Virus record (IMG/VR): IMGVR_UViG_3300020182_000048
Location: 1-52,608 of that record
DNA from: a virus
DNA: 52,608 bases
Strand: one strand, 5' to 3'
Below, piece after piece: positions 1 to 52,608 of this stretch (positions are counted from its first letter, which is position 1; each line of letters starts with the position of its first letter). The notes under the pieces were generated by a model, which was not told the origin of the DNA, did no database searches, and saw nothing but the letters and a program-made list of their open reading frames with translations. The position numbers were made by a program, and so were the translations under genes.

Positions 1-28
1 CGTTTTGTCGATAAACTACAGCCACGGA

Positions 29-799
29 CTAAAGAATATCAGCTACTTGGGAGTCATTGGTCTTTTCAATTAATTTATCAATTGCCTTCCGTTTTATTTC
101 AGAGATTCTAACACCCTTCTTTTTATAAGATCCTTCGATACCTAATATGGCACATATTTCTACAGCATCGTGCTTGTCACAATCAAGACCAAAACTTAGT
201 CTTATTACATCTTGTTCACGCTCTGTTAAATGCTTTTTTAGTAAGGCAAGTATGTACTCATTCATAAGATCCACATTGTACTCAGTAGAGTCATCTTCTA
301 TCTCAATTACTGATCCGCTATCATCATCACTATTCATTGTAAAATCACCTAAATACATCGACTTAGATTTGCTTAGCAAATTATTAATTGCAGGATTGTT
401 AGAGCTTTTGCGCACTTCATTGATCTTCCACTCAGGAATTTTAATATCTCCCATGTTATGATTAATGTAGCGCCTAATCGTGCCCTTAATTCGCTTTGAT
501 AGGAAACTCTTAATAGTTTGTTCTATGTTGTTAGAACTGTTTAAAACTTCCCAGTCAATCTTATCTACAGCTTTTATTAAGCCAATGTGACCTGCTTGTA
601 TCAGATCGTTAATTGATAGCACTCCTATGGCTTGATGTGATGTTGCAAATTTACGTGCAAGGTTTTCCGTTAAGGGCATGAACTTAGTTATAAGTTGGTC
701 TCGAGTATATTCGTCAAAGAATACACCGGGTAAATTATTTAACGTTTCTTTAAGATCTTTTTGGTATCTTACATAGTTGTCGATATTATATTTTTTCAT
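29..799 (-). CDS. RNA polymerase sigma factor (sigma-70 type)
   Basis: A 256-residue sigma factor that should direct host RNA polymerase to phage promoters. Residues about 40-115 form a region 2 core: a helix with LTENLARKF, then LSINDLIQAGHIGLIKAVDKIDW, the usual core-binding and -10 recognition signature, followed by FLSKRIKGTIRRYI. Residues about 190-245 are a region 4 helix-turn-helix starting LTEREQDVIRLSFGL and ending in a basic helix (RISEIKRKAIDKL). Region 1.1 is absent, which fits a short alternative sigma. It is the last gene of a leftward unit whose promoter-like box lies at 944-975, and its start overlaps the stop of the 44-aa gene upstream. I infer that it reads the late promoter class in the right arm; this is not shown by the sequence. 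Confidence 0.9.
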   Translation of the reverse strand: MKKYNIDNYVRYQKDLKETLNNLPGVFFDEYTRDQLITKFMPLTENLARKFATSHQAIGVLSINDLIQAGHIGLIKAVDKIDWEVLNSSNNIEQTIKSFLSKRIKGTIRRYINHNMGDIKIPEWKINEVRKSSNNPAINNLLSKSKSMYLGDFTMNSDDDSGSVIEIEDDSTEYNVDLMNEYILALLKKHLTEREQDVIRLSFGLDCDKHDAVEICAILGIEGSYKKKGVRISEIKRKAIDKLIEKTNDSQVADIL

Positions 800-920
800 T
801 GTTTATTTTTTTGTATGCTTCTGTCATAGCTTGATGATTAGAGTAGTACTTATTTTGAATCTTAAGCATCCACTCATTAAATTTATCTACTTCTTTAATT
901 GGCTCGTCGGGTTTATTCAT
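786..920 (-). CDS. Small hypothetical protein, 44 aa, upstream of the sigma gene
   Basis: ATG at 920, TAA at 786-788. The predicted protein starts MNKPDEPIKEVDKFNEWML and is charged and helical, with no recognised domain. It begins 24 nt downstream of a leftward promoter box (944-975) and overlaps the start of the sigma factor gene by 14 nt, so the two are probably translationally coupled. The position hints at a regulator or partner of the sigma factor, but nothing in the sequence proves that. Confidence 0.6.
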   Translation of the reverse strand: MNKPDEPIKEVDKFNEWMLKIQNKYYSNHQAMTEAYKKINNEKI

Positions 921-932
921 AAATGTATAGCA

Positions 933-1091
933 TTATTTGAAAGTATTATCTTTTGTTGATCGTAATTGGTCTGCATTCTTGTATGGACAGTGCTTGCAAC
1001 CATTATCACAACAATATCCTCTTTTAATATGATACGCTTCAGTGAAGCATCGATAACCTTCTTCTGTTATGTAATAATCTTTTTCTTCCAT
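933..1091 (-). CDS. DUF5522-like small cysteine-rich protein
   Basis: 52 residues from ATG 1091. It contains YITEEGYRCFTEAYHIKRGYCC followed by GCKHCPY: four cysteines (CC...C..C) in the arrangement of the DUF5522 family, small proteins common in Bacteroidetes chromosomes, where the usual form is FTxxYHxxRGYCCxxxCRHCPY. The cysteines suggest metal or Fe-S binding; function is unknown. The last 11 or so codons are made of the leftward promoter element at 944-975, so this gene's tail doubles as the promoter of the sigma unit. Resemblance to the host family suggests acquisition from a bacterium. Confidence 0.75.
   Translation of the reverse strand: MEEKDYYITEEGYRCFTEAYHIKRGYCCDNGCKHCPYKNADQLRSTKDNTFK
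944..975 (-). promoter_or_regulatory. Leftward promoter element copy 1 (sigma unit)
   Basis: On the minus strand: TGCAGACCAATTACG, 10 nt, GATAATA. It matches the 13-copy consensus with identical spacing, lies inside the 3' end of the DUF5522-like gene, and sits 24 nt upstream of the 44-aa ORF and the sigma gene. Confidence 0.7.
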
Positions 1092-1125
1092 AATTTATTT
1101 TTTAAACTTTAGCATAATACCATGC

Positions 1126-1161
1126 GAGTTTGTCGTAAAAACGTGTGATTATATACGTATA
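1126..1161 (+). promoter_or_regulatory. Late-type promoter motif inside the leftward arm
   Basis: Plus-strand sequence ACGTGTGATTATATA at 1141-1155 matches, base for base over its core, the late promoter at 22414. A T-rich stretch lies upstream (GAGTTTG). It points rightwards into genes that are read leftwards, in a 140-bp gap (1092-1231) with no gene, so any transcript would be antisense. The palindrome TATACGTATA at 1152-1161 overlaps it. Confidence 0.4.
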
Positions 1162-1231
1162 CTGAAACACTTTAAATTTTAGTTTAATCTTTTATTTTTA
1201 ACTAAAAATAATAACTTGTAGTTTAAGCATC

Positions 1232-1480
1232 CTATATGTCACGGCCTGGGTTATTTTTATTTGTTAACGACTGGATCTGTTTAAAAACATTAGCAGCTCT
1301 AGTATAGTCTTCTTGCTTCTCGTAATGCAATAGTAACATTTGCAGCTCTGCTATTTGTTCTTCATTACTTGGTAAGCTATCAACAAATTCTTCGTTGAAG
1401 GCTATTGTATCCGCTTCTATTTTGGCAAATATTCTATTCGATATCATATCTGCGATCTTCTCCATTTCTTCTTCTGTCAT
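1232..1480 (-). CDS. Hypothetical protein, 82 aa, acidic and helical
   Basis: Starts at ATG 1480, three bases past the stop of the neighbouring 91-aa gene. The protein is predicted mostly alpha-helical and acidic (MTEEEMEKIADMISNRIF), with a C-terminal segment LLLHYEKQEDYTRAANVFKQIQ that resembles a single helical-hairpin (TPR or UvrB/C-like) repeat. No family is recognised with confidence. It is the third gene of the unit starting at the promoter box 2138-2169. Confidence 0.7.
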   Translation of the reverse strand: MTEEEMEKIADMISNRIFAKIEADTIAFNEEFVDSLPSNEEQIAELQMLLLHYEKQEDYTRAANVFKQIQSLTNKNNPGRDI

Positions 1481-1483
1481 ACT

Positions 1484-1759
1484 TTAATTTAAGTTAGTTA
1501 ACTGGTATTCACCAGATAGTATTTTATCTCGGGTTAAATCGACACCTTCTCCTAAGAAATCACGCCTGTACTCAGCTGTGGTTTTAGAATAGTCCCATGT
1601 GTTCTCGTCAAGTTGTACCTTGCCATTGTGATCACGGAAAGCAACCGTACTGTTGTAACTTTGAAAGTACGTGCCATCAGACGTGTATAGCAAGAATTGA
1701 TTAGGGGCAGGATTGCCACCCCTAGTTGTCATCTGTCTTACTCTAGGCTTCATCTTCAT
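1484..1759 (-). CDS. DUF8033-like phage protein
   Basis: 91 residues. The core NQFLLYTSDGTYFQSYNSTVAF, then LDENTWDYSKTTAEYRRDFLGE, is the pattern of a small protein family frequent in Bacteroidetes phages (usual form: FQSYKTxIA, WDYSxTTxKYRxxFLGE), which I recall as DUF8033. Function is unknown. It overlaps the stop of the upstream 121-aa gene by 17 nt. Alternative start codons exist at codons 1 and 3. Confidence 0.75.
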   Translation of the reverse strand: MKMKPRVRQMTTRGGNPAPNQFLLYTSDGTYFQSYNSTVAFRDHNGKVQLDENTWDYSKTTAEYRRDFLGEGVDLTRDKILSGEYQLTNLN

Positions 1760-2108
1760 CTTCTATTATGTTAAACAAATCTTCTAGCTTAGAATAGATC
1801 TCATCACCTATATCGTGTGTATGATTGAACTCGATGTTTTCTAATGATATTCTATTATCATAATCTAAGTTAAACTCGTAGTCATAGGCATTGCAATCAG
1901 TAAAATCTATATTGCCAATAGCTTCTTCAACAGCCTCGCTTAGTTCGTCTAAGAATTTTTTAGTTACTTTAGGTCTGTCTACAACTGCAAGCCGTTGCTC
2001 AGCATCCGCTAGATCTTTCTGTAGCATTTCAGCATCGTTATTAAACGTTGTAATAGCTGCCGTTAATTCTTTTACTTTTCTTTGTAATTCTTCTTTAGTC
2101 ATTTCCAT
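1743..2108 (-). CDS. Coiled-coil hypothetical protein, 121 aa
   Basis: Residues 1-45 form a strong heptad-patterned coiled coil (EELQRKVKELTAAITTF, DAEMLQKDLADAEQRL). The second half is acidic and Asn/Asp rich, ending EDEDEA. No family is recognised. It is the first gene after promoter box 2138-2169; the start lies 30 nt downstream of the box and is preceded by A/T-rich sequence, with no Shine-Dalgarno. Confidence 0.7.
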   Translation of the reverse strand: MEMTKEELQRKVKELTAAITTFNNDAEMLQKDLADAEQRLAVVDRPKVTKKFLDELSEAVEEAIGNIDFTDCNAYDYEFNLDYDNRISLENIEFNHTHDIGDEIYSKLEDLFNIIEDEDEA

Positions 2109-2137
2109 ATTATATTTATTTAGTTATTATTCAATTG

Positions 2138-2169
2138 TATTATCTATTAGTGATCGTGTTTAGTCTGTA
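2138..2169 (-). promoter_or_regulatory. Leftward promoter element copy 2
   Basis: Minus strand: TTACAGACTAAACACG, 10 nt, GATAATACAATTG. The TAA of the KTSC gene stop lies inside the element at 2160-2162. It precedes the unit 2108-1232. Confidence 0.7.
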
Positions 2170-2387
2170 AGTTTAAATTCAAACTTCATTCGTATGTGTT
2201 TACTTACAAAGCTACCGACTGAATGTGCAGTCTGTAATCCACGCCATACGTGGGTTGGTACATCAAAGTAAGTGTAAGTCGCACCGCGATTAAACATTAC
2301 CATTAGTTCTTCTTCTCGGTGTTTATACTGTGCATAGACTACCGCTTCTGATTCTACGATCAGGATCTCTTTAGTTACTTTACTCAT
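2160..2387 (-). CDS. KTSC domain protein
   Basis: 75 residues from ATG 2387, chosen over an upstream GTG at 2411 because ATG follows the previous stop by one base and the protein then begins MSKVTKEILIVESEAV. Residues about 12-66 match the KTSC domain pattern: a conserved serine, LMVMFNRGATYTYFDVP as a beta hairpin, then a helix, then HSVGSFVSKHIR, where the family usually has xSxGxxxxxxIR. KTSC domains are found in phage and lysyl-tRNA-synthetase-associated proteins; their role is not established. The stop codon is part of promoter copy 2. Confidence 0.8.
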   Translation of the reverse strand: MSKVTKEILIVESEAVVYAQYKHREEELMVMFNRGATYTYFDVPTHVWRGLQTAHSVGSFVSKHIRMKFEFKLTD

Positions 2388-2388
2388 A

Positions 2389-2538
2389 TTAGTATTTATA
2401 TTTAATATCACTTACTTCTCGTACTATTATTTCGTGTGAATGATCGCAATACATTATTGCCCATTGTCTAGCTTCGTCTAGTGTTTTTGCTAGTATGAAT
2501 GTAACTTCATCTGCATTGTAGATCATGAATTTACTCAT
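2389..2538 (-). CDS. Small hypothetical protein, 49 aa
   Basis: ATG 2538 to TAA 2389. The protein begins MSKFMIYNADEVTFILAKTL and contains DEARQWAIMYCDHSHEIIV. Its start overlaps the stop of the 46-aa gene (ATGAGTAA arrangement) and its stop is one base from the KTSC start, so the three are a tight translational cassette. No known family. The pattern of a beta strand, a helix with ARxWA, then a strand resembles small phage proteins of about 50 aa, but the resemblance is too general to name. Confidence 0.65.
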   Translation of the reverse strand: MSKFMIYNADEVTFILAKTLDEARQWAIMYCDHSHEIIVREVSDIKYKY

Positions 2539-2671
2539 CGAGTTTTATTTTTACATAGGTTAATCCGTCATATCCGGATGCACTCCATTGAAATAATTGG
2601 TTTGGTGTTAAGTTGCATGCTAGCGATTCTAATTCTTCGATAGGCATAAGGTCAATTTGCTTTGCAGTCAT
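2531..2671 (-). CDS. Small hypothetical protein, 46 aa
   Basis: ATG 2671, TAA 2531-2533, overlapping the next gene by 8 nt. The protein starts MTAKQIDLMPIEELESLAC and ends WSASGYDGLTYVKIKLDE. It lies directly downstream of the structured non-coding stretch 2691-2963, so that RNA forms part of its leader if transcription comes from the promoter at 3703-3734. No family is recognised. Confidence 0.6.
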   Translation of the reverse strand: MTAKQIDLMPIEELESLACNLTPNQLFQWSASGYDGLTYVKIKLDE

Positions 2672-2692
2672 AGTTATTTAGTTTAATATTAG

Positions 2693-2747
2693 TAACCGCA
2701 AGGAGATTCGAACTCCTTCACCCGTCAGTGGCGTTCCTTTCGCGGTT
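2693..2747 (-). ncRNA. tRNA-like minihelix (acceptor stem plus T arm)
   Basis: On the minus strand, AACCGCG (2747-2741) can pair with TGCGGTT (2700-2694) to give a 7-bp acceptor-like stem with one G-T wobble. Directly adjacent to the 3' strand is a perfect T arm: AGGAG, loop TTCGAAT, CTCCT (2717-2701). A discriminator-like A (2693) follows, then CT rather than CCA. Only 23 nt lie between the 5' acceptor strand and the T arm, too few for both a D arm and an anticodon arm. So it is not a normal tRNA. It may be a tRNA mimic, a degenerate tRNA, or a tRNA-derived attachment site. Confidence 0.5.
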
Positions 2748-2808
2748 ATCAGCTATTACGTGATCATGAATCGTATCTTTCGCCTAGTAGTTATCTTCCA
2801 TCTAACAA

Positions 2809-2861
2809 CGGACTTGCACCGTGCCGGGAGTTAATTAAATTCCCGCTCGTGATACTACTTA
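2809..2861 (-). ncRNA. Tandem structured RNA element, copy A
   Basis: 53 nt. Read on the minus strand: AGTAGTAT, CACGAGC, a hairpin GGGA...TCCC with an A/T loop, then GGCACGGTGCAAGTCCG. The flanks are identical to copy B (2911-2963) except one base, while the stem sequence differs and still pairs. Downstream ATAACTACT (near 2790) can close the whole element against AGTAGTAT. No ORF of note lies here. Confidence 0.55.
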
Positions 2862-2910
2862 GTAGTTATTTTCCTGTATATGCTAGGTATACCTAGATTT
2901 ACCTCAGGAT

Positions 2911-2963
2911 CGGACTTGCACCGTGCCGACGGCTAATTACGCCGCCGCTCGTAATACTACTTA
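2911..2963 (-). ncRNA. Tandem structured RNA element, copy B
   Basis: 53 nt. Minus strand: AGTAGTAT, TACGAGC, hairpin GGCGGC / GCCGTC with loop GTAATTA (one G-T wobble that pairs only in minus-strand RNA), then GGCACGGTGCAAGTCCG. Downstream ATAACTACT near 2865 can pair with AGTAGT to close a larger domain. Between the two copies, ACTAC/GTAGT also makes a local hairpin. The copy begins at the stop codon of the 71-aa membrane protein gene. Confidence 0.55.
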
Positions 2964-3176
2964 TTTTAGTTTTTTATACCACATTTTAAACAGTCTGCCA
3001 ATAGTAGGCCACATAAAGTAAAATGGTAGTACAACGTTTAGTAATAACTTTTTCTTAGTGGTTATACACATATCATCCCAATCGTCGTGGTATATCGCAT
3101 TTATATCAACCATTATAGCGGATATTAAAATAGTCCAGTTAACAATATATAGTGCTTTTATAAAAAATATTATCAT
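2961..3176 (-). CDS. Small membrane protein, 71 aa
   Basis: Two hydrophobic segments, about residues 2-22 (IIFFIKALYIVNWTILISAIM) and 44-62 (LLLNVVLPFYFMWPTIGRLF), separated by an acidic loop with HDDWDDMC and flanked by a basic tail (KMWYKKLK). This predicts a two-pass inner-membrane protein with both termini on the same side. Function is unknown; early phage membrane proteins of this size often affect host physiology or superinfection, which here is only a guess. It is the second gene of the unit driven from 3703-3734. Confidence 0.65.
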   Translation of the reverse strand: MIIFFIKALYIVNWTILISAIMVDINAIYHDDWDDMCITTKKKLLLNVVLPFYFMWPTIGRLFKMWYKKLK

Positions 3177-3194
3177 AGTTTTTTAGGTTTTAGG

Positions 3195-3677
3195 TTAGTC
3201 AAACTGATCCGTTGAAGTGTATAGCATTTCAACTTTAGGGTTAGCGCAATGTGCTTTTTCATTTACATAGTAATTACGATAAGCAGCTACGGAATCGCCT
3301 GAAACTTTATACTCGTCTGGCATACATTGAGGCATTTCAGTCAAGCCGGTATTAAAGATCGGACCAGGTGTTTGAGACAGTATGTTCTCGCACTTGATTA
3401 TAGTCAGGTGTTTTTTACCGTAGCGCTTAGTATATTCATTGCCAAGAGCTAACATGTGGAAGTATAGCCATGCGTAGTTTTGTACAGATTGTCTCGTCCA
3501 CACAGCACTCGGATGGTTTTTGTGTGTTAGTTTGTAGGGGACATCTATCTCACTATCTAGCATGTGATGAGCTGAACACAGTAGCTGTGCTGACTCAAGT
3601 ATCATCTTGACAACGTGTTTATTGTATTGTTTTTGTGCAGCGATAACTGGATCGCTATGTAAATAAAATATATTCAT
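3195..3677 (-). CDS. Conserved phage protein (MNIFYLHxDP / KHVVKMI family)
   Basis: 160 residues, starting 26 nt from promoter box 3703-3734. The N terminus MNIFYLHSDPVIAAQ, the motif KHVVKMILESAQLLCSAH, and the blocks THKNHPSAVWTRQS, MPDEYKV and YRNYY are a conserved pattern I recall in many marine and T4-like phages, annotated there as hypothetical or loosely as pyrimidine dimer DNA glycosylase. The conserved His, Lys, Glu and Arg residues suggest an enzyme acting on nucleic acid. I regard the glycosylase name as unproven. Confidence 0.75.
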   Translation of the reverse strand: MNIFYLHSDPVIAAQKQYNKHVVKMILESAQLLCSAHHMLDSEIDVPYKLTHKNHPSAVWTRQSVQNYAWLYFHMLALGNEYTKRYGKKHLTIIKCENILSQTPGPIFNTGLTEMPQCMPDEYKVSGDSVAAYRNYYVNEKAHCANPKVEMLYTSTDQFD

Positions 3678-3702
3678 AGTTATTAGATTTTGTATTCAGT
3701 TA

Positions 3703-3734
3703 TATTATCATTAGGTAGACGTAATTAGTCTGCA
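3703..3734 (-). promoter_or_regulatory. Leftward promoter element copy 3
   Basis: Minus strand: TTGCAGACTAATTACG, 10 nt, GATAATATAACTG. The TAA stop of the 119-aa gene (3725-3727) lies inside it. It drives 3677 to about 2160, including the structured RNA. Confidence 0.75.
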
Positions 3735-4084
3735 ACTGGTATTACTTTGTTAGCTACATTGTCATATATTGCTAATTGTTTGTTAAATTTAGCTATTTTC
3801 ATCGCTTTTTTGAGATCGCTTACACTTAAGCCGTAGTCAAGAAAGTATATATCGTCTTCACTTAGCCAACCACCTAGTAATTCGTGATCACTGTTGAATG
3901 CCTCGTCTACTATTTGCCATGTATTTTTTGAAAATAGCGATGGATTTGCAGTTTTAAGTACATTTTGTGTGCTTACAGTGTAGCGCTCTAGTCTTGTGCG
4001 GTTTATATTGTGAGTGAAATCTGCTTTTGCATTAATTTTGTTAACAACATCTTGTTGCGGTGATATTTCAATTATTCTTCCCAT
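3725..4084 (-). CDS. Hypothetical protein, 119 aa
   Basis: The start ATG at 4084 lies within the end of the 69-aa gene (17-nt overlap). The sequence begins MGRIIEISPQQDVVNKINAK and is mixed alpha/beta without signal peptide or membrane segment. No family is recognised. The final codons GTT GCA GAC TAA are shared with promoter copy 3. It is the last gene of the unit starting at 5465-5496. Confidence 0.65.
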   Translation of the reverse strand: MGRIIEISPQQDVVNKINAKADFTHNINRTRLERYTVSTQNVLKTANPSLFSKNTWQIVDEAFNSDHELLGGWLSEDDIYFLDYGLSVSDLKKAMKIAKFNKQLAIYDNVANKVIPVAD

Positions 4085-4277
4085 AGTACATTTTTTTAAC
4101 TACATTGTTATAAACGTATTGTCGGCGATCCGTCCACTCGTCGCCCTCGCAATCGCCTATTATAGTGTTGCCCTCCATCTGCCAGTCGATTGTGTTAAGT
4201 ATGTGATCTTCTAGGTAAAATAGTATGCGGTCAACGACCTCATCTAGTTCGTTATTTAATTCGAGTTCAGGTTTCAT
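4068..4277 (-). CDS. Hypothetical protein, 69 aa, acidic
   Basis: The protein opens MKPELELNNELDEVVDRIL and ends YNNVVKKMYYGKNN, with an acidic middle (GDCEGDEWTD). It starts 3 bases after the stop of the 21-aa microprotein gene and overlaps the next gene by 17 nt. No recognised family. Confidence 0.6.
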   Translation of the reverse strand: MKPELELNNELDEVVDRILFYLEDHILNTIDWQMEGNTIIGDCEGDEWTDRRQYVYNNVVKKMYYGKNN

Positions 4278-4280
4278 AAG

Positions 4281-4346
4281 TTAATTGCGTATAGCATACG
4301 CGGCAGCAGCAGCGCATTGAGTTAATATTTTTTTCAGTTTTCTCAT
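4281..4346 (-). CDS. 21-aa microprotein A
   Basis: ATG 4346, TAA 4281-4283: MRKLKKILTQCAAAAAYAIRN. It fits exactly between two genes, two bases after the upstream TAA (TAACTATG junction) and three bases before the next ATG. The same length and pattern (basic start, K(K/R)IL, Ala/Gly-rich centre, YA(I/L)RN at the C terminus) recur in 9325-9390. It is an amphipathic basic helix with an Ala-rich face, perhaps a membrane-active or protein-binding peptide. The recurring YAIRN end also carries the TGCTATACGC repeat. Confidence 0.55.
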   Translation of the reverse strand: MRKLKKILTQCAAAAAYAIRN

Positions 4347-4348
4347 AG

Positions 4349-4528
4349 TTATGCTTTTATGTAGGTTAAACCTTTGTAGTTGAACCAGTTAGATATTCCT
4401 TCTTTTTCTCCGTCGTCAGAGACTTTAAAGCCGAAGCTTGGTGGTAATGCACCTACAGTGTAAGGTCGGTACTTAACGCCGTCTAGTGTGATAGTTCGGT
4501 TTTGTCGGTTGTATTTGAATGACTTCAT
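4349..4528 (-). CDS. Hypothetical protein, 59 aa
   Basis: I use ATG 4528 (MKSFKYNRQNRTITLDGVKY), which follows the previous stop by one base, rather than an in-frame TTG at 4555. The sequence is a run of beta strands (TITLDGVKYRPYTVG, FGFKVSDDG, FNYKGLTYIKA), suggesting a small beta-barrel or SH3-like fold. No family is recognised. Its stop leads into microprotein A. Confidence 0.6.
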   Translation of the reverse strand: MKSFKYNRQNRTITLDGVKYRPYTVGALPPSFGFKVSDDGEKEGISNWFNYKGLTYIKA

Positions 4529-4529
4529 A

Positions 4530-4733
4530 TTATTCTTCGTTTTTATAGTGTTCAATTATTCCTGCTATTTCGTAATCCATATTCACTAGCTCGTCTGCTA
4601 GTCTTATCAGTTTCTTAAATCCGTTCAGCTCGTAGCTGCTGAAGTCATAGACATCATCGTTTTCGATCGCTCTCACGCAATCTTGTAGGTCTTGTGCAGT
4701 GTTTTCAAACCTGCAGTAGCTCATATTTCCCAT
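4530..4733 (-). CDS. Conserved MSYCRFENT-type protein, 67 aa
   Basis: The N terminus MGNMSYCRFENTAQDLQDC is a distinctive signature of a small protein family found in phages and Bacteroidetes genomes (MSYCRFxNTxxDLxDC). The rest is helical and acidic (ELNGFKKLIRLADELV). Function is unknown. Start may be Met1 or Met4. It sits in the middle of the 5439-3725 unit, two bases from its neighbours on either side. Confidence 0.75.
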   Translation of the reverse strand: MGNMSYCRFENTAQDLQDCVRAIENDDVYDFSSYELNGFKKLIRLADELVNMDYEIAGIIEHYKNEE

Positions 4734-4734
4734 G

Positions 4735-4935
4735 TTATTTGGTTTTTAGTTGTTCGCGTATAGCAAGTAACGCTAGCTTGTAGCCATACTGCTTTGACAT
4801 TTGCATTAATAAAAAATCGTTGCTTCCTTGGTTAGCGTCGGTAAATCGATCTAGGTAATCTTCGTCAGGTGTAGCTACAATGCCACGGCCTAATTTTGCT
4901 AATTCTACTTCGATAAAGGTGTTTACATTTTTCAT
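4735..4935 (-). CDS. Hypothetical protein, 66 aa
   Basis: Starts MKNVNTFIEVELAKLGRGI, with GSNDFLLMQMSKQYGYKLALLAIREQLKTK at the end: a helical protein without known domain. The codons for LAIRE contain a copy of the TGCTATAC repeat (4758-4765). One base separates its stop from the MSYCRF gene. Confidence 0.6.
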   Translation of the reverse strand: MKNVNTFIEVELAKLGRGIVATPDEDYLDRFTDANQGSNDFLLMQMSKQYGYKLALLAIREQLKTK

Positions 4936-4945
4936 AGTTATATAT

Positions 4946-5278
4946 TTAATAGTTTACATCAGTTCCTGGATATTCTTTTACAATTCGTTTTGCAACTTCT
5001 TCTTCTATCTGGCGTATTATGTCAGCTTCCCAGGTTACGAAGGAGTTACCGTATAGTTGAGTGTATAATTCTTTGAACCCTACGTACTTGCATCGCTTGT
5101 TGTTAACATAGAACTCAAGTTCCGTGTCATTTATATCCGCTCCCCAATCCGTTTTTACAGCGGAATATAGGAATGAGTGGGTTGTGGCGTTCACAGTAAA
5201 TATACCGAGGTCGATATAGCTGTGGTGCATAAGGTTTGTACTTTTATTTACTTCGGCAATTTTTACTTTGTATTTCAT
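4946..5278 (-). CDS. Hypothetical protein, 110 aa
   Basis: Alternating beta strands in the first two thirds (MKYKVKIAEVNKSTNLMH, YIDLGIFTVNATTHSFLYSAV, LEFYVNNKRCKYVGFKEL) and a C-terminal helix (ADIIRQIEEEVAKRIV). No family is recognised. It lies 5 bases after the 51-aa gene, with the TAACTATG-type start context. Confidence 0.65.
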   Translation of the reverse strand: MKYKVKIAEVNKSTNLMHHSYIDLGIFTVNATTHSFLYSAVKTDWGADINDTELEFYVNNKRCKYVGFKELYTQLYGNSFVTWEADIIRQIEEEVAKRIVKEYPGTDVNY

Positions 5279-5283
5279 AGTTA

Positions 5284-5439
5284 TTAGTATTTAGTGTTAA
5301 TTCCTTCAGCGAAGGATTTGTTAGTTAATTCAGTGCACATAGTGTATAGATCACAGCGTAGTAGTACTTGATCGCTATCCGGTAATAATTCGTTAATTCG
5401 CTTGAAAGAACGTTGTAATGGCGATAATTCTTTAGTCAT
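5284..5439 (-). CDS. Small hypothetical protein, 51 aa
   Basis: ATG 5439, 26 nt downstream of promoter box 5465-5496; first gene of that unit. The protein begins MTKELSPLQRSFKRINELL and is predicted helical, with two cysteines. No recognised family. Position first after a promoter and the perfect junction with the next gene (TAATAACTATG) support it as real. Confidence 0.6.
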   Translation of the reverse strand: MTKELSPLQRSFKRINELLPDSDQVLLRCDLYTMCTELTNKSFAEGINTKY

Positions 5440-5464
5440 AGTTATATATTTTTAGTTACATTTA

Positions 5465-5496
5465 TATTATCTTTTGCAGTGCGTATTTCGTCTGCA
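5465..5496 (-). promoter_or_regulatory. Leftward promoter element copy 4
   Basis: Minus strand: TTGCAGACGAAATACG, 10 nt, GATAATATAAATG. It lies wholly within or against the 3' end of the 107-aa gene, whose TAA stop (5467-5469) is part of the GATAATA box. Confidence 0.7.
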
Positions 5497-5790
5497 AGGC
5501 TCCGCATGTTCGTCACGAGACGAGATCGCAGAGTGGTATGCCCACATACAACTGTTTATAAAGCAGTGCTCGGGTACATTTTTTTGCTCGTAAGCGAAGG
5601 TGTATAGCATTTGCTTATAAAACGCTGTTAAACCTTTATCACTTACACACCACGATTTCTTAAAGCACTCGTACTCATCGCCTTGCATAAAGTTTAATCC
5701 CATTACTTTTCCGTCGCGGTCATACTCTATGTACATCCATCTGTCGTTGTCATCGCACCATTGGTGCACTACTCTATCTAGTTCTTGCAT
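5467..5790 (-). CDS. Hypothetical protein, 107 aa, Trp/Cys-rich
   Basis: Starts MQELDRVVHQWCDDNDRWMY. It has five Trp and seven Cys in 107 residues, no signal peptide and no recognised domain; the Cys pattern (WC, ECF, WC, HCF, SC, PC, HC) could bind metal. The C terminus CRRNTHCKR is encoded by promoter copy 4. It is the second gene after promoter box 6218-6249. Confidence 0.65.
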   Translation of the reverse strand: MQELDRVVHQWCDDNDRWMYIEYDRDGKVMGLNFMQGDEYECFKKSWCVSDKGLTAFYKQMLYTFAYEQKNVPEHCFINSCMWAYHSAISSRDEHAEPCRRNTHCKR

Positions 5791-5802
5791 AATTATTATA
5801 TT

Positions 5803-6189
5803 TTAGTCGTTAGTTATTGTGATTAAATTCCAGTTTTTAGAGCCAAGGCGGCTTAGGTGAGAACACCCTTTTTCAATGCAGAATACTTCTCTGCCCGCGT
5901 CGTTAGTTATAAGAAATCCACTGCCAGCATCGCGAAGCGTAACTTCGTACAGTTTAGTGGGTGTTATATTGGGTGTACCGCTAGCAGTAGTGAAAGCATA
6001 GGTTATTTCGATCGGTTTCTCGTCGGGTATTTGGTTGAATAGTTCGTGACGTATATCCTCCATCAGCTCTACGTCGGAGTTGTCCATGTTAAAGTCGTTA
6101 GTCTCGGCTTCGTGGTCAAGTATATCACCCAACAAATCGTGTAGTCGGTGGAATTGTTTTACTGGTAATTTTAGTTTTGCAGTTTGCAT
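5803..6189 (-). CDS. Hypothetical protein, 128 aa; paralogue of 7005-7376
   Basis: The N-terminal half (MQTAKLKLPVKQFHRLHDLL, EAETNDFNM, LFNQIPDEK) is nearly identical in pattern to residues 1-60 of the 123-aa protein at 7005-7376. The C-terminal half is a set of beta strands in both (KLYEVTLRDAGSGFLI, NWNLITITND) but has diverged strongly. This suggests an N-terminal helical interaction module joined to a small SH3-like or KOW-like barrel. First gene after promoter 6218-6249. Function is unknown. Confidence 0.7.
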   Translation of the reverse strand: MQTAKLKLPVKQFHRLHDLLGDILDHEAETNDFNMDNSDVELMEDIRHELFNQIPDEKPIEITYAFTTASGTPNITPTKLYEVTLRDAGSGFLITNDAGREVFCIEKGCSHLSRLGSKNWNLITITND

Positions 6190-6217
6190 AGTATATATTG
6201 TTTATTAGTTACATTGT

Positions 6218-6249
6218 TATTATCTATCGGTGGACGTATTTGGTCTGCA
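6218..6249 (-). promoter_or_regulatory. Leftward promoter element copy 5
   Basis: Minus strand: TTGCAGACCAAATACG, 10 nt, GATAATAACAATG. It is located in the 3' end of the 78-aa gene, whose stop TAA (6220-6222) is inside GATAATA. Confidence 0.7.
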
Positions 6250-6456
6250 AACGTCATCTACTCGCATATCGTTGCTTGCATTGATCGCTTCATAGTAAGG
6301 TGATAACATCCACTCTATTTTAGCTAGATCATGACCCACGTCCCGTAGCATTTTACGGTAATCGTTAGGGTTTTCGCGTATAGCAACCGCATATTTGTAC
6401 GTTGCTTTGTCGTTGTAGTCGAGCACCCATAGGTACATAGTTTCTTTATTTTCCAT
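6220..6456 (-). CDS. Hypothetical protein, 78 aa
   Basis: Starts MENKETMYLWVLDYNDKATY. The middle VAIRENPNDYRKMLRDVG carries one of the TGCTATAC repeats (6378-6385). The C terminus CRPNTSTDR is encoded by promoter copy 5 and parallels the CRRNTHCKR end of the 107-aa protein. No recognised family. Confidence 0.6.
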   Translation of the reverse strand: MENKETMYLWVLDYNDKATYKYAVAIRENPNDYRKMLRDVGHDLAKIEWMLSPYYEAINASNDMRVDDVCRPNTSTDR

Positions 6457-6468
6457 AGTTTTATAGTA

Positions 6469-6816
6469 TTATAGGTTAAACATTTCTTTTAGCGATTTAA
6501 CAGCGTCTTTGCGTTTAAGGTTAATATTTTCCTCTTCGTGGGTGTCTAGTTCACCTACAAGATCGTCTAGATGTTCGTACATGTGGTCGAGTGCAACCGC
6601 TAGTACGTTGTGTTCCGTATTCGTTAGTGTAGTTTGACCTATATGTACTTTCAGTTTATTTTGTTCGATAAATTTGTGTAATACTTCATTTATATTACCG
6701 AGTGCACGGTCGATTTCGAAAGATTGTTCAGGTGAAATATCACCGCTATCGAGATCGAAGTCTTCGCATATTCCGCTCCAATCGATTTCTACATATTCTT
6801 CAGTTAAATTCTTCAT
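6469..6816 (-). CDS. Hypothetical protein, 115 aa, acidic helical
   Basis: Acidic N terminus (MKNLTEEYVEIDWSGICEDF) followed by long helices (EIDRALGNINEVLHKFIE, NVLAVALDHMYEHLDDLV). Length and acidity are compatible with a DNA-mimic or protein-binding inhibitor, but no motif identifies it. It is two bases downstream of the 59-aa gene and 12 bases upstream of the 78-aa gene. Confidence 0.6.
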   Translation of the reverse strand: MKNLTEEYVEIDWSGICEDFDLDSGDISPEQSFEIDRALGNINEVLHKFIEQNKLKVHIGQTTLTNTEHNVLAVALDHMYEHLDDLVGELDTHEEENINLKRKDAVKSLKEMFNL

Positions 6817-6818
6817 AG

Positions 6819-6998
6819 TTATATATATTTTTTTAATTCTTTTCTTACTTTAATTACATCTTCGTCTGATATTTCTTCGTCTAGAAAGCAATTTTCACGT
6901 TGTAGGTACACATCGTATACTATATCGTGAAATCCCTCCCACATTAGGTCGTCCATGCGGTCCGCTATTTCTTTTATTTCTTCGTCAGTTAGTTTCAT
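6819..6998 (-). CDS. Small acidic protein, 59 aa
   Basis: ATG 6998, TAA 6819. It begins MKLTDEEIKEIADRMDDLM and continues acidic throughout (DEEISDEDVIKVRKEL). It starts 6 bases after the stop of the 123-aa gene, and its stop makes the TAACTATG junction with the next gene. No recognised family. Confidence 0.6.
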   Translation of the reverse strand: MKLTDEEIKEIADRMDDLMWEGFHDIVYDVYLQRENCFLDEEISDEDVIKVRKELKKYI

Positions 6999-7004
6999 AG
7001 TTAC

Positions 7005-7376
7005 TTAGTTTTCTACGTTAATAATGGTCCAATCTCTACCGTTTAGGAAAGCACAGTTCTTGAAGAGACAATAGATTACTTCACCGTCTTCGACTTCTAA
7101 TTTGAAACCGTGCTTACTCGTTTTTTCTGTTATTTTATATAGTTTACCCGCTTGTATACTAGGGTTTGACGATCGGCCGGTTACAGCGTAATCAGTGTAG
7201 GTTTTTTCGTCAGGTATTTGGTTGAATAATTCAATCCGTATATCCTCTAAGAATTCGATGTCATTACTCTCCATATTGAAAACGTTAATCTCGGCCTCAT
7301 AGTCAATTAGATCACCTAATAAATCGTATAGTCGGTGGAATTGTTTTACTGGTAATTCTAGTTCTGCTTTTTGCAT
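7005..7376 (-). CDS. Hypothetical protein, 123 aa; paralogue of 5803-6189
   Basis: Shares ELPVKQFHRLYDLLGDL and IELFNQIPDEK with the 128-aa protein, at the same positions. The C-terminal beta-rich half (KLYKITEKTSKHGFKLEV, RDWTIINVEN) is alignable but divergent. Second gene of the unit that begins at promoter box 7599-7630. Confidence 0.7.
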   Translation of the reverse strand: MQKAELELPVKQFHRLYDLLGDLIDYEAEINVFNMESNDIEFLEDIRIELFNQIPDEKTYTDYAVTGRSSNPSIQAGKLYKITEKTSKHGFKLEVEDGEVIYCLFKNCAFLNGRDWTIINVEN

Positions 7377-7392
7377 AGTATTTATATATTTA

Positions 7393-7569
7393 TTAGTTAT
7401 TATTAGTTAAGTACAGTTCTTTCGGAGGATTTACATCGTTACCTATTTGGTCGTCGATAAAATTTACCCAAGCATCGTGGTCTTCGAATAGTGGTTCTAG
7501 TATAGAATAGTGATTTTCTAGGTCCACTACATTATTAAAATAAATTCGGTTATTAAATGGTTTTTTCAT
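7393..7569 (-). CDS. Small hypothetical protein, 58 aa
   Basis: ATG 7569, 30 nt from promoter box 7599-7630; TAA 7393-7395. The protein begins MKKPFNNRIYFNNVVDLENH and contains EDHDAWVNFIDDQIG. First gene of the unit. No known family. Confidence 0.6.
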   Translation of the reverse strand: MKKPFNNRIYFNNVVDLENHYSILEPLFEDHDAWVNFIDDQIGNDVNPPKELYLTNNN

Positions 7570-7598
7570 ATTATATAGTTATTATTTGTATTCACATT

Positions 7599-7630
7599 TA
7601 TTATCAAAAGGTAATCGTAATTAGTCTGCA
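7599..7630 (-). promoter_or_regulatory. Leftward promoter element copy 6
   Basis: Minus strand: TTGCAGACTAATTACG, 10 nt, GATAATAAATGTG. It stands free of coding sequence, with a 267-bp gene-free stretch upstream. Confidence 0.7.
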
Positions 7631-7897
7631 ACCGTGACAACCATTACCGTAGCCACTTACAAACACTTAATACCACTTACCCACTAAAATAATCCCATAT
7701 TTACTGTAGCTTTCACCCCAAAACAGGTAATTATATTAATTTAATTAAATACTAGTTCTTTAAGTGTACTTTTATTACCATGAGTAAATTAGTACTCTAG
7801 TCTAATAGATAGTCTCTGACTACTCTACACTAGTATTACTTAACTAAAGCTTAGTTATCTAAGTTAGCTCAGTGGGGTCCATTTCTTCAACATCGAC
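7631..7897. other. Gene-free stretch between leftward units
   Basis: 267 bp without a convincing ORF. It is A/T rich with a hairpin TAACTAA-AGC-TTAGTTA (about 7839-7855), several TAGTAC/GTACT-type short inverted repeats, and one late-promoter-like TAATTATATTAA near 7730. It could hold a regulatory region or a decayed gene; no tRNA or terminator with a T-tract is evident. Confidence 0.4.
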
Positions 7898-8134
7898 CTA
7901 AAATTCTTTTAAGTAAAACCTTATTAACTCTGACATCGTGAACTTTTTCCTCCACTGTGTTGTCTGTTCTATATAGGTATCTTCACCGATCATTTCTACA
8001 TTACCGTCTTCGATCCAATTTATCACCATTCCTACATCGACCATATCCGTTATCTCTTCGTGAGTCAGGTGGTCATATTCCTGTATTAGATCGGTGTAAA
8101 TTTCTTCCCTTAATTCTTCAGTAGTTAGTGTCAT
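7898..8134 (-). CDS. Hypothetical protein, 78 aa, acidic
   Basis: Only gene of the unit from promoter 8160-8191. It begins MTLTTEELREEIYTDLIQEY and has a helical first half, then a strand (NVEMIGEDTYIEQTTQW) and RKKFTMSELIRFYLKEF. No recognised family. Confidence 0.6.
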   Translation of the reverse strand: MTLTTEELREEIYTDLIQEYDHLTHEEITDMVDVGMVINWIEDGNVEMIGEDTYIEQTTQWRKKFTMSELIRFYLKEF

Positions 8135-8159
8135 ATTAGTGTGTTTTTGTATTCACATA

Positions 8160-8191
8160 TATTATCTTTAGGTGAGCGTAATCTGTCTGCA
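8160..8191 (-). promoter_or_regulatory. Leftward promoter element copy 7
   Basis: Minus strand: TTGCAGACAGATTACG, 10 nt, GATAATATATGTG, 26 nt upstream of the 78-aa gene start at 8134. Confidence 0.7.
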
Positions 8192-8211
8192 AGGTGACAC
8201 TGCTTCTACCG

Positions 8212-8231
8212 TGCTATACGCGTTGCTATAC
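8212..8231. repeat. TGCTATAC double repeat, copy 1
   Basis: The 20-mer TGCTATACGCGTTGCTATAC, two octamers 12 bp apart, occurs identically at 8212, 9209 and 10321. Each copy lies within about 40 bp upstream (in the sense of leftward transcription) of a leftward promoter. A further single octamer is at 8269-8276. Confidence 0.7.
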
Positions 8232-8301
8232 ACCGCTATGACCGCCCGCTGAGGACGGAACATACCTATGCTATACACACGCTGAGGTGTGGTTTTTTTA
8301 G

Positions 8302-8409
8302 TTAGTATTCGTTTTCATCTTCGTCGTCAAATACGGCGTGCTCTAGACACGATCCGCATAGTTCGTCGCTTAAATAGCTTGGCTCTGAGCCACAACAGTT
8401 ACTCCACAT
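8302..8409 (-). CDS. Small zinc-ribbon-like protein, 35 aa
   Basis: ATG 8409, TAA 8302. It starts MWSNCCGSEPSYL and contains LCGSCLEHA: two Cys pairs (CC and CxxC) in the pattern of tiny phage zinc-ribbon proteins, ending in an acidic tail (DDEDENEY). It probably binds one zinc; function is unknown. It follows the 46-aa gene by two bases. A hairpin CACAC/GTGTG with an adjacent run of seven T on the plus strand lies just beyond its stop (8276-8299). Confidence 0.65.
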   Translation of the reverse strand: MWSNCCGSEPSYLSDELCGSCLEHAVFDDEDENEY

Positions 8410-8411
8410 AA

Positions 8412-8552
8412 TTATTCTATTAAGTTATTATTAATTGCATACTCTAGATTATCTAGTGCTTTTTGTATATCGTCAGCGATCGGCTCACATCCGTGATAGC
8501 TTAGACTTCGTTGACATAGTTCTAACATTTCTTTCGTTTCAGTATAGTTCAT
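8412..8552 (-). CDS. Small hypothetical protein, 46 aa
   Basis: ATG 8552, 25 nt downstream of promoter box 8577-8608. It begins MNYTETKEMLELCQRSLSYH and is predicted helical. The junction with the zinc-ribbon gene is TAATTATG. No recognised family. Confidence 0.6.
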   Translation of the reverse strand: MNYTETKEMLELCQRSLSYHGCEPIADDIQKALDNLEYAINNNLIE

Positions 8553-8576
8553 ATTATTTAGTTTTAGTTACATTAT

Positions 8577-8608
8577 TATTATCTATTAGTACTCGTAATT
8601 CGTCTGCA
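8577..8608 (-). promoter_or_regulatory. Leftward promoter element copy 8
   Basis: Minus strand: ATGCAGACGAATTACG, 10 nt, GATAATAATAATG. It lies 22 nt beyond the stop of the 118-aa gene and 25 nt before the 46-aa gene. Confidence 0.7.
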
Positions 8609-8630
8609 TTTGGCCGAAGCCTAAGCCTGA

Positions 8631-8987
8631 CTAAGTCAGACTTGCTTCAGAATCCTGGAATTCTTTTGACGTCTCGTCAATTTCCAGTTCTTCGATCGTA
8701 GCCAAGTGCCTCACATTCGTCGGCAAGTTAGTGCTTTGAGACCAGTACTTTCGCTTAAGCCAGCAAGCTTGGAACTTCAGTTTCGGAAGCATTGCTTCGA
8801 GTATCACGTCGTGATTGTAAGTCACTCTTTGATTTTTGTTGTTCACAAAAGTTATTATTTGATTTCGATTCATCCAGCTTTCTCGGACTACGAAGTTCTT
8901 TCGCTCGATCGGCGGGAAGATTTTAGCTTTATCTTCGTTGGACATTGATTTCAGTGCATTCTGTAAAATTTCATTTGAATTTTGCAT
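8631..8987 (-). CDS. Hypothetical protein, 118 aa
   Basis: Begins MQNSNEILQNALKSMSNEDK; a basic, aromatic central block (FQACWLKRKYWSQS) and an acidic C terminus. The N terminus with SNEDKAKIFPPIERKNF suggests a helix followed by a strand-rich domain. No family is recognised. It is the sole gene after the tandem promoters at 9034 and 9138. G+C content is slightly higher than its neighbours. Confidence 0.65.
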   Translation of the reverse strand: MQNSNEILQNALKSMSNEDKAKIFPPIERKNFVVRESWMNRNQIITFVNNKNQRVTYNHDVILEAMLPKLKFQACWLKRKYWSQSTNLPTNVRHLATIEELEIDETSKEFQDSEASLT

Positions 8988-9033
8988 AGTTATTAGAATT
9001 TAATTATTAATTATTATTATTAGTATTCAATTA

Positions 9034-9065
9034 TATTATCGATTTATAGACGTGATTAGTCTGCA
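9034..9065 (-). promoter_or_regulatory. Leftward promoter element copy 9
   Basis: Minus strand: TTGCAGACTAATCACG, 10 nt, GATAATATAATTG. Proximal of two tandem copies upstream of the 118-aa gene. Confidence 0.7.
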
Positions 9066-9137
9066 ACTTTGTATTATTAAATAATTTCTTAATTTATTTT
9101 TATTTTATTATTTATATTAATTACTTACTTACAACTA

Positions 9138-9169
9138 TATTATCTAAAAGTGAACGTAGTTTGTCTGCA
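9138..9169 (-). promoter_or_regulatory. Leftward promoter element copy 10
   Basis: Minus strand: TTGCAGACAAACTACG, 10 nt, GATAATATAGTTG. It is 104 bp upstream of copy 9, with only A/T-rich sequence and no ATG between them. Confidence 0.7.
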
Positions 9170-9324
9170 AAAATGGGGGGTGACAAAATGACATGACATA
9201 ACGTCGCATGCTATACGCGTTGCTATACACGCCTCCGGCGTTGCCGCTGTGACCCACAGCCACGTCAGCTGCTAGTTTCCTTATAGGGATCGGGGTCAGG
9301 CATTGGCGCCGCGAGGTCGTGATC
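9170..9324. other. Gene-free stretch with hairpins
   Basis: 155 bp, G+C richer than its surroundings. It holds the second TGCTATAC double repeat, a hairpin CGCC-TCC-GGCG (9230-9240) and a hairpin GCTGTG-ACC-CACAGC (9246-9260). The hairpins could end leftward transcripts coming from 9895, though no T-tract follows. Confidence 0.45.
9209..9228. repeat. TGCTATAC double repeat, copy 2
   Basis: Exact copy of the 20-mer seen at 8212 and 10321, in the same orientation and 40 bp upstream of promoter copy 10. Confidence 0.7.
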
Positions 9325-9390
9325 TTAGTTCCTTAGTGCATACCCAGCTCCTCGAGCCAGGTCAGCAAGTATCCTCTTGAATGCTTTCAT
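9325..9390 (-). CDS. 21-aa microprotein B
   Basis: ATG 9390, TAA 9325-9327: MKAFKRILADLARGAGYALRN. Its ATG overlaps the TGA of the 46-aa gene (AAATGA), so it is coupled to it. It matches microprotein A (4281-4346) in length and at the basic N terminus, K(K/R)IL, the Ala positions and YA(I/L)RN. Two independent copies in operon junctions make chance unlikely. Confidence 0.55.
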   Translation of the reverse strand: MKAFKRILADLARGAGYALRN

Positions 9391-9527
9391 TTTAGTATGG
9401 TATTTATAGTGTTCATAATCTGTACTGGGTTCAGTCCTGGGTAGTGGTCCTTCATCTGGCTTGCTACCTCGCCAGGCATTAGTAGCCCCATGGCGTAGGC
9501 TTGGATAATCTGTTCTGGTGTTCTCAT
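9387..9527 (-). CDS. Small hypothetical protein, 46 aa
   Basis: ATG 9527, TGA 9387-9389. It begins MRTPEQIIQAYAMGLLMPGE and contains VASQMKDHYPGLNPVQIMNT; two amphipathic helices, possibly a small helix-turn-helix (EQIIQAYAMGLLMPGEVAS), but too short to call. It lies 15 bases after the 56-aa gene. Confidence 0.6.
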   Translation of the reverse strand: MRTPEQIIQAYAMGLLMPGEVASQMKDHYPGLNPVQIMNTINTILK

Positions 9528-9542
9528 CTGTTTGGTTTTAGA

Positions 9543-9713
9543 TTAGTATATGTTTGGATCTTTCTTAGCTCCCGCCAGATAGTTAGCCATCATCAGGCTG
9601 TCGATCTTGTGGCCGTCGATAGGTTGTATACCTTTCTTGTAGTCGGCTTCACTTCGGTTCTTCTGGTAGAACTTTATCAGTTCATTGATTGTGTTGTGAT
9701 CTTGTAAGGACAT
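9543..9713 (-). CDS. Small hypothetical protein, 56 aa
   Basis: ATG 9713, TAA 9543. It starts MSLQDHNTINELIKFYQKNR and includes IDGHKIDSLMMANYLAGA. Helical, no recognised family. It is preceded by TAACT from the stop of the upstream gene (TAACTATG junction). Confidence 0.6.
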   Translation of the reverse strand: MSLQDHNTINELIKFYQKNRSEADYKKGIQPIDGHKIDSLMMANYLAGAKKDPNIY

Positions 9714-9715
9714 AG

Positions 9716-9895
9716 TTATATGGATTTTAGTTTATACTTTATTATTTCTCGGTCGAGTATCTTAGTCACTGTTTCGATGTCACTGTTGTCTACGATCAGT
9801 CCGCCGTATGTTATATGGACTGGTCTGTTCAGTTTATTACTGTTTGTGATCTGGTTGATAGTCTTGTAGACTGTGTTGAATAGAATCTTTGTCAT
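9716..9895 (-). CDS. Small hypothetical protein, 59 aa
   Basis: ATG 9895, 29 nt downstream of promoter box 9924-9955; first gene of a four-gene unit with the 56-, 46- and 21-aa genes. It begins MTKILFNTVYKTINQITNSN, with a beta strand VHITYGGLIVDNSDIE and a C-terminal helix. No recognised family. Confidence 0.6.
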   Translation of the reverse strand: MTKILFNTVYKTINQITNSNKLNRPVHITYGGLIVDNSDIETVTKILDREIIKYKLKSI

Positions 9896-9923
9896 AGTTA
9901 TTATATTTAGTTACTTACATTTA

Positions 9924-9955
9924 TATTATCTTAGAGTAGACGTGGTTTGTCTGCA
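9924..9955 (-). promoter_or_regulatory. Leftward promoter element copy 11
   Basis: Minus strand: TTGCAGACAAACCACG, 10 nt, GATAATATAAATG. It is immediately preceded on the transcription side by the 35-bp repeat at 9958-9992. Confidence 0.7.
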
Positions 9956-9957
9956 AT

Positions 9958-9992
9958 GGATCCGCCTTGGCATCAAGGACCGGCTGAGGTTA
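9958..9992. repeat. 35-bp repeat next to promoter, copy 1
   Basis: Begins GGATCCGCC, contains the hairpin CCTTG-GCAT-CAAGG, and ends GGCTGAGGTTA at the stop codon of the microgene 9990-10064. 31 of 35 bases match 10135-10169, in the same position relative to a promoter. Confidence 0.65.
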
Positions 9993-10064
9993 TCTCAGAC
10001 ATCGGTAGATAAGGTCTTTAATATCTTGGATTTTCATTTCTAAAGCGGGATCTAAATTTTTCAT
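9990..10064 (-). CDS. Microprotein, 24 aa
   Basis: ATG 10064, TAA 9990-9992: begins MKNLDPALEMKIQDIKDLIY and ends RCLR. A single helix with alternating hydrophobic and charged residues. It lies alone between promoters 10101 and 9924. Support is its position 37 nt after a promoter box and the duplicated 3' context; it could also be a non-coding leader. Confidence 0.4.
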   Translation of the reverse strand: MKNLDPALEMKIQDIKDLIYRCLR

Positions 10065-10100
10065 CTTATATTTATTTTAATTATTATTATCTTACAACTA

Positions 10101-10132
10101 TATTATCTATGGATCAACGTAAACCGTCTGCG
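10101..10132 (-). promoter_or_regulatory. Leftward promoter element copy 12
   Basis: Minus strand: TCGCAGACGGTTTACG, 10 nt, GATAATATAGTTG. TTGCAG is changed to TCGCAG in this copy. Confidence 0.65.
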
Positions 10133-10134
10133 AA

Positions 10135-10169
10135 GGATCCGCCCTGGTGTCAAGGACAGGCTGAGGTTA
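10135..10169. repeat. 35-bp repeat next to promoter, copy 2
   Basis: Same 35-bp unit as 9958-9992, with four differences; it ends in the stop codon of the 23-aa microgene. The hairpin pairing is partly lost here (one C-A mismatch). Confidence 0.65.
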
Positions 10170-10238
10170 ATCATCCCAGTTACATCTTAGGAAGGTTGCT
10201 ATCAAAGCCATTGGTATTGCGATCAAGAATATTATCAT
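10167..10238 (-). CDS. Microprotein with membrane helix, 23 aa
   Basis: ATG 10238, TAA 10167-10169: MIIFLIAIPMALIATFLRCN followed by WDD. Almost entirely hydrophobic, a single transmembrane segment like small toxins or phage membrane peptides. It starts 39 nt after promoter box 10277-10308 and uses the AATAACTATG start context; it is the most upstream leftward gene, so probably expressed first. Confidence 0.5.
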   Translation of the reverse strand: MIIFLIAIPMALIATFLRCNWDD

Positions 10239-10276
10239 AGTTATTATTATTTATTATTATTATTATCTTACAACTA

Positions 10277-10308
10277 TATTATCTATAAGACAACGTGATC
10301 CGTCTGCA
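10277..10308 (-). promoter_or_regulatory. Leftward promoter element copy 13
   Basis: Minus strand: TTGCAGACGGATCACG, 10 nt, GATAATATAGTTG. It is the rightmost copy, facing away from the late genes, and forms the left border of the divergent control region. Confidence 0.7.
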
Positions 10309-10320
10309 AGCCGACCTCTA

Positions 10321-10340
10321 TGCTATACGCGTTGCTATAC
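10321..10340. repeat. TGCTATAC double repeat, copy 3
   Basis: Third exact copy of the 20-mer, 12 bp from promoter copy 13. Confidence 0.7.
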
Positions 10341-10420
10341 GCACGCTGTGCGCAAGCACCTTAGCTAAGGCCTAGTTAGTAGTCCTAAACCCTGGGCGTA
10401 AAACCGCAGCTAAAGGTAAA

Positions 10421-10445
10421 CCCTTAACCCCAATCCCTAAAACCC
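10421..10445 (-). other. Putative G-quadruplex, telomere-like
   Basis: On the minus strand four G-runs are separated by short loops: GGG, TTTTA, GGG, ATT, GGGG, TTAA, GGG. This satisfies the usual G3+N1-7 quadruplex rule and looks like irregular telomeric repeats. A G-run GGGGGGTGGG follows on the opposite strand at 10449-10458. Confidence 0.5.
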
Positions 10446-10550
10446 AAAGGGGGGTGGGTCAAATCAAATCCATTTCCGTAATCAAAATGGTTTTTCAATT
10501 TACTATATAGCCCTATACCCCTAATTATGTAATAAAGTTTTTTTTCGGGC

Positions 10551-10582
10551 GTAGCTTTTTAGAAAACTGGGTAATTATATTA
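10551..10582 (+). promoter_or_regulatory. Late promoter a
   Basis: GTAGCTTTTT (10551-10560), 10 nt, GTAATTATAT (10571-10580). It shares GTAGCTTTTT and the 10-nt spacing with the promoter ahead of groEL and is 25 nt from the first late gene. Confidence 0.6.
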
Positions 10583-10606
10583 GTCATAGTGCTAAATTTT
10601 ATTTGA

Positions 10607-10891
10607 ATGGCTAGTAAACAAAAATTATCGCCTGCGGCGAGGAAGCGTAAAGCTGCCCGGGACCTAGCTTTTGCTAAGACGCCGGCACGTAGAGCTAAAA
10701 AAGCCCATGCGCAGAGGGAAAGACGCAAGGCGAAGAGGAAAGGTGTCAATGTTAAAGGTAAAGATTGGGATCACAAGGACGGAAGATGGGAAAGTGTTGC
10801 TAGAAACCGCGCAAATGATGGAAAAGGGACTAAAAGCGAGGGCAAAAAGAGGTACAAGGTACCAAAACGTAAAACAAAAAAGAAAAAATAG
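10607..10891 (+). CDS. Small basic, Lys/Arg-rich virion-type protein
   Basis: 94 residues, roughly 40 percent Lys plus Arg, with SPAARKRKAARDLAFAKT and later GKDWDHKDGRWESVARNR and GTKSEGKKRYK. The WDHKDGRxESVxxNR block and the GTKxEG block recur in small basic proteins of marine phages, which I take to be a conserved family. Charge suggests DNA binding or packaging in the capsid. First gene of the rightward arm, directly after late promoter a. Confidence 0.7.
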   Translation: MASKQKLSPAARKRKAARDLAFAKTPARRAKKAHAQRERRKAKRKGVNVKGKDWDHKDGRWESVARNRANDGKGTKSEGKKRYKVPKRKTKKKK

Positions 10892-10894
10892 AAT

Positions 10895-11593
10895 ATGTCT
10901 AGAATAATATCTTACCCGTATGATAATGATATCAAGGATGGAGACGCGTGGATAGGATCGGAGGCATCTACTGGGAAGACAAGGCAGTATACAGCTCAAG
11001 CGGTAGCAGATTACCTTAATGTAAACGGTAAGATATCTATTGGCACGGCAATGATCTATGAGTATGTATCAACGTCTTTAGCGGGTACAGGTACTATGGC
11101 TTTACAGGCCGGTGGAGGAGCTACGCCGTTCGCTAATGTGACGTCGTTGACGTTAAGTACTAATGACAGGAGTGGTTCTAATACAACTGCGTTTGTAAAC
11201 TACTTAGTTGGCTCTGACATACTTATAAATGAGCAAAAAAATTTATTGGCCTTCGGCCATTATACTGTCGAATCGTACACAGCGGTGTCTGCAGACTACT
11301 ATACTATAGAGGTATCATTTAACGGGGGACAGGGCAACTTGACTCCTACAGTAATTTATAACCTCGATAATTTTTTACTTGCATCGGATGCGGTGGGGGA
11401 TTTAAACTTTACATTTACGCAAAATACTGCGTCGGCCTCATGGGATATAGCACATAACCTTGGGAAATTCCCTTCGGTATCAGTAATAGACTCTGCAGGT
11501 ACCAACGTAATAGGCGAAGTGGATTACGGAGACAACAATAACTTAAGAATAAACTTTACCGCGGCTTTTGCTGGGGTCGCATACCTAAACTAA
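10895..11593 (+). CDS. Tail fibre-type structural protein, 232 aa
   Basis: Starts three bases after the previous stop. The C-terminal 65 residues (FTFTQNTASASWDIAHNLGK, FPSVSVIDSAGTNVIGEVDY, INFTAAFAGVAYLN) match the common phage fibre tip domain (W-x-I-x-HNLGKxPSVxVxDxxG...AYLN). The N terminus (RIISYPYDNDI, DAWIGSEASTGKTRQYT) is a typical adaptor region of such proteins in Bacteroidetes phages. It probably forms a trimeric fibre or spike that binds the host surface, near the larger fibre encoded next. Confidence 0.75.
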   Translation: MSRIISYPYDNDIKDGDAWIGSEASTGKTRQYTAQAVADYLNVNGKISIGTAMIYEYVSTSLAGTGTMALQAGGGATPFANVTSLTLSTNDRSGSNTTAFVNYLVGSDILINEQKNLLAFGHYTVESYTAVSADYYTIEVSFNGGQGNLTPTVIYNLDNFLLASDAVGDLNFTFTQNTASASWDIAHNLGKFPSVSVIDSAGTNVIGEVDYGDNNNLRINFTAAFAGVAYLN

Positions 11594-11615
11594 AACAAAT
11601 AAATAAACAAACAAC

Positions 11616-13793
11616 ATGGCAGTAAAATTTTTAAACAACATTGACTTAACCCAGAATGAGTTGCAGAATGCAGCTATTCAAAATTTAGGGTCGGCACCGA
11701 TTGCCCCTGTTTCAGGTCAAATATACTTTGACACAAACCTAGATAAGCTTAGGGTCTGGAGTGGAAGCGCCTGGCTAACTATGCCAGATGGTACTGGAGC
11801 AAACGATTTCTTAGATGGATTATCATTTAATACAGGCACGGGTGTTTTAACAGCTAGTGTATCAAATCAATCCGATGTAACAGTTGATCTAGATGGTAGA
11901 TACGCTTTAACGGCTTCTATACCAACTGTGGGCGATGGAACACTAACAGTGCAAGGAACAGGTGTTCTTGGAGGAACTGGAACTTTTACAGCGAATCAAG
12001 CGGGCAACACCACTATATCGGTAACACACGATAATGTATCTAGAACAGACACAACTTCTTCTTTAAGTAGTAATACATTTCCTGTAGTTGATTCTGTAAC
12101 ATCTAGTGCACAAGGGCATATTACTGCGGTTAACATAAAAACAGTAACTGTACCTGCGGGAACAGATACTACATACGAGTTATTTGGAGTAGGTTCTACG
12201 AACGGAACAGCCGGTGTACAACTTGACGGTTCTGACGGAACTCTTGACAATGTATTAATCGTTGGAGCAGGAACATCTTCTGTGACAAGATCGGGTAATA
12301 CATTAACGGTAACATCGAATGACCAATTTGACGGTACAGTAACCTCTGTAACAGCAGGAACTGGTATGACGCAAAGTGGTACTTCAACCGTTAACCCTAC
12401 CTTAAATGTAATAGGTGGTGATGGTATTACAGCTAACGCAAACGACATTCAAGTAGATAACACGGTTGTTAGAACAACAAACAATCAAACTATAGCGGGT
12501 ACTAAAACCTTTACTAGTAATGTAGTAATACCTGTTACTCCAACTATTAACGCTCATGCAGCTTCAAAGCAATATGTAGACCAATCAAATGTTGGTCAAT
12601 CAATATTCCAAGGAGGCTACAACGCAGCAACTAACACACCTGATTTAGATACTTCACCTTCTACTGCTATTAAAAATGGTTGGTTCTGGGCAGTAACAGA
12701 TACAGGTGATTTCTTTTCTGAAGAAGTCCAGCCTGGAGATTTAATATATGCTAACCAAGACAATCCTGGTGCAACATTTGCCAATTGGACAGTTGTTCAA
12801 TCTGGACAAGACATTGCAGGTCAAGGAGCTTCTGACGGAGCAACAACTAAAGGTATTGCAGGTTTCAACTCTGCTCACTTTAATGTAACCACTAACGGAT
12901 TTGTTTCATCTGATATATATGGTGGAGGTTCTTCATTAGGTATTGTGCCTTCTGGGGGTGCAGCTGGAACGTTCCTTAACGGAGCTGGAAACTGGGCTAC
13001 ACCTGCAGGTACTTACTCATTACCAGAAGCAACTGCTACAGTGCGAGGTGGTATTGAATTATTCAGTAACACGGACCAATCAGTAGCAGCTAACTCGATA
13101 AGCTCTACCGCAGGAAGAACGTATGGTAGTCAGTTAAACTCGGCTGGACAATTAGTAGTTAATGTTCCATGGGAAAACACTGAGTATAATGCGATGTCAG
13201 CTACCGTACTTGGTCTAGGTAAATTGTTTTCGAACACGACACAAACTGTCGCTGGTAACACAGTATCTGCTACAGCTTCTAGAACATACGGTGTTCAAAA
13301 GAATGCTAGTAATCAACTGGTGGTTAACGTGCCGTGGACAGATAGTGTACCTCAAGTAGATTCCGTTGACGCTAGCACTGATAACAACCTCTTAGGTATA
13401 AGAGTATCTCCAACTACTGGAAGCGTGGAAGTTGGTCTAGATATAAATAATCTTGCAGGTGTGCAATCTTTAGCTGATGCAGATACACTACCTATATATG
13501 ACGCAGGTACAAACAAGAAAGTTACAGTAGCGAATCTATCAACGGCTGTTCTAGAGAGAACATCGTTTACTAACACCAATCCTGCGGGCACATCTTATAC
13601 GATAACGGCAGCTACGCACGGTTTAGGCACGAATGGTAATAGAATTATGGTTGAGCTAATCGACGAAGCTACTGGAGCAACTGTTTACACGGATGTTAGC
13701 CGCAGCAAAACTACAGGGTTAATTACCTTTACTTTTGCAGCTTCACAGACAGCTGGAGCATACAGAGCCTTACTAACGAAGGTAAGCGCATAA
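11616..13793 (+). CDS. Large tail fibre protein, 725 aa
   Basis: N terminus MAVKFLNNIDLTQNELQNAA and the block SAPIAPVSGQIYFDT, LRVWSGSAWL are the phage fibre module also seen in the 65-aa protein at 13807. The body is Thr/Ser/Gly/Asn-rich beta structure, with a segment TFLNGAGNWATPAGTYSLPEAT typical of fibres. Two tandem repeats of about 50 residues (GGIELFSNTDQSVAANSISS ... and LGKLFSNTTQTVAGNTVSAT ..., each ending VVNVPW) precede a C-terminal domain (residues about 645-725) with THGLGTNGNRIMVELID. It is the likely receptor-binding fibre. Base composition is less A/T-biased than that of its neighbours. Confidence 0.8.
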   Translation: MAVKFLNNIDLTQNELQNAAIQNLGSAPIAPVSGQIYFDTNLDKLRVWSGSAWLTMPDGTGANDFLDGLSFNTGTGVLTASVSNQSDVTVDLDGRYALTASIPTVGDGTLTVQGTGVLGGTGTFTANQAGNTTISVTHDNVSRTDTTSSLSSNTFPVVDSVTSSAQGHITAVNIKTVTVPAGTDTTYELFGVGSTNGTAGVQLDGSDGTLDNVLIVGAGTSSVTRSGNTLTVTSNDQFDGTVTSVTAGTGMTQSGTSTVNPTLNVIGGDGITANANDIQVDNTVVRTTNNQTIAGTKTFTSNVVIPVTPTINAHAASKQYVDQSNVGQSIFQGGYNAATNTPDLDTSPSTAIKNGWFWAVTDTGDFFSEEVQPGDLIYANQDNPGATFANWTVVQSGQDIAGQGASDGATTKGIAGFNSAHFNVTTNGFVSSDIYGGGSSLGIVPSGGAAGTFLNGAGNWATPAGTYSLPEATATVRGGIELFSNTDQSVAANSISSTAGRTYGSQLNSAGQLVVNVPWENTEYNAMSATVLGLGKLFSNTTQTVAGNTVSATASRTYGVQKNASNQLVVNVPWTDSVPQVDSVDASTDNNLLGIRVSPTTGSVEVGLDINNLAGVQSLADADTLPIYDAGTNKKVTVANLSTAVLERTSFTNTNPAGTSYTITAATHGLGTNGNRIMVELIDEATGATVYTDVSRSKTTGLITFTFAASQTAGAYRALLTKVSA

Positions 13794-13806
13794 TCTAATA
13801 CAAAAC

Positions 13807-14004
13807 ATGGCAATTAAATTTTTAAATGATATTGATGTTGAAGGTGGAGCTAGGGTCGCAGATGACCCTGGCGCTGCTTCAGCAAGCAAGGTAGGCACTC
13901 TGCGTTATAGAGTGGTTGCCACGAGAAGTTATGTTGACATGTGCATGCAAACAGGTGCATCAACTTACAGTTGGGTTAACATAGTGCAAAACTCTTGGGC
14001 ATAA
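13807..14004 (+). CDS. Short fibre-like protein, 65 aa
   Basis: MAIKFLNDIDVEGGARVADD repeats the first residues of the large fibre (MAVKFLNNID), and TLRYRVVATRSYVDMCMQTG, STYSWVNIV replaces the 'IYFDT...GSAWL' block. It looks like an isolated fibre N-terminal adaptor, possibly linking the following C1q-like proteins to the tail, or a shortened duplicate of the large fibre gene. Confidence 0.65.
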   Translation: MAIKFLNDIDVEGGARVADDPGAASASKVGTLRYRVVATRSYVDMCMQTGASTYSWVNIVQNSWA

Positions 14005-14005
14005 T

Positions 14006-14566
14006 ATGGGAAAAGAATATATAACAGACTCTATAGTAATATTAGAAAGCATTATTGACGGAGACGGGGAAACCGGTACTGGAGGGCAGTTATTAAGCTC
14101 TACAGGATCAGGTATTTTATGGGTGGATGACAATTCAGTTAAGCCATACACAAAAACAAAGTTAACTGCAAATACAGCTATTAACAACTCAGCCTTGTTG
14201 AGTGTATTTAGTGTTATCAACACAAGTCCAGTACAAAATTCTGGGTTTACTTTTACATCTAGTAGAGTTATACCTCCATCAGCTGGAGTGTACGCTGTGG
14301 ATGTAATGGCGTATTACACCTCTGCTACCGCTAGGGTTAGTGTAGGAATGCAGGTTGCTGTTAACAACACTTTTACAGGGGAAGAAGCAGCTATGGGTTA
14401 TATCAGAGCCTCTTCAGGACACAATCAATCTAGTTTAACTTGGTCTTCTATTGTAGAAGTACCAACAGGTGGATATATATCAATAGGGTTTGTAAGACTA
14501 GGGCAGGCAGGAACTTGTACGCTAGATGCGGCAAAGAGTGCAGTATCAGTTTATAAGATAAGCTAA
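14006..14566 (+). CDS. C1q/TNF-like tail protein 1, 186 aa
   Basis: N terminus MGKEYITDSIVILESIIDGDGETGTGGQLL; then a jelly-roll-type region with VYAVDVMAYYTSATARVSVG, GYIRASSGHNQSSLTWSSIV and ISIGFVRLGQAGTCTLDAA, ending SAVSVYKIS. Such C1q-like trimeric heads are common at phage fibre tips. It is paralogous with the next gene (same MGKEYITD start, same ending AKSxVxxxKI) and overlaps it by one base (TAATG). Confidence 0.65.
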   Translation: MGKEYITDSIVILESIIDGDGETGTGGQLLSSTGSGILWVDDNSVKPYTKTKLTANTAINNSALLSVFSVINTSPVQNSGFTFTSSRVIPPSAGVYAVDVMAYYTSATARVSVGMQVAVNNTFTGEEAAMGYIRASSGHNQSSLTWSSIVEVPTGGYISIGFVRLGQAGTCTLDAAKSAVSVYKIS

Positions 14567-15147
14567 TGGGAAAAGAATATATAACAGACATTATAAGGGT
14601 GGAGGATACTTTGGGTGACTACAATGGTAATCCCGGAACAGCAGGACAATTACTTGAACGAAGGTCCGGCGACTTAAGTTCGCAGTGGACTTCTCGCTCC
14701 TCACCTGTATATTTAAAAACAAAGCTTGTAAATACAACTATAGTAAATGTCACTAGCTTTGGTGCAACTGCTTGCCTGAATACTACACCGGAATTTTCAA
14801 GTGGTGGAATAAGCGTTACAAGCAGTAGCGCTATAACTATTACAGATGGAGGAATATATAAGGTAACAGCTATGGTTCAATCAGACTCGAGCAGGTTAAG
14901 GGGTAACTTAACTATGACGGTAGGTGTTGATGGAGTTTTTAATCAAGCGGTAGCAGGTATGGCTTATGTTAGAAATAGCAACGGAACAGATGAGGCAAGT
15001 ACTACTTGGACAGGAATAATTTTTATTGGTTCAAACTCTGTACTAAATTTGGCGTTTTTAAACACAACAAACACAAGCCTTACTAGCGTTATAACAGGTG
15101 CAAAAAGCTCAGTAACTTTGCATAAAATAGCTGCTGGATCAGTATAA
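14566..15147 (+). CDS. C1q/TNF-like tail protein 2, 193 aa
   Basis: Same architecture as the preceding gene: MGKEYITDIIRVEDTLGDYN, GTAGQLLERRSGDLSSQW, then VYLKTKLVNTTIVNVTSFGA, GIYKVTAMVQSDSSRLRGN, GMAYVRNSNG, STTWTGIIFIGSN and GAKSSVTLHKIA. The pair arose by duplication; the heads have diverged while the N-terminal adaptor stays alike, consistent with two alternative receptor-binding tips. Confidence 0.65.
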   Translation: MGKEYITDIIRVEDTLGDYNGNPGTAGQLLERRSGDLSSQWTSRSSPVYLKTKLVNTTIVNVTSFGATACLNTTPEFSSGGISVTSSSAITITDGGIYKVTAMVQSDSSRLRGNLTMTVGVDGVFNQAVAGMAYVRNSNGTDEASTTWTGIIFIGSNSVLNLAFLNTTNTSLTSVITGAKSSVTLHKIAAGSV

Positions 15148-15157
15148 ATCAAATTAA

Positions 15158-15571
15158 ATGTCTAGAAAGAAAGGCAGAAGAAAAAGAAAAAAAAGAAAAA
15201 AATTAAAACAAAAAGATATGGTAACTTATAATTGGGATTGCAGAAGGGTAGAGGCTTATCCGGAATTCGAATCAGATGGGGTAGTTTATCCTGACGTAGT
15301 GTTTTGGGTAACATGGCTTGTTACAGGTGTTTCAGATGTTTTAGACCCTGAAGGGAATCCTTATACATCTTTTTGGGAAAACACAATAGCTATAGACACT
15401 AGCAATATAACAGATTTTATTCCTTTCTCAGAATTAACTAATGAAATATCTGTTGGGTGGGTACAATCCACTATGGGCGCGGAGACTGTAGCTTTTTGGG
15501 AAGAAACAGTAGCGTACTCAATTGAAAACCTAATTAATCCCGTTTCTATACCCTTGATTATAGGGGAATAA
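15158..15571 (+). CDS. Conserved phage protein with basic N terminus, 137 aa
   Basis: Residues 2-20 are almost only Lys and Arg. The rest (TYNWDCRRVEAYPEFES, DVVFWVTWLVTGVSD, FIPFSELTNEISVGWVQSTM, ENLINPVSIPLIIGE) matches a small family found beside tail genes in marine phages, with a W-x-C...YPE...DVVFxVxW start and a VxGWV...E..V..Q..NP end. I recall it as a DUF without known function. The Lys/Arg tail looks like an added nucleic-acid-binding extension. Confidence 0.65.
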   Translation: MSRKKGRRKRKKRKKLKQKDMVTYNWDCRRVEAYPEFESDGVVYPDVVFWVTWLVTGVSDVLDPEGNPYTSFWENTIAIDTSNITDFIPFSELTNEISVGWVQSTMGAETVAFWEETVAYSIENLINPVSIPLIIGE

Positions 15572-15585
15572 ACAATGATTATTAT

Positions 15586-15618
15586 GTAGCTTTTTGCGTT
15601 TACACGTAATTATATAAT
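15586..15618 (+). promoter_or_regulatory. Late promoter b (chaperonin operon)
   Basis: GTAGCTTTTT (15586-15595), 10 nt, GTAATTATATAATA (15606-15619), then AAATC and the ATG at 15632. The same two boxes and spacing occur in late promoter a. Confidence 0.65.
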
Positions 15619-15631
15619 AAAATCTAATCAA

Positions 15632-17170
15632 ATGAATCAAATAGTAAAAGAGTTTAGCTTTGGAGACGAAGGTAAAGACAAAGTATTTAAAGGTATTGAG
15701 GTACTAACAAAAGCGGTTGCTTCCACGTTAGGTGGTGGCGGGGAGTGTGTTATTTTTGAAGACGCGCACGGAATACCGGTTATAACAAAAGACGGTGTAA
15801 CTGTCGCAGAGCTAAGTGTTCTGTTAGATCCTGTAGAAAATATGGGAGCCTCGTTAGTAAAGCAAGCAGCAAGACGAACTGTACAAGAAGCCGGTGACGG
15901 AACTACAACAGCCACCGTATTGGCCTATGCGATACTAAAAGAGTTTAGTAAGTCAAAAATGAAGTTTACTAGCCGTGAAAAGCGCGACGCAATCAATACG
16001 ATCGTTGAAAAAGCTTTAAAGTATCTTGACAAGCGCAGTAAAGCGGTTGAGGGAGATATGATTGACGAAGTAGCTACTATATCTACAAACAATGACCCTG
16101 TATTAGGTAAGCTAATTGCAGATGCATATAGAGCGGTGGATTTAACGGGCGTTGTAATGATGGAGACATCACAAGATGGCAATACAAGTATAGAGGTTGT
16201 AGAAGGTGTGCAATACGAGAAAGGATTTACAAATAATCATTTCGTTAATAACACAGCAGCTAATACAGCGGAACTTGTTAACCCTAAGATATTATTAGTT
16301 GATTCTGCGGTAGATACTATTAGGCAGATACAAACTATACTAGAGCACGTTATAAAGAACAACATACCATTGCTTATTGTAGGGGATGTTGACGCAAAAG
16401 TAGCTGCGGCTTTAGCAATGAACAAAAACAAAGGAGCTATAAAGATTAATATAGTACCAGCACCAACTCACGGTGTAAATAGAAAAGAAATATTTGATGA
16501 CTTAGCCTTATTAACGGGAGCTACAGTTATAAGTGAGAATCTAGGGGACGATTTAGATCTAATCGATCTTTCACACTTAGGTACTTGCGTAAAAGCTATA
16601 TCAACGTTCAGAGACACGGTTTTTCAAATAGATGAAGAACAGTCTGAAGAAGTTAAGGCTATAATTAAAAATATCAAAGAGCAATTGCTTACAGAGCTAA
16701 ATTCTGGTAAAGTAATCAAACTTGAAAAAAGATTAGCAATGCTATCGGCTAAACTAGCTATTGTAAAAGTAGGTGGTGACTCAGACGTAGAGTTAAACGA
16801 AAAGAAAGATAGAGTGGAGGACGCAATATGCGCGACTAAAGCGGCTATCAAAGAAGGTGTGGTTGCTGGCGGTGGAGTTGCTTTAGTAAACGCAAGCGAA
16901 AGTATAAAAGCTAAAACGCCAGCCGAAGAGGTTGTGTTAAAGGCGTTATATCTTCCATGCAAAACAATAATGAAAAACGCGGGACTCGAGTACAAGAACA
17001 TCGACAAAAAAGATTGGGGTGTTGACGTAGAGACCGGCAAAACAGTTAATATGTTTAAAGCAGGGATTATAGATCCTGTATTAGTTACAAAATCAGCTTT
17101 AAAGAACGCTGCATCAGTTGCTTCGACAATATTGTCAACTAACTGCGTTATGTCTAACTTAAGAGAATAA
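15632..17170 (+). CDS. groEL: Phage chaperonin GroEL
   Basis: 512 residues over the whole GroEL length (E. coli 548). The nucleotide-binding and hydrolytic residues are kept: ITKDGVTV with D54 (E. coli D52), GDGTTTATV with D89 (E. coli D87), and RVEDA with D397 (E. coli D398), followed by EGVVAGGGVAL. So it should be an active ATPase. The C-terminal Gly-Gly-Met tail is absent (ends VMSNLRE), and the apical domain is diverged. It has its own late promoter and forms a two-gene operon with GroES, so the phage supplies a complete folding machine, probably for capsid or tail proteins during late infection. Confidence 0.95.
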   Translation: MNQIVKEFSFGDEGKDKVFKGIEVLTKAVASTLGGGGECVIFEDAHGIPVITKDGVTVAELSVLLDPVENMGASLVKQAARRTVQEAGDGTTTATVLAYAILKEFSKSKMKFTSREKRDAINTIVEKALKYLDKRSKAVEGDMIDEVATISTNNDPVLGKLIADAYRAVDLTGVVMMETSQDGNTSIEVVEGVQYEKGFTNNHFVNNTAANTAELVNPKILLVDSAVDTIRQIQTILEHVIKNNIPLLIVGDVDAKVAAALAMNKNKGAIKINIVPAPTHGVNRKEIFDDLALLTGATVISENLGDDLDLIDLSHLGTCVKAISTFRDTVFQIDEEQSEEVKAIIKNIKEQLLTELNSGKVIKLEKRLAMLSAKLAIVKVGGDSDVELNEKKDRVEDAICATKAAIKEGVVAGGGVALVNASESIKAKTPAEEVVLKALYLPCKTIMKNAGLEYKNIDKKDWGVDVETGKTVNMFKAGIIDPVLVTKSALKNAASVASTILSTNCVMSNLRE

Positions 17171-17171
17171 T

Positions 17172-17432
17172 ATGAACGCAATAGGTAGAAATATAATAAT
17201 AAAGAAACTTAAAGAAGGAGTAACCGCTACAAAAGGCGGTTTGCTTCTTGCTGAGAATCATCGTGAAGACATAAGATACGTAGAAGCTACAGTCATATCT
17301 ACGGGCAGCGAATGTGATGGTATAAAAAAGAACGATGTGATTTATTACGATAGACACGCGGGGCATAAAATAGAACTGGATAGGGAAACATACCACGTTA
17401 TAAAAACCCAGGATGTAGTTTTTGTTTTATGA
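17172..17432 (+). CDS. groES: Phage co-chaperonin GroES
   Basis: 86 residues, one base after the groEL stop. It has the GroES order: IGRNIIIKKL first strand, a mobile loop EGVTATKGGLLLAENHRED whose GGLLL equals the GroEL-binding GGIVL tripeptide region, then ATVISTGSECDGIKKNDVIYYDRHAG and a C-terminal strand DVVFVL. It caps the phage GroEL, perhaps also the host one. Its stop TGA overlaps the ATG of the next gene (ATGA). Confidence 0.93.
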   Translation: MNAIGRNIIIKKLKEGVTATKGGLLLAENHREDIRYVEATVISTGSECDGIKKNDVIYYDRHAGHKIELDRETYHVIKTQDVVFVL

Positions 17433-17875
17433 GAAAGTTAACAGGAGGTGATTTAAAAGAACTCGGACTGTTAAAGCATTATAGGATTATACGCAAGTGG
17501 GCTTGTAAAACAAATGGTATTACAGATGCTGATTTAGAGCTGTTGATTTACTTCGATTGTTTAGGGCAGTTTAGGAAGCGCGATTTCGAAGACGGTAGCC
17601 TTACATACTCTTGGGACAATAGGAGATGGAATAGGCTGCTTAAAGAGGGCTGGATTGTTAAATGGCGAGGCTACAACGGGTCGGATAAAAGCTATAGTAT
17701 ATATAAGATTAGTTTTAGGTGCAAATGCTTAATACAGCAGATGTATCGTATAATGTTAGGCGAAGAGGATATACCTACTTCAACTAGGCGTAATCCTTTA
17801 ATGAAGAAAGACACATACAGCGCAAAGGTTTATTCCGCTGCATTCGATAAAGTTAACAAAGATAAAACAAGATAA
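17429..17875 (+). CDS. Winged-helix (MarR-like) regulator
   Basis: 148 residues, coupled to groES through ATGA. The blocks HYRIIRKWACKTNGITDADL, FRKRDFEDGSLTYSWDNRRW, RLLKEGWIVKW and a wing-like YSIYKISFRCKCLI form a MarR-type winged helix of a kind that is widespread in marine phages. A C-terminal arm (GEEDIPTSTRRNPLMKKDTY) is conserved in that family. It probably binds DNA and controls late or host promoters; the target is unknown. Confidence 0.75.
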   Translation: MRKLTGGDLKELGLLKHYRIIRKWACKTNGITDADLELLIYFDCLGQFRKRDFEDGSLTYSWDNRRWNRLLKEGWIVKWRGYNGSDKSYSIYKISFRCKCLIQQMYRIMLGEEDIPTSTRRNPLMKKDTYSAKVYSAAFDKVNKDKTR

Positions 17876-17877
17876 TT

Positions 17878-18102
17878 ATGGTAAACATGAACATGATGGG
17901 CCAAATGCCTGGTGTACAAGACACAAGCGAAATGGCAATGGAACAGGCTATGGCTGCACAACAGCAAGCACAACTACAAGCTAGAGGTATGCAGCAACCT
18001 ACTTACCAAGCAAACGGGGTTAATCCTGCTTTTGCGGCTGTAACAAATGGTGTGATGGGAGATATTGAAGCAAGAAATAAATCTATGCAAGGATTAATAT
18101 AA
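17878..18102 (+). CDS. Met/Gln-rich small protein, 74 aa
   Basis: Low-complexity composition: MVNMNMMGQMPGVQDTSEMA, then EQAMAAQQQAQLQARGMQQ, and a C-terminal segment GVNPAFAAVTNGVMGDIEAR. Two bases after the regulator stop. Similar Gln/Ala/Met-rich small proteins occur between structural genes of marine phages; it may be a minor virion component. No catalytic motif. Confidence 0.6.
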   Translation: MVNMNMMGQMPGVQDTSEMAMEQAMAAQQQAQLQARGMQQPTYQANGVNPAFAAVTNGVMGDIEARNKSMQGLI

Positions 18103-18107
18103 AAACT

Positions 18108-18329
18108 ATGGATTATAAAAAACAAATGGTATCCAACCCAACAGGTGGAGCTAAAGGACAAATAGGAGAATCAGCATTATGGGATGGGCCATTAAGCCAA
18201 GAGGGTAGGCCTCATGGAAAAGGATCTTCTTCAGGAGCAAACGGTATGCAGGTATTAAAATACCCAACGCCTTACGAAGCTAAGCCAATCACGCAGTGTG
18301 CTAAAGGACGCTCGAATGAATCTTACTAG
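18108..18329 (+). CDS. Small Gly-rich conserved protein, 73 aa
   Basis: Begins MDYKKQMVSNPTGGAKGQIG and ends YEAKPITQCAKGRSNESY, with no predicted helix. Its 3' end overlaps the start of the endolysin gene. The disordered, Gly/Pro-rich sequence suggests a flexible structural peptide. No family can be named. Confidence 0.6.
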   Translation: MDYKKQMVSNPTGGAKGQIGESALWDGPLSQEGRPHGKGSSSGANGMQVLKYPTPYEAKPITQCAKGRSNESY

Positions 18330-18702
18330 TAACTTTAAAAAGTCTGAGTTTGAATGCAAATGCGGTTGCGAAATGCCTATGGAAGTGTTCTTTAACATCC
18401 AAAAGCTAGCAAACCAATTGCAGTACACTCGTGACTTTATAGAATTACCAATAACAATAACTAATGCATATCGATGCCGAAGTCACAACAAAGAAGTGGG
18501 CGGAGTCTCTGACAGCCAACATATACTAGGCAAGGCCGCTGATTTGCAGGTTAAAGGCTTACCGCCAAAAGACTTGTATAAAGTGTTAGATACATTAGCC
18601 GAGTACAATCATGTAATGCAAGGGGGGTTAGGTTTATATAACACATTTGTGCATTACGATATACGAGGAGCAAAAGCAAGGTGGGACAACACAAATAAAT
18701 AG
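18316..18702 (+). CDS. M15-type peptidase, endolysin
   Basis: 128 residues from ATG 18316; a GTG at 18298 would add six residues but overlaps the previous gene further. LTSNFKKSEFECKCG is the family's N-terminal motif, ITNAYRCRSHNKEVGG precedes the metal site, and the zinc ligands H69 and D76 (SQHILGKAADLQV) and H113 (FVHYDIRG) are present. M15 (peptidase_M15_3) enzymes cut peptidoglycan peptides. With the holin at 19776 it makes the lysis pair. There is no signal peptide, so holin-dependent release is expected. Confidence 0.88.
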   Translation: MNLTSNFKKSEFECKCGCEMPMEVFFNIQKLANQLQYTRDFIELPITITNAYRCRSHNKEVGGVSDSQHILGKAADLQVKGLPPKDLYKVLDTLAEYNHVMQGGLGLYNTFVHYDIRGAKARWDNTNK

Positions 18703-18704
18703 GT

Positions 18705-19019
18705 ATGGCAGTAAAAAAGAAAGCAGCTCCTAAGAAAAAGGGTAAAGCGCCATCACGTAAGAAATCAAAAGGTAATTACGCGGCAGTAAAAAAAGGTAAA
18801 GGAACAGGTAAAAAGGCCGGCGGCGGTATGACCGCTAAAGGTGTTGCGAAGTATCGCAAAGATAATCCCGGGAGTAAACTTAAAACCGCTGTTACGACAC
18901 CTCCTTCTAAATTAAAGAAGGGTAGTAAAGCTGCTAAAAGACGTAAAGCATTTTGCGCAAGATCTAAAAGCTGGAAATCAGAAAGAGGATTGGCTGCGCG
19001 AAGAAAATGGAACTGTTAA
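18705..19019 (+). CDS. Basic DUF6321-like protein, 104 aa
   Basis: Residues 1-40 are Lys/Ala-rich, like histone tails (KKKAAPKKKGKAPSRKK). The C-terminal 60 residues GGMTAKGVAKYRKDNPGSKL, KTAVTTPPSKLKKGSKAAKRRKAF, FCARSKSWKSERG, AARRKWNC match the pattern I recall for DUF6321 (GxxxGRxxYxxxxPGSxLKxxVT...R.SFCAR...RWNC). It is frequent in marine phages. The role is unknown; charge and context suggest DNA condensation or a virion component. Confidence 0.75.
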   Translation: MAVKKKAAPKKKGKAPSRKKSKGNYAAVKKGKGTGKKAGGGMTAKGVAKYRKDNPGSKLKTAVTTPPSKLKKGSKAAKRRKAFCARSKSWKSERGLAARRKWNC

Positions 19020-19020
19020 T

Positions 19021-19158
19021 ATGAAGAAAAGCAAACTAAATTGCGGGTGCCTCAGTAAATACATGAAGCCTGCACAAACAGGAACCAAAGGGTCTAAAGG
19101 CCGAAACGGGTGGGATGCAAAACCCGTATTTAGAATAACTAACCCACGCAACCGATGA
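19021..19158 (+). CDS. Small conserved Cys/Lys protein, 45 aa
   Basis: ATG 19021 directly after the DUF6321-like stop. Begins MKKSKLNCGCLSKYMKPAQT and ends FRITNPRNR. Its TGA overlaps the next ATG (GATGA). CxC near the N terminus could bind metal. No family is recognised. Confidence 0.55.
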   Translation: MKKSKLNCGCLSKYMKPAQTGTKGSKGRNGWDAKPVFRITNPRNR

Positions 19159-19259
19159 AAGCTAAAAAGAAAACAACTCCTTGTTGGAGAGGATATATAA
19201 AGCAAGGCACAAAAAAGAAAGGCGGGAAAACCGTTAATAATTGTGTAAAGAAAAAATAA
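19155..19259 (+). CDS. Tiny conserved phage protein, CWxGY family, 34 aa
   Basis: MKAKKKTTPCWRGYIKQGTK, then KKGGKTVNNCVKKK. The pattern K...CWxGYxxxGxKxKxGKxVxNCV is a recurrent tiny protein or C-terminal tail in marine phages, with two conserved cysteines. It is overlapped with the 45-aa gene and follows the other basic proteins. Function is unknown. Confidence 0.65.
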   Translation: MKAKKKTTPCWRGYIKQGTKKKGGKTVNNCVKKK

Positions 19260-19322
19260 CAGAATAGGACTGTATAAACCTAAACAAACATAAACAATAA
19301 CAAAAACAAAACCAAAAACAAA

Positions 19323-19718
19323 ATGGGGAAATTTTTAAAATTTAGAATCGCTAACGGCGAAACAGTAGCATCTGGAAACGGATCAAGAGAAGTATTAATT
19401 CCTGTAGAGCAGATTTCATCTATAGTAGACGGCGCTGATGCAGCATCTGTAGCAGTTGAACTTAGAGACGGGTTAGTTTACACGTTCACATTAGGTACAA
19501 CTATAATTTCTGCACCTATAACAGGAGCAAGTAATTTACCAGCAATCGTACCGCCTGCGGCACCAACAGTTGGAAGCAACATGCCTTCACAGGTTATCAA
19601 CAGAGCATTAACTGCAAACCCGGGAGGAGTAACTTCTATGGCTCAGTTAGGATTTGACGGAGCTGGAGTATCTGGCACTGATGACAGAATGTACTTTGTA
19701 CAATTAGTAGTAGCATAA
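19323..19718 (+). CDS. Virion-type structural protein, 131 aa
   Basis: Begins MGKFLKFRIANGETVASGNG and is beta-rich with a Pro/Ala hinge (PAIVPPAAPTVGSNM). Small residues and length resemble head decoration or tail accessory proteins. A rho-independent terminator follows at 19729, so it closes a transcription unit. It starts after a 60-bp A-rich leader. Confidence 0.6.
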   Translation: MGKFLKFRIANGETVASGNGSREVLIPVEQISSIVDGADAASVAVELRDGLVYTFTLGTTIISAPITGASNLPAIVPPAAPTVGSNMPSQVINRALTANPGGVTSMAQLGFDGAGVSGTDDRMYFVQLVVA

Positions 19719-19728
19719 CAATTAATTA

Positions 19729-19761
19729 CCCTGCGGAATTTAATCATTCCGTGGGGTTTTT
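19729..19761 (+). terminator. Rho-independent terminator
   Basis: CCCTGCGGAAT, 6-nt loop region, ATTCCGTGGGG, then five T residues: an 11-bp imperfect stem with a T-tract after the 131-aa gene. Confidence 0.75.
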
Positions 19762-19775
19762 ATTAAACAAAGAAT

Positions 19776-20186
19776 ATGAGCAAAATAATTTCATGGTTAA
19801 CAGGAGGCCTTATTAAAGAGGTTGGATCTGTAATTGATAGTCTAACGACTACAAAAGAAGAAAAGCTTGAGATTAAAAAGCAATTGCAAGTGATTCTTGA
19901 AAAAGCAGAAGCTAACGCACAAGTGGAGGTTACTGCAAGATGGAAGTCGGACATGAGTTCGGATAGCTTCCTTTCTAAAAACATTAGGCCAATGGTATTG
20001 ATATATCTTACCTTTATATTTTCGGTATTAGCATTTGCTGACGGAAATATTGGTCACTTTCAAATAGCAGCAGAATATATACCTATATTTCAAACGCTAT
20101 TAGTTACAGTCTACGGTGCTTACTTTGTGGGTAGATCGTGGGAAAAGAGTAGAAAAATAATGAATAACAAAACAAATAAAGAATAA
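19776..20186 (+). CDS. Holin, 3TM family
   Basis: 136 residues. N-terminal amphipathic part with a helix (SVIDSLTTTKEEKLEIKKQL), WKSDMSSDSFLSKNIRPMVL before the first membrane helix, IYLTFIFSVLAFADG, IFQTLLVTVYGAYFVGRSWE as membrane segments, and a Lys-rich tail. The WxSDxxSDSxLxKxIRP motif is diagnostic of the 3TM holin superfamily. It would permeabilise the inner membrane to release the M15 endolysin encoded 1 kb upstream. It overlaps the next gene by one base. Confidence 0.85.
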   Translation: MSKIISWLTGGLIKEVGSVIDSLTTTKEEKLEIKKQLQVILEKAEANAQVEVTARWKSDMSSDSFLSKNIRPMVLIYLTFIFSVLAFADGNIGHFQIAAEYIPIFQTLLVTVYGAYFVGRSWEKSRKIMNNKTNKE

Positions 20187-20479
20187 TGGGACAATTTGGA
20201 AATCAACCAGAGTTTGGAACAGAGGCAGTAGCCGTAACTCCAAATGATGCAATAACTTACGCGACTAACTTAAACCAAGCTTGCTTATATGTAGGTGTAG
20301 CCGGAGATATTAAAGTAATTTTATCCGGGGTAGTTAATCCAGCAGGAGGTTTTCCAACAGCTGCTCAAGCGGTAACATTTAAAGCTGTGCCAGCAGGATC
20401 TATCTTGCCGGTTATAGTTGATTATGTATTAGCAACAGGAACTGCTGCAGGGGCGGGTGATCTTATAGCTTTAAAATAA
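20186..20479 (+). CDS. Small virion decoration-type protein, 97 aa
   Basis: MGQFGNQPEFGTEAVAVTPN, ACLYVGVAGDIKVILSGV, VTFKAVPAGSILPVIVDYVL, ATGTAAGAGDLIAL. The YVGxxGDxxV...FxxVPAGxxLPVxVxxVxATGT...IxAL pattern is a widespread small phage protein, probably a trimeric beta-barrel on the capsid or tail. It is linked to the holin by the TAATG overlap. Confidence 0.75.
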   Translation: MGQFGNQPEFGTEAVAVTPNDAITYATNLNQACLYVGVAGDIKVILSGVVNPAGGFPTAAQAVTFKAVPAGSILPVIVDYVLATGTAAGAGDLIALK

Positions 20480-20480
20480 C

Positions 20481-22394
20481 ATGAGCAATGCAATAGGGAT
20501 CGGGATACCTATGGTATCAATTGCTTTAGGCGGTGGAGGCGCAAGCCCTGCTCCGTTTATATTTGATGCAATAACTACAGCGGACGCTGAGGTTTTTCAA
20601 ATGCCTTTTAGAACGACAAGTACGGTTAACGCAGAAGTTGACTGGGGAGATGGAACCTCTGATACAGTAACTTCTTCTGCCGAAGCAGTACATACTTATG
20701 CTACAGCAGGCACACACACTATAACTGTAACAGGGACAATAAATGGCTGGTCATACTACTATGCAAATCAAGATGGAGTGACTGTTAATACAAGCCAAAT
20801 GGGTAACATTTCTCAATGGGGTTCTTTTGTATTAGATGAAGATGTAACATTTTATAATTGTTCCAACTTAACAGTAACTGCTACTGATGGACCTACAACA
20901 ACAGATGCTTATAGTTTTGGTTATTGGTTTGCTAACTGTTCATCATTAACTTCTATAGATATTTCATCTTGGGATTTCACAAATATGACCGCTACGGCTA
21001 ACATGTTTAGGAATACAGGATTAGTAAGTATAGACTTATCAGGCTTAGATTTTTCTACTATCACTAATCTAAGTAATATGTTTAGTAGCTGTTCAAGCTT
21101 GGAATCTGTAATTACTACAGGGTTAGATCTTACTAATGCCGAGAGGCTAAGCTTTATGTTTGATGGTTGTAATAGCTTAACAACATTAGATCTTTCTGAA
21201 TTGAATTTAGAGAGTGTTATTGATATAAACTATATGTTCCGAAATTGCAGTTCTTTAACAAGTATTGACTTATCTAGCCTAACAGGTAATATATCTGCAC
21301 AGCTTGCATTTAGAGACGCAACTAGCTTAACATCCATAGATTTAAGTGGAGGGGTTTCCTTTACTTTTGTTAACTTAATGTTTGACGGTTGTACTAGCCT
21401 TGTCTCAGTCGATATGACAGGCTGTGACTTAAATAGTGTTACCAATACATACGGTATGTTCCAGGATTGTAGTTCTCTTACAACAATTACAGGAAATGAA
21501 GGGTTTGGACTTGCAGGACTAACTGGAGGTTACTCTAACGTTGGTTATAACGGCACAGCATACATGTTTAGAAATTGCGTACTATTAACCGCCCTTGATA
21601 CTTCAGCATGGACATTAAGTTCTAATCTTCAAGATATGCATCAAATGTTTTATAAAGCCAAGTCATTAACTACTATTGATGCATCAAATTGGGATGTGAG
21701 TAGTGTGACTGATATGAGTTATACATTTAGCTCTAATTCTGACATGGCTTTAACAACTTTAAATCTCTCTGGTTGGAATGCAGGGTCGTTAACTAACCTA
21801 ACAGCTACGTTTGCATATTGTAGAAATTTACCATCAATAGATGTAAGTGGAATGAATACAAGTAATGTAACTAGTATGAATAGTACATTTTATAACTGTA
21901 GAGCTTTAGGATCACTAGATGTTACTAACTGGAATACTGACAACGTTACAGACATGGAGTATACGTTTTATAATCTGGACGGAAGCAGTAGTCCTATTGT
22001 GGGGTTAAATGGCTGGAACACCGGGAACGTTGCTAAATTTAGAAGAACCTTCCAAAACTGTAAATTCCGTGACCTTGATATAAGTGGCTGGGATACAAGG
22101 TCTGCTACAAATATGAATGAAATGTTATACGATTGTGATTCTTTTGATGAAAACATAGGGTCATGGGATATTAACCAAGTAACTAGCTTTACCTCTTTTA
22201 TGGTTAATTCAACCGGACTATCAACAGCAAATTATGATGCTCTTTTAATTGGATGGGCTGCACAAATACCATTAGCATATAACGGAACTTTAAATTTTGG
22301 TTCAGCTCAATACACATTAGGTGGAGCGGCAGAAGCTGCAAGAACGCAATTAATTGCTGATGTTGGAGCAATAAGTGACGGCGGAGGAGTATAA
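20481..22394 (+). CDS. BspA-type leucine-rich-repeat adhesin (DUF285) with PKD-like N terminus
   Basis: 637 residues. After a short N terminus comes a PKD-like domain with DWGDGTSDTVTSSAEAVHTY and GTHTITVTG (about 50-95). Residues about 140-590 are some sixteen repeats of 24-27 residues with the BspA/DUF285 consensus (MFxxCxSLxxIDLSxWxxxxxTxMxxM), such as MFRNCSSLTSIDLSS and MFDGCNSLTTLDLSE. These surface repeats bind proteins or glycans in bacteria and parasites. No signal peptide, so it is more likely a virion tail protein, probably for host attachment, than a secreted one. Confidence 0.82.
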   Translation: MSNAIGIGIPMVSIALGGGGASPAPFIFDAITTADAEVFQMPFRTTSTVNAEVDWGDGTSDTVTSSAEAVHTYATAGTHTITVTGTINGWSYYYANQDGVTVNTSQMGNISQWGSFVLDEDVTFYNCSNLTVTATDGPTTTDAYSFGYWFANCSSLTSIDISSWDFTNMTATANMFRNTGLVSIDLSGLDFSTITNLSNMFSSCSSLESVITTGLDLTNAERLSFMFDGCNSLTTLDLSELNLESVIDINYMFRNCSSLTSIDLSSLTGNISAQLAFRDATSLTSIDLSGGVSFTFVNLMFDGCTSLVSVDMTGCDLNSVTNTYGMFQDCSSLTTITGNEGFGLAGLTGGYSNVGYNGTAYMFRNCVLLTALDTSAWTLSSNLQDMHQMFYKAKSLTTIDASNWDVSSVTDMSYTFSSNSDMALTTLNLSGWNAGSLTNLTATFAYCRNLPSIDVSGMNTSNVTSMNSTFYNCRALGSLDVTNWNTDNVTDMEYTFYNLDGSSSPIVGLNGWNTGNVAKFRRTFQNCKFRDLDISGWDTRSATNMNEMLYDCDSFDENIGSWDINQVTSFTSFMVNSTGLSTANYDALLIGWAAQIPLAYNGTLNFGSAQYTLGGAAEAARTQLIADVGAISDGGGV

Positions 22395-22400
22395 AAACAA

Positions 22401-22433
22401 GTTTTTAAAAAAAACGTGTGATTATATAATAAA
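22401..22433 (+). promoter_or_regulatory. Late promoter c
   Basis: GTTTTT, 11 nt, GTGATTATATAATA, then AAATC. It lies between the adhesin stop and the secreted-protein gene, 11 nt from its ATG (22444). Confidence 0.65.
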
Positions 22434-22443
22434 ATCAAATCTT

Positions 22444-22788
22444 ATGAAAAATTTATTTATTACACTATGTTTAGTTTTAACGTCATTAACATTAACAGCA
22501 CAAGAGGCATTTAATGGAATATGGGAGAACGAAGGAAGCAATTATTTAAAAACAATACTTGCGTCAGATTACGCGGTGCTACAATGTTTTAACACTTCTT
22601 TTACGGAGCAAGATGTTATAACAGAAGAGCTAATCAAAAAAACTAATAATAGTTTTACAACAATACTTCGTAATCCAGCTAATGGATACGAGGTAACTAT
22701 AGAATACACATTAATAAACAACGATTCAATATCAAGTAAGTATACTGGAGACATCCGCGGTACTTATGGACTAACTAGATTATACTAA
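22444..22788 (+). CDS. Secreted small protein with signal peptide, 114 aa
   Basis: I use ATG 22444, which follows late promoter c; an upstream in-frame start at 22375 would lie inside the adhesin gene and before the promoter. Residues 1-19 are a clear signal peptide (MKNLFITLCLVLTSLTLTAQ), cleaved before the Gln, the common flavobacterial pattern. The mature part (FNGIWENEGSNYLKTIL, YEVTIEYTLINNDSISSKYT) is a beta-rich, lipocalin-like fold of about 95 residues. A late-expressed, separately promoted secreted protein suggests superinfection exclusion or altered host envelope. Confidence 0.7.
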   Translation: MKNLFITLCLVLTSLTLTAQEAFNGIWENEGSNYLKTILASDYAVLQCFNTSFTEQDVITEELIKKTNNSFTTILRNPANGYEVTIEYTLINNDSISSKYTGDIRGTYGLTRLY

Positions 22789-22798
22789 AACAAACATC

Positions 22799-23368
22799 AT
22801 GGCTTACACACAAACACCTGGTTTTACTAAAGAAATGGGAGCGGGAATTACTAAAGTTATTAATAACCTGCAACAAACAGATCCTAAGAAAGATATCACA
22901 TCCGGAGAAACAACCGGAACGAGTGCTAAAACGCAAGGAGATAACACAGCTACTCGCAGGAATTTAAACTTCAAAGAAGTTAAAAAGGATAAAGGGGGAG
23001 TAGAAAGCGTAGTTAATCAAACCTCAGGCAAAGAAATAATAACCAATGCCAACCAGAGACTCGCGAACAAAGCTGCTTCTGATAATAACTTGAGAGGAGA
23101 ACTAACCGGTAATGTCAAGTATGATAATACTTCAGGCCTGTACTCGGCGGCCCCTTATAAAGGTAAAAAATTGATGGACGACGCCGGAGGGCATTATGGG
23201 TACAAATCTCACCAAGGAAAAGTTACTAAGTTTACGGGCATGTCAATTCGCGAGAAAAATATAGCCAAGAAAGATTACGAGAAAAATCAAAACATGTACA
23301 ACGCTAAATCGAGCCAAGCAGTAGCTAGATTTAACAGCATGGCAAAAACACACAGAGATTCACAATAA
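22799..23368 (+). CDS. Hypothetical virion-associated protein, 189 aa
   Basis: MAYTQTPGFTKEMGAGITKV, then a Lys/Gly/Asn/Thr-rich, largely disordered chain and a basic C terminus (MSIREKNIAKKDYEKNQNMY). The MAYTQxxGFTK start is a recurrent pattern in small proteins near the terminase genes of Flavobacteriia phages. Eleven bases after the secreted-protein gene. Function is unknown. Confidence 0.6.
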   Translation: MAYTQTPGFTKEMGAGITKVINNLQQTDPKKDITSGETTGTSAKTQGDNTATRRNLNFKEVKKDKGGVESVVNQTSGKEIITNANQRLANKAASDNNLRGELTGNVKYDNTSGLYSAAPYKGKKLMDDAGGHYGYKSHQGKVTKFTGMSIREKNIAKKDYEKNQNMYNAKSSQAVARFNSMAKTHRDSQ

Positions 23369-23406
23369 TTCACAATAATTAACAATTAACAATTAAATTA
23401 AATCAA

Positions 23407-23685
23407 ATGGGTAAAGTAAAAAAAATCAAGTCAAAAGCAAAAGCAAACTCTATTACGGCGGAAGAATTAGCAAGCGTTAAAAAGGTGCAAGCGGATTTGC
23501 AGGCTTATTTAGCAAACATTGGAGTACTAGAGGTTCAAAAAGCAAAAGCTATCTATCACGTTAACATGCTTGAAAAAGAAATGGACGAGACTAAAAAAGA
23601 TATTGAAGCTAAGTACGGGCCAGTTAATATTAACCTTGTAGACGGAACTTTCGAAGAGATTGTGCCGGAAGCAGTTATAGAGTAA
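23407..23685 (+). CDS. Coiled-coil protein, 92 aa
   Basis: A basic start (MGKVKKIKSKAKANS) then a long heptad-patterned helix (EELASVKKVQADLQAYLANI, VLEVQKAKAIYHVNMLEKE) and an acidic strand-rich end. It resembles the small coiled-coil proteins seen ahead of terminase genes in related phages. A direct repeat-rich leader (CACAATAATT twice, AACAATT twice) lies at 23366-23395. Confidence 0.6.
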   Translation: MGKVKKIKSKAKANSITAEELASVKKVQADLQAYLANIGVLEVQKAKAIYHVNMLEKEMDETKKDIEAKYGPVNINLVDGTFEEIVPEAVIE

Positions 23686-23689
23686 TATT

Positions 23690-23917
23690 ATGGATAGTAT
23701 TATAAGAAAGATTAGTATCGGGGCTGACTATAAAAACGAAGCAATGCATTACTCTGTTAAACAGACAGTTTACGGCGGTCACGAGATCTCTCACATACTA
23801 TTTGAAGAGTCTGATAATTCTTATAATATATTTATAAAAAAAGTAGACGAGATAATGCCATGGAAGAAATTCAATTCAAACATGGCAATATCCGTTGAAT
23901 ATGACTTAGAATATTAA
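23690..23917 (+). CDS. Hypothetical protein, 75 aa
   Basis: Begins MDSIIRKISIGADYKNEAMH and has beta strands VKQTVYGGHEISHILFEE and MAISVEYDLEY. The core ISIGxDxKxxAMxYxVxQxVxGGxxI is a recurrent phage pattern. It overlaps the following gene by one base (TAATG). No function is known. Confidence 0.6.
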   Translation: MDSIIRKISIGADYKNEAMHYSVKQTVYGGHEISHILFEESDNSYNIFIKKVDEIMPWKKFNSNMAISVEYDLEY

Positions 23918-24522
23918 TGCGGAGTGTATATGACTTTATCATAAAGCCGGTAGGCAAAAGGTATGATAACGAGGTAAAGGTTGGAGAGCATACCCTTATA
24001 ACAAACAGCTCTATAGAAAGCTTTAAGCATGTCAACAATATTGCTGAGGTAGTTGAAACACCGGTTGCGTTTGCGACCCCTATAAGGAAAGGTGATTTGA
24101 TTATGGTACATCATAATGTATTCAGAGTATTCTACGACATGAAAGGAATCAAAAAGAACAGTAGGTCTTTCTTAAAAGACAACTTGTTTTTTTGCGCGGT
24201 TGATCAAGTGTATTTGTATAAAAGAACAGACACTTGGAAATCATTTGGAGATAGATGCTTTGTTGCACCTGTTAAGAATAAAGACATTTTAAGCGCAGAT
24301 AAAGTAGCTGATCTTATTGGTATACTTAAAATAGGTAATAGCTCCTTAGAGGAGTCTGGAATCAATCCAGGGGACATAATTGGATTCACACCAAATAGCG
24401 AATGGGAATTTGTTGTAGACAATCAAATTATGTATTGTATGAAATCAAATGATATTGTTATAAAGTATGGACTCGATAGAAACGAAGAAGAATATAATAG
24501 CCGCTGGGCGACTAGCGATTGA
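23917..24522 (+). CDS. GroES-like (Cpn10-fold) phage protein, 201 aa
   Basis: Residues 1-120 follow the Cpn10 order: SVYDFIIKPVGKRYDNEVKV first strand, a loop (VGEHTLITNSSIESFKHVNN), IAEVVETPVAFATPIRKGDL, IMVHHNVFRVFYDMKGIKKN as the barrel, and QVYLYKRTDTWKSFGDRCFV. I recognise the KxGDxVxVHHNxFRxxxDxxG block from marine phage proteins related to T4 gp31 and GroES. The C-terminal 80 residues are extra. It lies next to the terminase genes, separate from the true groES, and might help fold capsid proteins. Moderate certainty. Confidence 0.6.
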   Translation: MRSVYDFIIKPVGKRYDNEVKVGEHTLITNSSIESFKHVNNIAEVVETPVAFATPIRKGDLIMVHHNVFRVFYDMKGIKKNSRSFLKDNLFFCAVDQVYLYKRTDTWKSFGDRCFVAPVKNKDILSADKVADLIGILKIGNSSLEESGINPGDIIGFTPNSEWEFVVDNQIMYCMKSNDIVIKYGLDRNEEEYNSRWATSD

Positions 24523-24739
24523 AGAATTAGTAAAGGTAGCAAAAGAAAAGATCGTTGACTCAGAAGAGGATATCTCAGCTGACAGACTTAAAAATGCTGC
24601 CGCTACTAAAAAGTTATGTATATTTGATGCTTTTGAAATTCTTACAAGAATTCAGGAGGAGGAAAGTATGATAAACGAATCGTCAAGCGCTTCAACTAAA
24701 CCTGCTTTTAAAGGGTTTGCAGAATCGAGATCTAAATAA
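24467..24739 (+). CDS. Terminase small subunit-like protein, 90 aa
   Basis: Overlaps the preceding gene by 56 nt in another frame and the large subunit by one base (TAATG). The helical motif RLKNAAATKKLCIFDAFEIL followed by RIQEEE is a pattern of the short protein encoded directly ahead of TerL in related marine phages. It would recognise DNA for packaging. An alternative downstream start would reduce the overlap, since residues 1-40 are less distinctive. Confidence 0.6.
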   Translation: MDSIETKKNIIAAGRLAIEELVKVAKEKIVDSEEDISADRLKNAAATKKLCIFDAFEILTRIQEEESMINESSSASTKPAFKGFAESRSK

Positions 24740-26952
24740 TGGCATATCAACAGGAATTATACCGGATAGCCAAAGACTACATTAAGCCGCAAGCAATTAA
24801 GAAAAAGAATCGCTACGCTAAATGGGAGTATGGTTACGACAAGGAGTACGATCTTGTTGTAATAAGCAGGACAGGCAAGATAGGAGATATATATGTTATT
24901 GGTGATTTACATATCGCATTACCTTTGCTAGAAGATAAACTTAGCAAGGGAATTAATAAGTGGGCACCAAAAGAATACCCAAAAGAATTAAGTAAAATTA
25001 AAAGCGAAGCGGATTGGGAGAAGTATCCAGCTGCATTTAAAGAAAAGTGGTATGAATATATTGACACAGAGTTTAACAGGCGTGAAGAGGGTTTTTGGTT
25101 TATTAACAAAGACAAGCCTACTTATATTACTGGTACTCACTACATGTACTTGCAGTGGTCCAAGATTGACGTTGGGCACCCAGACTTTCGAGAGTCAAAC
25201 AGATTGTTCTATCTTTTTTGGGAAGCTTGCAAAGCAGACAGACGAAGCTATGGCATGTGTTACCTTAAGAACAGAAGATCGGGTTTTTCTTTCATGGCCT
25301 CAGGAGAGACCGTTAACCAAGGCACAATATCTACGGATGCTAGATTTGGCATACTGTCCAAGTCTGGACCCGATGCAAAGAAGATGTTTACAGACAAAGT
25401 TGTTCCGATATCGGTTAACTATCCATTCTTCTTTAAACCAATACAGGACGGAATGGACCGCCCGAAAACAGAGCTTGCGTACAGAGTTCCAGCCTCAAAG
25501 CTTACAAGGAGGAAACTCGATTCAAACGAGAAACTCCAGGAAATTACAGGTCTCGACACAACGATCGACTGGAAAAACACCGGGGACAACTCTTACGATG
25601 GAGAAAAACTAAAGCTATTAGTACACGACGAAAGCGGTAAGTGGGAAAGGCCTACTAACATACTTAACAATTGGCGTGTTACAAAAACTTGCTTGAGATT
25701 AGGTAGTCGTATTATAGGAAAGTGTATGATGGGCTCAACCTCAAATTCATTAGACAAGGGAGGTAAAAACTTTAAGAAATTATATAACGATTCAGACGTT
25801 ACAAAAAGAAATAAGAATGGGCAAACAAAAAGTGGATTATATAAGCTTTTTATACCGATGGAGTGGAACTATGAAGGATTCATCGATGAACACGGTTGGC
25901 CGGTTTTTGACGTACCTAAGAAAGATATTCTTGGTCCTCAAGGTGACGTTATTGATGAGGGCGTCATTGATCATTGGGAAAATGAAGTTGAAGGATTAAA
26001 AGACGATCCGGATGCGTTGAACGAATACTATCGTCAATTCCCAAGAACAGAACAACACGCTTTTAGAGATGAGTCTAAACAATCATTATTTAACTTGACT
26101 AAGATCTATCAACAGATAGACTACAATGACGAGTTAAAAAACAATACAATGGTTACGAAAGGAAACTTTCAATGGGAACACGGTATTAAAGACACAAAAG
26201 TAATGTTCTACCCGAACAAAGACGGTAGGTTTTATATTACTTGGGTCCCTGATCAAGAACAACAGAATAATATAATAATAAAGAATGGTATTAAATATCC
26301 AGGAAACGAGCACATGGGAGCTTTTGGTTGTGACAGTTATGACATTAGTGGTGTTGTGGGCGGTGGTGGCTCTAACGGATCACTTCATGGATTAACGAAA
26401 TTTTCAATGGAGGATGCCCCTCCTAACCATTTCTTTCTAGAATACATAGCTAGACCATCAACAGCTGAAATGTTTTTTGAAGATGTACTGATGGCTATGG
26501 TATTTTACGGAATGCCTATATTAGCTGAAAACAACAAACCAAGATTGCTTTATTATTTAAAGCGTCGAGGATATAGAGGCTTTAGTATCAACAGACCAGA
26601 TAGGTCTTACAACAAGTTGTCGGTGTCAGAGCGAGAAGTAGGCGGTATACCTAACTCAAGTGAAGACATCAAGCAAGCACACGCCTCAGCAATTGAAACT
26701 TATATAGAAGATTTTGTTGGTCAAACAAAAGAAGGGTACGGTGATGTTTATTTACAAAGAACATTAGAAGACTGGGCTAAGTTTGATATAAACAACAGAA
26801 CAAAGCATGATGCATCGATAAGCTCCGGCTTAGCTTTGATGGCATGCAACAAACACAGATATAGTCCTAAGGGAGCTATAACCACAAAGAAATATTCCTT
26901 AGGGTTTAAGAAATACGACAATAAAGGAACCACCTCAAAAATAATGCAATAG
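24739..26952 (+). CDS. terL: Terminase large subunit
   Basis: 737 residues; the packaging motor and nuclease. The Walker A-like region is CYLKNRRSGFSFMASGE (residues 174-190), where NRRSGFS replaces the classic RRxGKS; the Walker B is LLVHDESGKW with D297-E298 as catalytic acids. The C-terminal RNase-H-like nuclease starts around GAFGCDSYDISG with D532. Length and order (small subunit, TerL, portal) fit a tailed phage. A Phe at the Walker lysine position is a point of uncertainty. Confidence 0.9.
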   Translation: MAYQQELYRIAKDYIKPQAIKKKNRYAKWEYGYDKEYDLVVISRTGKIGDIYVIGDLHIALPLLEDKLSKGINKWAPKEYPKELSKIKSEADWEKYPAAFKEKWYEYIDTEFNRREEGFWFINKDKPTYITGTHYMYLQWSKIDVGHPDFRESNRLFYLFWEACKADRRSYGMCYLKNRRSGFSFMASGETVNQGTISTDARFGILSKSGPDAKKMFTDKVVPISVNYPFFFKPIQDGMDRPKTELAYRVPASKLTRRKLDSNEKLQEITGLDTTIDWKNTGDNSYDGEKLKLLVHDESGKWERPTNILNNWRVTKTCLRLGSRIIGKCMMGSTSNSLDKGGKNFKKLYNDSDVTKRNKNGQTKSGLYKLFIPMEWNYEGFIDEHGWPVFDVPKKDILGPQGDVIDEGVIDHWENEVEGLKDDPDALNEYYRQFPRTEQHAFRDESKQSLFNLTKIYQQIDYNDELKNNTMVTKGNFQWEHGIKDTKVMFYPNKDGRFYITWVPDQEQQNNIIIKNGIKYPGNEHMGAFGCDSYDISGVVGGGGSNGSLHGLTKFSMEDAPPNHFFLEYIARPSTAEMFFEDVLMAMVFYGMPILAENNKPRLLYYLKRRGYRGFSINRPDRSYNKLSVSEREVGGIPNSSEDIKQAHASAIETYIEDFVGQTKEGYGDVYLQRTLEDWAKFDINNRTKHDASISSGLALMACNKHRYSPKGAITTKKYSLGFKKYDNKGTTSKIMQ

Positions 26953-29364
26953 ATGAATGTAAGTACAAATACTAATAGTCCATTTCCTGATCAGGTAGTA
27001 AGTGACGCTGAAAAAGCAACGCTAGAATACGGATTGCAGGTTTCTCGTGCTATTGAGCAAGAGTGGTTTAATTATGGAGGTGCAGGTTCAAATAGATATC
27101 TAACTAACTGGAATAACTTTCATAACCTAAGGTTATACGCCAGGGGAGAACAAAGCGTTCAAAAATATAAAGATGAATTAGCTATTAACGGCGATTTATC
27201 TTATTTGAATTTAGATTGGAAGCCAGTACCCATACTATCAAAGTTTTCAAACATTGTAGCTAATGGTATTACTCAAAAGCAATATGATATATCAGCTTAC
27301 TCGCAAGATCCTGAGTCTTTAAAAGCTAGAACGGATTACGCGGAGAATCTTCTTTTTGATATGATGACAAGAGAAGCCCGGGCAGAAGCTAGCGCGGTTA
27401 TACCCATGGACCTTAGCCGTTCGGGTGTTCCTGATGGAGAGTTGCCTGAGTCTACAGAAGAAAGAGATTTGCACATGCAGCTTAAGTACAAGCCTGCTAT
27501 AGAAATAGCGGAGGAAGAAGCTATTAGCACTGTGTTAGCTACTAACGAGTATAATCTAACGCGAGCTAGGATAAATCAAGATTTAGTTAATATCGGAATA
27601 GGCATAACTAAAACATCGTTTAACCCGGCAGAGGGTATAGTTGTTGACTACGTAGATCCAGCTTATTGCGTATGGTCTTATACGGAGGACCCTAACTTCG
27701 AGGATATATATTATGTAGGTGAAGTTAAATCTATAACAATACCAGAGCTTAAAAAAGAATTCCCTTATATATCTGACGAGCAATTAGAAAGAATTCAAAA
27801 GATGCCAGGCAATCGTAGAATGATACGAGGCTTTGAGAACTACGACTATAATACAGTACAAGTATTATACTTTGAGTATAAAACTTATACGGACCAGGTG
27901 TTTAAAATAAAGAAAACAGACAACGGTCTTGAAAAGGCTATTGAAAAAACAAACGAATTTGATCCCCCACCAAATGACAACTTTGAAAGAGTGTCAAGGT
28001 CAATTGAAGTATTGTACCAAGGTGCCAAAGTAGTAGGTACGGACATTATGCTAGAATGGAAACTAGCCGAAAACATGACTCGCCCAATGGCTGACACTAC
28101 AAGAGTGGAAATGAGTTACTCTATAGCTGCTCCTAGAATGTACAAGGGAGTGATACAGTCGCTTATAAGCAAGTGCATTGGGTTTGCTGACGTAATACAA
28201 TTAACGCATTTAAAAATACAGCAGGTACTATCTAGAATGGTTCCTGATGGAATATTTTTAGATATTGATGGTTTAGCAGAAGTTGATTTAGGTAATGGTA
28301 CAAATTATAACCCGGCGGAAGCATTAAACATGTACTTCCAAACAGGTTCAGTTGTTGGTAGATCAATGACGCAGGACGGGGATATGAACAGAGGCAAGGT
28401 TCCTATACAAGAATTATCAAGCTCTTCCGGTATATCTAAAATACAATCTTTAATTACTGCATACAACTATAATATGCAGATGATTAGAGACGTTACTGGA
28501 TTAAATGAAGCCAGGGACGGAGCTATGCCAGATCCTAACGCTTTAGTAGGCTTGCAAAAAATGGCAGCGAATGCTTCTAATGTTGCCACTAAGCATATAC
28601 AGGATGCAAGTATACAGTTGACATTGAGTACTTGCGAAAATATTTCGCTTAAAATAGTCGACGCGTTAAACTTCCCTCTTACTAAAAATTCTTTAATGAA
28701 TAGCGTATCTACTTTTAATGTAGAAACTTTAAAAGAAATTGAAAACCTCAACCTGCATGACTTTGGTATATTTTTAGAAATAGAGCCAGATGACGAAGAA
28801 AAAGCAGAGCTGCAAAAGAATATACAAATAGCCTTGCAAACAAAAGAAATTGATATAGAGGATTCAATTGATATCAGCCAAATAAAAAACCTTAAGCTAG
28901 CTAATCAAATGCTAAAGCTTAAGCGCAAGAAGAAGCAGGAAAGAGAGCAAGCGCTGGTTCAGCAAAATATACAAGCACAAGCTCAAGCAAACGCAGAAGC
29001 GTCTGAAAGAGCCGCGATGGCTGAAGTACAAAAGCAACAAGCAATGACTGCTGAGAAGGTGGCAATCGAGCAAGCTAAATCTAATTTTGAAATGCAAAGA
29101 ATGCAGACCGAAGCGCAGATTAAAAAAGAGTTGATGGCAACGGAGTTCCAATACAACTTAAAGCTCGCACAGATGAAGTCTCAAGAAACACAAGCCAAAG
29201 ACGCGCAAATAGAAGATCGCAAAGACAAAAGAATAGAGAAAGAAGGTACGCAACAAAGCCAGCTGATAGAGCAAAGGCAAACGCAAGGATTACCAAAAGA
29301 CTTTGAGTCTGCGGGTAATGATAACCTAGGTGGATTTGATCTATCTCAATTCGAACCGCAATAA
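26953..29364 (+). CDS. Portal protein
   Basis: 803 residues, starting right after the TerL stop. The stem and wing region contains WNNFHNLRLYARGEQSVQ, WKPVPILSKFSNIVANGITQ, and MIRDVTGLNEARDGAMPDPN, typical of the portal family of marine podo- and myoviruses. The last 150 residues are a long Gln/Ala/Lys-rich coiled coil (QALVQQNIQAQAQANAEASE). It is the dodecameric ring through which DNA enters. The position between TerL and the scaffold is standard. Confidence 0.88.
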   Translation: MNVSTNTNSPFPDQVVSDAEKATLEYGLQVSRAIEQEWFNYGGAGSNRYLTNWNNFHNLRLYARGEQSVQKYKDELAINGDLSYLNLDWKPVPILSKFSNIVANGITQKQYDISAYSQDPESLKARTDYAENLLFDMMTREARAEASAVIPMDLSRSGVPDGELPESTEERDLHMQLKYKPAIEIAEEEAISTVLATNEYNLTRARINQDLVNIGIGITKTSFNPAEGIVVDYVDPAYCVWSYTEDPNFEDIYYVGEVKSITIPELKKEFPYISDEQLERIQKMPGNRRMIRGFENYDYNTVQVLYFEYKTYTDQVFKIKKTDNGLEKAIEKTNEFDPPPNDNFERVSRSIEVLYQGAKVVGTDIMLEWKLAENMTRPMADTTRVEMSYSIAAPRMYKGVIQSLISKCIGFADVIQLTHLKIQQVLSRMVPDGIFLDIDGLAEVDLGNGTNYNPAEALNMYFQTGSVVGRSMTQDGDMNRGKVPIQELSSSSGISKIQSLITAYNYNMQMIRDVTGLNEARDGAMPDPNALVGLQKMAANASNVATKHIQDASIQLTLSTCENISLKIVDALNFPLTKNSLMNSVSTFNVETLKEIENLNLHDFGIFLEIEPDDEEKAELQKNIQIALQTKEIDIEDSIDISQIKNLKLANQMLKLKRKKKQEREQALVQQNIQAQAQANAEASERAAMAEVQKQQAMTAEKVAIEQAKSNFEMQRMQTEAQIKKELMATEFQYNLKLAQMKSQETQAKDAQIEDRKDKRIEKEGTQQSQLIEQRQTQGLPKDFESAGNDNLGGFDLSQFEPQ

Positions 29365-29374
29365 ATACCTATTT

Positions 29375-29391
29375 AATAATTATATAATATC
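29375..29391 (+). promoter_or_regulatory. Weak late-promoter-like box before the scaffold gene
   Basis: TAATTATATAATAT shares the core of the late promoter but has no clear upstream GTAGTTTTT box; it is 6 nt from the ATG of the scaffold gene. Confidence 0.3.
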
Positions 29392-29396
29392 ATATC

Positions 29397-30488
29397 ATGA
29401 GTGAAGTAAAAACAGAGGGATCTTTTAAGATCAAATCTAGACCTAAGCTAACAGACGAACAATTAGCCGCTAAGAATAAAGAGCCGCTAATAGATGTCCC
29501 AAGCAATGTAACAAAAGTAGTAATTCCCAAAGAAGATGCGCCGGCTGAGGATCCGCTTTTAGAAGGAGACGGAGACGGAGACGGAGACGGAGTTATAAAA
29601 GAAATAGTTGACGATAAGCCTATTGAGCCAGCTGCACCAGCTGCACCTGTTGCGCCGGCTGTAGAGTTGCCGGAAAACGTTACAAAGCTAGTTGATTTTA
29701 TGCGTGAAACCGGGGGAACCATGCAGGATTACATGCGATTAAATACTAATTACGACGATGTGGATCGCGACGTATTGGTAAAAGAATATTACAAAAACAC
29801 TAAGTCACACTTAAGTGCAGAAGAAATCGAGTTTATGATCGAGGACAACTTTGCATTTGATGAAGACCTAGATGAGGAGCGAGATATCCGTAGAAAAAAA
29901 CTCGCATATAAAGAAGAGGTTGCCAAAGCCCGTAAGTTTTTAAATGATACTAAAGATAAGTATTACGATGAGATCAAGTTGAACTCACCTAGCTTATCCC
30001 AGGATCAACAAAAAGCATCGGACTTTTTTAATCGATATAAAGAGGACCAGGAAAGAAACGTCGCTAACCACGATAAGTTTAAGGCTAAGACTAATGAATT
30101 ACTTAATGAAAATTTCGAAGGTTTCGATTTCAGTTTAGGTGAGAAAAAGTTTAGATACAGCGTACAAAACCCATCACAGATAGCGGAAAAGCAGTCAGAC
30201 ATTAGTAACTTCATAGGGAAGTTTCTGGGAGAAGACGGCACGATTACAGATACCGCAGGGTATCACAAAGCATTATACGCTGGAGCGAATGCCGATAAAA
30301 TGGCAAATCATTTCTATGAGCAAGGCAAAGCCGACGCAACTAGAGATATCCTATCTAAATCTAAAAACCCATCGACAGGAGCAAGACAAGCTGCACCGGT
30401 TGAGGGGGTTAAGTTTGGAGCATATAAAGTTAAATCTGTTTCTGGAGCGGACTCATCAAAGTTAAAAATTAAAAAGTTTAAAAACTAA
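29397..30488 (+). CDS. Capsid scaffold/assembly protein
   Basis: 363 residues, mostly charged helix (KARKFLNDTKDKYYDEIKLN, RYKEDQERNVANHDKFKAKT), with an acidic, Pro/Ala-rich N-terminal third and the GDGDGDG segment from four GGAGAC repeats (29565-29588). Ends in a basic tail (KSVSGADSSKLKIKKFKN). Position between portal and major capsid protein plus composition identify it as scaffold. Confidence 0.75.
   Translation: MSEVKTEGSFKIKSRPKLTDEQLAAKNKEPLIDVPSNVTKVVIPKEDAPAEDPLLEGDGDGDGDGVIKEIVDDKPIEPAAPAAPVAPAVELPENVTKLVDFMRETGGTMQDYMRLNTNYDDVDRDVLVKEYYKNTKSHLSAEEIEFMIEDNFAFDEDLDEERDIRRKKLAYKEEVAKARKFLNDTKDKYYDEIKLNSPSLSQDQQKASDFFNRYKEDQERNVANHDKFKAKTNELLNENFEGFDFSLGEKKFRYSVQNPSQIAEKQSDISNFIGKFLGEDGTITDTAGYHKALYAGANADKMANHFYEQGKADATRDILSKSKNPSTGARQAAPVEGVKFGAYKVKSVSGADSSKLKIKKFKN
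29565..29588 (+). repeat. GGAGAC microsatellite in scaffold gene
   Basis: Four perfect tandem GGAGAC units encoding alternating Gly-Asp. Repeat number could vary by slippage without a frameshift. Confidence 0.8.
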
Positions 30489-30493
30489 AAACT

Positions 30494-31945
30494 ATGAGTT
30501 TATTACCACAATTTGGGGATATGACCCCAACACAAGTACCGCAGTTACTTTCAACAAACTACTTGCAATGGAACAACAACGGTGGAGCAGCCGGGATTCC
30601 TGGAAACTTTGCTGACTTTGCGCAGCAGTACCTACCAGAAATCTACGAAGCAGAAGTAGAGCGTTATGGAAACAGAACGTTATCTGGATTTTTACAAATG
30701 GTTGGTGCTGAAATGCCAATGACATCTGATCAAGTTATCTGGTCTGAACAAAACCGTCTACACATATCTTACACGGATGTTGTAGTTGATGCAGCAGGAA
30801 CAGGATTTGTTATCCCTGTAGGAGTAGGAATTACTAACGTAATATCCGTTCAGGATACTATCGTTATTCTTGACCCAGCAACTGGAGTAGAAGCTAAAGG
30901 TATTGTTACTGCATCAGGTGCAGCAGCAGGAAACGGAGCATTAACCGTGCAACTTTACAGTGGAGTTACACCAGCAGCGGCATTTGGAGCTGCTCAGCCA
31001 GGTCTTAAGATATTCGTTTACGGATCTGACTATTCTAAAGGATCGCAAATAGGTGGAGCAACACCTAGAGTGAGCATAGAGCCTGTTTTAACACAGTATT
31101 CTAACTCACCGATTATCATCAGAGATCAATATGTTGTGAACGGATCGGACACTGCACAGATCGGATGGGTAAATGTAGCGACTGAAGATGGAACTGACGG
31201 ATACCTATGGTACCTAAAAGCTGAGTCTGAAACACGTTTACGCTATGCTGACAAGCTAGAAATGGCTATGGTAGAAGGAGAGCTTAACTTGAATGCAGGT
31301 GCTGGTGCAAACCAAAACTTACTTCAGCCAGGAACAGAAGGTATGTTCGCAGCTATCCAAAGCAGAGGAAACGTAGAGACTGGATTTACAGCAGCAGGCG
31401 GTTTAACTGAATTTGATAACATTCTTAAGAATCTTGATACTCAAGGAGCTATCGAAGAAAACATGTTGTTTGTACAACGTCAGACTTCTTTAGACTTTGA
31501 TGACATGCTAGCTGCAATTTCTGGAGGAGCACAAGGAGGAACCGCTTACGGTTTATTCGAGAACTCTTCTGAAATGGCTTTAAACTTAGGATTCACTGGA
31601 TTCCGTAGAGGATCTTACGACTTCTACAAAACAGACTGGAGATACTTAAATGATGCATCTACTCGTGGAGCAATCAATGGAGTTAATTCAATCGAAGGTG
31701 TATTAGTACCAGCTGGAACTTCAACTGTTTACGATCAAGTATTAGGAACAAATATCAGACGACCATTTTGTCATATCCGATATAGAGCTTCTCAGACTGA
31801 TGACCGTAGAATGAAGTCTTGGTTAACTGGATCTGTTGGTGGAGCGTCTAGCTCAACTTTAGATGCAATGGAAGTAAACTTCCTATCTGAAAGATGTTTG
31901 ATTACTCAAGCAGCTAACAACTTTGTACTATTCAAAGGAATCTAA
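30494..31945 (+). CDS. Major capsid protein
   Basis: 483 residues: MSLLPQFGDMTPTQVPQLLS, FADFAQQYLPEIYEAEVERY, GNRTLSGFLQMVGAEMPMTS form the N-terminal arm; the insertion domain is Ala/Gly-rich, and the C-terminal half has FRRGSYDFYKTDWRYLNDAS and MEVNFLSERCLITQAANNFV. This fits an HK97-fold capsid protein. It is followed by a strong terminator. The codon usage is markedly more biased to G/C-ending Gly and Ala codons than in the neighbours, as expected for a highly expressed gene. Confidence 0.9.
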   Translation: MSLLPQFGDMTPTQVPQLLSTNYLQWNNNGGAAGIPGNFADFAQQYLPEIYEAEVERYGNRTLSGFLQMVGAEMPMTSDQVIWSEQNRLHISYTDVVVDAAGTGFVIPVGVGITNVISVQDTIVILDPATGVEAKGIVTASGAAAGNGALTVQLYSGVTPAAAFGAAQPGLKIFVYGSDYSKGSQIGGATPRVSIEPVLTQYSNSPIIIRDQYVVNGSDTAQIGWVNVATEDGTDGYLWYLKAESETRLRYADKLEMAMVEGELNLNAGAGANQNLLQPGTEGMFAAIQSRGNVETGFTAAGGLTEFDNILKNLDTQGAIEENMLFVQRQTSLDFDDMLAAISGGAQGGTAYGLFENSSEMALNLGFTGFRRGSYDFYKTDWRYLNDASTRGAINGVNSIEGVLVPAGTSTVYDQVLGTNIRRPFCHIRYRASQTDDRRMKSWLTGSVGGASSSTLDAMEVNFLSERCLITQAANNFVLFKGI

Positions 31946-31962
31946 GGATTCAAATGTAATTC

Positions 31963-32000
31963 TTACCCTCGTTGTATCAGCGAGGGTAATTATTACTTTT
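31963..32000 (+). terminator. Rho-independent terminator after the capsid gene
   Basis: TTACCCTCG, 9-nt loop, CGAGGGTAA, then TTATTACTTTT. The nine-bp perfect stem ends the capsid transcript. Confidence 0.85.
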
Positions 32001-32025
32001 ATCAATTATTAAATTATATTATATT

Positions 32026-32868
32026 ATGGCGAATAAAAAACCAGCGGCTAAAAAAGTCGAAAAAGTAGAAGAGGTTGTGCAGGAGCAAGCAGCTCCAATG
32101 CCGACAAAAAAAATGAAAGAACCCGCTAAACCGGAATGGGAAATTAAAGACAGAGTGTATTACTTAACAGGAAGACACACTCCTCTTACCCTAACAATAC
32201 CAGGAAGGCACACTCAAAAGCATGCTTTATTGTATTTTGATGAAAAAGCAGGTAAACAAAAAGAAATTAGATATGCAACCAACCATGATTCTCCGTTTAA
32301 AGAAGAACAAGAAGGAGAAGCTACGATGGGACATATCATGTTTAGAGATGGGGATTTAAAAGTTCCTAAAGAAAAACAAAACTTACAAAAGCTGTTGTCT
32401 TTGTATCACCCCTTAAAAGGAAGAGTATACGAAGAGTTTGATGCTCAAGAAGAAGCCTATGACGATTTAGAACTGCTTGATTTACAAACAGATGCAGCAG
32501 TGTTTGCAAGAGAAATGGATATCGACGATGCAGAAGCAATACTTCGTGTTGAAATAGGTAGCTCAGTATCTAGCCTATCATCTAAGGAAATAAAAAGAGA
32601 CCTTAGATTGTTTGCCAGAAGTAATCCAGAATTATTCTTAGAGCTCGCTCAAGATGAAAACGTTGGATTGCGTAATACAGCAATCAAAGCAACCGAAGCA
32701 GGAATATTAGTTTTATCTCAGGATCAAAGAACATTTTCTTGGGGATCTAACGGAAGAAAGCTAATGAGTGTTCCTTTTGACGAGAATCCTTACTCTGCAA
32801 TGGCAGCTTACTTCAAGACCGACGAAGGTGGCGAAGTGTTTAGATCTATAGAAAAAAAGTTTAATTAG
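32026..32868 (+). CDS. Structural protein, 280 aa
   Basis: Lys/Pro/Ala-rich start, then beta-type WEIKDRVYYLTGRHTPLTLT, GRHTQKHALLYFDEKAGKQK, with HDSPFKEEQEG. The second half is helical (SSKEIKRDLRLFARSNPELF, GLRNTAIKATEAGILVLSQD). It occupies the place of the head protein between capsid and connector genes. I recognise the general family from marine phages but not a function. Confidence 0.65.
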   Translation: MANKKPAAKKVEKVEEVVQEQAAPMPTKKMKEPAKPEWEIKDRVYYLTGRHTPLTLTIPGRHTQKHALLYFDEKAGKQKEIRYATNHDSPFKEEQEGEATMGHIMFRDGDLKVPKEKQNLQKLLSLYHPLKGRVYEEFDAQEEAYDDLELLDLQTDAAVFAREMDIDDAEAILRVEIGSSVSSLSSKEIKRDLRLFARSNPELFLELAQDENVGLRNTAIKATEAGILVLSQDQRTFSWGSNGRKLMSVPFDENPYSAMAAYFKTDEGGEVFRSIEKKFN

Positions 32869-32870
32869 TA

Positions 32871-32901
32871 GTTTTTAAAAAAACTATGTGATTATATTAT
32901 A
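32871..32901 (+). promoter_or_regulatory. Late promoter d
   Basis: GTTTTT, 11 nt, GTGATTATATTATA: near identical to promoter c, including the GTTTTTAAAAAAAAC context. Confidence 0.65.
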
Positions 32902-32914
32902 GATGGTGAATTAA

Positions 32915-32946
32915 TTTTAGCCGGCTTCATCACTGGGGCCGGTTAA
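32915..32946 (+). promoter_or_regulatory. Leader hairpin downstream of late promoter d
   Basis: TTTAGCCGGC pairs with GCCGGTTAA across a 12-nt loop, a 9-bp stem in the 5' leader of the connector operon. It has no T-tract, so it looks like an RNA stabiliser or regulatory hairpin rather than a terminator. Confidence 0.5.
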
Positions 32947-32967
32947 TATTTATAATAAAATAAAAAA

Positions 32968-33885
32968 ATGGCAGTAAATGTAGATATAGTTTATAAAACA
33001 GTGTTACTTATTCTGAATAAAGAACAGAGAGGTAACTTATCTCCGGACGAATTCAATAAGGTTGCAACACAAGTGCAATTAGAAATCTTCGAGAGCTATT
33101 TTGATACGCTTAATCAACAGCTACGTAGACCAGATAATGATACGGAATATGGTGATCGCATTAAAAATGTAGACCATAACATATCTGTATTTAAAACATA
33201 CGGTGATGCAACCTATGTCCCAACAGGCGGGTATTTTACTTTACCAACAACCTCAGGGTTAGGCACCGCGGTGCAGTCACTTACGGGCGACGGGGTTGCA
33301 ATATCGTTTCCTTTTACATCGATAACATCTTCGCAGTTACAAACCAGTGTAATTGCTGTTACAATAAACGGTGTATCTACTACAGCTTACACAATCAGTG
33401 GAGCTAACATAATATTTAACAGTATACCAGCTTTAAACGACGCTATAATCGTTACAGCGACTTCAGAGGACTTTTATAGACTCGGTACGGTTATATATCA
33501 AGATTCGAAAGAAGCGCAGCTATCTCAGCGAAACGAGCTTCTATACTTAAACAACAACCCTTTAATAGCCCCAACAAAAACATATCCTATATATTTATAT
33601 GAGGATAGTAAATTATACTTGTATCCGCAAACTATTACATCGGATGTAAGTGTTAGCTACTTAAGGAAGCCTGTAGATGTTATATGGAACTTTACAATTC
33701 CATCTGGACAAAACTACTACCAATACAATGCTACTAACTCAGTTAATTTTGAGCTATCAAAAACGGAGCAGGCAAATATTATCTTAAAGATATTACTCTA
33801 CTCGGGTGTCGTTATAAGAGACCCATCAATAGTACAGATAGCGGCACAGCAAGTGCAACAAGAAAATCAACGCTCAATAATGTAA
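32968..33885 (+). CDS. Head-tail connector protein, 305 aa
   Basis: N terminus MAVNVDIVYKTVLLILNKEQ, then RGNLSPDEFNKVATQVQLEI, FESYFDTLNQQLRRPDND is a recurrent phage head-tail module; a second part (YLNNNPLIAPTKTYPIYLYE, YLRKPVDVIWNF) is beta-rich. It opens the operon of late promoter d and precedes other tail proteins, consistent with a ring or adaptor between portal and tail. Confidence 0.7.
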   Translation: MAVNVDIVYKTVLLILNKEQRGNLSPDEFNKVATQVQLEIFESYFDTLNQQLRRPDNDTEYGDRIKNVDHNISVFKTYGDATYVPTGGYFTLPTTSGLGTAVQSLTGDGVAISFPFTSITSSQLQTSVIAVTINGVSTTAYTISGANIIFNSIPALNDAIIVTATSEDFYRLGTVIYQDSKEAQLSQRNELLYLNNNPLIAPTKTYPIYLYEDSKLYLYPQTITSDVSVSYLRKPVDVIWNFTIPSGQNYYQYNATNSVNFELSKTEQANIILKILLYSGVVIRDPSIVQIAAQQVQQENQRSIM

Positions 33886-33888
33886 GAT

Positions 33889-35097
33889 ATGCCGATACCT
33901 AATGGCGGTTTAATAACCGAAACTAATGAACAATATTACGCTGGAGCACAGCGATTTCTTATATCGAATCCTGCTGTTATAGGTGATTCGGTAACAACTA
34001 CATTTAACACGGATTTAACGTACGACTCTGTTAATGCTCAATTAACAAATTTTGTCGTGTATACAAGTGATACCGGCTTAGCGGGATCATACTCTGAGTT
34101 TGCTCCGGGATATACTGTAACAGGAAATACAATAACTTTTACGTCTACAAACGGCTTAAGGCCACACATTGCAATACAATTAAAATCTTTAGACGGAGGA
34201 AATTTTGGAAATGAAGATGCTCTTGGGGATACAGTGCAAGAAAATTACGGAAGTTACGCTTACACTTCTTTAAACGATGTTATTAACGGATTTATCGCAA
34301 CCTATGTTGGTGAGCATAAATTAATAGGTGATGTTAAAAGAACAGATGTAATATTTCACGCTAAAAGAGGATTGCAAGAATTCAGCTATGATACTTTAAA
34401 AAGCACAAAATCTCAGGAGATAACAATACCCCCGAGCCTAAGCGTTACAATACCACAAGATTACGTTAATTACGTTAGCTTGGCTTATATAGATCAATTA
34501 GGTGTAAGACACCCTATATATCCAGCAAACAATTTAACTAGCAGCCCATACGAGGTGCCATTGCAAGATGATGCAGGAGATTACACTATGGATAATATTG
34601 GTGATCTTTTGGAAGGTACGTCTATTACAAACGAAAGATGGGGAGAAGCTAATGACAGATTATTAAATGGTAATATAACATTCGAAGATTACTGGTCTTA
34701 CGGTAATTACTTAACAGGCAATCCATTTTACGGGCAAAGATACGGTAACGATCCACAAAATGCACAAAGAAATGGTTGGTTTAATATGAATGAAAGAGAC
34801 GGCGTTATAGCTTTTTCTTCTAATTTAAAAGACAGATTAATAATACTTGATTATATATCAGATGGATTAGCGTATGACTTGGATTCTAGGATACCTAAGA
34901 TGGCCGAGGATGCATTATATGCACACATACTATATTCTATATTAGCCGGAAGAATCAATCAACCAGAGTACGTTATACAGCGTTTAAAGCGAGACAGATC
35001 TGCTAAGCTAAGAAATGCTAAGATAAGATTATCTAACATTAAACTATCAGAGATAGTACAGGTAATGAGAGGTAAATCTAAATGGATAAAATCATAA
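33889..35097 (+). CDS. Structural (connector/tail) protein, 402 aa
   Basis: Begins MPIPNGGLITETNEQYYAGA; the middle contains IGDVKRTDVIFHAKRGLQEF, YDTLKSTKSQEITIPPSLSV, DYVNYVSLAYIDQLGVRHPI. These motifs and the final basic helix are typical of tail tube or adaptor proteins in this phage group. The gene is three bases downstream of the connector. Confidence 0.68.
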   Translation: MPIPNGGLITETNEQYYAGAQRFLISNPAVIGDSVTTTFNTDLTYDSVNAQLTNFVVYTSDTGLAGSYSEFAPGYTVTGNTITFTSTNGLRPHIAIQLKSLDGGNFGNEDALGDTVQENYGSYAYTSLNDVINGFIATYVGEHKLIGDVKRTDVIFHAKRGLQEFSYDTLKSTKSQEITIPPSLSVTIPQDYVNYVSLAYIDQLGVRHPIYPANNLTSSPYEVPLQDDAGDYTMDNIGDLLEGTSITNERWGEANDRLLNGNITFEDYWSYGNYLTGNPFYGQRYGNDPQNAQRNGWFNMNERDGVIAFSSNLKDRLIILDYISDGLAYDLDSRIPKMAEDALYAHILYSILAGRINQPEYVIQRLKRDRSAKLRNAKIRLSNIKLSEIVQVMRGKSKWIKS

Positions 35098-35101
35098 TTT
35101 A

Positions 35102-38100
35102 ATGGCACAAGAAATCAAAAACACATTTCTAAAATCCAAGATGAATAAAGATCTTGATGATAGAATATTGCCTAACGGCGAATATAGAGATGCTCGGAAC
35201 ATATCAGTTGGTAGATCCGAAGATAATGACGTAGGTGCCTTAGAAAACATAATTGGTAACAACTTGGTTACCGGAACGGATATAGGCAATGGATTAACTA
35301 TCATAGGGATTGAGTCCGATGATTCTACTGATAGGTTATTTGTTTTCTTAACCGACTACGAAGATCCTAATATTTCCAGCCCTACTAATGCTCCTTTAGG
35401 CACAAGACATTACATATACTCTTACAACAATTCAACAAAACAATATACAAGATTAGTGCAAGGGGAATTTTTAAATTTCTCAACAACCAATAGAATAGTA
35501 GGCATAAACTTACTTGAAAACCTTTTGTTTTGGACAGACAACAGAAATCAACCTAGAAAGATTAACGTTAACCTAGCTGTAGCATTTGAGCCAGGACAAA
35601 TATCCACAGGAGTGGATTATTACACTCAGGAGCATCAGATATCTGTAGCTAAGTACAATCCGCACGGAGCTATTCATCTTTATAATAGAGTTGACTTGCA
35701 GGCAAACCTGGGGGCAACTACCACTGTATTACAAGTGGACGGGGACAGAAGCGCAGAGCTAATACAATATCTAGGAGCAACAGTCGTTTCTTCTGAAGCG
35801 TTTCCTCCTACTCAAGGAATAGACTATGTTAAAGTCGTAAGCGTAATTTCACCCTCAACGTCAGGACCTACATCTATAATTGTTTCGCCAGCACTAAACG
35901 CTGCACCTACTGAAGGGCAATATTTTTCGCTCATAAAATCAACAATGAGCAATAAAAATGGTGACGATCAATGGCCAGGGGATCCAGACTACTTAGAAGA
36001 TAAGTTTGTTAGGTTTAGCTATAGATTCAAGTTTGATGACAACGAGTACTCCTTAATGGCTCCTTTTACCCAGATAGCCTATATTCCAAAGCAGAATGGT
36101 TATTTTGTTAACGGAGACGAGGACTCTGCTTATAGATCTACCATAGTAGATTTTATGGAGAATCTTGTCCAAAACATCGGGCTAGTGATACCGCTACCGA
36201 CTTCCGCAAGCAGACTGGTGTCTGATTATAAAATTAGTTCATTAGAAATATTATTTAGAGAAAGCGACGGACTGGCTGTAAAAGTTTTAGACAGCGTTTC
36301 CGTAGGTGTTATATCAGGGGCTAGCGGCCTTGACAACCACTACACATACGAGTATCAATCAAGAAAGCCTTACAGAACACTTCCAGAGGCACAAACAGTA
36401 AGAGTTTATGACAAAGTACCTGTGAGAGCCTTAGCTCAAGAAACCTCAGGTAACAGAATTATATATGGTAACTTTAGAGATCAGCATACACCACCTGCAA
36501 ACCTAAACTACAACTGTAGAATATCTACAAAAAGCAATACAGGAGCCTATAACAACTGGATAGAGTATCCTAACCATTCTGTAAAAAGAAATAGAAATTA
36601 TCAAGTAGGATTTGTTTTAGCTGATAAGTTTGGTAGGCAATCGCCTGTTTTACTGTCTTCAGTGGATTTAGGAACAGAAGCTGACGGGGAATTTTATTCT
36701 GGGTCAACAATTTACAGTCCTTATGATTTGTCAGAAAATGACACGGATGTTGAAACTTGGTTTGGTGACGCCATCCAAGTTTTGGTTAATGAACCTATTG
36801 CTTCGCAGATAGACTTAGCCGCGGGAACGCCAGGGCTTTACGCTATAAAACAACAATATGCCCCTAATACGGGTGAAGGATTTGCAATTGCGGCGTGGAA
36901 CGGTACTTTTATAACTAATAGTCAATACACGTTTAGGCAAGACGGACCAAACGGAAGCGCTTACCCAAACAATCAAAACATACCTAGAGTAGGCGATTAC
37001 ATGCGCGGCGCATACACCGACTTTGTTAAGGTAACAGCTATAAGCGGGCCCACTGGACCTTCGCAATACACGGTTACTACTGACGGCCGAGTAAACGATG
37101 TCTACCTTAGAGCCAACAACATACCGAATAGCCAGCCCGATTTAAAATTCACGTACACTATAAATGATTTAGGGTGGTACAGCTACAAGATAGTTGTAAA
37201 GCAAACTGAGCAAGATTATTACAATGTTTATTTACCAGGTATTTTAAATGGGTATCCAGGGCAAAGTATAAACGGGACAGAAAATGGCCCTTTTCCAGGT
37301 AACGAACTTAACTTGACGGCGCATACCGTATTATTTAACGATAATATAAACAAAATACCTAGGGATTTAAAGGAAGTAGGAGAGCAAGACAAACAGTTTA
37401 GAAGCTCTGTAGCACTGTATGGAAGAGTTACCAACCTAATGAATATCACTAGCAGTAATGTAGATCCAGATCCAGGAAACAAACAATACTATGCTAGATT
37501 AGATTACACTGGAAAAAATGCCATAAGACATACAGCTACCACAATAGCAACCGCTTTTGAGCTGGACATGGCCTACGGAGAACTTTCTAAAGGAAGCGGC
37601 TCAGATCAAGGAGGAGAAGATGGCGTTAAGGTTTTTTATCAAATTGATTCTGACCCGTTAATAGCTAGAATATCTACTACAGAAAAGGGTATTGGATGGG
37701 ATGCAGAAAGAACAACTAACCCCGATGGCGGAGCAAATAACTGGAGCTGGAATATGCAACCTTTCTTAGCCGTGTACGAAACTGCTCCGGTAGAATCACT
37801 ATTAGATATATATTGGGAAACAACTTCAGAGGGATTGATAGTGGATTTAAACACCGAAATTGCGTCGAGCAATAATGCCGTAGCCGGATTTGAAAACCTT
37901 ACATGGGAATTCAGAGAAGATGTGATTCCAGATGAAGCTGTTACAGGCTGGTTTAGACCTATTAATAATGAAGGGCAGTCTTTTGTAGACGCACCAACTG
38001 GAGAGCTAGTTTCTGCAACAAACGGTTTGGATGCGGATGTTGACTTTTTTGAGCTTGTAGCGGGTGACGTGGGTAGTTCAGAAGAGGGCGAATTTCAAAT

Positions 38101-39826
38101 ACGATATACTGGGCCTGGGGTTGTTTTTCTTCAAGGAAGCAGCGGTTTAGATGTTTATGCATTTGTAATACGAATGAACGCGGGCGGGATAATTAGCAAC
38201 ATTCCATTAGGAGGAGAGCCTCAAGGCTTTGGAGCTTTAGAAAATGTAGCACCTAGCTTTAATCTTGTTAATGACATAGTAAAAACAAGAAGTGACGCGA
38301 CTCTAATACCTCCAGCAACTTTTGCCGGGTCTGCAAACGGTACAGGCTTAGGCGGGAGCGCAAGAAGTCAGCAATTAGTATACACTTTTTATGCAACCGG
38401 AGGCGGTGAAGTTCCTGACAACTGGACTATGAATCCAATTAATGGCGAAATGACACAAGCTGTTCCAGATGGAGGAGACTTTTTAGGAAACCCTTTTGGC
38501 GTTTATAATATAACCATACGATTAACAGATGCTAACGCGGAGACACCTACTAATACAACTTCTCCATATACTTCGCTTTTCTATGAACAAGAAGTTACTA
38601 TAAAAATAGATTTTCCAAAGGCTAATACAACCGTTTTATCAGACACTTGCTTATTAGCACCTAGTGGCAGCCCTTATCAATATCCTGAAGTAATTTACTC
38701 AGAAGGAGGAAACGGCACTACTGGGGGGTTTGACCCAACTAATAGAATATATTACATTGCCGCAGAAAACAACAGCCTTCAGGATTTTATAACAGACGGA
38801 GTTGATTTCCCTGATGGAGATGATCCCGATAATCAAGTTTTACCTACTTTTAGGATAGGCACAACACCACATTTAGACGGGACTATAGCGGCAACATTTA
38901 ATGCTTATGCTCCCGCCGGAAACCGAGCTCTTTGGTTTAAAGTACCTATCATAGATTATTACTACAGAATAGCAGGAGGAGACCCGGCTTGGATACAAAT
39001 ACCTAGAACTCTTGAGCAAAATAGAATTGGACAAACTATTACATCGCAGAGCACTACGCTTGCATTCCCTATAAAAGACTTGCCGAGACTAAGTGATTCT
39101 AGGGGATTATATAGTAATAGCTTTAGCCCTACTTACATACAGGCAATTAGAGCCTTTGATTATGACGATTTTAATACGCAAGAAGGCATAGAGTACGCTT
39201 TTGTAGTAAGAGACTTTCAACAAGTAAGAGGAGATAATAACCAGCCGGCTGGGCCTGGGGAACCTTTTAACCCCCCGCCATATCAGTTTGATAATCAAAT
39301 TAGAGGCTGGTTTCAGGTTGATGATTTGCATTACCCTTCGTGTGTTCCATGGCAAGGAGAAAATTTAGTTACCGCAAACGGGGGATTTGGCGAATATTTT
39401 AAATATATAAGATCAGTCGGAAATTTTACATCAAATACTTACGCTGATTTAACAGGTTCTTCAGATTTCATATACTCAAGAAATCCTTATGGGGATTATG
39501 TTAAGCAATTTTATACGGATATTACGGGACTAGATATATATAAGCCCGCTGCTGGAGCCCCTTATATAAACACTACCCTTGACACAAGCGTTTTATCGCC
39601 TGTTCCTGCTCAATGGGTAACACTGCTTCAGCCTCCATCACTCCCTAGCAGCGCGGGACAAGCTATTACATTGCAATGGGTTACAGGGTATAGTGCAGAC
39701 ACAGGGCTTAAAATAAACAATCCAGATTTAGTGCTGGGAGTTTCGTCTATACAGACTTCAAATGATATTGATTATGCTCCAAGCAACCCGGATAACAGGG
39801 GTACCGCGAGATACAAAGTAGACTAA
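35102..39826 (+). CDS. Large tail structural protein, 1574 aa
   Basis: The N terminus MAQEIKNTFLKSKMNKDLDD, RILPNGEYRDARNISVGRSE, GALENIIGNN is a recognisable start of large tail or stabilisation proteins of marine podoviruses. The chain is beta-rich with Gly/Asn/Asp turns, e.g. IVGINLLENLLFWTDNRNQP near residue 140 (a beta-propeller-like repeat), and no enzymatic motif. It probably forms the tail nozzle or hub. Next to it is the 513-aa protein with related features. Confidence 0.75.
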   Translation: MAQEIKNTFLKSKMNKDLDDRILPNGEYRDARNISVGRSEDNDVGALENIIGNNLVTGTDIGNGLTIIGIESDDSTDRLFVFLTDYEDPNISSPTNAPLGTRHYIYSYNNSTKQYTRLVQGEFLNFSTTNRIVGINLLENLLFWTDNRNQPRKINVNLAVAFEPGQISTGVDYYTQEHQISVAKYNPHGAIHLYNRVDLQANLGATTTVLQVDGDRSAELIQYLGATVVSSEAFPPTQGIDYVKVVSVISPSTSGPTSIIVSPALNAAPTEGQYFSLIKSTMSNKNGDDQWPGDPDYLEDKFVRFSYRFKFDDNEYSLMAPFTQIAYIPKQNGYFVNGDEDSAYRSTIVDFMENLVQNIGLVIPLPTSASRLVSDYKISSLEILFRESDGLAVKVLDSVSVGVISGASGLDNHYTYEYQSRKPYRTLPEAQTVRVYDKVPVRALAQETSGNRIIYGNFRDQHTPPANLNYNCRISTKSNTGAYNNWIEYPNHSVKRNRNYQVGFVLADKFGRQSPVLLSSVDLGTEADGEFYSGSTIYSPYDLSENDTDVETWFGDAIQVLVNEPIASQIDLAAGTPGLYAIKQQYAPNTGEGFAIAAWNGTFITNSQYTFRQDGPNGSAYPNNQNIPRVGDYMRGAYTDFVKVTAISGPTGPSQYTVTTDGRVNDVYLRANNIPNSQPDLKFTYTINDLGWYSYKIVVKQTEQDYYNVYLPGILNGYPGQSINGTENGPFPGNELNLTAHTVLFNDNINKIPRDLKEVGEQDKQFRSSVALYGRVTNLMNITSSNVDPDPGNKQYYARLDYTGKNAIRHTATTIATAFELDMAYGELSKGSGSDQGGEDGVKVFYQIDSDPLIARISTTEKGIGWDAERTTNPDGGANNWSWNMQPFLAVYETAPVESLLDIYWETTSEGLIVDLNTEIASSNNAVAGFENLTWEFREDVIPDEAVTGWFRPINNEGQSFVDAPTGELVSATNGLDADVDFFELVAGDVGSSEEGEFQIRYTGPGVVFLQGSSGLDVYAFVIRMNAGGIISNIPLGGEPQGFGALENVAPSFNLVNDIVKTRSDATLIPPATFAGSANGTGLGGSARSQQLVYTFYATGGGEVPDNWTMNPINGEMTQAVPDGGDFLGNPFGVYNITIRLTDANAETPTNTTSPYTSLFYEQEVTIKIDFPKANTTVLSDTCLLAPSGSPYQYPEVIYSEGGNGTTGGFDPTNRIYYIAAENNSLQDFITDGVDFPDGDDPDNQVLPTFRIGTTPHLDGTIAATFNAYAPAGNRALWFKVPIIDYYYRIAGGDPAWIQIPRTLEQNRIGQTITSQSTTLAFPIKDLPRLSDSRGLYSNSFSPTYIQAIRAFDYDDFNTQEGIEYAFVVRDFQQVRGDNNQPAGPGEPFNPPPYQFDNQIRGWFQVDDLHYPSCVPWQGENLVTANGGFGEYFKYIRSVGNFTSNTYADLTGSSDFIYSRNPYGDYVKQFYTDITGLDIYKPAAGAPYINTTLDTSVLSPVPAQWVTLLQPPSLPSSAGQAITLQWVTGYSADTGLKINNPDLVLGVSSIQTSNDIDYAPSNPDNRGTARYKVD

Positions 39827-39839
39827 ATAATAAACAATT

Positions 39840-41381
39840 ATGGCAGCAATAATAGAATTAAAATACTTTAATACTTTTTGGTTAAAAAAGCTTAAAGACG
39901 TAACGGATATTGTGCCGGAGTCTAATACAAGTATCACCTATGTTAGTAACGTTGGAAAGACATTTCAAACTGGCGGAGGTTTAAATACAGGAATTGGGGT
40001 AGGCCAGCAAGTTACAATACAAGACGGAGCAAATACTTACCGTAGCTACGTAAGTTTTATAAATAGTGATATAGAATTTGTAGCCGGTGATACCCCTGAT
40101 TTTGTTATAACACCATCGACTTCTATATCTTTTGGCAAGATAATTAATTTTGATCGCATTCCTATAGCTTATACTCCCGGGAATAACGCTACGGATTGGC
40201 TGATAGAGGAGTCTAGGATTAGAGGCGGTTACAACAATGTTTCCGTAGACTTTGGAGTTAAAGCATATCTAGTAGAAGACGAGCCAAAGCAGTCACACAA
40301 GTTTAGCTCCTTAATTCATTCTGGTATATTTAATTCTAGAACGGGAGTTAATCAGACGAATCAATTTTCTGTAGGAGAAGACATAACAAGGACGGTTGAT
40401 CCCGCGAATGGCTCAATACAAAAGTTATATGCGGAAGACACTAACCTAATTATTTTCCAAGAAAATAAAGTGAGCAAGTCTTTAATAGACAAGGACGCAA
40501 TATACTCTGCCGAAGGCAATGCAAGTGTTACTAGTCGTAACTTAGTTATAGGACAGAACGTGGCATTTGCCGGGGAATACGGAATTAGCAAAGACCCTGA
40601 ATCATTTGCTGTAAATGGATACAGAAAGTATTTTACGGACAGAAATCAAAACGTAGTTTGTAGATTATCAATGGACGGAATAACTGTGATATCAGATTAT
40701 GGTATGACCGATTATTTTAGAGATAAGCTATCAACTGCTGCGCCTAATATAATAGGTGGATGGGACGCTCACAATAAACAATACACATTGTCGATGCCCA
40801 AAAGCGAAGACGGCTTTGATACTCTATCGTTTGACGAAAGATCCAAAGGATGGGTTAGCTTTTTTGACTACAAACCAGGCCAAATAATTAGCCTGAACAA
40901 TGAATATTTCACCACGCGCTTAGGTAAGATATATAAACATTACGTTTTTGCTGATAATACAACTACCAGAGGCGTATTTTACGGAGAAACGAAAAACTCT
41001 AGCGTAACCTTTGTGTTTAACGGAGCACCATCTATGGTTAAAAACTTTCAAACAATAAATTACGAGGGAGACACCGGGTGGAAAATGGATAGCTTTAAAA
41101 CGAACACGGACACAACCTTACCTATAACAAGCGCTGTTTTTGTTACTACATTGGAGCAAATGCAAAACTCGTTACTAATAAACAGGTTTAAGCGGAAGGA
41201 AGATAAATACTATGCGGATCTAGTTAACGGTACGCCCTCGCAAAACGGCGAGGTTGTATGGGGTAGCTCGTCATCAGGTGTAAAAGGATTCTTCGGAGAA
41301 GTAGCAATGTCAATAAATAACAGCGGCGCAGGCAAAAAAGAATTATTTGCTGTAAGCACAGGATTTGTACAATCATCATAA
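39840..41381 (+). CDS. Tail structural protein, 513 aa
   Basis: Starts MAAIIELKYFNTFWLKKLKD. The segments FDRIPIAYTPGNNATDWLIE, ESRIRGGYNNVSVDFGVKAY, and LIIFQENKVSKSLIDKDAIY are characteristic of tail hub proteins that accompany the 1574-aa type in marine phages. It is beta-rich, likely virion. Thirteen bases after the preceding stop. Confidence 0.7.
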   Translation: MAAIIELKYFNTFWLKKLKDVTDIVPESNTSITYVSNVGKTFQTGGGLNTGIGVGQQVTIQDGANTYRSYVSFINSDIEFVAGDTPDFVITPSTSISFGKIINFDRIPIAYTPGNNATDWLIEESRIRGGYNNVSVDFGVKAYLVEDEPKQSHKFSSLIHSGIFNSRTGVNQTNQFSVGEDITRTVDPANGSIQKLYAEDTNLIIFQENKVSKSLIDKDAIYSAEGNASVTSRNLVIGQNVAFAGEYGISKDPESFAVNGYRKYFTDRNQNVVCRLSMDGITVISDYGMTDYFRDKLSTAAPNIIGGWDAHNKQYTLSMPKSEDGFDTLSFDERSKGWVSFFDYKPGQIISLNNEYFTTRLGKIYKHYVFADNTTTRGVFYGETKNSSVTFVFNGAPSMVKNFQTINYEGDTGWKMDSFKTNTDTTLPITSAVFVTTLEQMQNSLLINRFKRKEDKYYADLVNGTPSQNGEVVWGSSSSGVKGFFGEVAMSINNSGAGKKELFAVSTGFVQSS

Positions 41382-41393
41382 AAAAATAAATAT

Positions 41394-42176
41394 ATGCCAG
41401 TACCAATATTAGCGGGAGCAGCGATAAGCATCCTCGGAAGTGTAGCGGGTGGTCTCATTGGAGGCAGAAGCGCTAGAAAGCAACAAGAGCAAGCTCAGCA
41501 AGAAAGAGATGCTTTAGATAGACAAATGAGAGCATTTGAGAATAACAGGCAGGCAATTACTAATCCTTATGCTGGCGTTACTTCAAACGCTGACATGATA
41601 GAAGAAATGCGAGGGGAGCTTAATAATCCATTTGCAAACCTAGGAGTTGCTACAAGCGCTGCGGAGATCCAGATGGAACAAACAGATATTGCCTTAGCAA
41701 ATACACTAGATGTGTTACAAGCGACGGGAGCGAGCGCCGGAGGTGCCACAGCGTTGGCTCAAGCAGCTAAGCAAAGCAAGAAAGAAGTTTCGGCTAACAT
41801 AGAGCAACAAGAAGCTGCTAATGAAAAGCTAAGAGCTCAAGGAGAGCAAGCATTACAGGCAAAAGAACTGCAGCTTACCCAAATGGAAATGAGTGAAGAA
41901 GCCAGGGTGCAAAACGCACAAGCTCAAGGAGCCGCCTTTATGTTTGGAGCTCAGGAAACAAGAGATATGGCAACCTTAGACAGACTACAAGGCCAGCAAT
42001 CTCAAGCTAGGCAGGATATGGCTAGTGCTAACATGGCCGGAGCTTCGGCAATGAGCGGTATGATTGGGGGCATAACGTCTACAATTGGTGGGGTGATGCA
42101 ATCAGGGGCCTTTGCAGAAGGAGGGTCATTGAATCCTTATAAGATAAACCCAGTAACAGGAGAGCCTGTTAAATAA
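41394..42176 (+). CDS. Internal virion protein, 260 aa
   Basis: A Gly/Ala-rich hydrophobic N terminus (ILAGAAISILGSVAGGLIGG), then long Gln/Ala/Glu coiled coil (RKQQEQAQQERDALDRQMRA, EQQEAANEKLRAQGEQALQA), then a Gly/Met-rich hydrophobic segment (MSGMIGGITSTIGGVMQSGA). This layout (membrane-active helix, coiled coil) is that of podoviral internal/ejection proteins such as T7 gp14. It is followed by two further internal-type proteins. Confidence 0.68.
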   Translation: MPVPILAGAAISILGSVAGGLIGGRSARKQQEQAQQERDALDRQMRAFENNRQAITNPYAGVTSNADMIEEMRGELNNPFANLGVATSAAEIQMEQTDIALANTLDVLQATGASAGGATALAQAAKQSKKEVSANIEQQEAANEKLRAQGEQALQAKELQLTQMEMSEEARVQNAQAQGAAFMFGAQETRDMATLDRLQGQQSQARQDMASANMAGASAMSGMIGGITSTIGGVMQSGAFAEGGSLNPYKINPVTGEPVK

Positions 42177-42186
42177 AACATAATAC

Positions 42187-43839
42187 ATGAGTTACAGAAA
42201 TCCAGTAATAGTAAAGGACGATTCCGGGTCTGTTCTAGGCCAGGCAATAGCACAAGGCGCAAAAAACATAGCGACAGGAATAGTCGGCATGGAAAAGCAA
42301 AACCAATTAGCGGCGGAAAAGGCTAGAAAAGAAGCAGAAAAAAGAAAGAAGGAAGACGAGATATACAACACGAGTATGGTCAAGCTTTCTAAAGATTACA
42401 ATGCCGATAAACAAAGAGCCGCAAAGCTAACCAAAGACCAGCTAACCGGAATAAAAGATCAGTTTGGTATTAATATGTCTGAAGTTATAGACGAGGGTTA
42501 CAGGCTAGAAAAGGCTTTTTTAGCAAATAGAACTGCGGCTAACCGCGAAGCCATGGAGAAGAACAGTGCGAAAAGAGCAGAGCTAAACGAGTGGATGCTT
42601 AATACAGGAGCCTTAGTCACCAACGCGGAAAAATGGGCAGCCCAAGCTGAATCTGATATAGAAATAAACAATTCCTATCCATCCATTGGGACCAAGGATA
42701 TGAAAGAAGACGGGGAGCTAGACGACGGAACAAACGCTAGGGAGCTTATAAAAGCTTTTCTAAACAAAGACGGGTACTCTTACGATTATGCAGATGGCAA
42801 ACTAAAAATAACCAGAGGTGAGGGTCAAGCAGATTTGTTTTTTAGCGGCACAGATTTAGCAACCGTAACAGCCCTTTTTAAACCAAGAAAAGAAACAGGC
42901 GTTGCGACAGTACAAAAAGGAGCTGAATCGGAGTTCTTATTAGACGGCAAAGTAAGGAACAACATGCTGGCTACCGATGGTACTGCTGAGCCCAACGCTA
43001 ATGGGGATGCTCCTGTTATACCGGCTACAAAGCAAATTATTGACGGCAAAGTGTATTACAGACAAACATTAAATACTACTAAAGTACAAGGAGTAGTGGA
43101 TTCTCAGGTGCGTATGATGGGAGATATGATTGGCGAAATGGGTACAGACGAAAAACGACGGTACCTTAAGGACTTTGATATATCTATGGATGACTGGAGC
43201 CGGCTAAAACAAGAAGGGCAAACTCCTGAGGAGCTTAAAGCAGCCCAAAGCGCATTGCTTGAAAAAAAGATAGAGGATGTTGCATTGCAGGCTATTAATG
43301 TAAAAAAAGAAGGAGATAACTATTATTATGACAAGCTTCACGGTAATGTGCCAAAACCAAGCCAAGGCAACGGAGTCGATCCAACACTTACTGGAAACGA
43401 TTATTATACCCAAGCCAATACTAACATAAGCACAGGGCTAACCCCTTACGCTGCTGAAACACCTACCTCAGACGGATATAAAGAAAGTGTTACTAATCAG
43501 CTAAACAAGTTGTTTAAATTTGACCAAGCCGGCAAAGGAAATTTTATGCAATATTACTTAGGGGGCAATAGCGATAAGTCACCAAGAGACTTTAGAGATT
43601 TAAAGTTTTTATACAGAAATAATAAGCTAGTATTGGAATCTAAAACAGGATCCGAAGCGGACCCGGACGGCTACGGCGCAGACAAAAAAGCTAAAGATAC
43701 CCCGATTACGAGCGCAATGAGACTCGTTAGCTTAATAAACGATCAAAACAAAACATCAATGTCTTATGAGCAAAAAGCAAAGCTCGCAAAATTAATTGAA
43801 GAAAAGCTAGGATCTAACTTTCTTACTGGGAAACTTTAA
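42187..43839 (+). CDS. Internal virion-type protein, 550 aa
   Basis: Starts MSYRNPVIVKDDSGSVLGQA, with a highly charged helix (EKARKEAEKRKKEDEIYNTS) and long amphipathic regions; no catalytic motif. Its place between the 260-aa and the giant protein is that of the T7 gp15 slot. The protein probably leaves the virion with DNA during infection. Confidence 0.62.
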   Translation: MSYRNPVIVKDDSGSVLGQAIAQGAKNIATGIVGMEKQNQLAAEKARKEAEKRKKEDEIYNTSMVKLSKDYNADKQRAAKLTKDQLTGIKDQFGINMSEVIDEGYRLEKAFLANRTAANREAMEKNSAKRAELNEWMLNTGALVTNAEKWAAQAESDIEINNSYPSIGTKDMKEDGELDDGTNARELIKAFLNKDGYSYDYADGKLKITRGEGQADLFFSGTDLATVTALFKPRKETGVATVQKGAESEFLLDGKVRNNMLATDGTAEPNANGDAPVIPATKQIIDGKVYYRQTLNTTKVQGVVDSQVRMMGDMIGEMGTDEKRRYLKDFDISMDDWSRLKQEGQTPEELKAAQSALLEKKIEDVALQAINVKKEGDNYYYDKLHGNVPKPSQGNGVDPTLTGNDYYTQANTNISTGLTPYAAETPTSDGYKESVTNQLNKLFKFDQAGKGNFMQYYLGGNSDKSPRDFRDLKFLYRNNKLVLESKTGSEADPDGYGADKKAKDTPITSAMRLVSLINDQNKTSMSYEQKAKLAKLIEEKLGSNFLTGKL

Positions 43840-43868
43840 AATTAAAAACAAATACAAAAAATCATATC

Positions 43869-46800
43869 ATGCCAAGATTTACATACCTAATAAACGACAC
43901 TAAAGAAGTATTTGAGGATTACGATAGCTTAATTGCGCGCTTAAAGAAAGCGGATGAAATGGGTTGGTCAGTTAAAGAATTAACGGAAGGCGAAGACGAA
44001 GAAGTTGAAGACAGCACTGATGTTAGCCGTGCTCCCGCAGAGGAATCCATGATTGAAAAAATTGATTCTCCAAATTTTGGGGAAGACCTTGCGACGAGTG
44101 CAAGCGAAGGGTCGGATGTGTTTGCACAACCAGAATTGGAATCCAGCTCGGAAGATACTTCTTTGGATTTACCCGCTGTAACCATAGATGATATAGAATC
44201 TGAGGCGGAAAAAAATGAGGTAATAAATTTGGAAGCTTTACAAGGGCTGCTAGGGGGAGACGAAGATAGAGTCAAGGAAGCTATGCAAGCTATAGCTAGA
44301 ACTCCTAACATGAGCTTAAATATTACTGACTATAACCAGAAGGAAAAAACGAGCAGTAGAAATGCAACTCTTTCTTATACTAACCCTGATACAGGAGACA
44401 TAGATGAGACTTTTGATCTAAGAATACAGGGAAGAGATTTAAGTAAGACAGAAATGTCAGAAAAAGCAAAAGAGCTCAGAAAGTTCTTAAACAGATATGC
44501 TGACTCAAATGCTTTAACAGCAATGGGTGATCAAGCGGAGACTATGCTAGGTAGTGCTAACTTAAACCCCACAGAGCAAGAAATAACGGAGGCGTTACCC
44601 CCTAAGGAATCGATGTTTGAGCCACAAACAAAACAGCGCTTCACTCAAAAAAACAAGTATTCATCAACGGGAGAAATAGAGGAATTTGATGTGTACCCCT
44701 ATGACGCCGAGCTAGAGGCAAAGCGGAACCAGCTAATAAGTGAGGGCTCCGACTTGGGTGTTGATGAGTTAATCGCAAAAAGCAAGGATATGGTCTATGC
44801 AGACCTAAAAGAAGCTAAACGCCAGGAGCTACTTACGCAAAAAACGGAACAGTATCTTTCGGATAACATTGATAAAAGAAGCGTTGCTACCTTAGGCGGT
44901 GCTGTAGCGAAAACAAAAAAGTTTAAAGCATGGGCAGCAAAAGAGGCTGTAGTTATAGCTAACACAAATAGCTCAGTTGCAAAAACAAAAAACCTAGCAT
45001 TAGCTTCACGATATGCCGAAGGAACCGTACAGGCTGCGGAATTAAAAATTAACGGACAAACCGTAATGCTCGGGGATTTAAGTGACGGTTCTCCAGTTTT
45101 AACCTACGAAACAGGCGTTCAAATAACACAGCAACAAAAAGATATCTTAGATAGCGAGCAGGTTGAATTAAATGCTTCTCTTGAAGCGTTTGCTCCGCTA
45201 ATGCAAGACCTTAATGAAACAGGTAAGAAGCTAGGAGACATGGACGCGCAGCTAAAGGCAGCTGGATTGAACTTTAGTATACTAGACAAATCGGCGAGCA
45301 CCTTGGTTACTGGATTAGGTAGCATAGGAGTGAGTTTAGGCATGTTTGGTATCAAGACAATAAACCTAATGAATTACGGGTCAGAAGTTTTAACCGGGCA
45401 AGTAGGTGCTGAAAATAGATTTCTTAGAACAGAGGAGGCCCTGGACGAATGGGGATCACAATATTCTGAATTTAAAGAAGATATCAGGGGCCAATACGTA
45501 AGAGATCTTAGTGTTGGTGAAGGATTTTCTAGCGGCAAAAACTTTGCTAAATTTGTAGCGCAAGAAATAGCTACGCAAGCGCCCGTACTCATTGCCATGG
45601 CCGCATCAGGAGGCACGTTAGCACCTTACATTGTAGGAGCCTGGACAGCTGGTGAAAAAATGATGGATATAGCATACGAGAATTCCTTAATGACGTCTAG
45701 CGAAAGAACAGGTGCTTTTGAGGCTTATGCAAAAGCAATCGGTGTTGGCTTAGCCAATGGAGTGTTTACCGGTTTGACAACAAACCCTATACTTCAGAAT
45801 GGTATGAAGATGTTTAAGGGTAACACGAAAAAAGATTTCTTATTAAATTTAAACGATTACTGGAAGTTAAACTGGAAAAGGAATCTTGTTTATGATAATG
45901 CCTTAGAACTTTCAGGTGAATTAGCCACTAACGTTGTGGAGAACGCTATAGACGGTAGACCTATATTTGAAAATGCGGATCATGTTGCAGTAAGCAGCCT
46001 AGGATTCTCATTTGCTTTTTCCGGCTTGCCATTCTTGCAAGGAGCAGGTATACGTGCATTATCTCCTCGTAAAACTACAATAGACTTAGATAATCGCCAG
46101 AAGAAAATATTTGATCTAGAGGCAGCTTATGCGGCTGTAGACAAGAGAACAGTTGCTGGCAAGGAAATAAGAACACAGCTAGAGGCCTTGAAGGTTGTGC
46201 AGGGTAGAGAAATAGCTAAAGCAGAGCAAAAAGCTCAAAACGGCATATCTATATTAGGGGCACGAGGGGTTCAAGCGACCACAAAAACAATAAACGAAGC
46301 TAAAGAAAAAGCGTCAAACATTGTTAATGATCCTACGCTTACCTACAAGCAAAAAGAGGCTGCACTAGAAAAAATACAGAATGACTTTATAGTTGCGAAA
46401 AGCACTCAAGAAGCCTACCTATCTAGCGCGTTTAGAGACGAATTTATTTTGCTAGAAGCTACAGACCCAGATGGTTATCAAGGCTACATGGATCAAGCTA
46501 TGAATGAGCTAAATGCTTATGTTGTAACCGATCAGGTTAAGCAAAAAGCTTCAGACTTATACAACGCTAAACTAATAAGAGACAAATTTGCCGTTAACGG
46601 GAAGAAGGTTAACTCTAGAGCCATGTTGTTTGAAACTACAAAAGAAGCTATAGCGGAAGTAGAGAAGATGGCAAAGGCTGGTGAAATCACACCCGAGGAA
46701 AAAGCAGATATAATTGCAAACCTAAAGAAAGGAGCCGGAGGTGTTAACATCAAGATAGGTAAGACCGACAAAAACGGTGAGTTCACCTACTCTTTAGATG

Positions 46801-49800
46801 CAGACGGGGATAGTGTTACAACCCCTATAGCTATTATAGAAAGCCAGCTTGCGGAACAAAAAATAGGTGTTATGGAACACGAGCTGAGCCACGGGGTAAT
46901 GGATAAGATTTTTGCAAACGCTCCAGAAAAGCTTGCGGCTATGGCTGATCAGATTGAACTTTGGATGCAAAAAAATCAGGCAGGGCTTAATTTAAAAATA
47001 CAAAATCAGCTAAGTCCATACATGGTCGATTACACTAAAAGGATTGACAAGGCTGCTACGAAAGAAGAAAAATTAAGTCTTGAAAAAGAATTGCAGAGTA
47101 TTATTGCAAACGAATATATGGCTAACTTTTTTGAGCTAGTTGGTGGAGGAAAAGGAATGGATCCTCTAGCCCCTGGCAACCAGGCGTTCATGGGACTTAG
47201 TGGCTACATGCTACAAGATTTAGCTGGAAAAGATTATAATTTTGATTTCAGAGGCCCTGATGATTTTGTTGCGTTTGCCGCTTCAATAGCCAAAGGAATT
47301 AAAGAAGGAACAGTAAACATAAACAGGTTAGGCGATTTAAAAAAGCAGGTGGATAAAATAGCTGCTGATAAGACAGACGGCAAGGCAGCAACTCCCGCTA
47401 CTAGGCTCTCTAAGCCGCTACAAGACAAATTTGACGAGGCAGAAGAGGCTTTAAACGATGCCGAGGACATGTTTAATCTAGACCCGGACAATCCAACACT
47501 TCAAAAAGCTGTTGAGGACGCACAGAAAACCTATGATTTAGCGGAAGCCGCTTTAGATGAGGGGGTAGACGCTGTTCCAGAAGCAACCGCCGCAACAAAC
47601 GAACCTGTTAAAAAAGAAAAAATAGTTAGGCCTAAGGCTGACAAAAGCAAAAGAAAATACTCTTTAGACACGGAAGTAAAGAAAGAAATAGAGCCTAAAA
47701 TAGCCGAAGTACAAGCTATTAATAAGGTAATAAAGGAAGAAGAAAAAAGACTTAATGCTGAGGCTAAAAAAGCTATAGAAGATAAGCCTGAAACCGGGGA
47801 TGTAACTAGAACGTCTAAGGAAGAAGAATTAGTAGCACTTAAGGAAAACCCTATAACTATTAACGCAAATAACAGCCCTGATATAATCAAACAAGCTGCT
47901 AGACGAGATAAACTACAGAACGAAATAGTTAAGGCTTTAGACGTGCCCTTAAGCAAGGCTGCGCGATTGTTTACCAATGTTTTCTACAACAAAATATCCG
48001 AAAACGCTAAGCAAGCAACAAGCAGGGAAGATTACTTGGCGTCTGCAAAAGCCAACCTAACGGTTATGACTATCAATGAGTTTAAACCTGAAACTATTAA
48101 TAGGAAAGGCGAAAACGTTATTAATGACATCGAGGATATTATATTCCAAAGAGGAGGACTTAGAGCTGTAAAATTTGCAGAAGATCTTGGGGTTGTAGGT
48201 AAAGACCAGGGGACTTCAAGAGGAGCAGAGGCATTAGTAAAAATAGCGTCGAATGATACTGAATTCGAGTTTGAAACTAAAGATTCTAAAAAACCAGAAA
48301 AGAAATTAGTTAGCGGATTTAAAGGCGAAGTTAGAAGGCCTAGCGCTTTGCTAGCGAACGAAGCACTCAAAGCACAGGCTAAAGCTAAAATTTTAGAATT
48401 TTGGGAAAAGAACAGGGGTAACAAAAAAGTAGAAAACTTTAAAAACTTACCGGTTGTTATTGATTCCATACTAGCAGAAATATACGGTATTAGCGAAGGA
48501 ACTTTAACTGCGAGGTCCGGTAACTTTAACAAGGAAACATACAAAAGTGCAATTACAGCTTTTACTGCAAAGCAAGCTGTATTCAGAACGGAAGTAAATG
48601 GAGAAATGACAGAGGTAAGAGTGCCTTATGATCAAAGAGACTCTAAGCTAGCGGAATTAGAAGCAAAAGCTAAAGAGGATTCTAACTTTACTTTTGAAGA
48701 ATACTCACCAGAGTCTAGGGCAGAAGGTATATTAAGATTTTTACCAGAACTTAGCGTTCCTGAATACAAATACTTTAGCGGCAAAAGAGGTAGAAGCGCG
48801 GGTATGTCAACAGGAATGGGTAGAAATTTTACAGCCCTTGCTTACTTAGTTACAGGCAGAAGAACTCAAGCACAAGGAAATTTAGAAGGCGAAATTCAAA
48901 AAATATCTCGGGACGAATTGCTAGAAGCGATAGGAGCTATTGATGACGGCAATGGAAATGCGGTGCCAGATGTAGCAAAAGCTAAAGAAGCAGGTAAGGC
49001 AATAAACAAAATGCCGGGAGCGCAGACCTTACTGAGTTTGATAAAGCTTGAGGGTCGTATGATAGCGAACGAAATGAGTAGGGAATTTGGTAACCTAGAC
49101 CCTATGACATTGCTGGACATTGAAATGGGTAAAAACCCAACTATGTACTCCAAAAGCATAACGAATTTTGGTGGAGTAGAGGCTATGCTTAACATGGCTA
49201 ATGTAAACTACGATTCAGCTACTAATGCTCAATTATCCGTAGAAGTGCTAAATCATTTAAAAGGCAAATTTGCAAAATATCCTATAAGTGCCGCTGATGT
49301 TTTTAAAGCAACCGATACTTACCTTAGAAAAGAATTTGATGTCCAAGTTGGCAGAATTTTTGCAGATGAAGTTTTTAACGATTTTATAGGAAAAACAGAT
49401 CTTACTCCAGATCAAACCAAAAAGCTTATTAATAGCTCATACGGAAAAGCCCTTGGAACGGCATTTGACTATATACTCCGAGATAGAGGATACAACAAGC
49501 TTACCGCTGCACTTAAAGCTCTTGGCGATAAACTTAGTACTGCTGACATAGTAGAATTTATTGAGTTTTACGGCAGAGGAATCCGAGACGCGAAGGTTGA
49601 TGGAATAATAACAAACAAAGATCTATACAATAGCTTAGCCGAAAAGCTAGGTATAACACCCAAGGAACTAAAAACAAAGTACGGTGTAGAGTTGGCAAAG
49701 GAGACTAGATACCGTGTAAAAAAGAAAGGAGAGAAAGCTACTGAACAAGAGGTTTTTGTAATAAAAAAACCAGGTAGTGATAATAAATTAAAAGGCATCT

Positions 49801-52608
49801 TCAAAACAACCACAATTGAAGACATAAAAAAGGTAAGAACGCAAAGCAACGAAAGAATAGATGGCATGGCGGCTACCATGGCTAGCGATACTAAGAAAAA
49901 TAGGGATTTTGTTAAAAAAATAGTAACGGATTCTAAACAAGCATATCTAGCCGCAGGTAAAAACAAGGTTAAGCAACAAGAGATTTTTTTAGAAGCAAAA
50001 GCAAAACTTCTTCTTTTATCTGGCGGACAACTTACTCCTATGCGCAAAATGTATAACCTTAAAAACGTTTATAAAACCAAAGCAGCATCAATGCTTGAGC
50101 ATGAGATCTCTTTAGGTGTAATGAGGCAAGCTTTATACGATTACATTTCCGCTAAAAAGAATTTTGATATAGATGCTTATTTTAGTGAATTGTATGTGAA
50201 CATAATTCCTGTAGAGGCTAACGCTGTTTTAGATCGCGATGGAGATAGCACACGCTATGATAAGGAACCCGACGGCAAAGGCAAAGGTGGCTTTAAAAAC
50301 AAAGTTAAAGGGCTAAAGTTTTACAACGCTCAAGAAAAACGACAAAGAACCGCAGACAACAATTTTTATTCTTTGCCTTTGAATTTAAGGCAAAAAGGTC
50401 TTACAGTGGAACAATCTTTAAAAGCGGTTGAAAACTTTGATAAAGCAATAAATTTAGGAAATAGTCTCGACAGACCAAGAAGAGGTATTAGCGTTTGGGA
50501 TTTTGACGATACATTGGCAACAACTAAAAGCAACGTGTTATACACAATGCCTGACGGAACTAAAGGTAAATTAGATGCATCGAGATTTGCGAAAGAAGGG
50601 GATACATTTTTAGCTAACGGCGCTGAATTTGATTTTAGTGAATTTAGCAAAGTGATGAGTGGAGCTAAAGGCCCGTTCTTTAATAAGGCTGTAGATAGAA
50701 ACAAAAAGTTTGGCAACAAAGACGTGTACATATTAACCGCTCGCCCGGCTAATAGTGCCAATGCTATACATGAATTCCTCAAGGGTATTGGTCTTGACAT
50801 ACCACTTGCTAACATTACCGGGCTTGCAAGCTCAGATCCACAAGCTAAGGCTAATTGGGTTGTAGGTAAATTTGCAGAAGGCTACAACGACTTTTACTTT
50901 GCAGACGATCACGTAGGTAATGTGGCTGCGGTAGGCGATGCACTTTCTAGATTAGACGACGTGCAAAGTAAGGTTGAACTTGCTAAAGCAACTAGATATT
51001 CTAAAAAAATACGTGCAGAATACAGCACAATACTCGATAAGCTACGGGGAGGTGATGTAATAGAAGGCAATAAAGTGTTTTCGGCAGAGCAGCAAATAGA
51101 CGACGTATTCGACTGGGTTAAGAGTTTAGATATACCAGAAAAAAATCAAGCTAAATACAAAAAGGCTGCTTTAAACTTTGTAGCAAAAAGCCCTACTAAT
51201 TTTCCTGTTGACGCTGAAATTGTAGGTGAAGCTATAAGAATAGCCGAGCTAAAAAAGCTAAACGTAATGGACTTTAGCAATCCTCGCGACATTATAGATA
51301 AATTTGCAGGAGAAGTTAAGGCTAAGCGATTAGACCCTAATAAAGAAAAGCAATTTTTTAATAAAAAATCTTTACCTGAGGGGGTAGAAACATTTCAAAT
51401 AATGCCTACTCGTAGAGGGCAGCAGGCTGTTAGAAGAATATTGGATACTCATTGGGGTAAAAAAACTAACCCTTGGTGCGTAACGGCGCAAAAAAACGCA
51501 TACACCCCAGCAGAACAAAAAGAACGAAAAGAAAACCCACCTGGTATTCCTATTGGAACTACAGTTAAGGTTACGTACGAAGCTATAGTGAATGCTGGGG
51601 TTGTGGAAGACTATATAACATTTGATAACCTAGGCAACCGAGTGGAGGACGTTATGTTTGATTTTATTGGCAATTTAAAGCCAGGATGGGTTGCGGGAAA
51701 AGCAGAATACGACAGCACAGATCCTAACGATCAATGGGTAATAGACAGGGAAAATGAACAAGACTTTAACGAAGAATTAGCTACAGCCAAAGCCGAAGGA
51801 TACACTATAAGAGAGGGAAGCTATGATACTAGCCAGGATAATTTTTATGTTCAAATGGAGCGCAACAACGATCCCGAAGTAAACAGGGTTCAAAAATACG
51901 TTGCTTACTACAAAACTAAAGACCCAAACATGACTCAAAAGGAGTTTGATAACGGACCCGCTAAAGGGGGGACGGTTACAAACCCGGAAATAGAACCTAC
52001 TGGCCCAATTGAATTAACTCCTCAGTCTTTTCGAATGTGGGAAAACTACGGCAAACCTATCAATCCAAATCAGTTGTTTGACATGGGTGTAATTAGCGCT
52101 ACTGAATTTGCTAATGAAAATACCGTAGATGTAGTTGATGACGGTGGGTTTGAAATAGCATTTAAAGACGGTAAATTACTGGGCCTTAAAAACCTTGGAG
52201 GTAGCAAACAAAAGTGGTTTGACCGCATGGATCATGGTACAAAAGATTTAGCTTTAAAAGTGCCTAGAGACCCTAAGGGTAAAATCAATGGATCATCTAC
52301 TATGATGAATACCGATTCAGGTAGAGTCTTTAGTAGAAATTATACGACTAAGTACTCTAAAAAACTTGAAGGAGATATTAACTTTTTAACAAATGAGTTG
52401 TCTACAAAGGGCGAGGCTTTACCTGGGCAAACACTAAACGCTGATCAACAGCCAAAAGCAGTTAAAGATGTTATTAATACTCTCGATGTTAAAAGTAAAA
52501 CACAACAAAGCCGTATAAGATACAGTAAAGCTTTAGACGAGGAATTTAACAAGATAATAGAGCAAGAATCCGGTATAGAAGCATTTAAAGAGTACAAGTC
52601 GGTTAAAG
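43869..52608 (+). CDS. Giant virion/ejection-type protein with HExxH and HAD domains (partial)
   Basis: Open frame to the window edge: 2913 codons and more. Order: acidic N terminus; hydrophobic stretches near residues 478-500, 567-594 and 707-728; a metallopeptidase-like VMEHELSHGVMDK with H1004, E1005, H1008; charged coiled-coil linkers; a HAD phosphatase core with WDFDDT (D2211, D2213), YILTARP (T2290) and FYFADDHVGN (D2346, D2347); then a C-terminal region with NPWCVTAQKN and IAFKDGKLLG, KWFDRMDHG. Segments of the type (R/K)YSKxL recur (about 1179, 1264, 2377, 2829, 2885). Place and size suggest an ejected internal protein like T7 gp16 or N4 virion RNA polymerase, though no polymerase motif is seen. 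Confidence 0.8.
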   Translation, partial: MPRFTYLINDTKEVFEDYDSLIARLKKADEMGWSVKELTEGEDEEVEDSTDVSRAPAEESMIEKIDSPNFGEDLATSASEGSDVFAQPELESSSEDTSLDLPAVTIDDIESEAEKNEVINLEALQGLLGGDEDRVKEAMQAIARTPNMSLNITDYNQKEKTSSRNATLSYTNPDTGDIDETFDLRIQGRDLSKTEMSEKAKELRKFLNRYADSNALTAMGDQAETMLGSANLNPTEQEITEALPPKESMFEPQTKQRFTQKNKYSSTGEIEEFDVYPYDAELEAKRNQLISEGSDLGVDELIAKSKDMVYADLKEAKRQELLTQKTEQYLSDNIDKRSVATLGGAVAKTKKFKAWAAKEAVVIANTNSSVAKTKNLALASRYAEGTVQAAELKINGQTVMLGDLSDGSPVLTYETGVQITQQQKDILDSEQVELNASLEAFAPLMQDLNETGKKLGDMDAQLKAAGLNFSILDKSASTLVTGLGSIGVSLGMFGIKTINLMNYGSEVLTGQVGAENRFLRTEEALDEWGSQYSEFKEDIRGQYVRDLSVGEGFSSGKNFAKFVAQEIATQAPVLIAMAASGGTLAPYIVGAWTAGEKMMDIAYENSLMTSSERTGAFEAYAKAIGVGLANGVFTGLTTNPILQNGMKMFKGNTKKDFLLNLNDYWKLNWKRNLVYDNALELSGELATNVVENAIDGRPIFENADHVAVSSLGFSFAFSGLPFLQGAGIRALSPRKTTIDLDNRQKKIFDLEAAYAAVDKRTVAGKEIRTQLEALKVVQGREIAKAEQKAQNGISILGARGVQATTKTINEAKEKASNIVNDPTLTYKQKEAALEKIQNDFIVAKSTQEAYLSSAFRDEFILLEATDPDGYQGYMDQAMNELNAYVVTDQVKQKASDLYNAKLIRDKFAVNGKKVNSRAMLFETTKEAIAEVEKMAKAGEITPEEKADIIANLKKGAGGVNIKIGKTDKNGEFTYSLDADGDSVTTPIAIIESQLAEQKIGVMEHELSHGVMDKIFANAPEKLAAMADQIELWMQKNQAGLNLKIQNQLSPYMVDYTKRIDKAATKEEKLSLEKELQSIIANEYMANFFELVGGGKGMDPLAPGNQAFMGLSGYMLQDLAGKDYNFDFRGPDDFVAFAASIAKGIKEGTVNINRLGDLKKQVDKIAADKTDGKAATPATRLSKPLQDKFDEAEEALNDAEDMFNLDPDNPTLQKAVEDAQKTYDLAEAALDEGVDAVPEATAATNEPVKKEKIVRPKADKSKRKYSLDTEVKKEIEPKIAEVQAINKVIKEEEKRLNAEAKKAIEDKPETGDVTRTSKEEELVALKENPITINANNSPDIIKQAARRDKLQNEIVKALDVPLSKAARLFTNVFYNKISENAKQATSREDYLASAKANLTVMTINEFKPETINRKGENVINDIEDIIFQRGGLRAVKFAEDLGVVGKDQGTSRGAEALVKIASNDTEFEFETKDSKKPEKKLVSGFKGEVRRPSALLANEALKAQAKAKILEFWEKNRGNKKVENFKNLPVVIDSILAEIYGISEGTLTARSGNFNKETYKSAITAFTAKQAVFRTEVNGEMTEVRVPYDQRDSKLAELEAKAKEDSNFTFEEYSPESRAEGILRFLPELSVPEYKYFSGKRGRSAGMSTGMGRNFTALAYLVTGRRTQAQGNLEGEIQKISRDELLEAIGAIDDGNGNAVPDVAKAKEAGKAINKMPGAQTLLSLIKLEGRMIANEMSREFGNLDPMTLLDIEMGKNPTMYSKSITNFGGVEAMLNMANVNYDSATNAQLSVEVLNHLKGKFAKYPISAADVFKATDTYLRKEFDVQVGRIFADEVFNDFIGKTDLTPDQTKKLINSSYGKALGTAFDYILRDRGYNKLTAALKALGDKLSTADIVEFIEFYGRGIRDAKVDGIITNKDLYNSLAEKLGITPKELKTKYGVELAKETRYRVKKKGEKATEQEVFVIKKPGSDNKLKGIFKTTTIEDIKKVRTQSNERIDGMAATMASDTKKNRDFVKKIVTDSKQAYLAAGKNKVKQQEIFLEAKAKLLLLSGGQLTPMRKMYNLKNVYKTKAASMLEHEISLGVMRQALYDYISAKKNFDIDAYFSELYVNIIPVEANAVLDRDGDSTRYDKEPDGKGKGGFKNKVKGLKFYNAQEKRQRTADNNFYSLPLNLRQKGLTVEQSLKAVENFDKAINLGNSLDRPRRGISVWDFDDTLATTKSNVLYTMPDGTKGKLDASRFAKEGDTFLANGAEFDFSEFSKVMSGAKGPFFNKAVDRNKKFGNKDVYILTARPANSANAIHEFLKGIGLDIPLANITGLASSDPQAKANWVVGKFAEGYNDFYFADDHVGNVAAVGDALSRLDDVQSKVELAKATRYSKKIRAEYSTILDKLRGGDVIEGNKVFSAEQQIDDVFDWVKSLDIPEKNQAKYKKAALNFVAKSPTNFPVDAEIVGEAIRIAELKKLNVMDFSNPRDIIDKFAGEVKAKRLDPNKEKQFFNKKSLPEGVETFQIMPTRRGQQAVRRILDTHWGKKTNPWCVTAQKNAYTPAEQKERKENPPGIPIGTTVKVTYEAIVNAGVVEDYITFDNLGNRVEDVMFDFIGNLKPGWVAGKAEYDSTDPNDQWVIDRENEQDFNEELATAKAEGYTIREGSYDTSQDNFYVQMERNNDPEVNRVQKYVAYYKTKDPNMTQKEFDNGPAKGGTVTNPEIEPTGPIELTPQSFRMWENYGKPINPNQLFDMGVISATEFANENTVDVVDDGGFEIAFKDGKLLGLKNLGGSKQKWFDRMDHGTKDLALKVPRDPKGKINGSSTMMNTDSGRVFSRNYTTKYSKKLEGDINFLTNELSTKGEALPGQTLNADQQPKAVKDVINTLDVKSKTQQSRIRYSKALDEEFNKIIEQESGIEAFKEYKSVK

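What the first reader, a model, noticed from the sequence alone, without database searches (positions are those of the whole stretch)
2691..2963. Tandem structured RNA with compensating stem changes in the early arm
Two 53-nt copies (2809-2861, 2911-2963) are identical in flanks (AGTAGTAT, ACGAGC, GGCACGGTGCAAGTCCG) but differ in nearly every base of a central hairpin (GGCGGC/GCCGTC versus GGGA/TCCC) that remains paired in both. AGTAGTAT can also pair with ATAACTACT on the far side to close each copy. This is covariation inside one locus, strong for a functional RNA. GGTGCAAGTCC resembles the loop 4 sequence of the twister ribozyme and also a T-loop; the remaining twister core is not evident to me.
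Basis: partly seen in the sequence, partly recalled or inferred. Interest (0 to 1): 0.75.

Follow-up and report, generated by a model that had tools for sequence, protein, structure and literature searches.

The report
New phage RNA family, tandem copies
Two back-to-back copies of a small folded RNA in a marine bacterial virus belong to a previously uncatalogued RNA family, which is swapped as a module between arrays of tRNA-like RNAs in about 20 related viruses; what it does is not yet known.

Summary
Both copies (minus strand, 2861-2961 and 2786-2859) are complete members of one compact RNA fold: closing stem P1 with a bulged A, hairpin P3 with a conserved UAAUUA loop, P4 with an invariant GGUGSAAGUCC loop, and variable hairpin P5. 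I found the element in 19 further viral contigs. On 15 distinct sequences, 16 of 24 pairs show changes on both sides; the covariation score is 0.427, against 0.208 +/- 0.020 shuffled and at most 0.131 slid. RNAalifold recovers the same four helices. No Rfam 15 family matches it. It was not found in GTDB species genomes by exact core pattern, nor in INPHARED by BLAST. The element lies in early intergenic arrays with aberrant tRNA-like and mRNA-domain-less tmRNA genes, often within 3-5 nt of them, in the same direction as the genes, present or absent between matching neighbours. In the window a D-arm-less tRNA-like unit follows at 2690-2747. Best reading: an exchangeable structured ncRNA module, cut out of an early transcript by tRNA-type processing, acting in trans. 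Processing and function are inferred. A ribozyme is the main novel alternative.

The parts
2861..2961 (-). Element A copy 1 (P1 2954-2961 with 2861-2869; P3 2927-2947; P4 T-loop hairpin 2911-2923; P5 2872-2909)
   Evidence: CM R1 57.4 bits; pairs counted on A2; coordinates; lies at the stop codon of the ORF 2961-3176
2786..2859 (-). Element A copy 2 (P1 2852-2859 with 2786-2794; P3 2825-2845; P4 2809-2821; P5 poorly formed in this copy)
   Evidence: CM R1 75.5 bits; coordinates; abuts copy 1 with 1 nt between the P1 stems
2748..2784 (-). Conserved 37-nt spacer GGCGAAAGATACGATTCATGATCACGTAATAGCTGAT of unknown role
   Evidence: Nearly identical in L003, L088, L099; no stable fold of its own (z +1.15)
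2690..2747 (-). D-arm-less tRNA-like unit: 7-bp acceptor AACCGCG/TGCGGTT, D-loop-like AAAGGAA, short hairpin CGCC-ACTGACG-GGTG, 5-bp T arm AGGAG-TTCGAAT-CTCCT, A73, then CTA
   Evidence: Acceptor/T-arm scan; homologues in L087, L088, L099, L237; not called by ARAGORN or Rfam
2961..3176 (-). Upstream early ORF (71 aa); the array starts at its stop codon
2531..2671 (-). Downstream early ORF (46 aa, MTAKQIDLMPIEELESLA...)
   Evidence: in relative G001 this gene follows the 160-aa ORF directly and the array sits two genes further upstream

Best explanation
Element A is a new, compact (74-150 nt) structured non-coding RNA module of marine phages related to Flavobacteriia podoviruses. It is transcribed with the early operon inside an intergenic array of RNA units, and the neighbouring tRNA-like or tmRNA-like units punctuate the transcript, so that tRNA-type end processing (RNase P at the 5' end of the downstream unit, 3' maturation of the upstream unit) frees it as a discrete small RNA. 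The freed RNA folds as a four-helix junction whose P4 T-loop packs against the invariant inner P1/J1-3 core, and acts in trans on a host component during take-over. Shown: the fold, the modular presence or absence, the orientation, the tight packing against tRNA/tmRNA-like units. Inferred: transcription, processing, T-loop docking, trans action, target.
For: Covariation in P1, P3 and P5 and invariance of P4, J1/3 and the inner P1. Family members in 20 contigs. Every copy reads in the same direction as the nearest upstream ORF, and as the nearest downstream ORF in nearly all loci (the two opposite-strand downstream ORFs there are mechanical calls). A ends 3-5 nt before the acceptor stem of a tRNA/tmRNA-like unit in L220, L228, L232, L235, L237, L238, L240, L242, L244 and begins a few nt after another in L228, L231, L235, L238, L244. 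Module independence: L224 has two tRNA-like neighbours with only AAAA between them, L228 has the same two unit types with A between them; L126 carries A inside another conserved non-coding stretch whose empty site is intact in L090-L093. The window array and the G001 array sit at different gene borders. Precedent that TLD-only phage tmRNA acts in trans: a DS6A-like molecule strongly inhibits tmRNA (PMC4131195). Orphan phage RNAs near tRNA islands have precedent in GOLLD and ROOL (PMC12286853).
Against: No expression data. In the window's own subclade (window, L087, L088, L099) A is followed by a 35-40 nt spacer rather than directly by the tRNA-like unit. P5 of copy 2 is not paired in the consensus register. 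The tRNA-like unit in the window is not recognised by ARAGORN or Rfam, so its processing is not assured. Nothing identifies a target.
Confidence: 0.5

Rival explanations
1. Cis-acting element of the early operon: A and the tRNA-like units are intergenic punctuation that directs cleavage, or protects the ends, of the flanking early mRNAs; the folded RNA has no role after cutting.
For: Intergenic and co-directional with early genes; array begins at a stop codon and ends just before a gene start in the window; tRNA-like units retain acceptor and T arm but have hypervariable anticodon regions.
Against: An invariant four-helix core with an 11-nt nearly invariant loop is more than a punctuation signal needs; A is absent at the same junction in a relative (L224 versus L228), so operon processing does not need it.
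Confidence: 0.22
2. A is a self-cleaving ribozyme, analogous to twister-sister: the P4 T-loop docks into the inner P1 region and cleavage occurs at the bulged U-A step of GAUAAC, on the strand entering P1.
For: P4 of the window copies carries G-U-G-C-A-A-G-U-C, as described for twister-sister SL4 residues 29-37 (PMC5660989); only the C varies (to G) in the family; the same P3-P4-P5 order; an invariant bulged A in an invariant helix on the 3' strand, where the twister-sister cleavage site lies; position just upstream of RNA units that could be released.
Against: No Rfam ribozyme match at E<=10; the conserved twister-sister L1 letters and a P2 are absent; T-loops of this sequence type are a common building block, as the spurious FMN riboswitch alignment shows. 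Cleavage there would open P1.
Confidence: 0.18
3. A is a riboswitch or other ligand-sensing leader.
For: Compact junction fold with conserved loops; weak FMN riboswitch similarity (18.4 bits, E 0.066, gathering score 66.2).
Against: The FMN match spans two separate copies and rests on the T-loop letters; no expression platform recognised; neighbours downstream of A are other RNA modules rather than one class of gene.
Confidence: 0.04
4. A is a selfish mobile RNA/DNA insertion with no benefit to the phage.
For: Patchy presence, different insertion places, ATTAA on both sides of the L126 copy, two tandem copies in the window.
Against: Compensatory changes maintain the fold across diverged phages; insertions lie within RNA arrays only; no nuclease or recombinase seen next to it; the ATTAA repeat is short and A+T-rich and may be chance.
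Confidence: 0.06

Closest known systems
Twister-sister ribozyme (four-way junction form)
   Same: P3-P4-P5 order around a junction; P4 hairpin loop letters GUGCAAGUC (residues 29-37 in PMC5660989)
   Different: No P2, no conserved L1 letters, no cleavage-step consensus, no Rfam match; inner P1 of A is an invariant Watson-Crick helix with one bulged A
Twister ribozyme
   Different: No Rfam match to any twister type at E<=10; core not present
GOLLD and ROOL phage RNAs
   Same: Orphan, structured, phage-encoded RNAs close to tRNA genes (PMC12286853)
   Different: A is about ten times smaller than GOLLD and has no sequence or Rfam match; oligomerisation untested (the conserved UAAUUA loop is self-complementary)
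TLD-only (CDS-less) phage tmRNA, such as mycobacteriophage DS6A
   Same: Sits directly downstream of A in several relatives, with G3-U70, A73 and tmRNA D-loop (Rfam RF00023, 57-66 bits)
   Different: This is the neighbour of A, not A itself; the window's own tRNA-like unit lacks G3-U70 and is not matched by RF00023
FMN riboswitch (RF00050)
   Same: T-loop letters GGUG.AA.UCC
   Different: 18.4 bits against a gathering score of 66.2, across two separate copies; not a member

Membership tests
Twister-sister ribozyme | Rfam model match | tested here: not met
   No match at E<=10 on 2600-3050
Twister-sister ribozyme | SL4 loop GUGCAAGUC with U-A closing pair | tested here: met
   Letters only: GUGSAAGUC in 15 of 15 sequences of A2, C at the variable place in the window copies, compared with PMC5660989
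Twister-sister ribozyme | P1-L1-P2 with conserved L1 letters around the C-A cleavage step | tested here: not met
   Inner P1 GUAUC/GAUAAC continues directly into J1/3 ACG; no P2 in the covariation structure
Twister-sister ribozyme | Self-cleavage | not testable with these tools
   Needs in vitro transcription
Twister ribozyme | Rfam model match | tested here: not met
FMN riboswitch | Score above the curated gathering threshold within one element | tested here: not met
   18.4 bits versus 66.2, spanning both copies
tRNA (for the unit at 2690-2747) | Cloverleaf with D arm and a 7-nt anticodon loop with U33 | tested here: not met
   Acceptor and T arm met; D arm absent, hairpin loop ACTGACG has C at the place of U33; ARAGORN and Rfam negative
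tmRNA (for the unit at 2690-2747) | RF00023 match and G3-U70 | tested here: not met
   No match; C3-G70
tmRNA, CDS-less (for units next to A in relatives) | RF00023 match with G3-U70 and without a reading frame | tested here: met
   L232 66.1 bits, L238 57.1 bits, 11 nt in place of the 304-position insert; G3-U70
GOLLD / ROOL | Rfam model match | tested here: not met

The most novel reading that the evidence does not exclude
Element A is a new class of small catalytic or self-associating RNA: either a self-cleaving ribozyme that uses a twister-sister-type P4 loop in a different core, or an RNA that dimerises through its self-complementary UAAUUA P3 loop (a 9-nt purine-flanked loop; kept in 14 of the 15 sequences of A2 and in L126), used as an interchangeable part in phage RNA arrays that interfere with host translation or ribosome rescue.
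Probability: 0.2. Interest if true: 0.9.

Novelty: new variant of a known kind. Interest (0 to 1): 0.68.

Why it matters
It adds a covariation-supported RNA family that Rfam 15 lacks, and shows that a widespread group of marine phages builds early-region RNA arrays from interchangeable modules on tRNA/tmRNA-like frames. That gives a concrete, small, testable system for how phages use structured RNA against or within the host translation machinery, next to the still unexplained GOLLD and ROOL RNAs.

Tried and rejected
Twister and twister-sister membership (Rfam negative, core absent). FMN riboswitch (weak, bridges two copies). Real tRNA or tmRNA in the window (ARAGORN and Rfam negative). Stop-codon recoding with a suppressor tRNA as a reason for the tRNA-like unit: the apparently gene-poor 44-52 kb stretch is one open reading frame of 2913 codons in the standard code, so no recoding is needed. 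Coding function: the array is closed by stops in all three frames on its strand. Looser pattern scans for A in viral contigs: two GC-rich chance hits (L176, L177) and no new members with a relaxed P4. GTDB species genomes: no exact-pattern match. INPHARED: no match for A; one array query matched only ordinary tRNA-Met genes among the rows listed. Promoter/terminator scan: only consensus matches, not informative for Bacteroidota-type promoters. Literature searches found no description of this family, but only open-licence papers are held.

Full report
What is there. The window is a 52.6-kb contig of a phage whose terminase matches Flavobacterium, Cellulophaga, Tenacibaculum and Maribacter phages, mostly below 60% identity, and one uncultured podovirus at 63%, and which encodes GroEL and a portal protein. 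Early genes read on the minus strand between about 0 and 10 kb. The two copies lie in the intergenic stretch between a 71-aa ORF ending at 2961 and a 46-aa ORF starting at 2671.

The array, read on the minus strand, is: element A copy 1 (2961-2861), one base, element A copy 2 (2859-2786), a 37-nt spacer (2784-2748), and a tRNA-like unit (2747-2690). All three frames of the strand hold stops. The region as a whole folds better than dinucleotide shuffles, modestly (z -2.1); copy 2 alone does not (z -1.0). The case therefore rests on relatives.

Relatives. A first exact pattern found one phage (L003). Neighbour-gene searches added L088, L099 and L126, and pattern scans built from the growing set brought the total to 20 viral contigs including the window. 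Sixteen distinct sequences exist; fifteen with a full core were aligned (A2), with the inside of P5 cut to six bases on each side because it varies from 11 to 78 nt. The cut is placed by the conserved flanks, not by pairing, but P5 counts should be read with that in mind.

Fold. P1 has an invariant inner part (GUAUC with GAUAAC, one bulged A) and an outer part that changes while staying paired: A-U/C-G/U-A at columns 5-79, G-C/A-U at 6-78, C-G/U-A at 7-77. P3 has six pairs, all with changes on both sides in at least one sequence, around a loop that reads GUAAUUAA in most. P4 is CGG-UGSAAGU-CCG and never varies except at one loop base. P5 covaries at four of five pairs. Overall 90.8% of cells pair, 57 cells have changes on both sides against 24.5 +/- 4.3 in shuffles, the score is 0.427 against 0.208 +/- 0.020, and no slid register exceeds 0.131. 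The sequences are related, so shuffle counts are not probabilities, but the slid controls keep relatedness. RNAalifold predicts the same helices without being told. The model R1 finds L126, not used in building it, at E 3.6e-6; 19 of the 100 other records searched hold a match and 81 do not, so presence is patchy.

Surroundings in relatives. These phages carry arrays of RNA units in the early intergenic zone. Many units have a 7-bp acceptor stem, a T arm with TTCRA, a D-loop-like GG, A73 and then CTA(A), but no usable anticodon arm. Some are TLD-only tmRNAs by Rfam (66.1 and 57.1 bits, gathering score 47) and have G3-U70; a full tmRNA is present in G046 and G047. Others, starting GGGCGUG with G3-U70, carry different folded-looking inserts where the anticodon arm would be (L220, L221, L224, L228, L231, L234, L236). 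Element A is one of the free-standing units. It ends 3-5 nt before a tRNA/tmRNA-like acceptor in nine loci and starts a few nt after one in five. It is present or absent between matching neighbours: L224 has only AAAA where L228 has A plus short linkers, and L126 has A inserted in another conserved non-coding stretch whose uninterrupted form is seen in L090-L093. In G001 the array sits before the MGRLIEIS gene, in the window two genes later.

Interpretation. The fold is shown. That A is an exchangeable unit of RNA arrays, co-directional with early genes, is shown. That it is excised by tRNA-type processing is inferred from the tight packing against tRNA-like units, which keep the parts that RNase P and RNase Z recognise (established knowledge). 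That it acts in trans is inferred: its core is far more conserved than a cutting signal needs, and it is optional at a given border. A trans-acting precedent exists for the neighbouring unit type: a DS6A-like TLD-only tmRNA strongly inhibits tmRNA, perhaps by titrating SmpB (PMC4131195; PMC11915505). The target of A is unknown.

Known families. No Rfam 15 family matches A at the gathering level. The closer resemblance is to stem-loop 4 of twister-sister: its residues 29-37 are G-U-G-C-A-A-G-U-C as described in PMC5660989, and A keeps all of these except the C. The remaining twister-sister core is absent, so A is not filed there. A ribozyme remains possible and is easy to test.

Limits. The host is not established. 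Exact-pattern scans miss diverged members. No expression evidence was available. Published work under closed licences could not be searched, so 'not described' means not found in Rfam 15 and in the papers held.

Noticed in passing
L232:1112-1192 (-), L238:2465-2545 (+); similar units in L223, L235, L237, L240, L242, L244: mRNA-domain-less tmRNA genes (about 80 nt) with G3-U70 in marine phages, matched by RF00023 above its gathering score in the two tested; the mycobacteriophage DS6A kind.
   Followed up: partly
L095:3208-3525 (+), L096:3619-3935 (+): Full phage tmRNA genes (85-90 bits) with a predicted tag of 33 residues, much longer than the usual 10 or so.
   Followed up: no
L220, L221, L224, L225 (oriented segments): A second recurring RNA module (GUAGUAAUGCGAGUG-AUAAUGCA-stem-AAAAA-CACUC...UUAUUAC) inserted in the anticodon-arm place of aberrant tRNA-like genes, and also found inside P5 of element A (L003, L126, L228) as GAGUA-AUAAUGCA...AAAAA-UACUC.
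   Followed up: partly
L221, L228, L229, L231, L234, L236: Several further recurring folded-looking segments (for example CCCAGCGAATAAATAAC...GTCTGGG and AACAGTAGGTACC...CCTACTGTT) shuffled between arrays; no Rfam match in the loci scanned.
   Followed up: no
L126:2650-3115, L091:2300-2670, L093:2830-3140: A conserved non-coding stretch of about 350-450 nt ending in a tRNA-like unit, without an Rfam match in L091 and L093; possibly a larger ornate RNA.
   Followed up: no
L098:3730-3799, L095:2178-2250, L096:2801-2873: ARAGORN calls a tRNA with stop anticodon TTA and tRNAs with a four-base anticodon (ataa) in related phages.
   Followed up: no
G059, G048, G050, window array: Nearly all tRNA and tRNA-like genes of this group are followed by CTA or CTAA in place of encoded CCA.
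   Followed up: no
window 43869-52607 (+): One open frame of at least 2913 codons running off the contig, holding an EHELSHGV metalloprotease-like motif.
   Followed up: no
window 15632-17170 (+): Phage-encoded GroEL chaperonin (PHROG 5725, E 1e-127).
   Followed up: no
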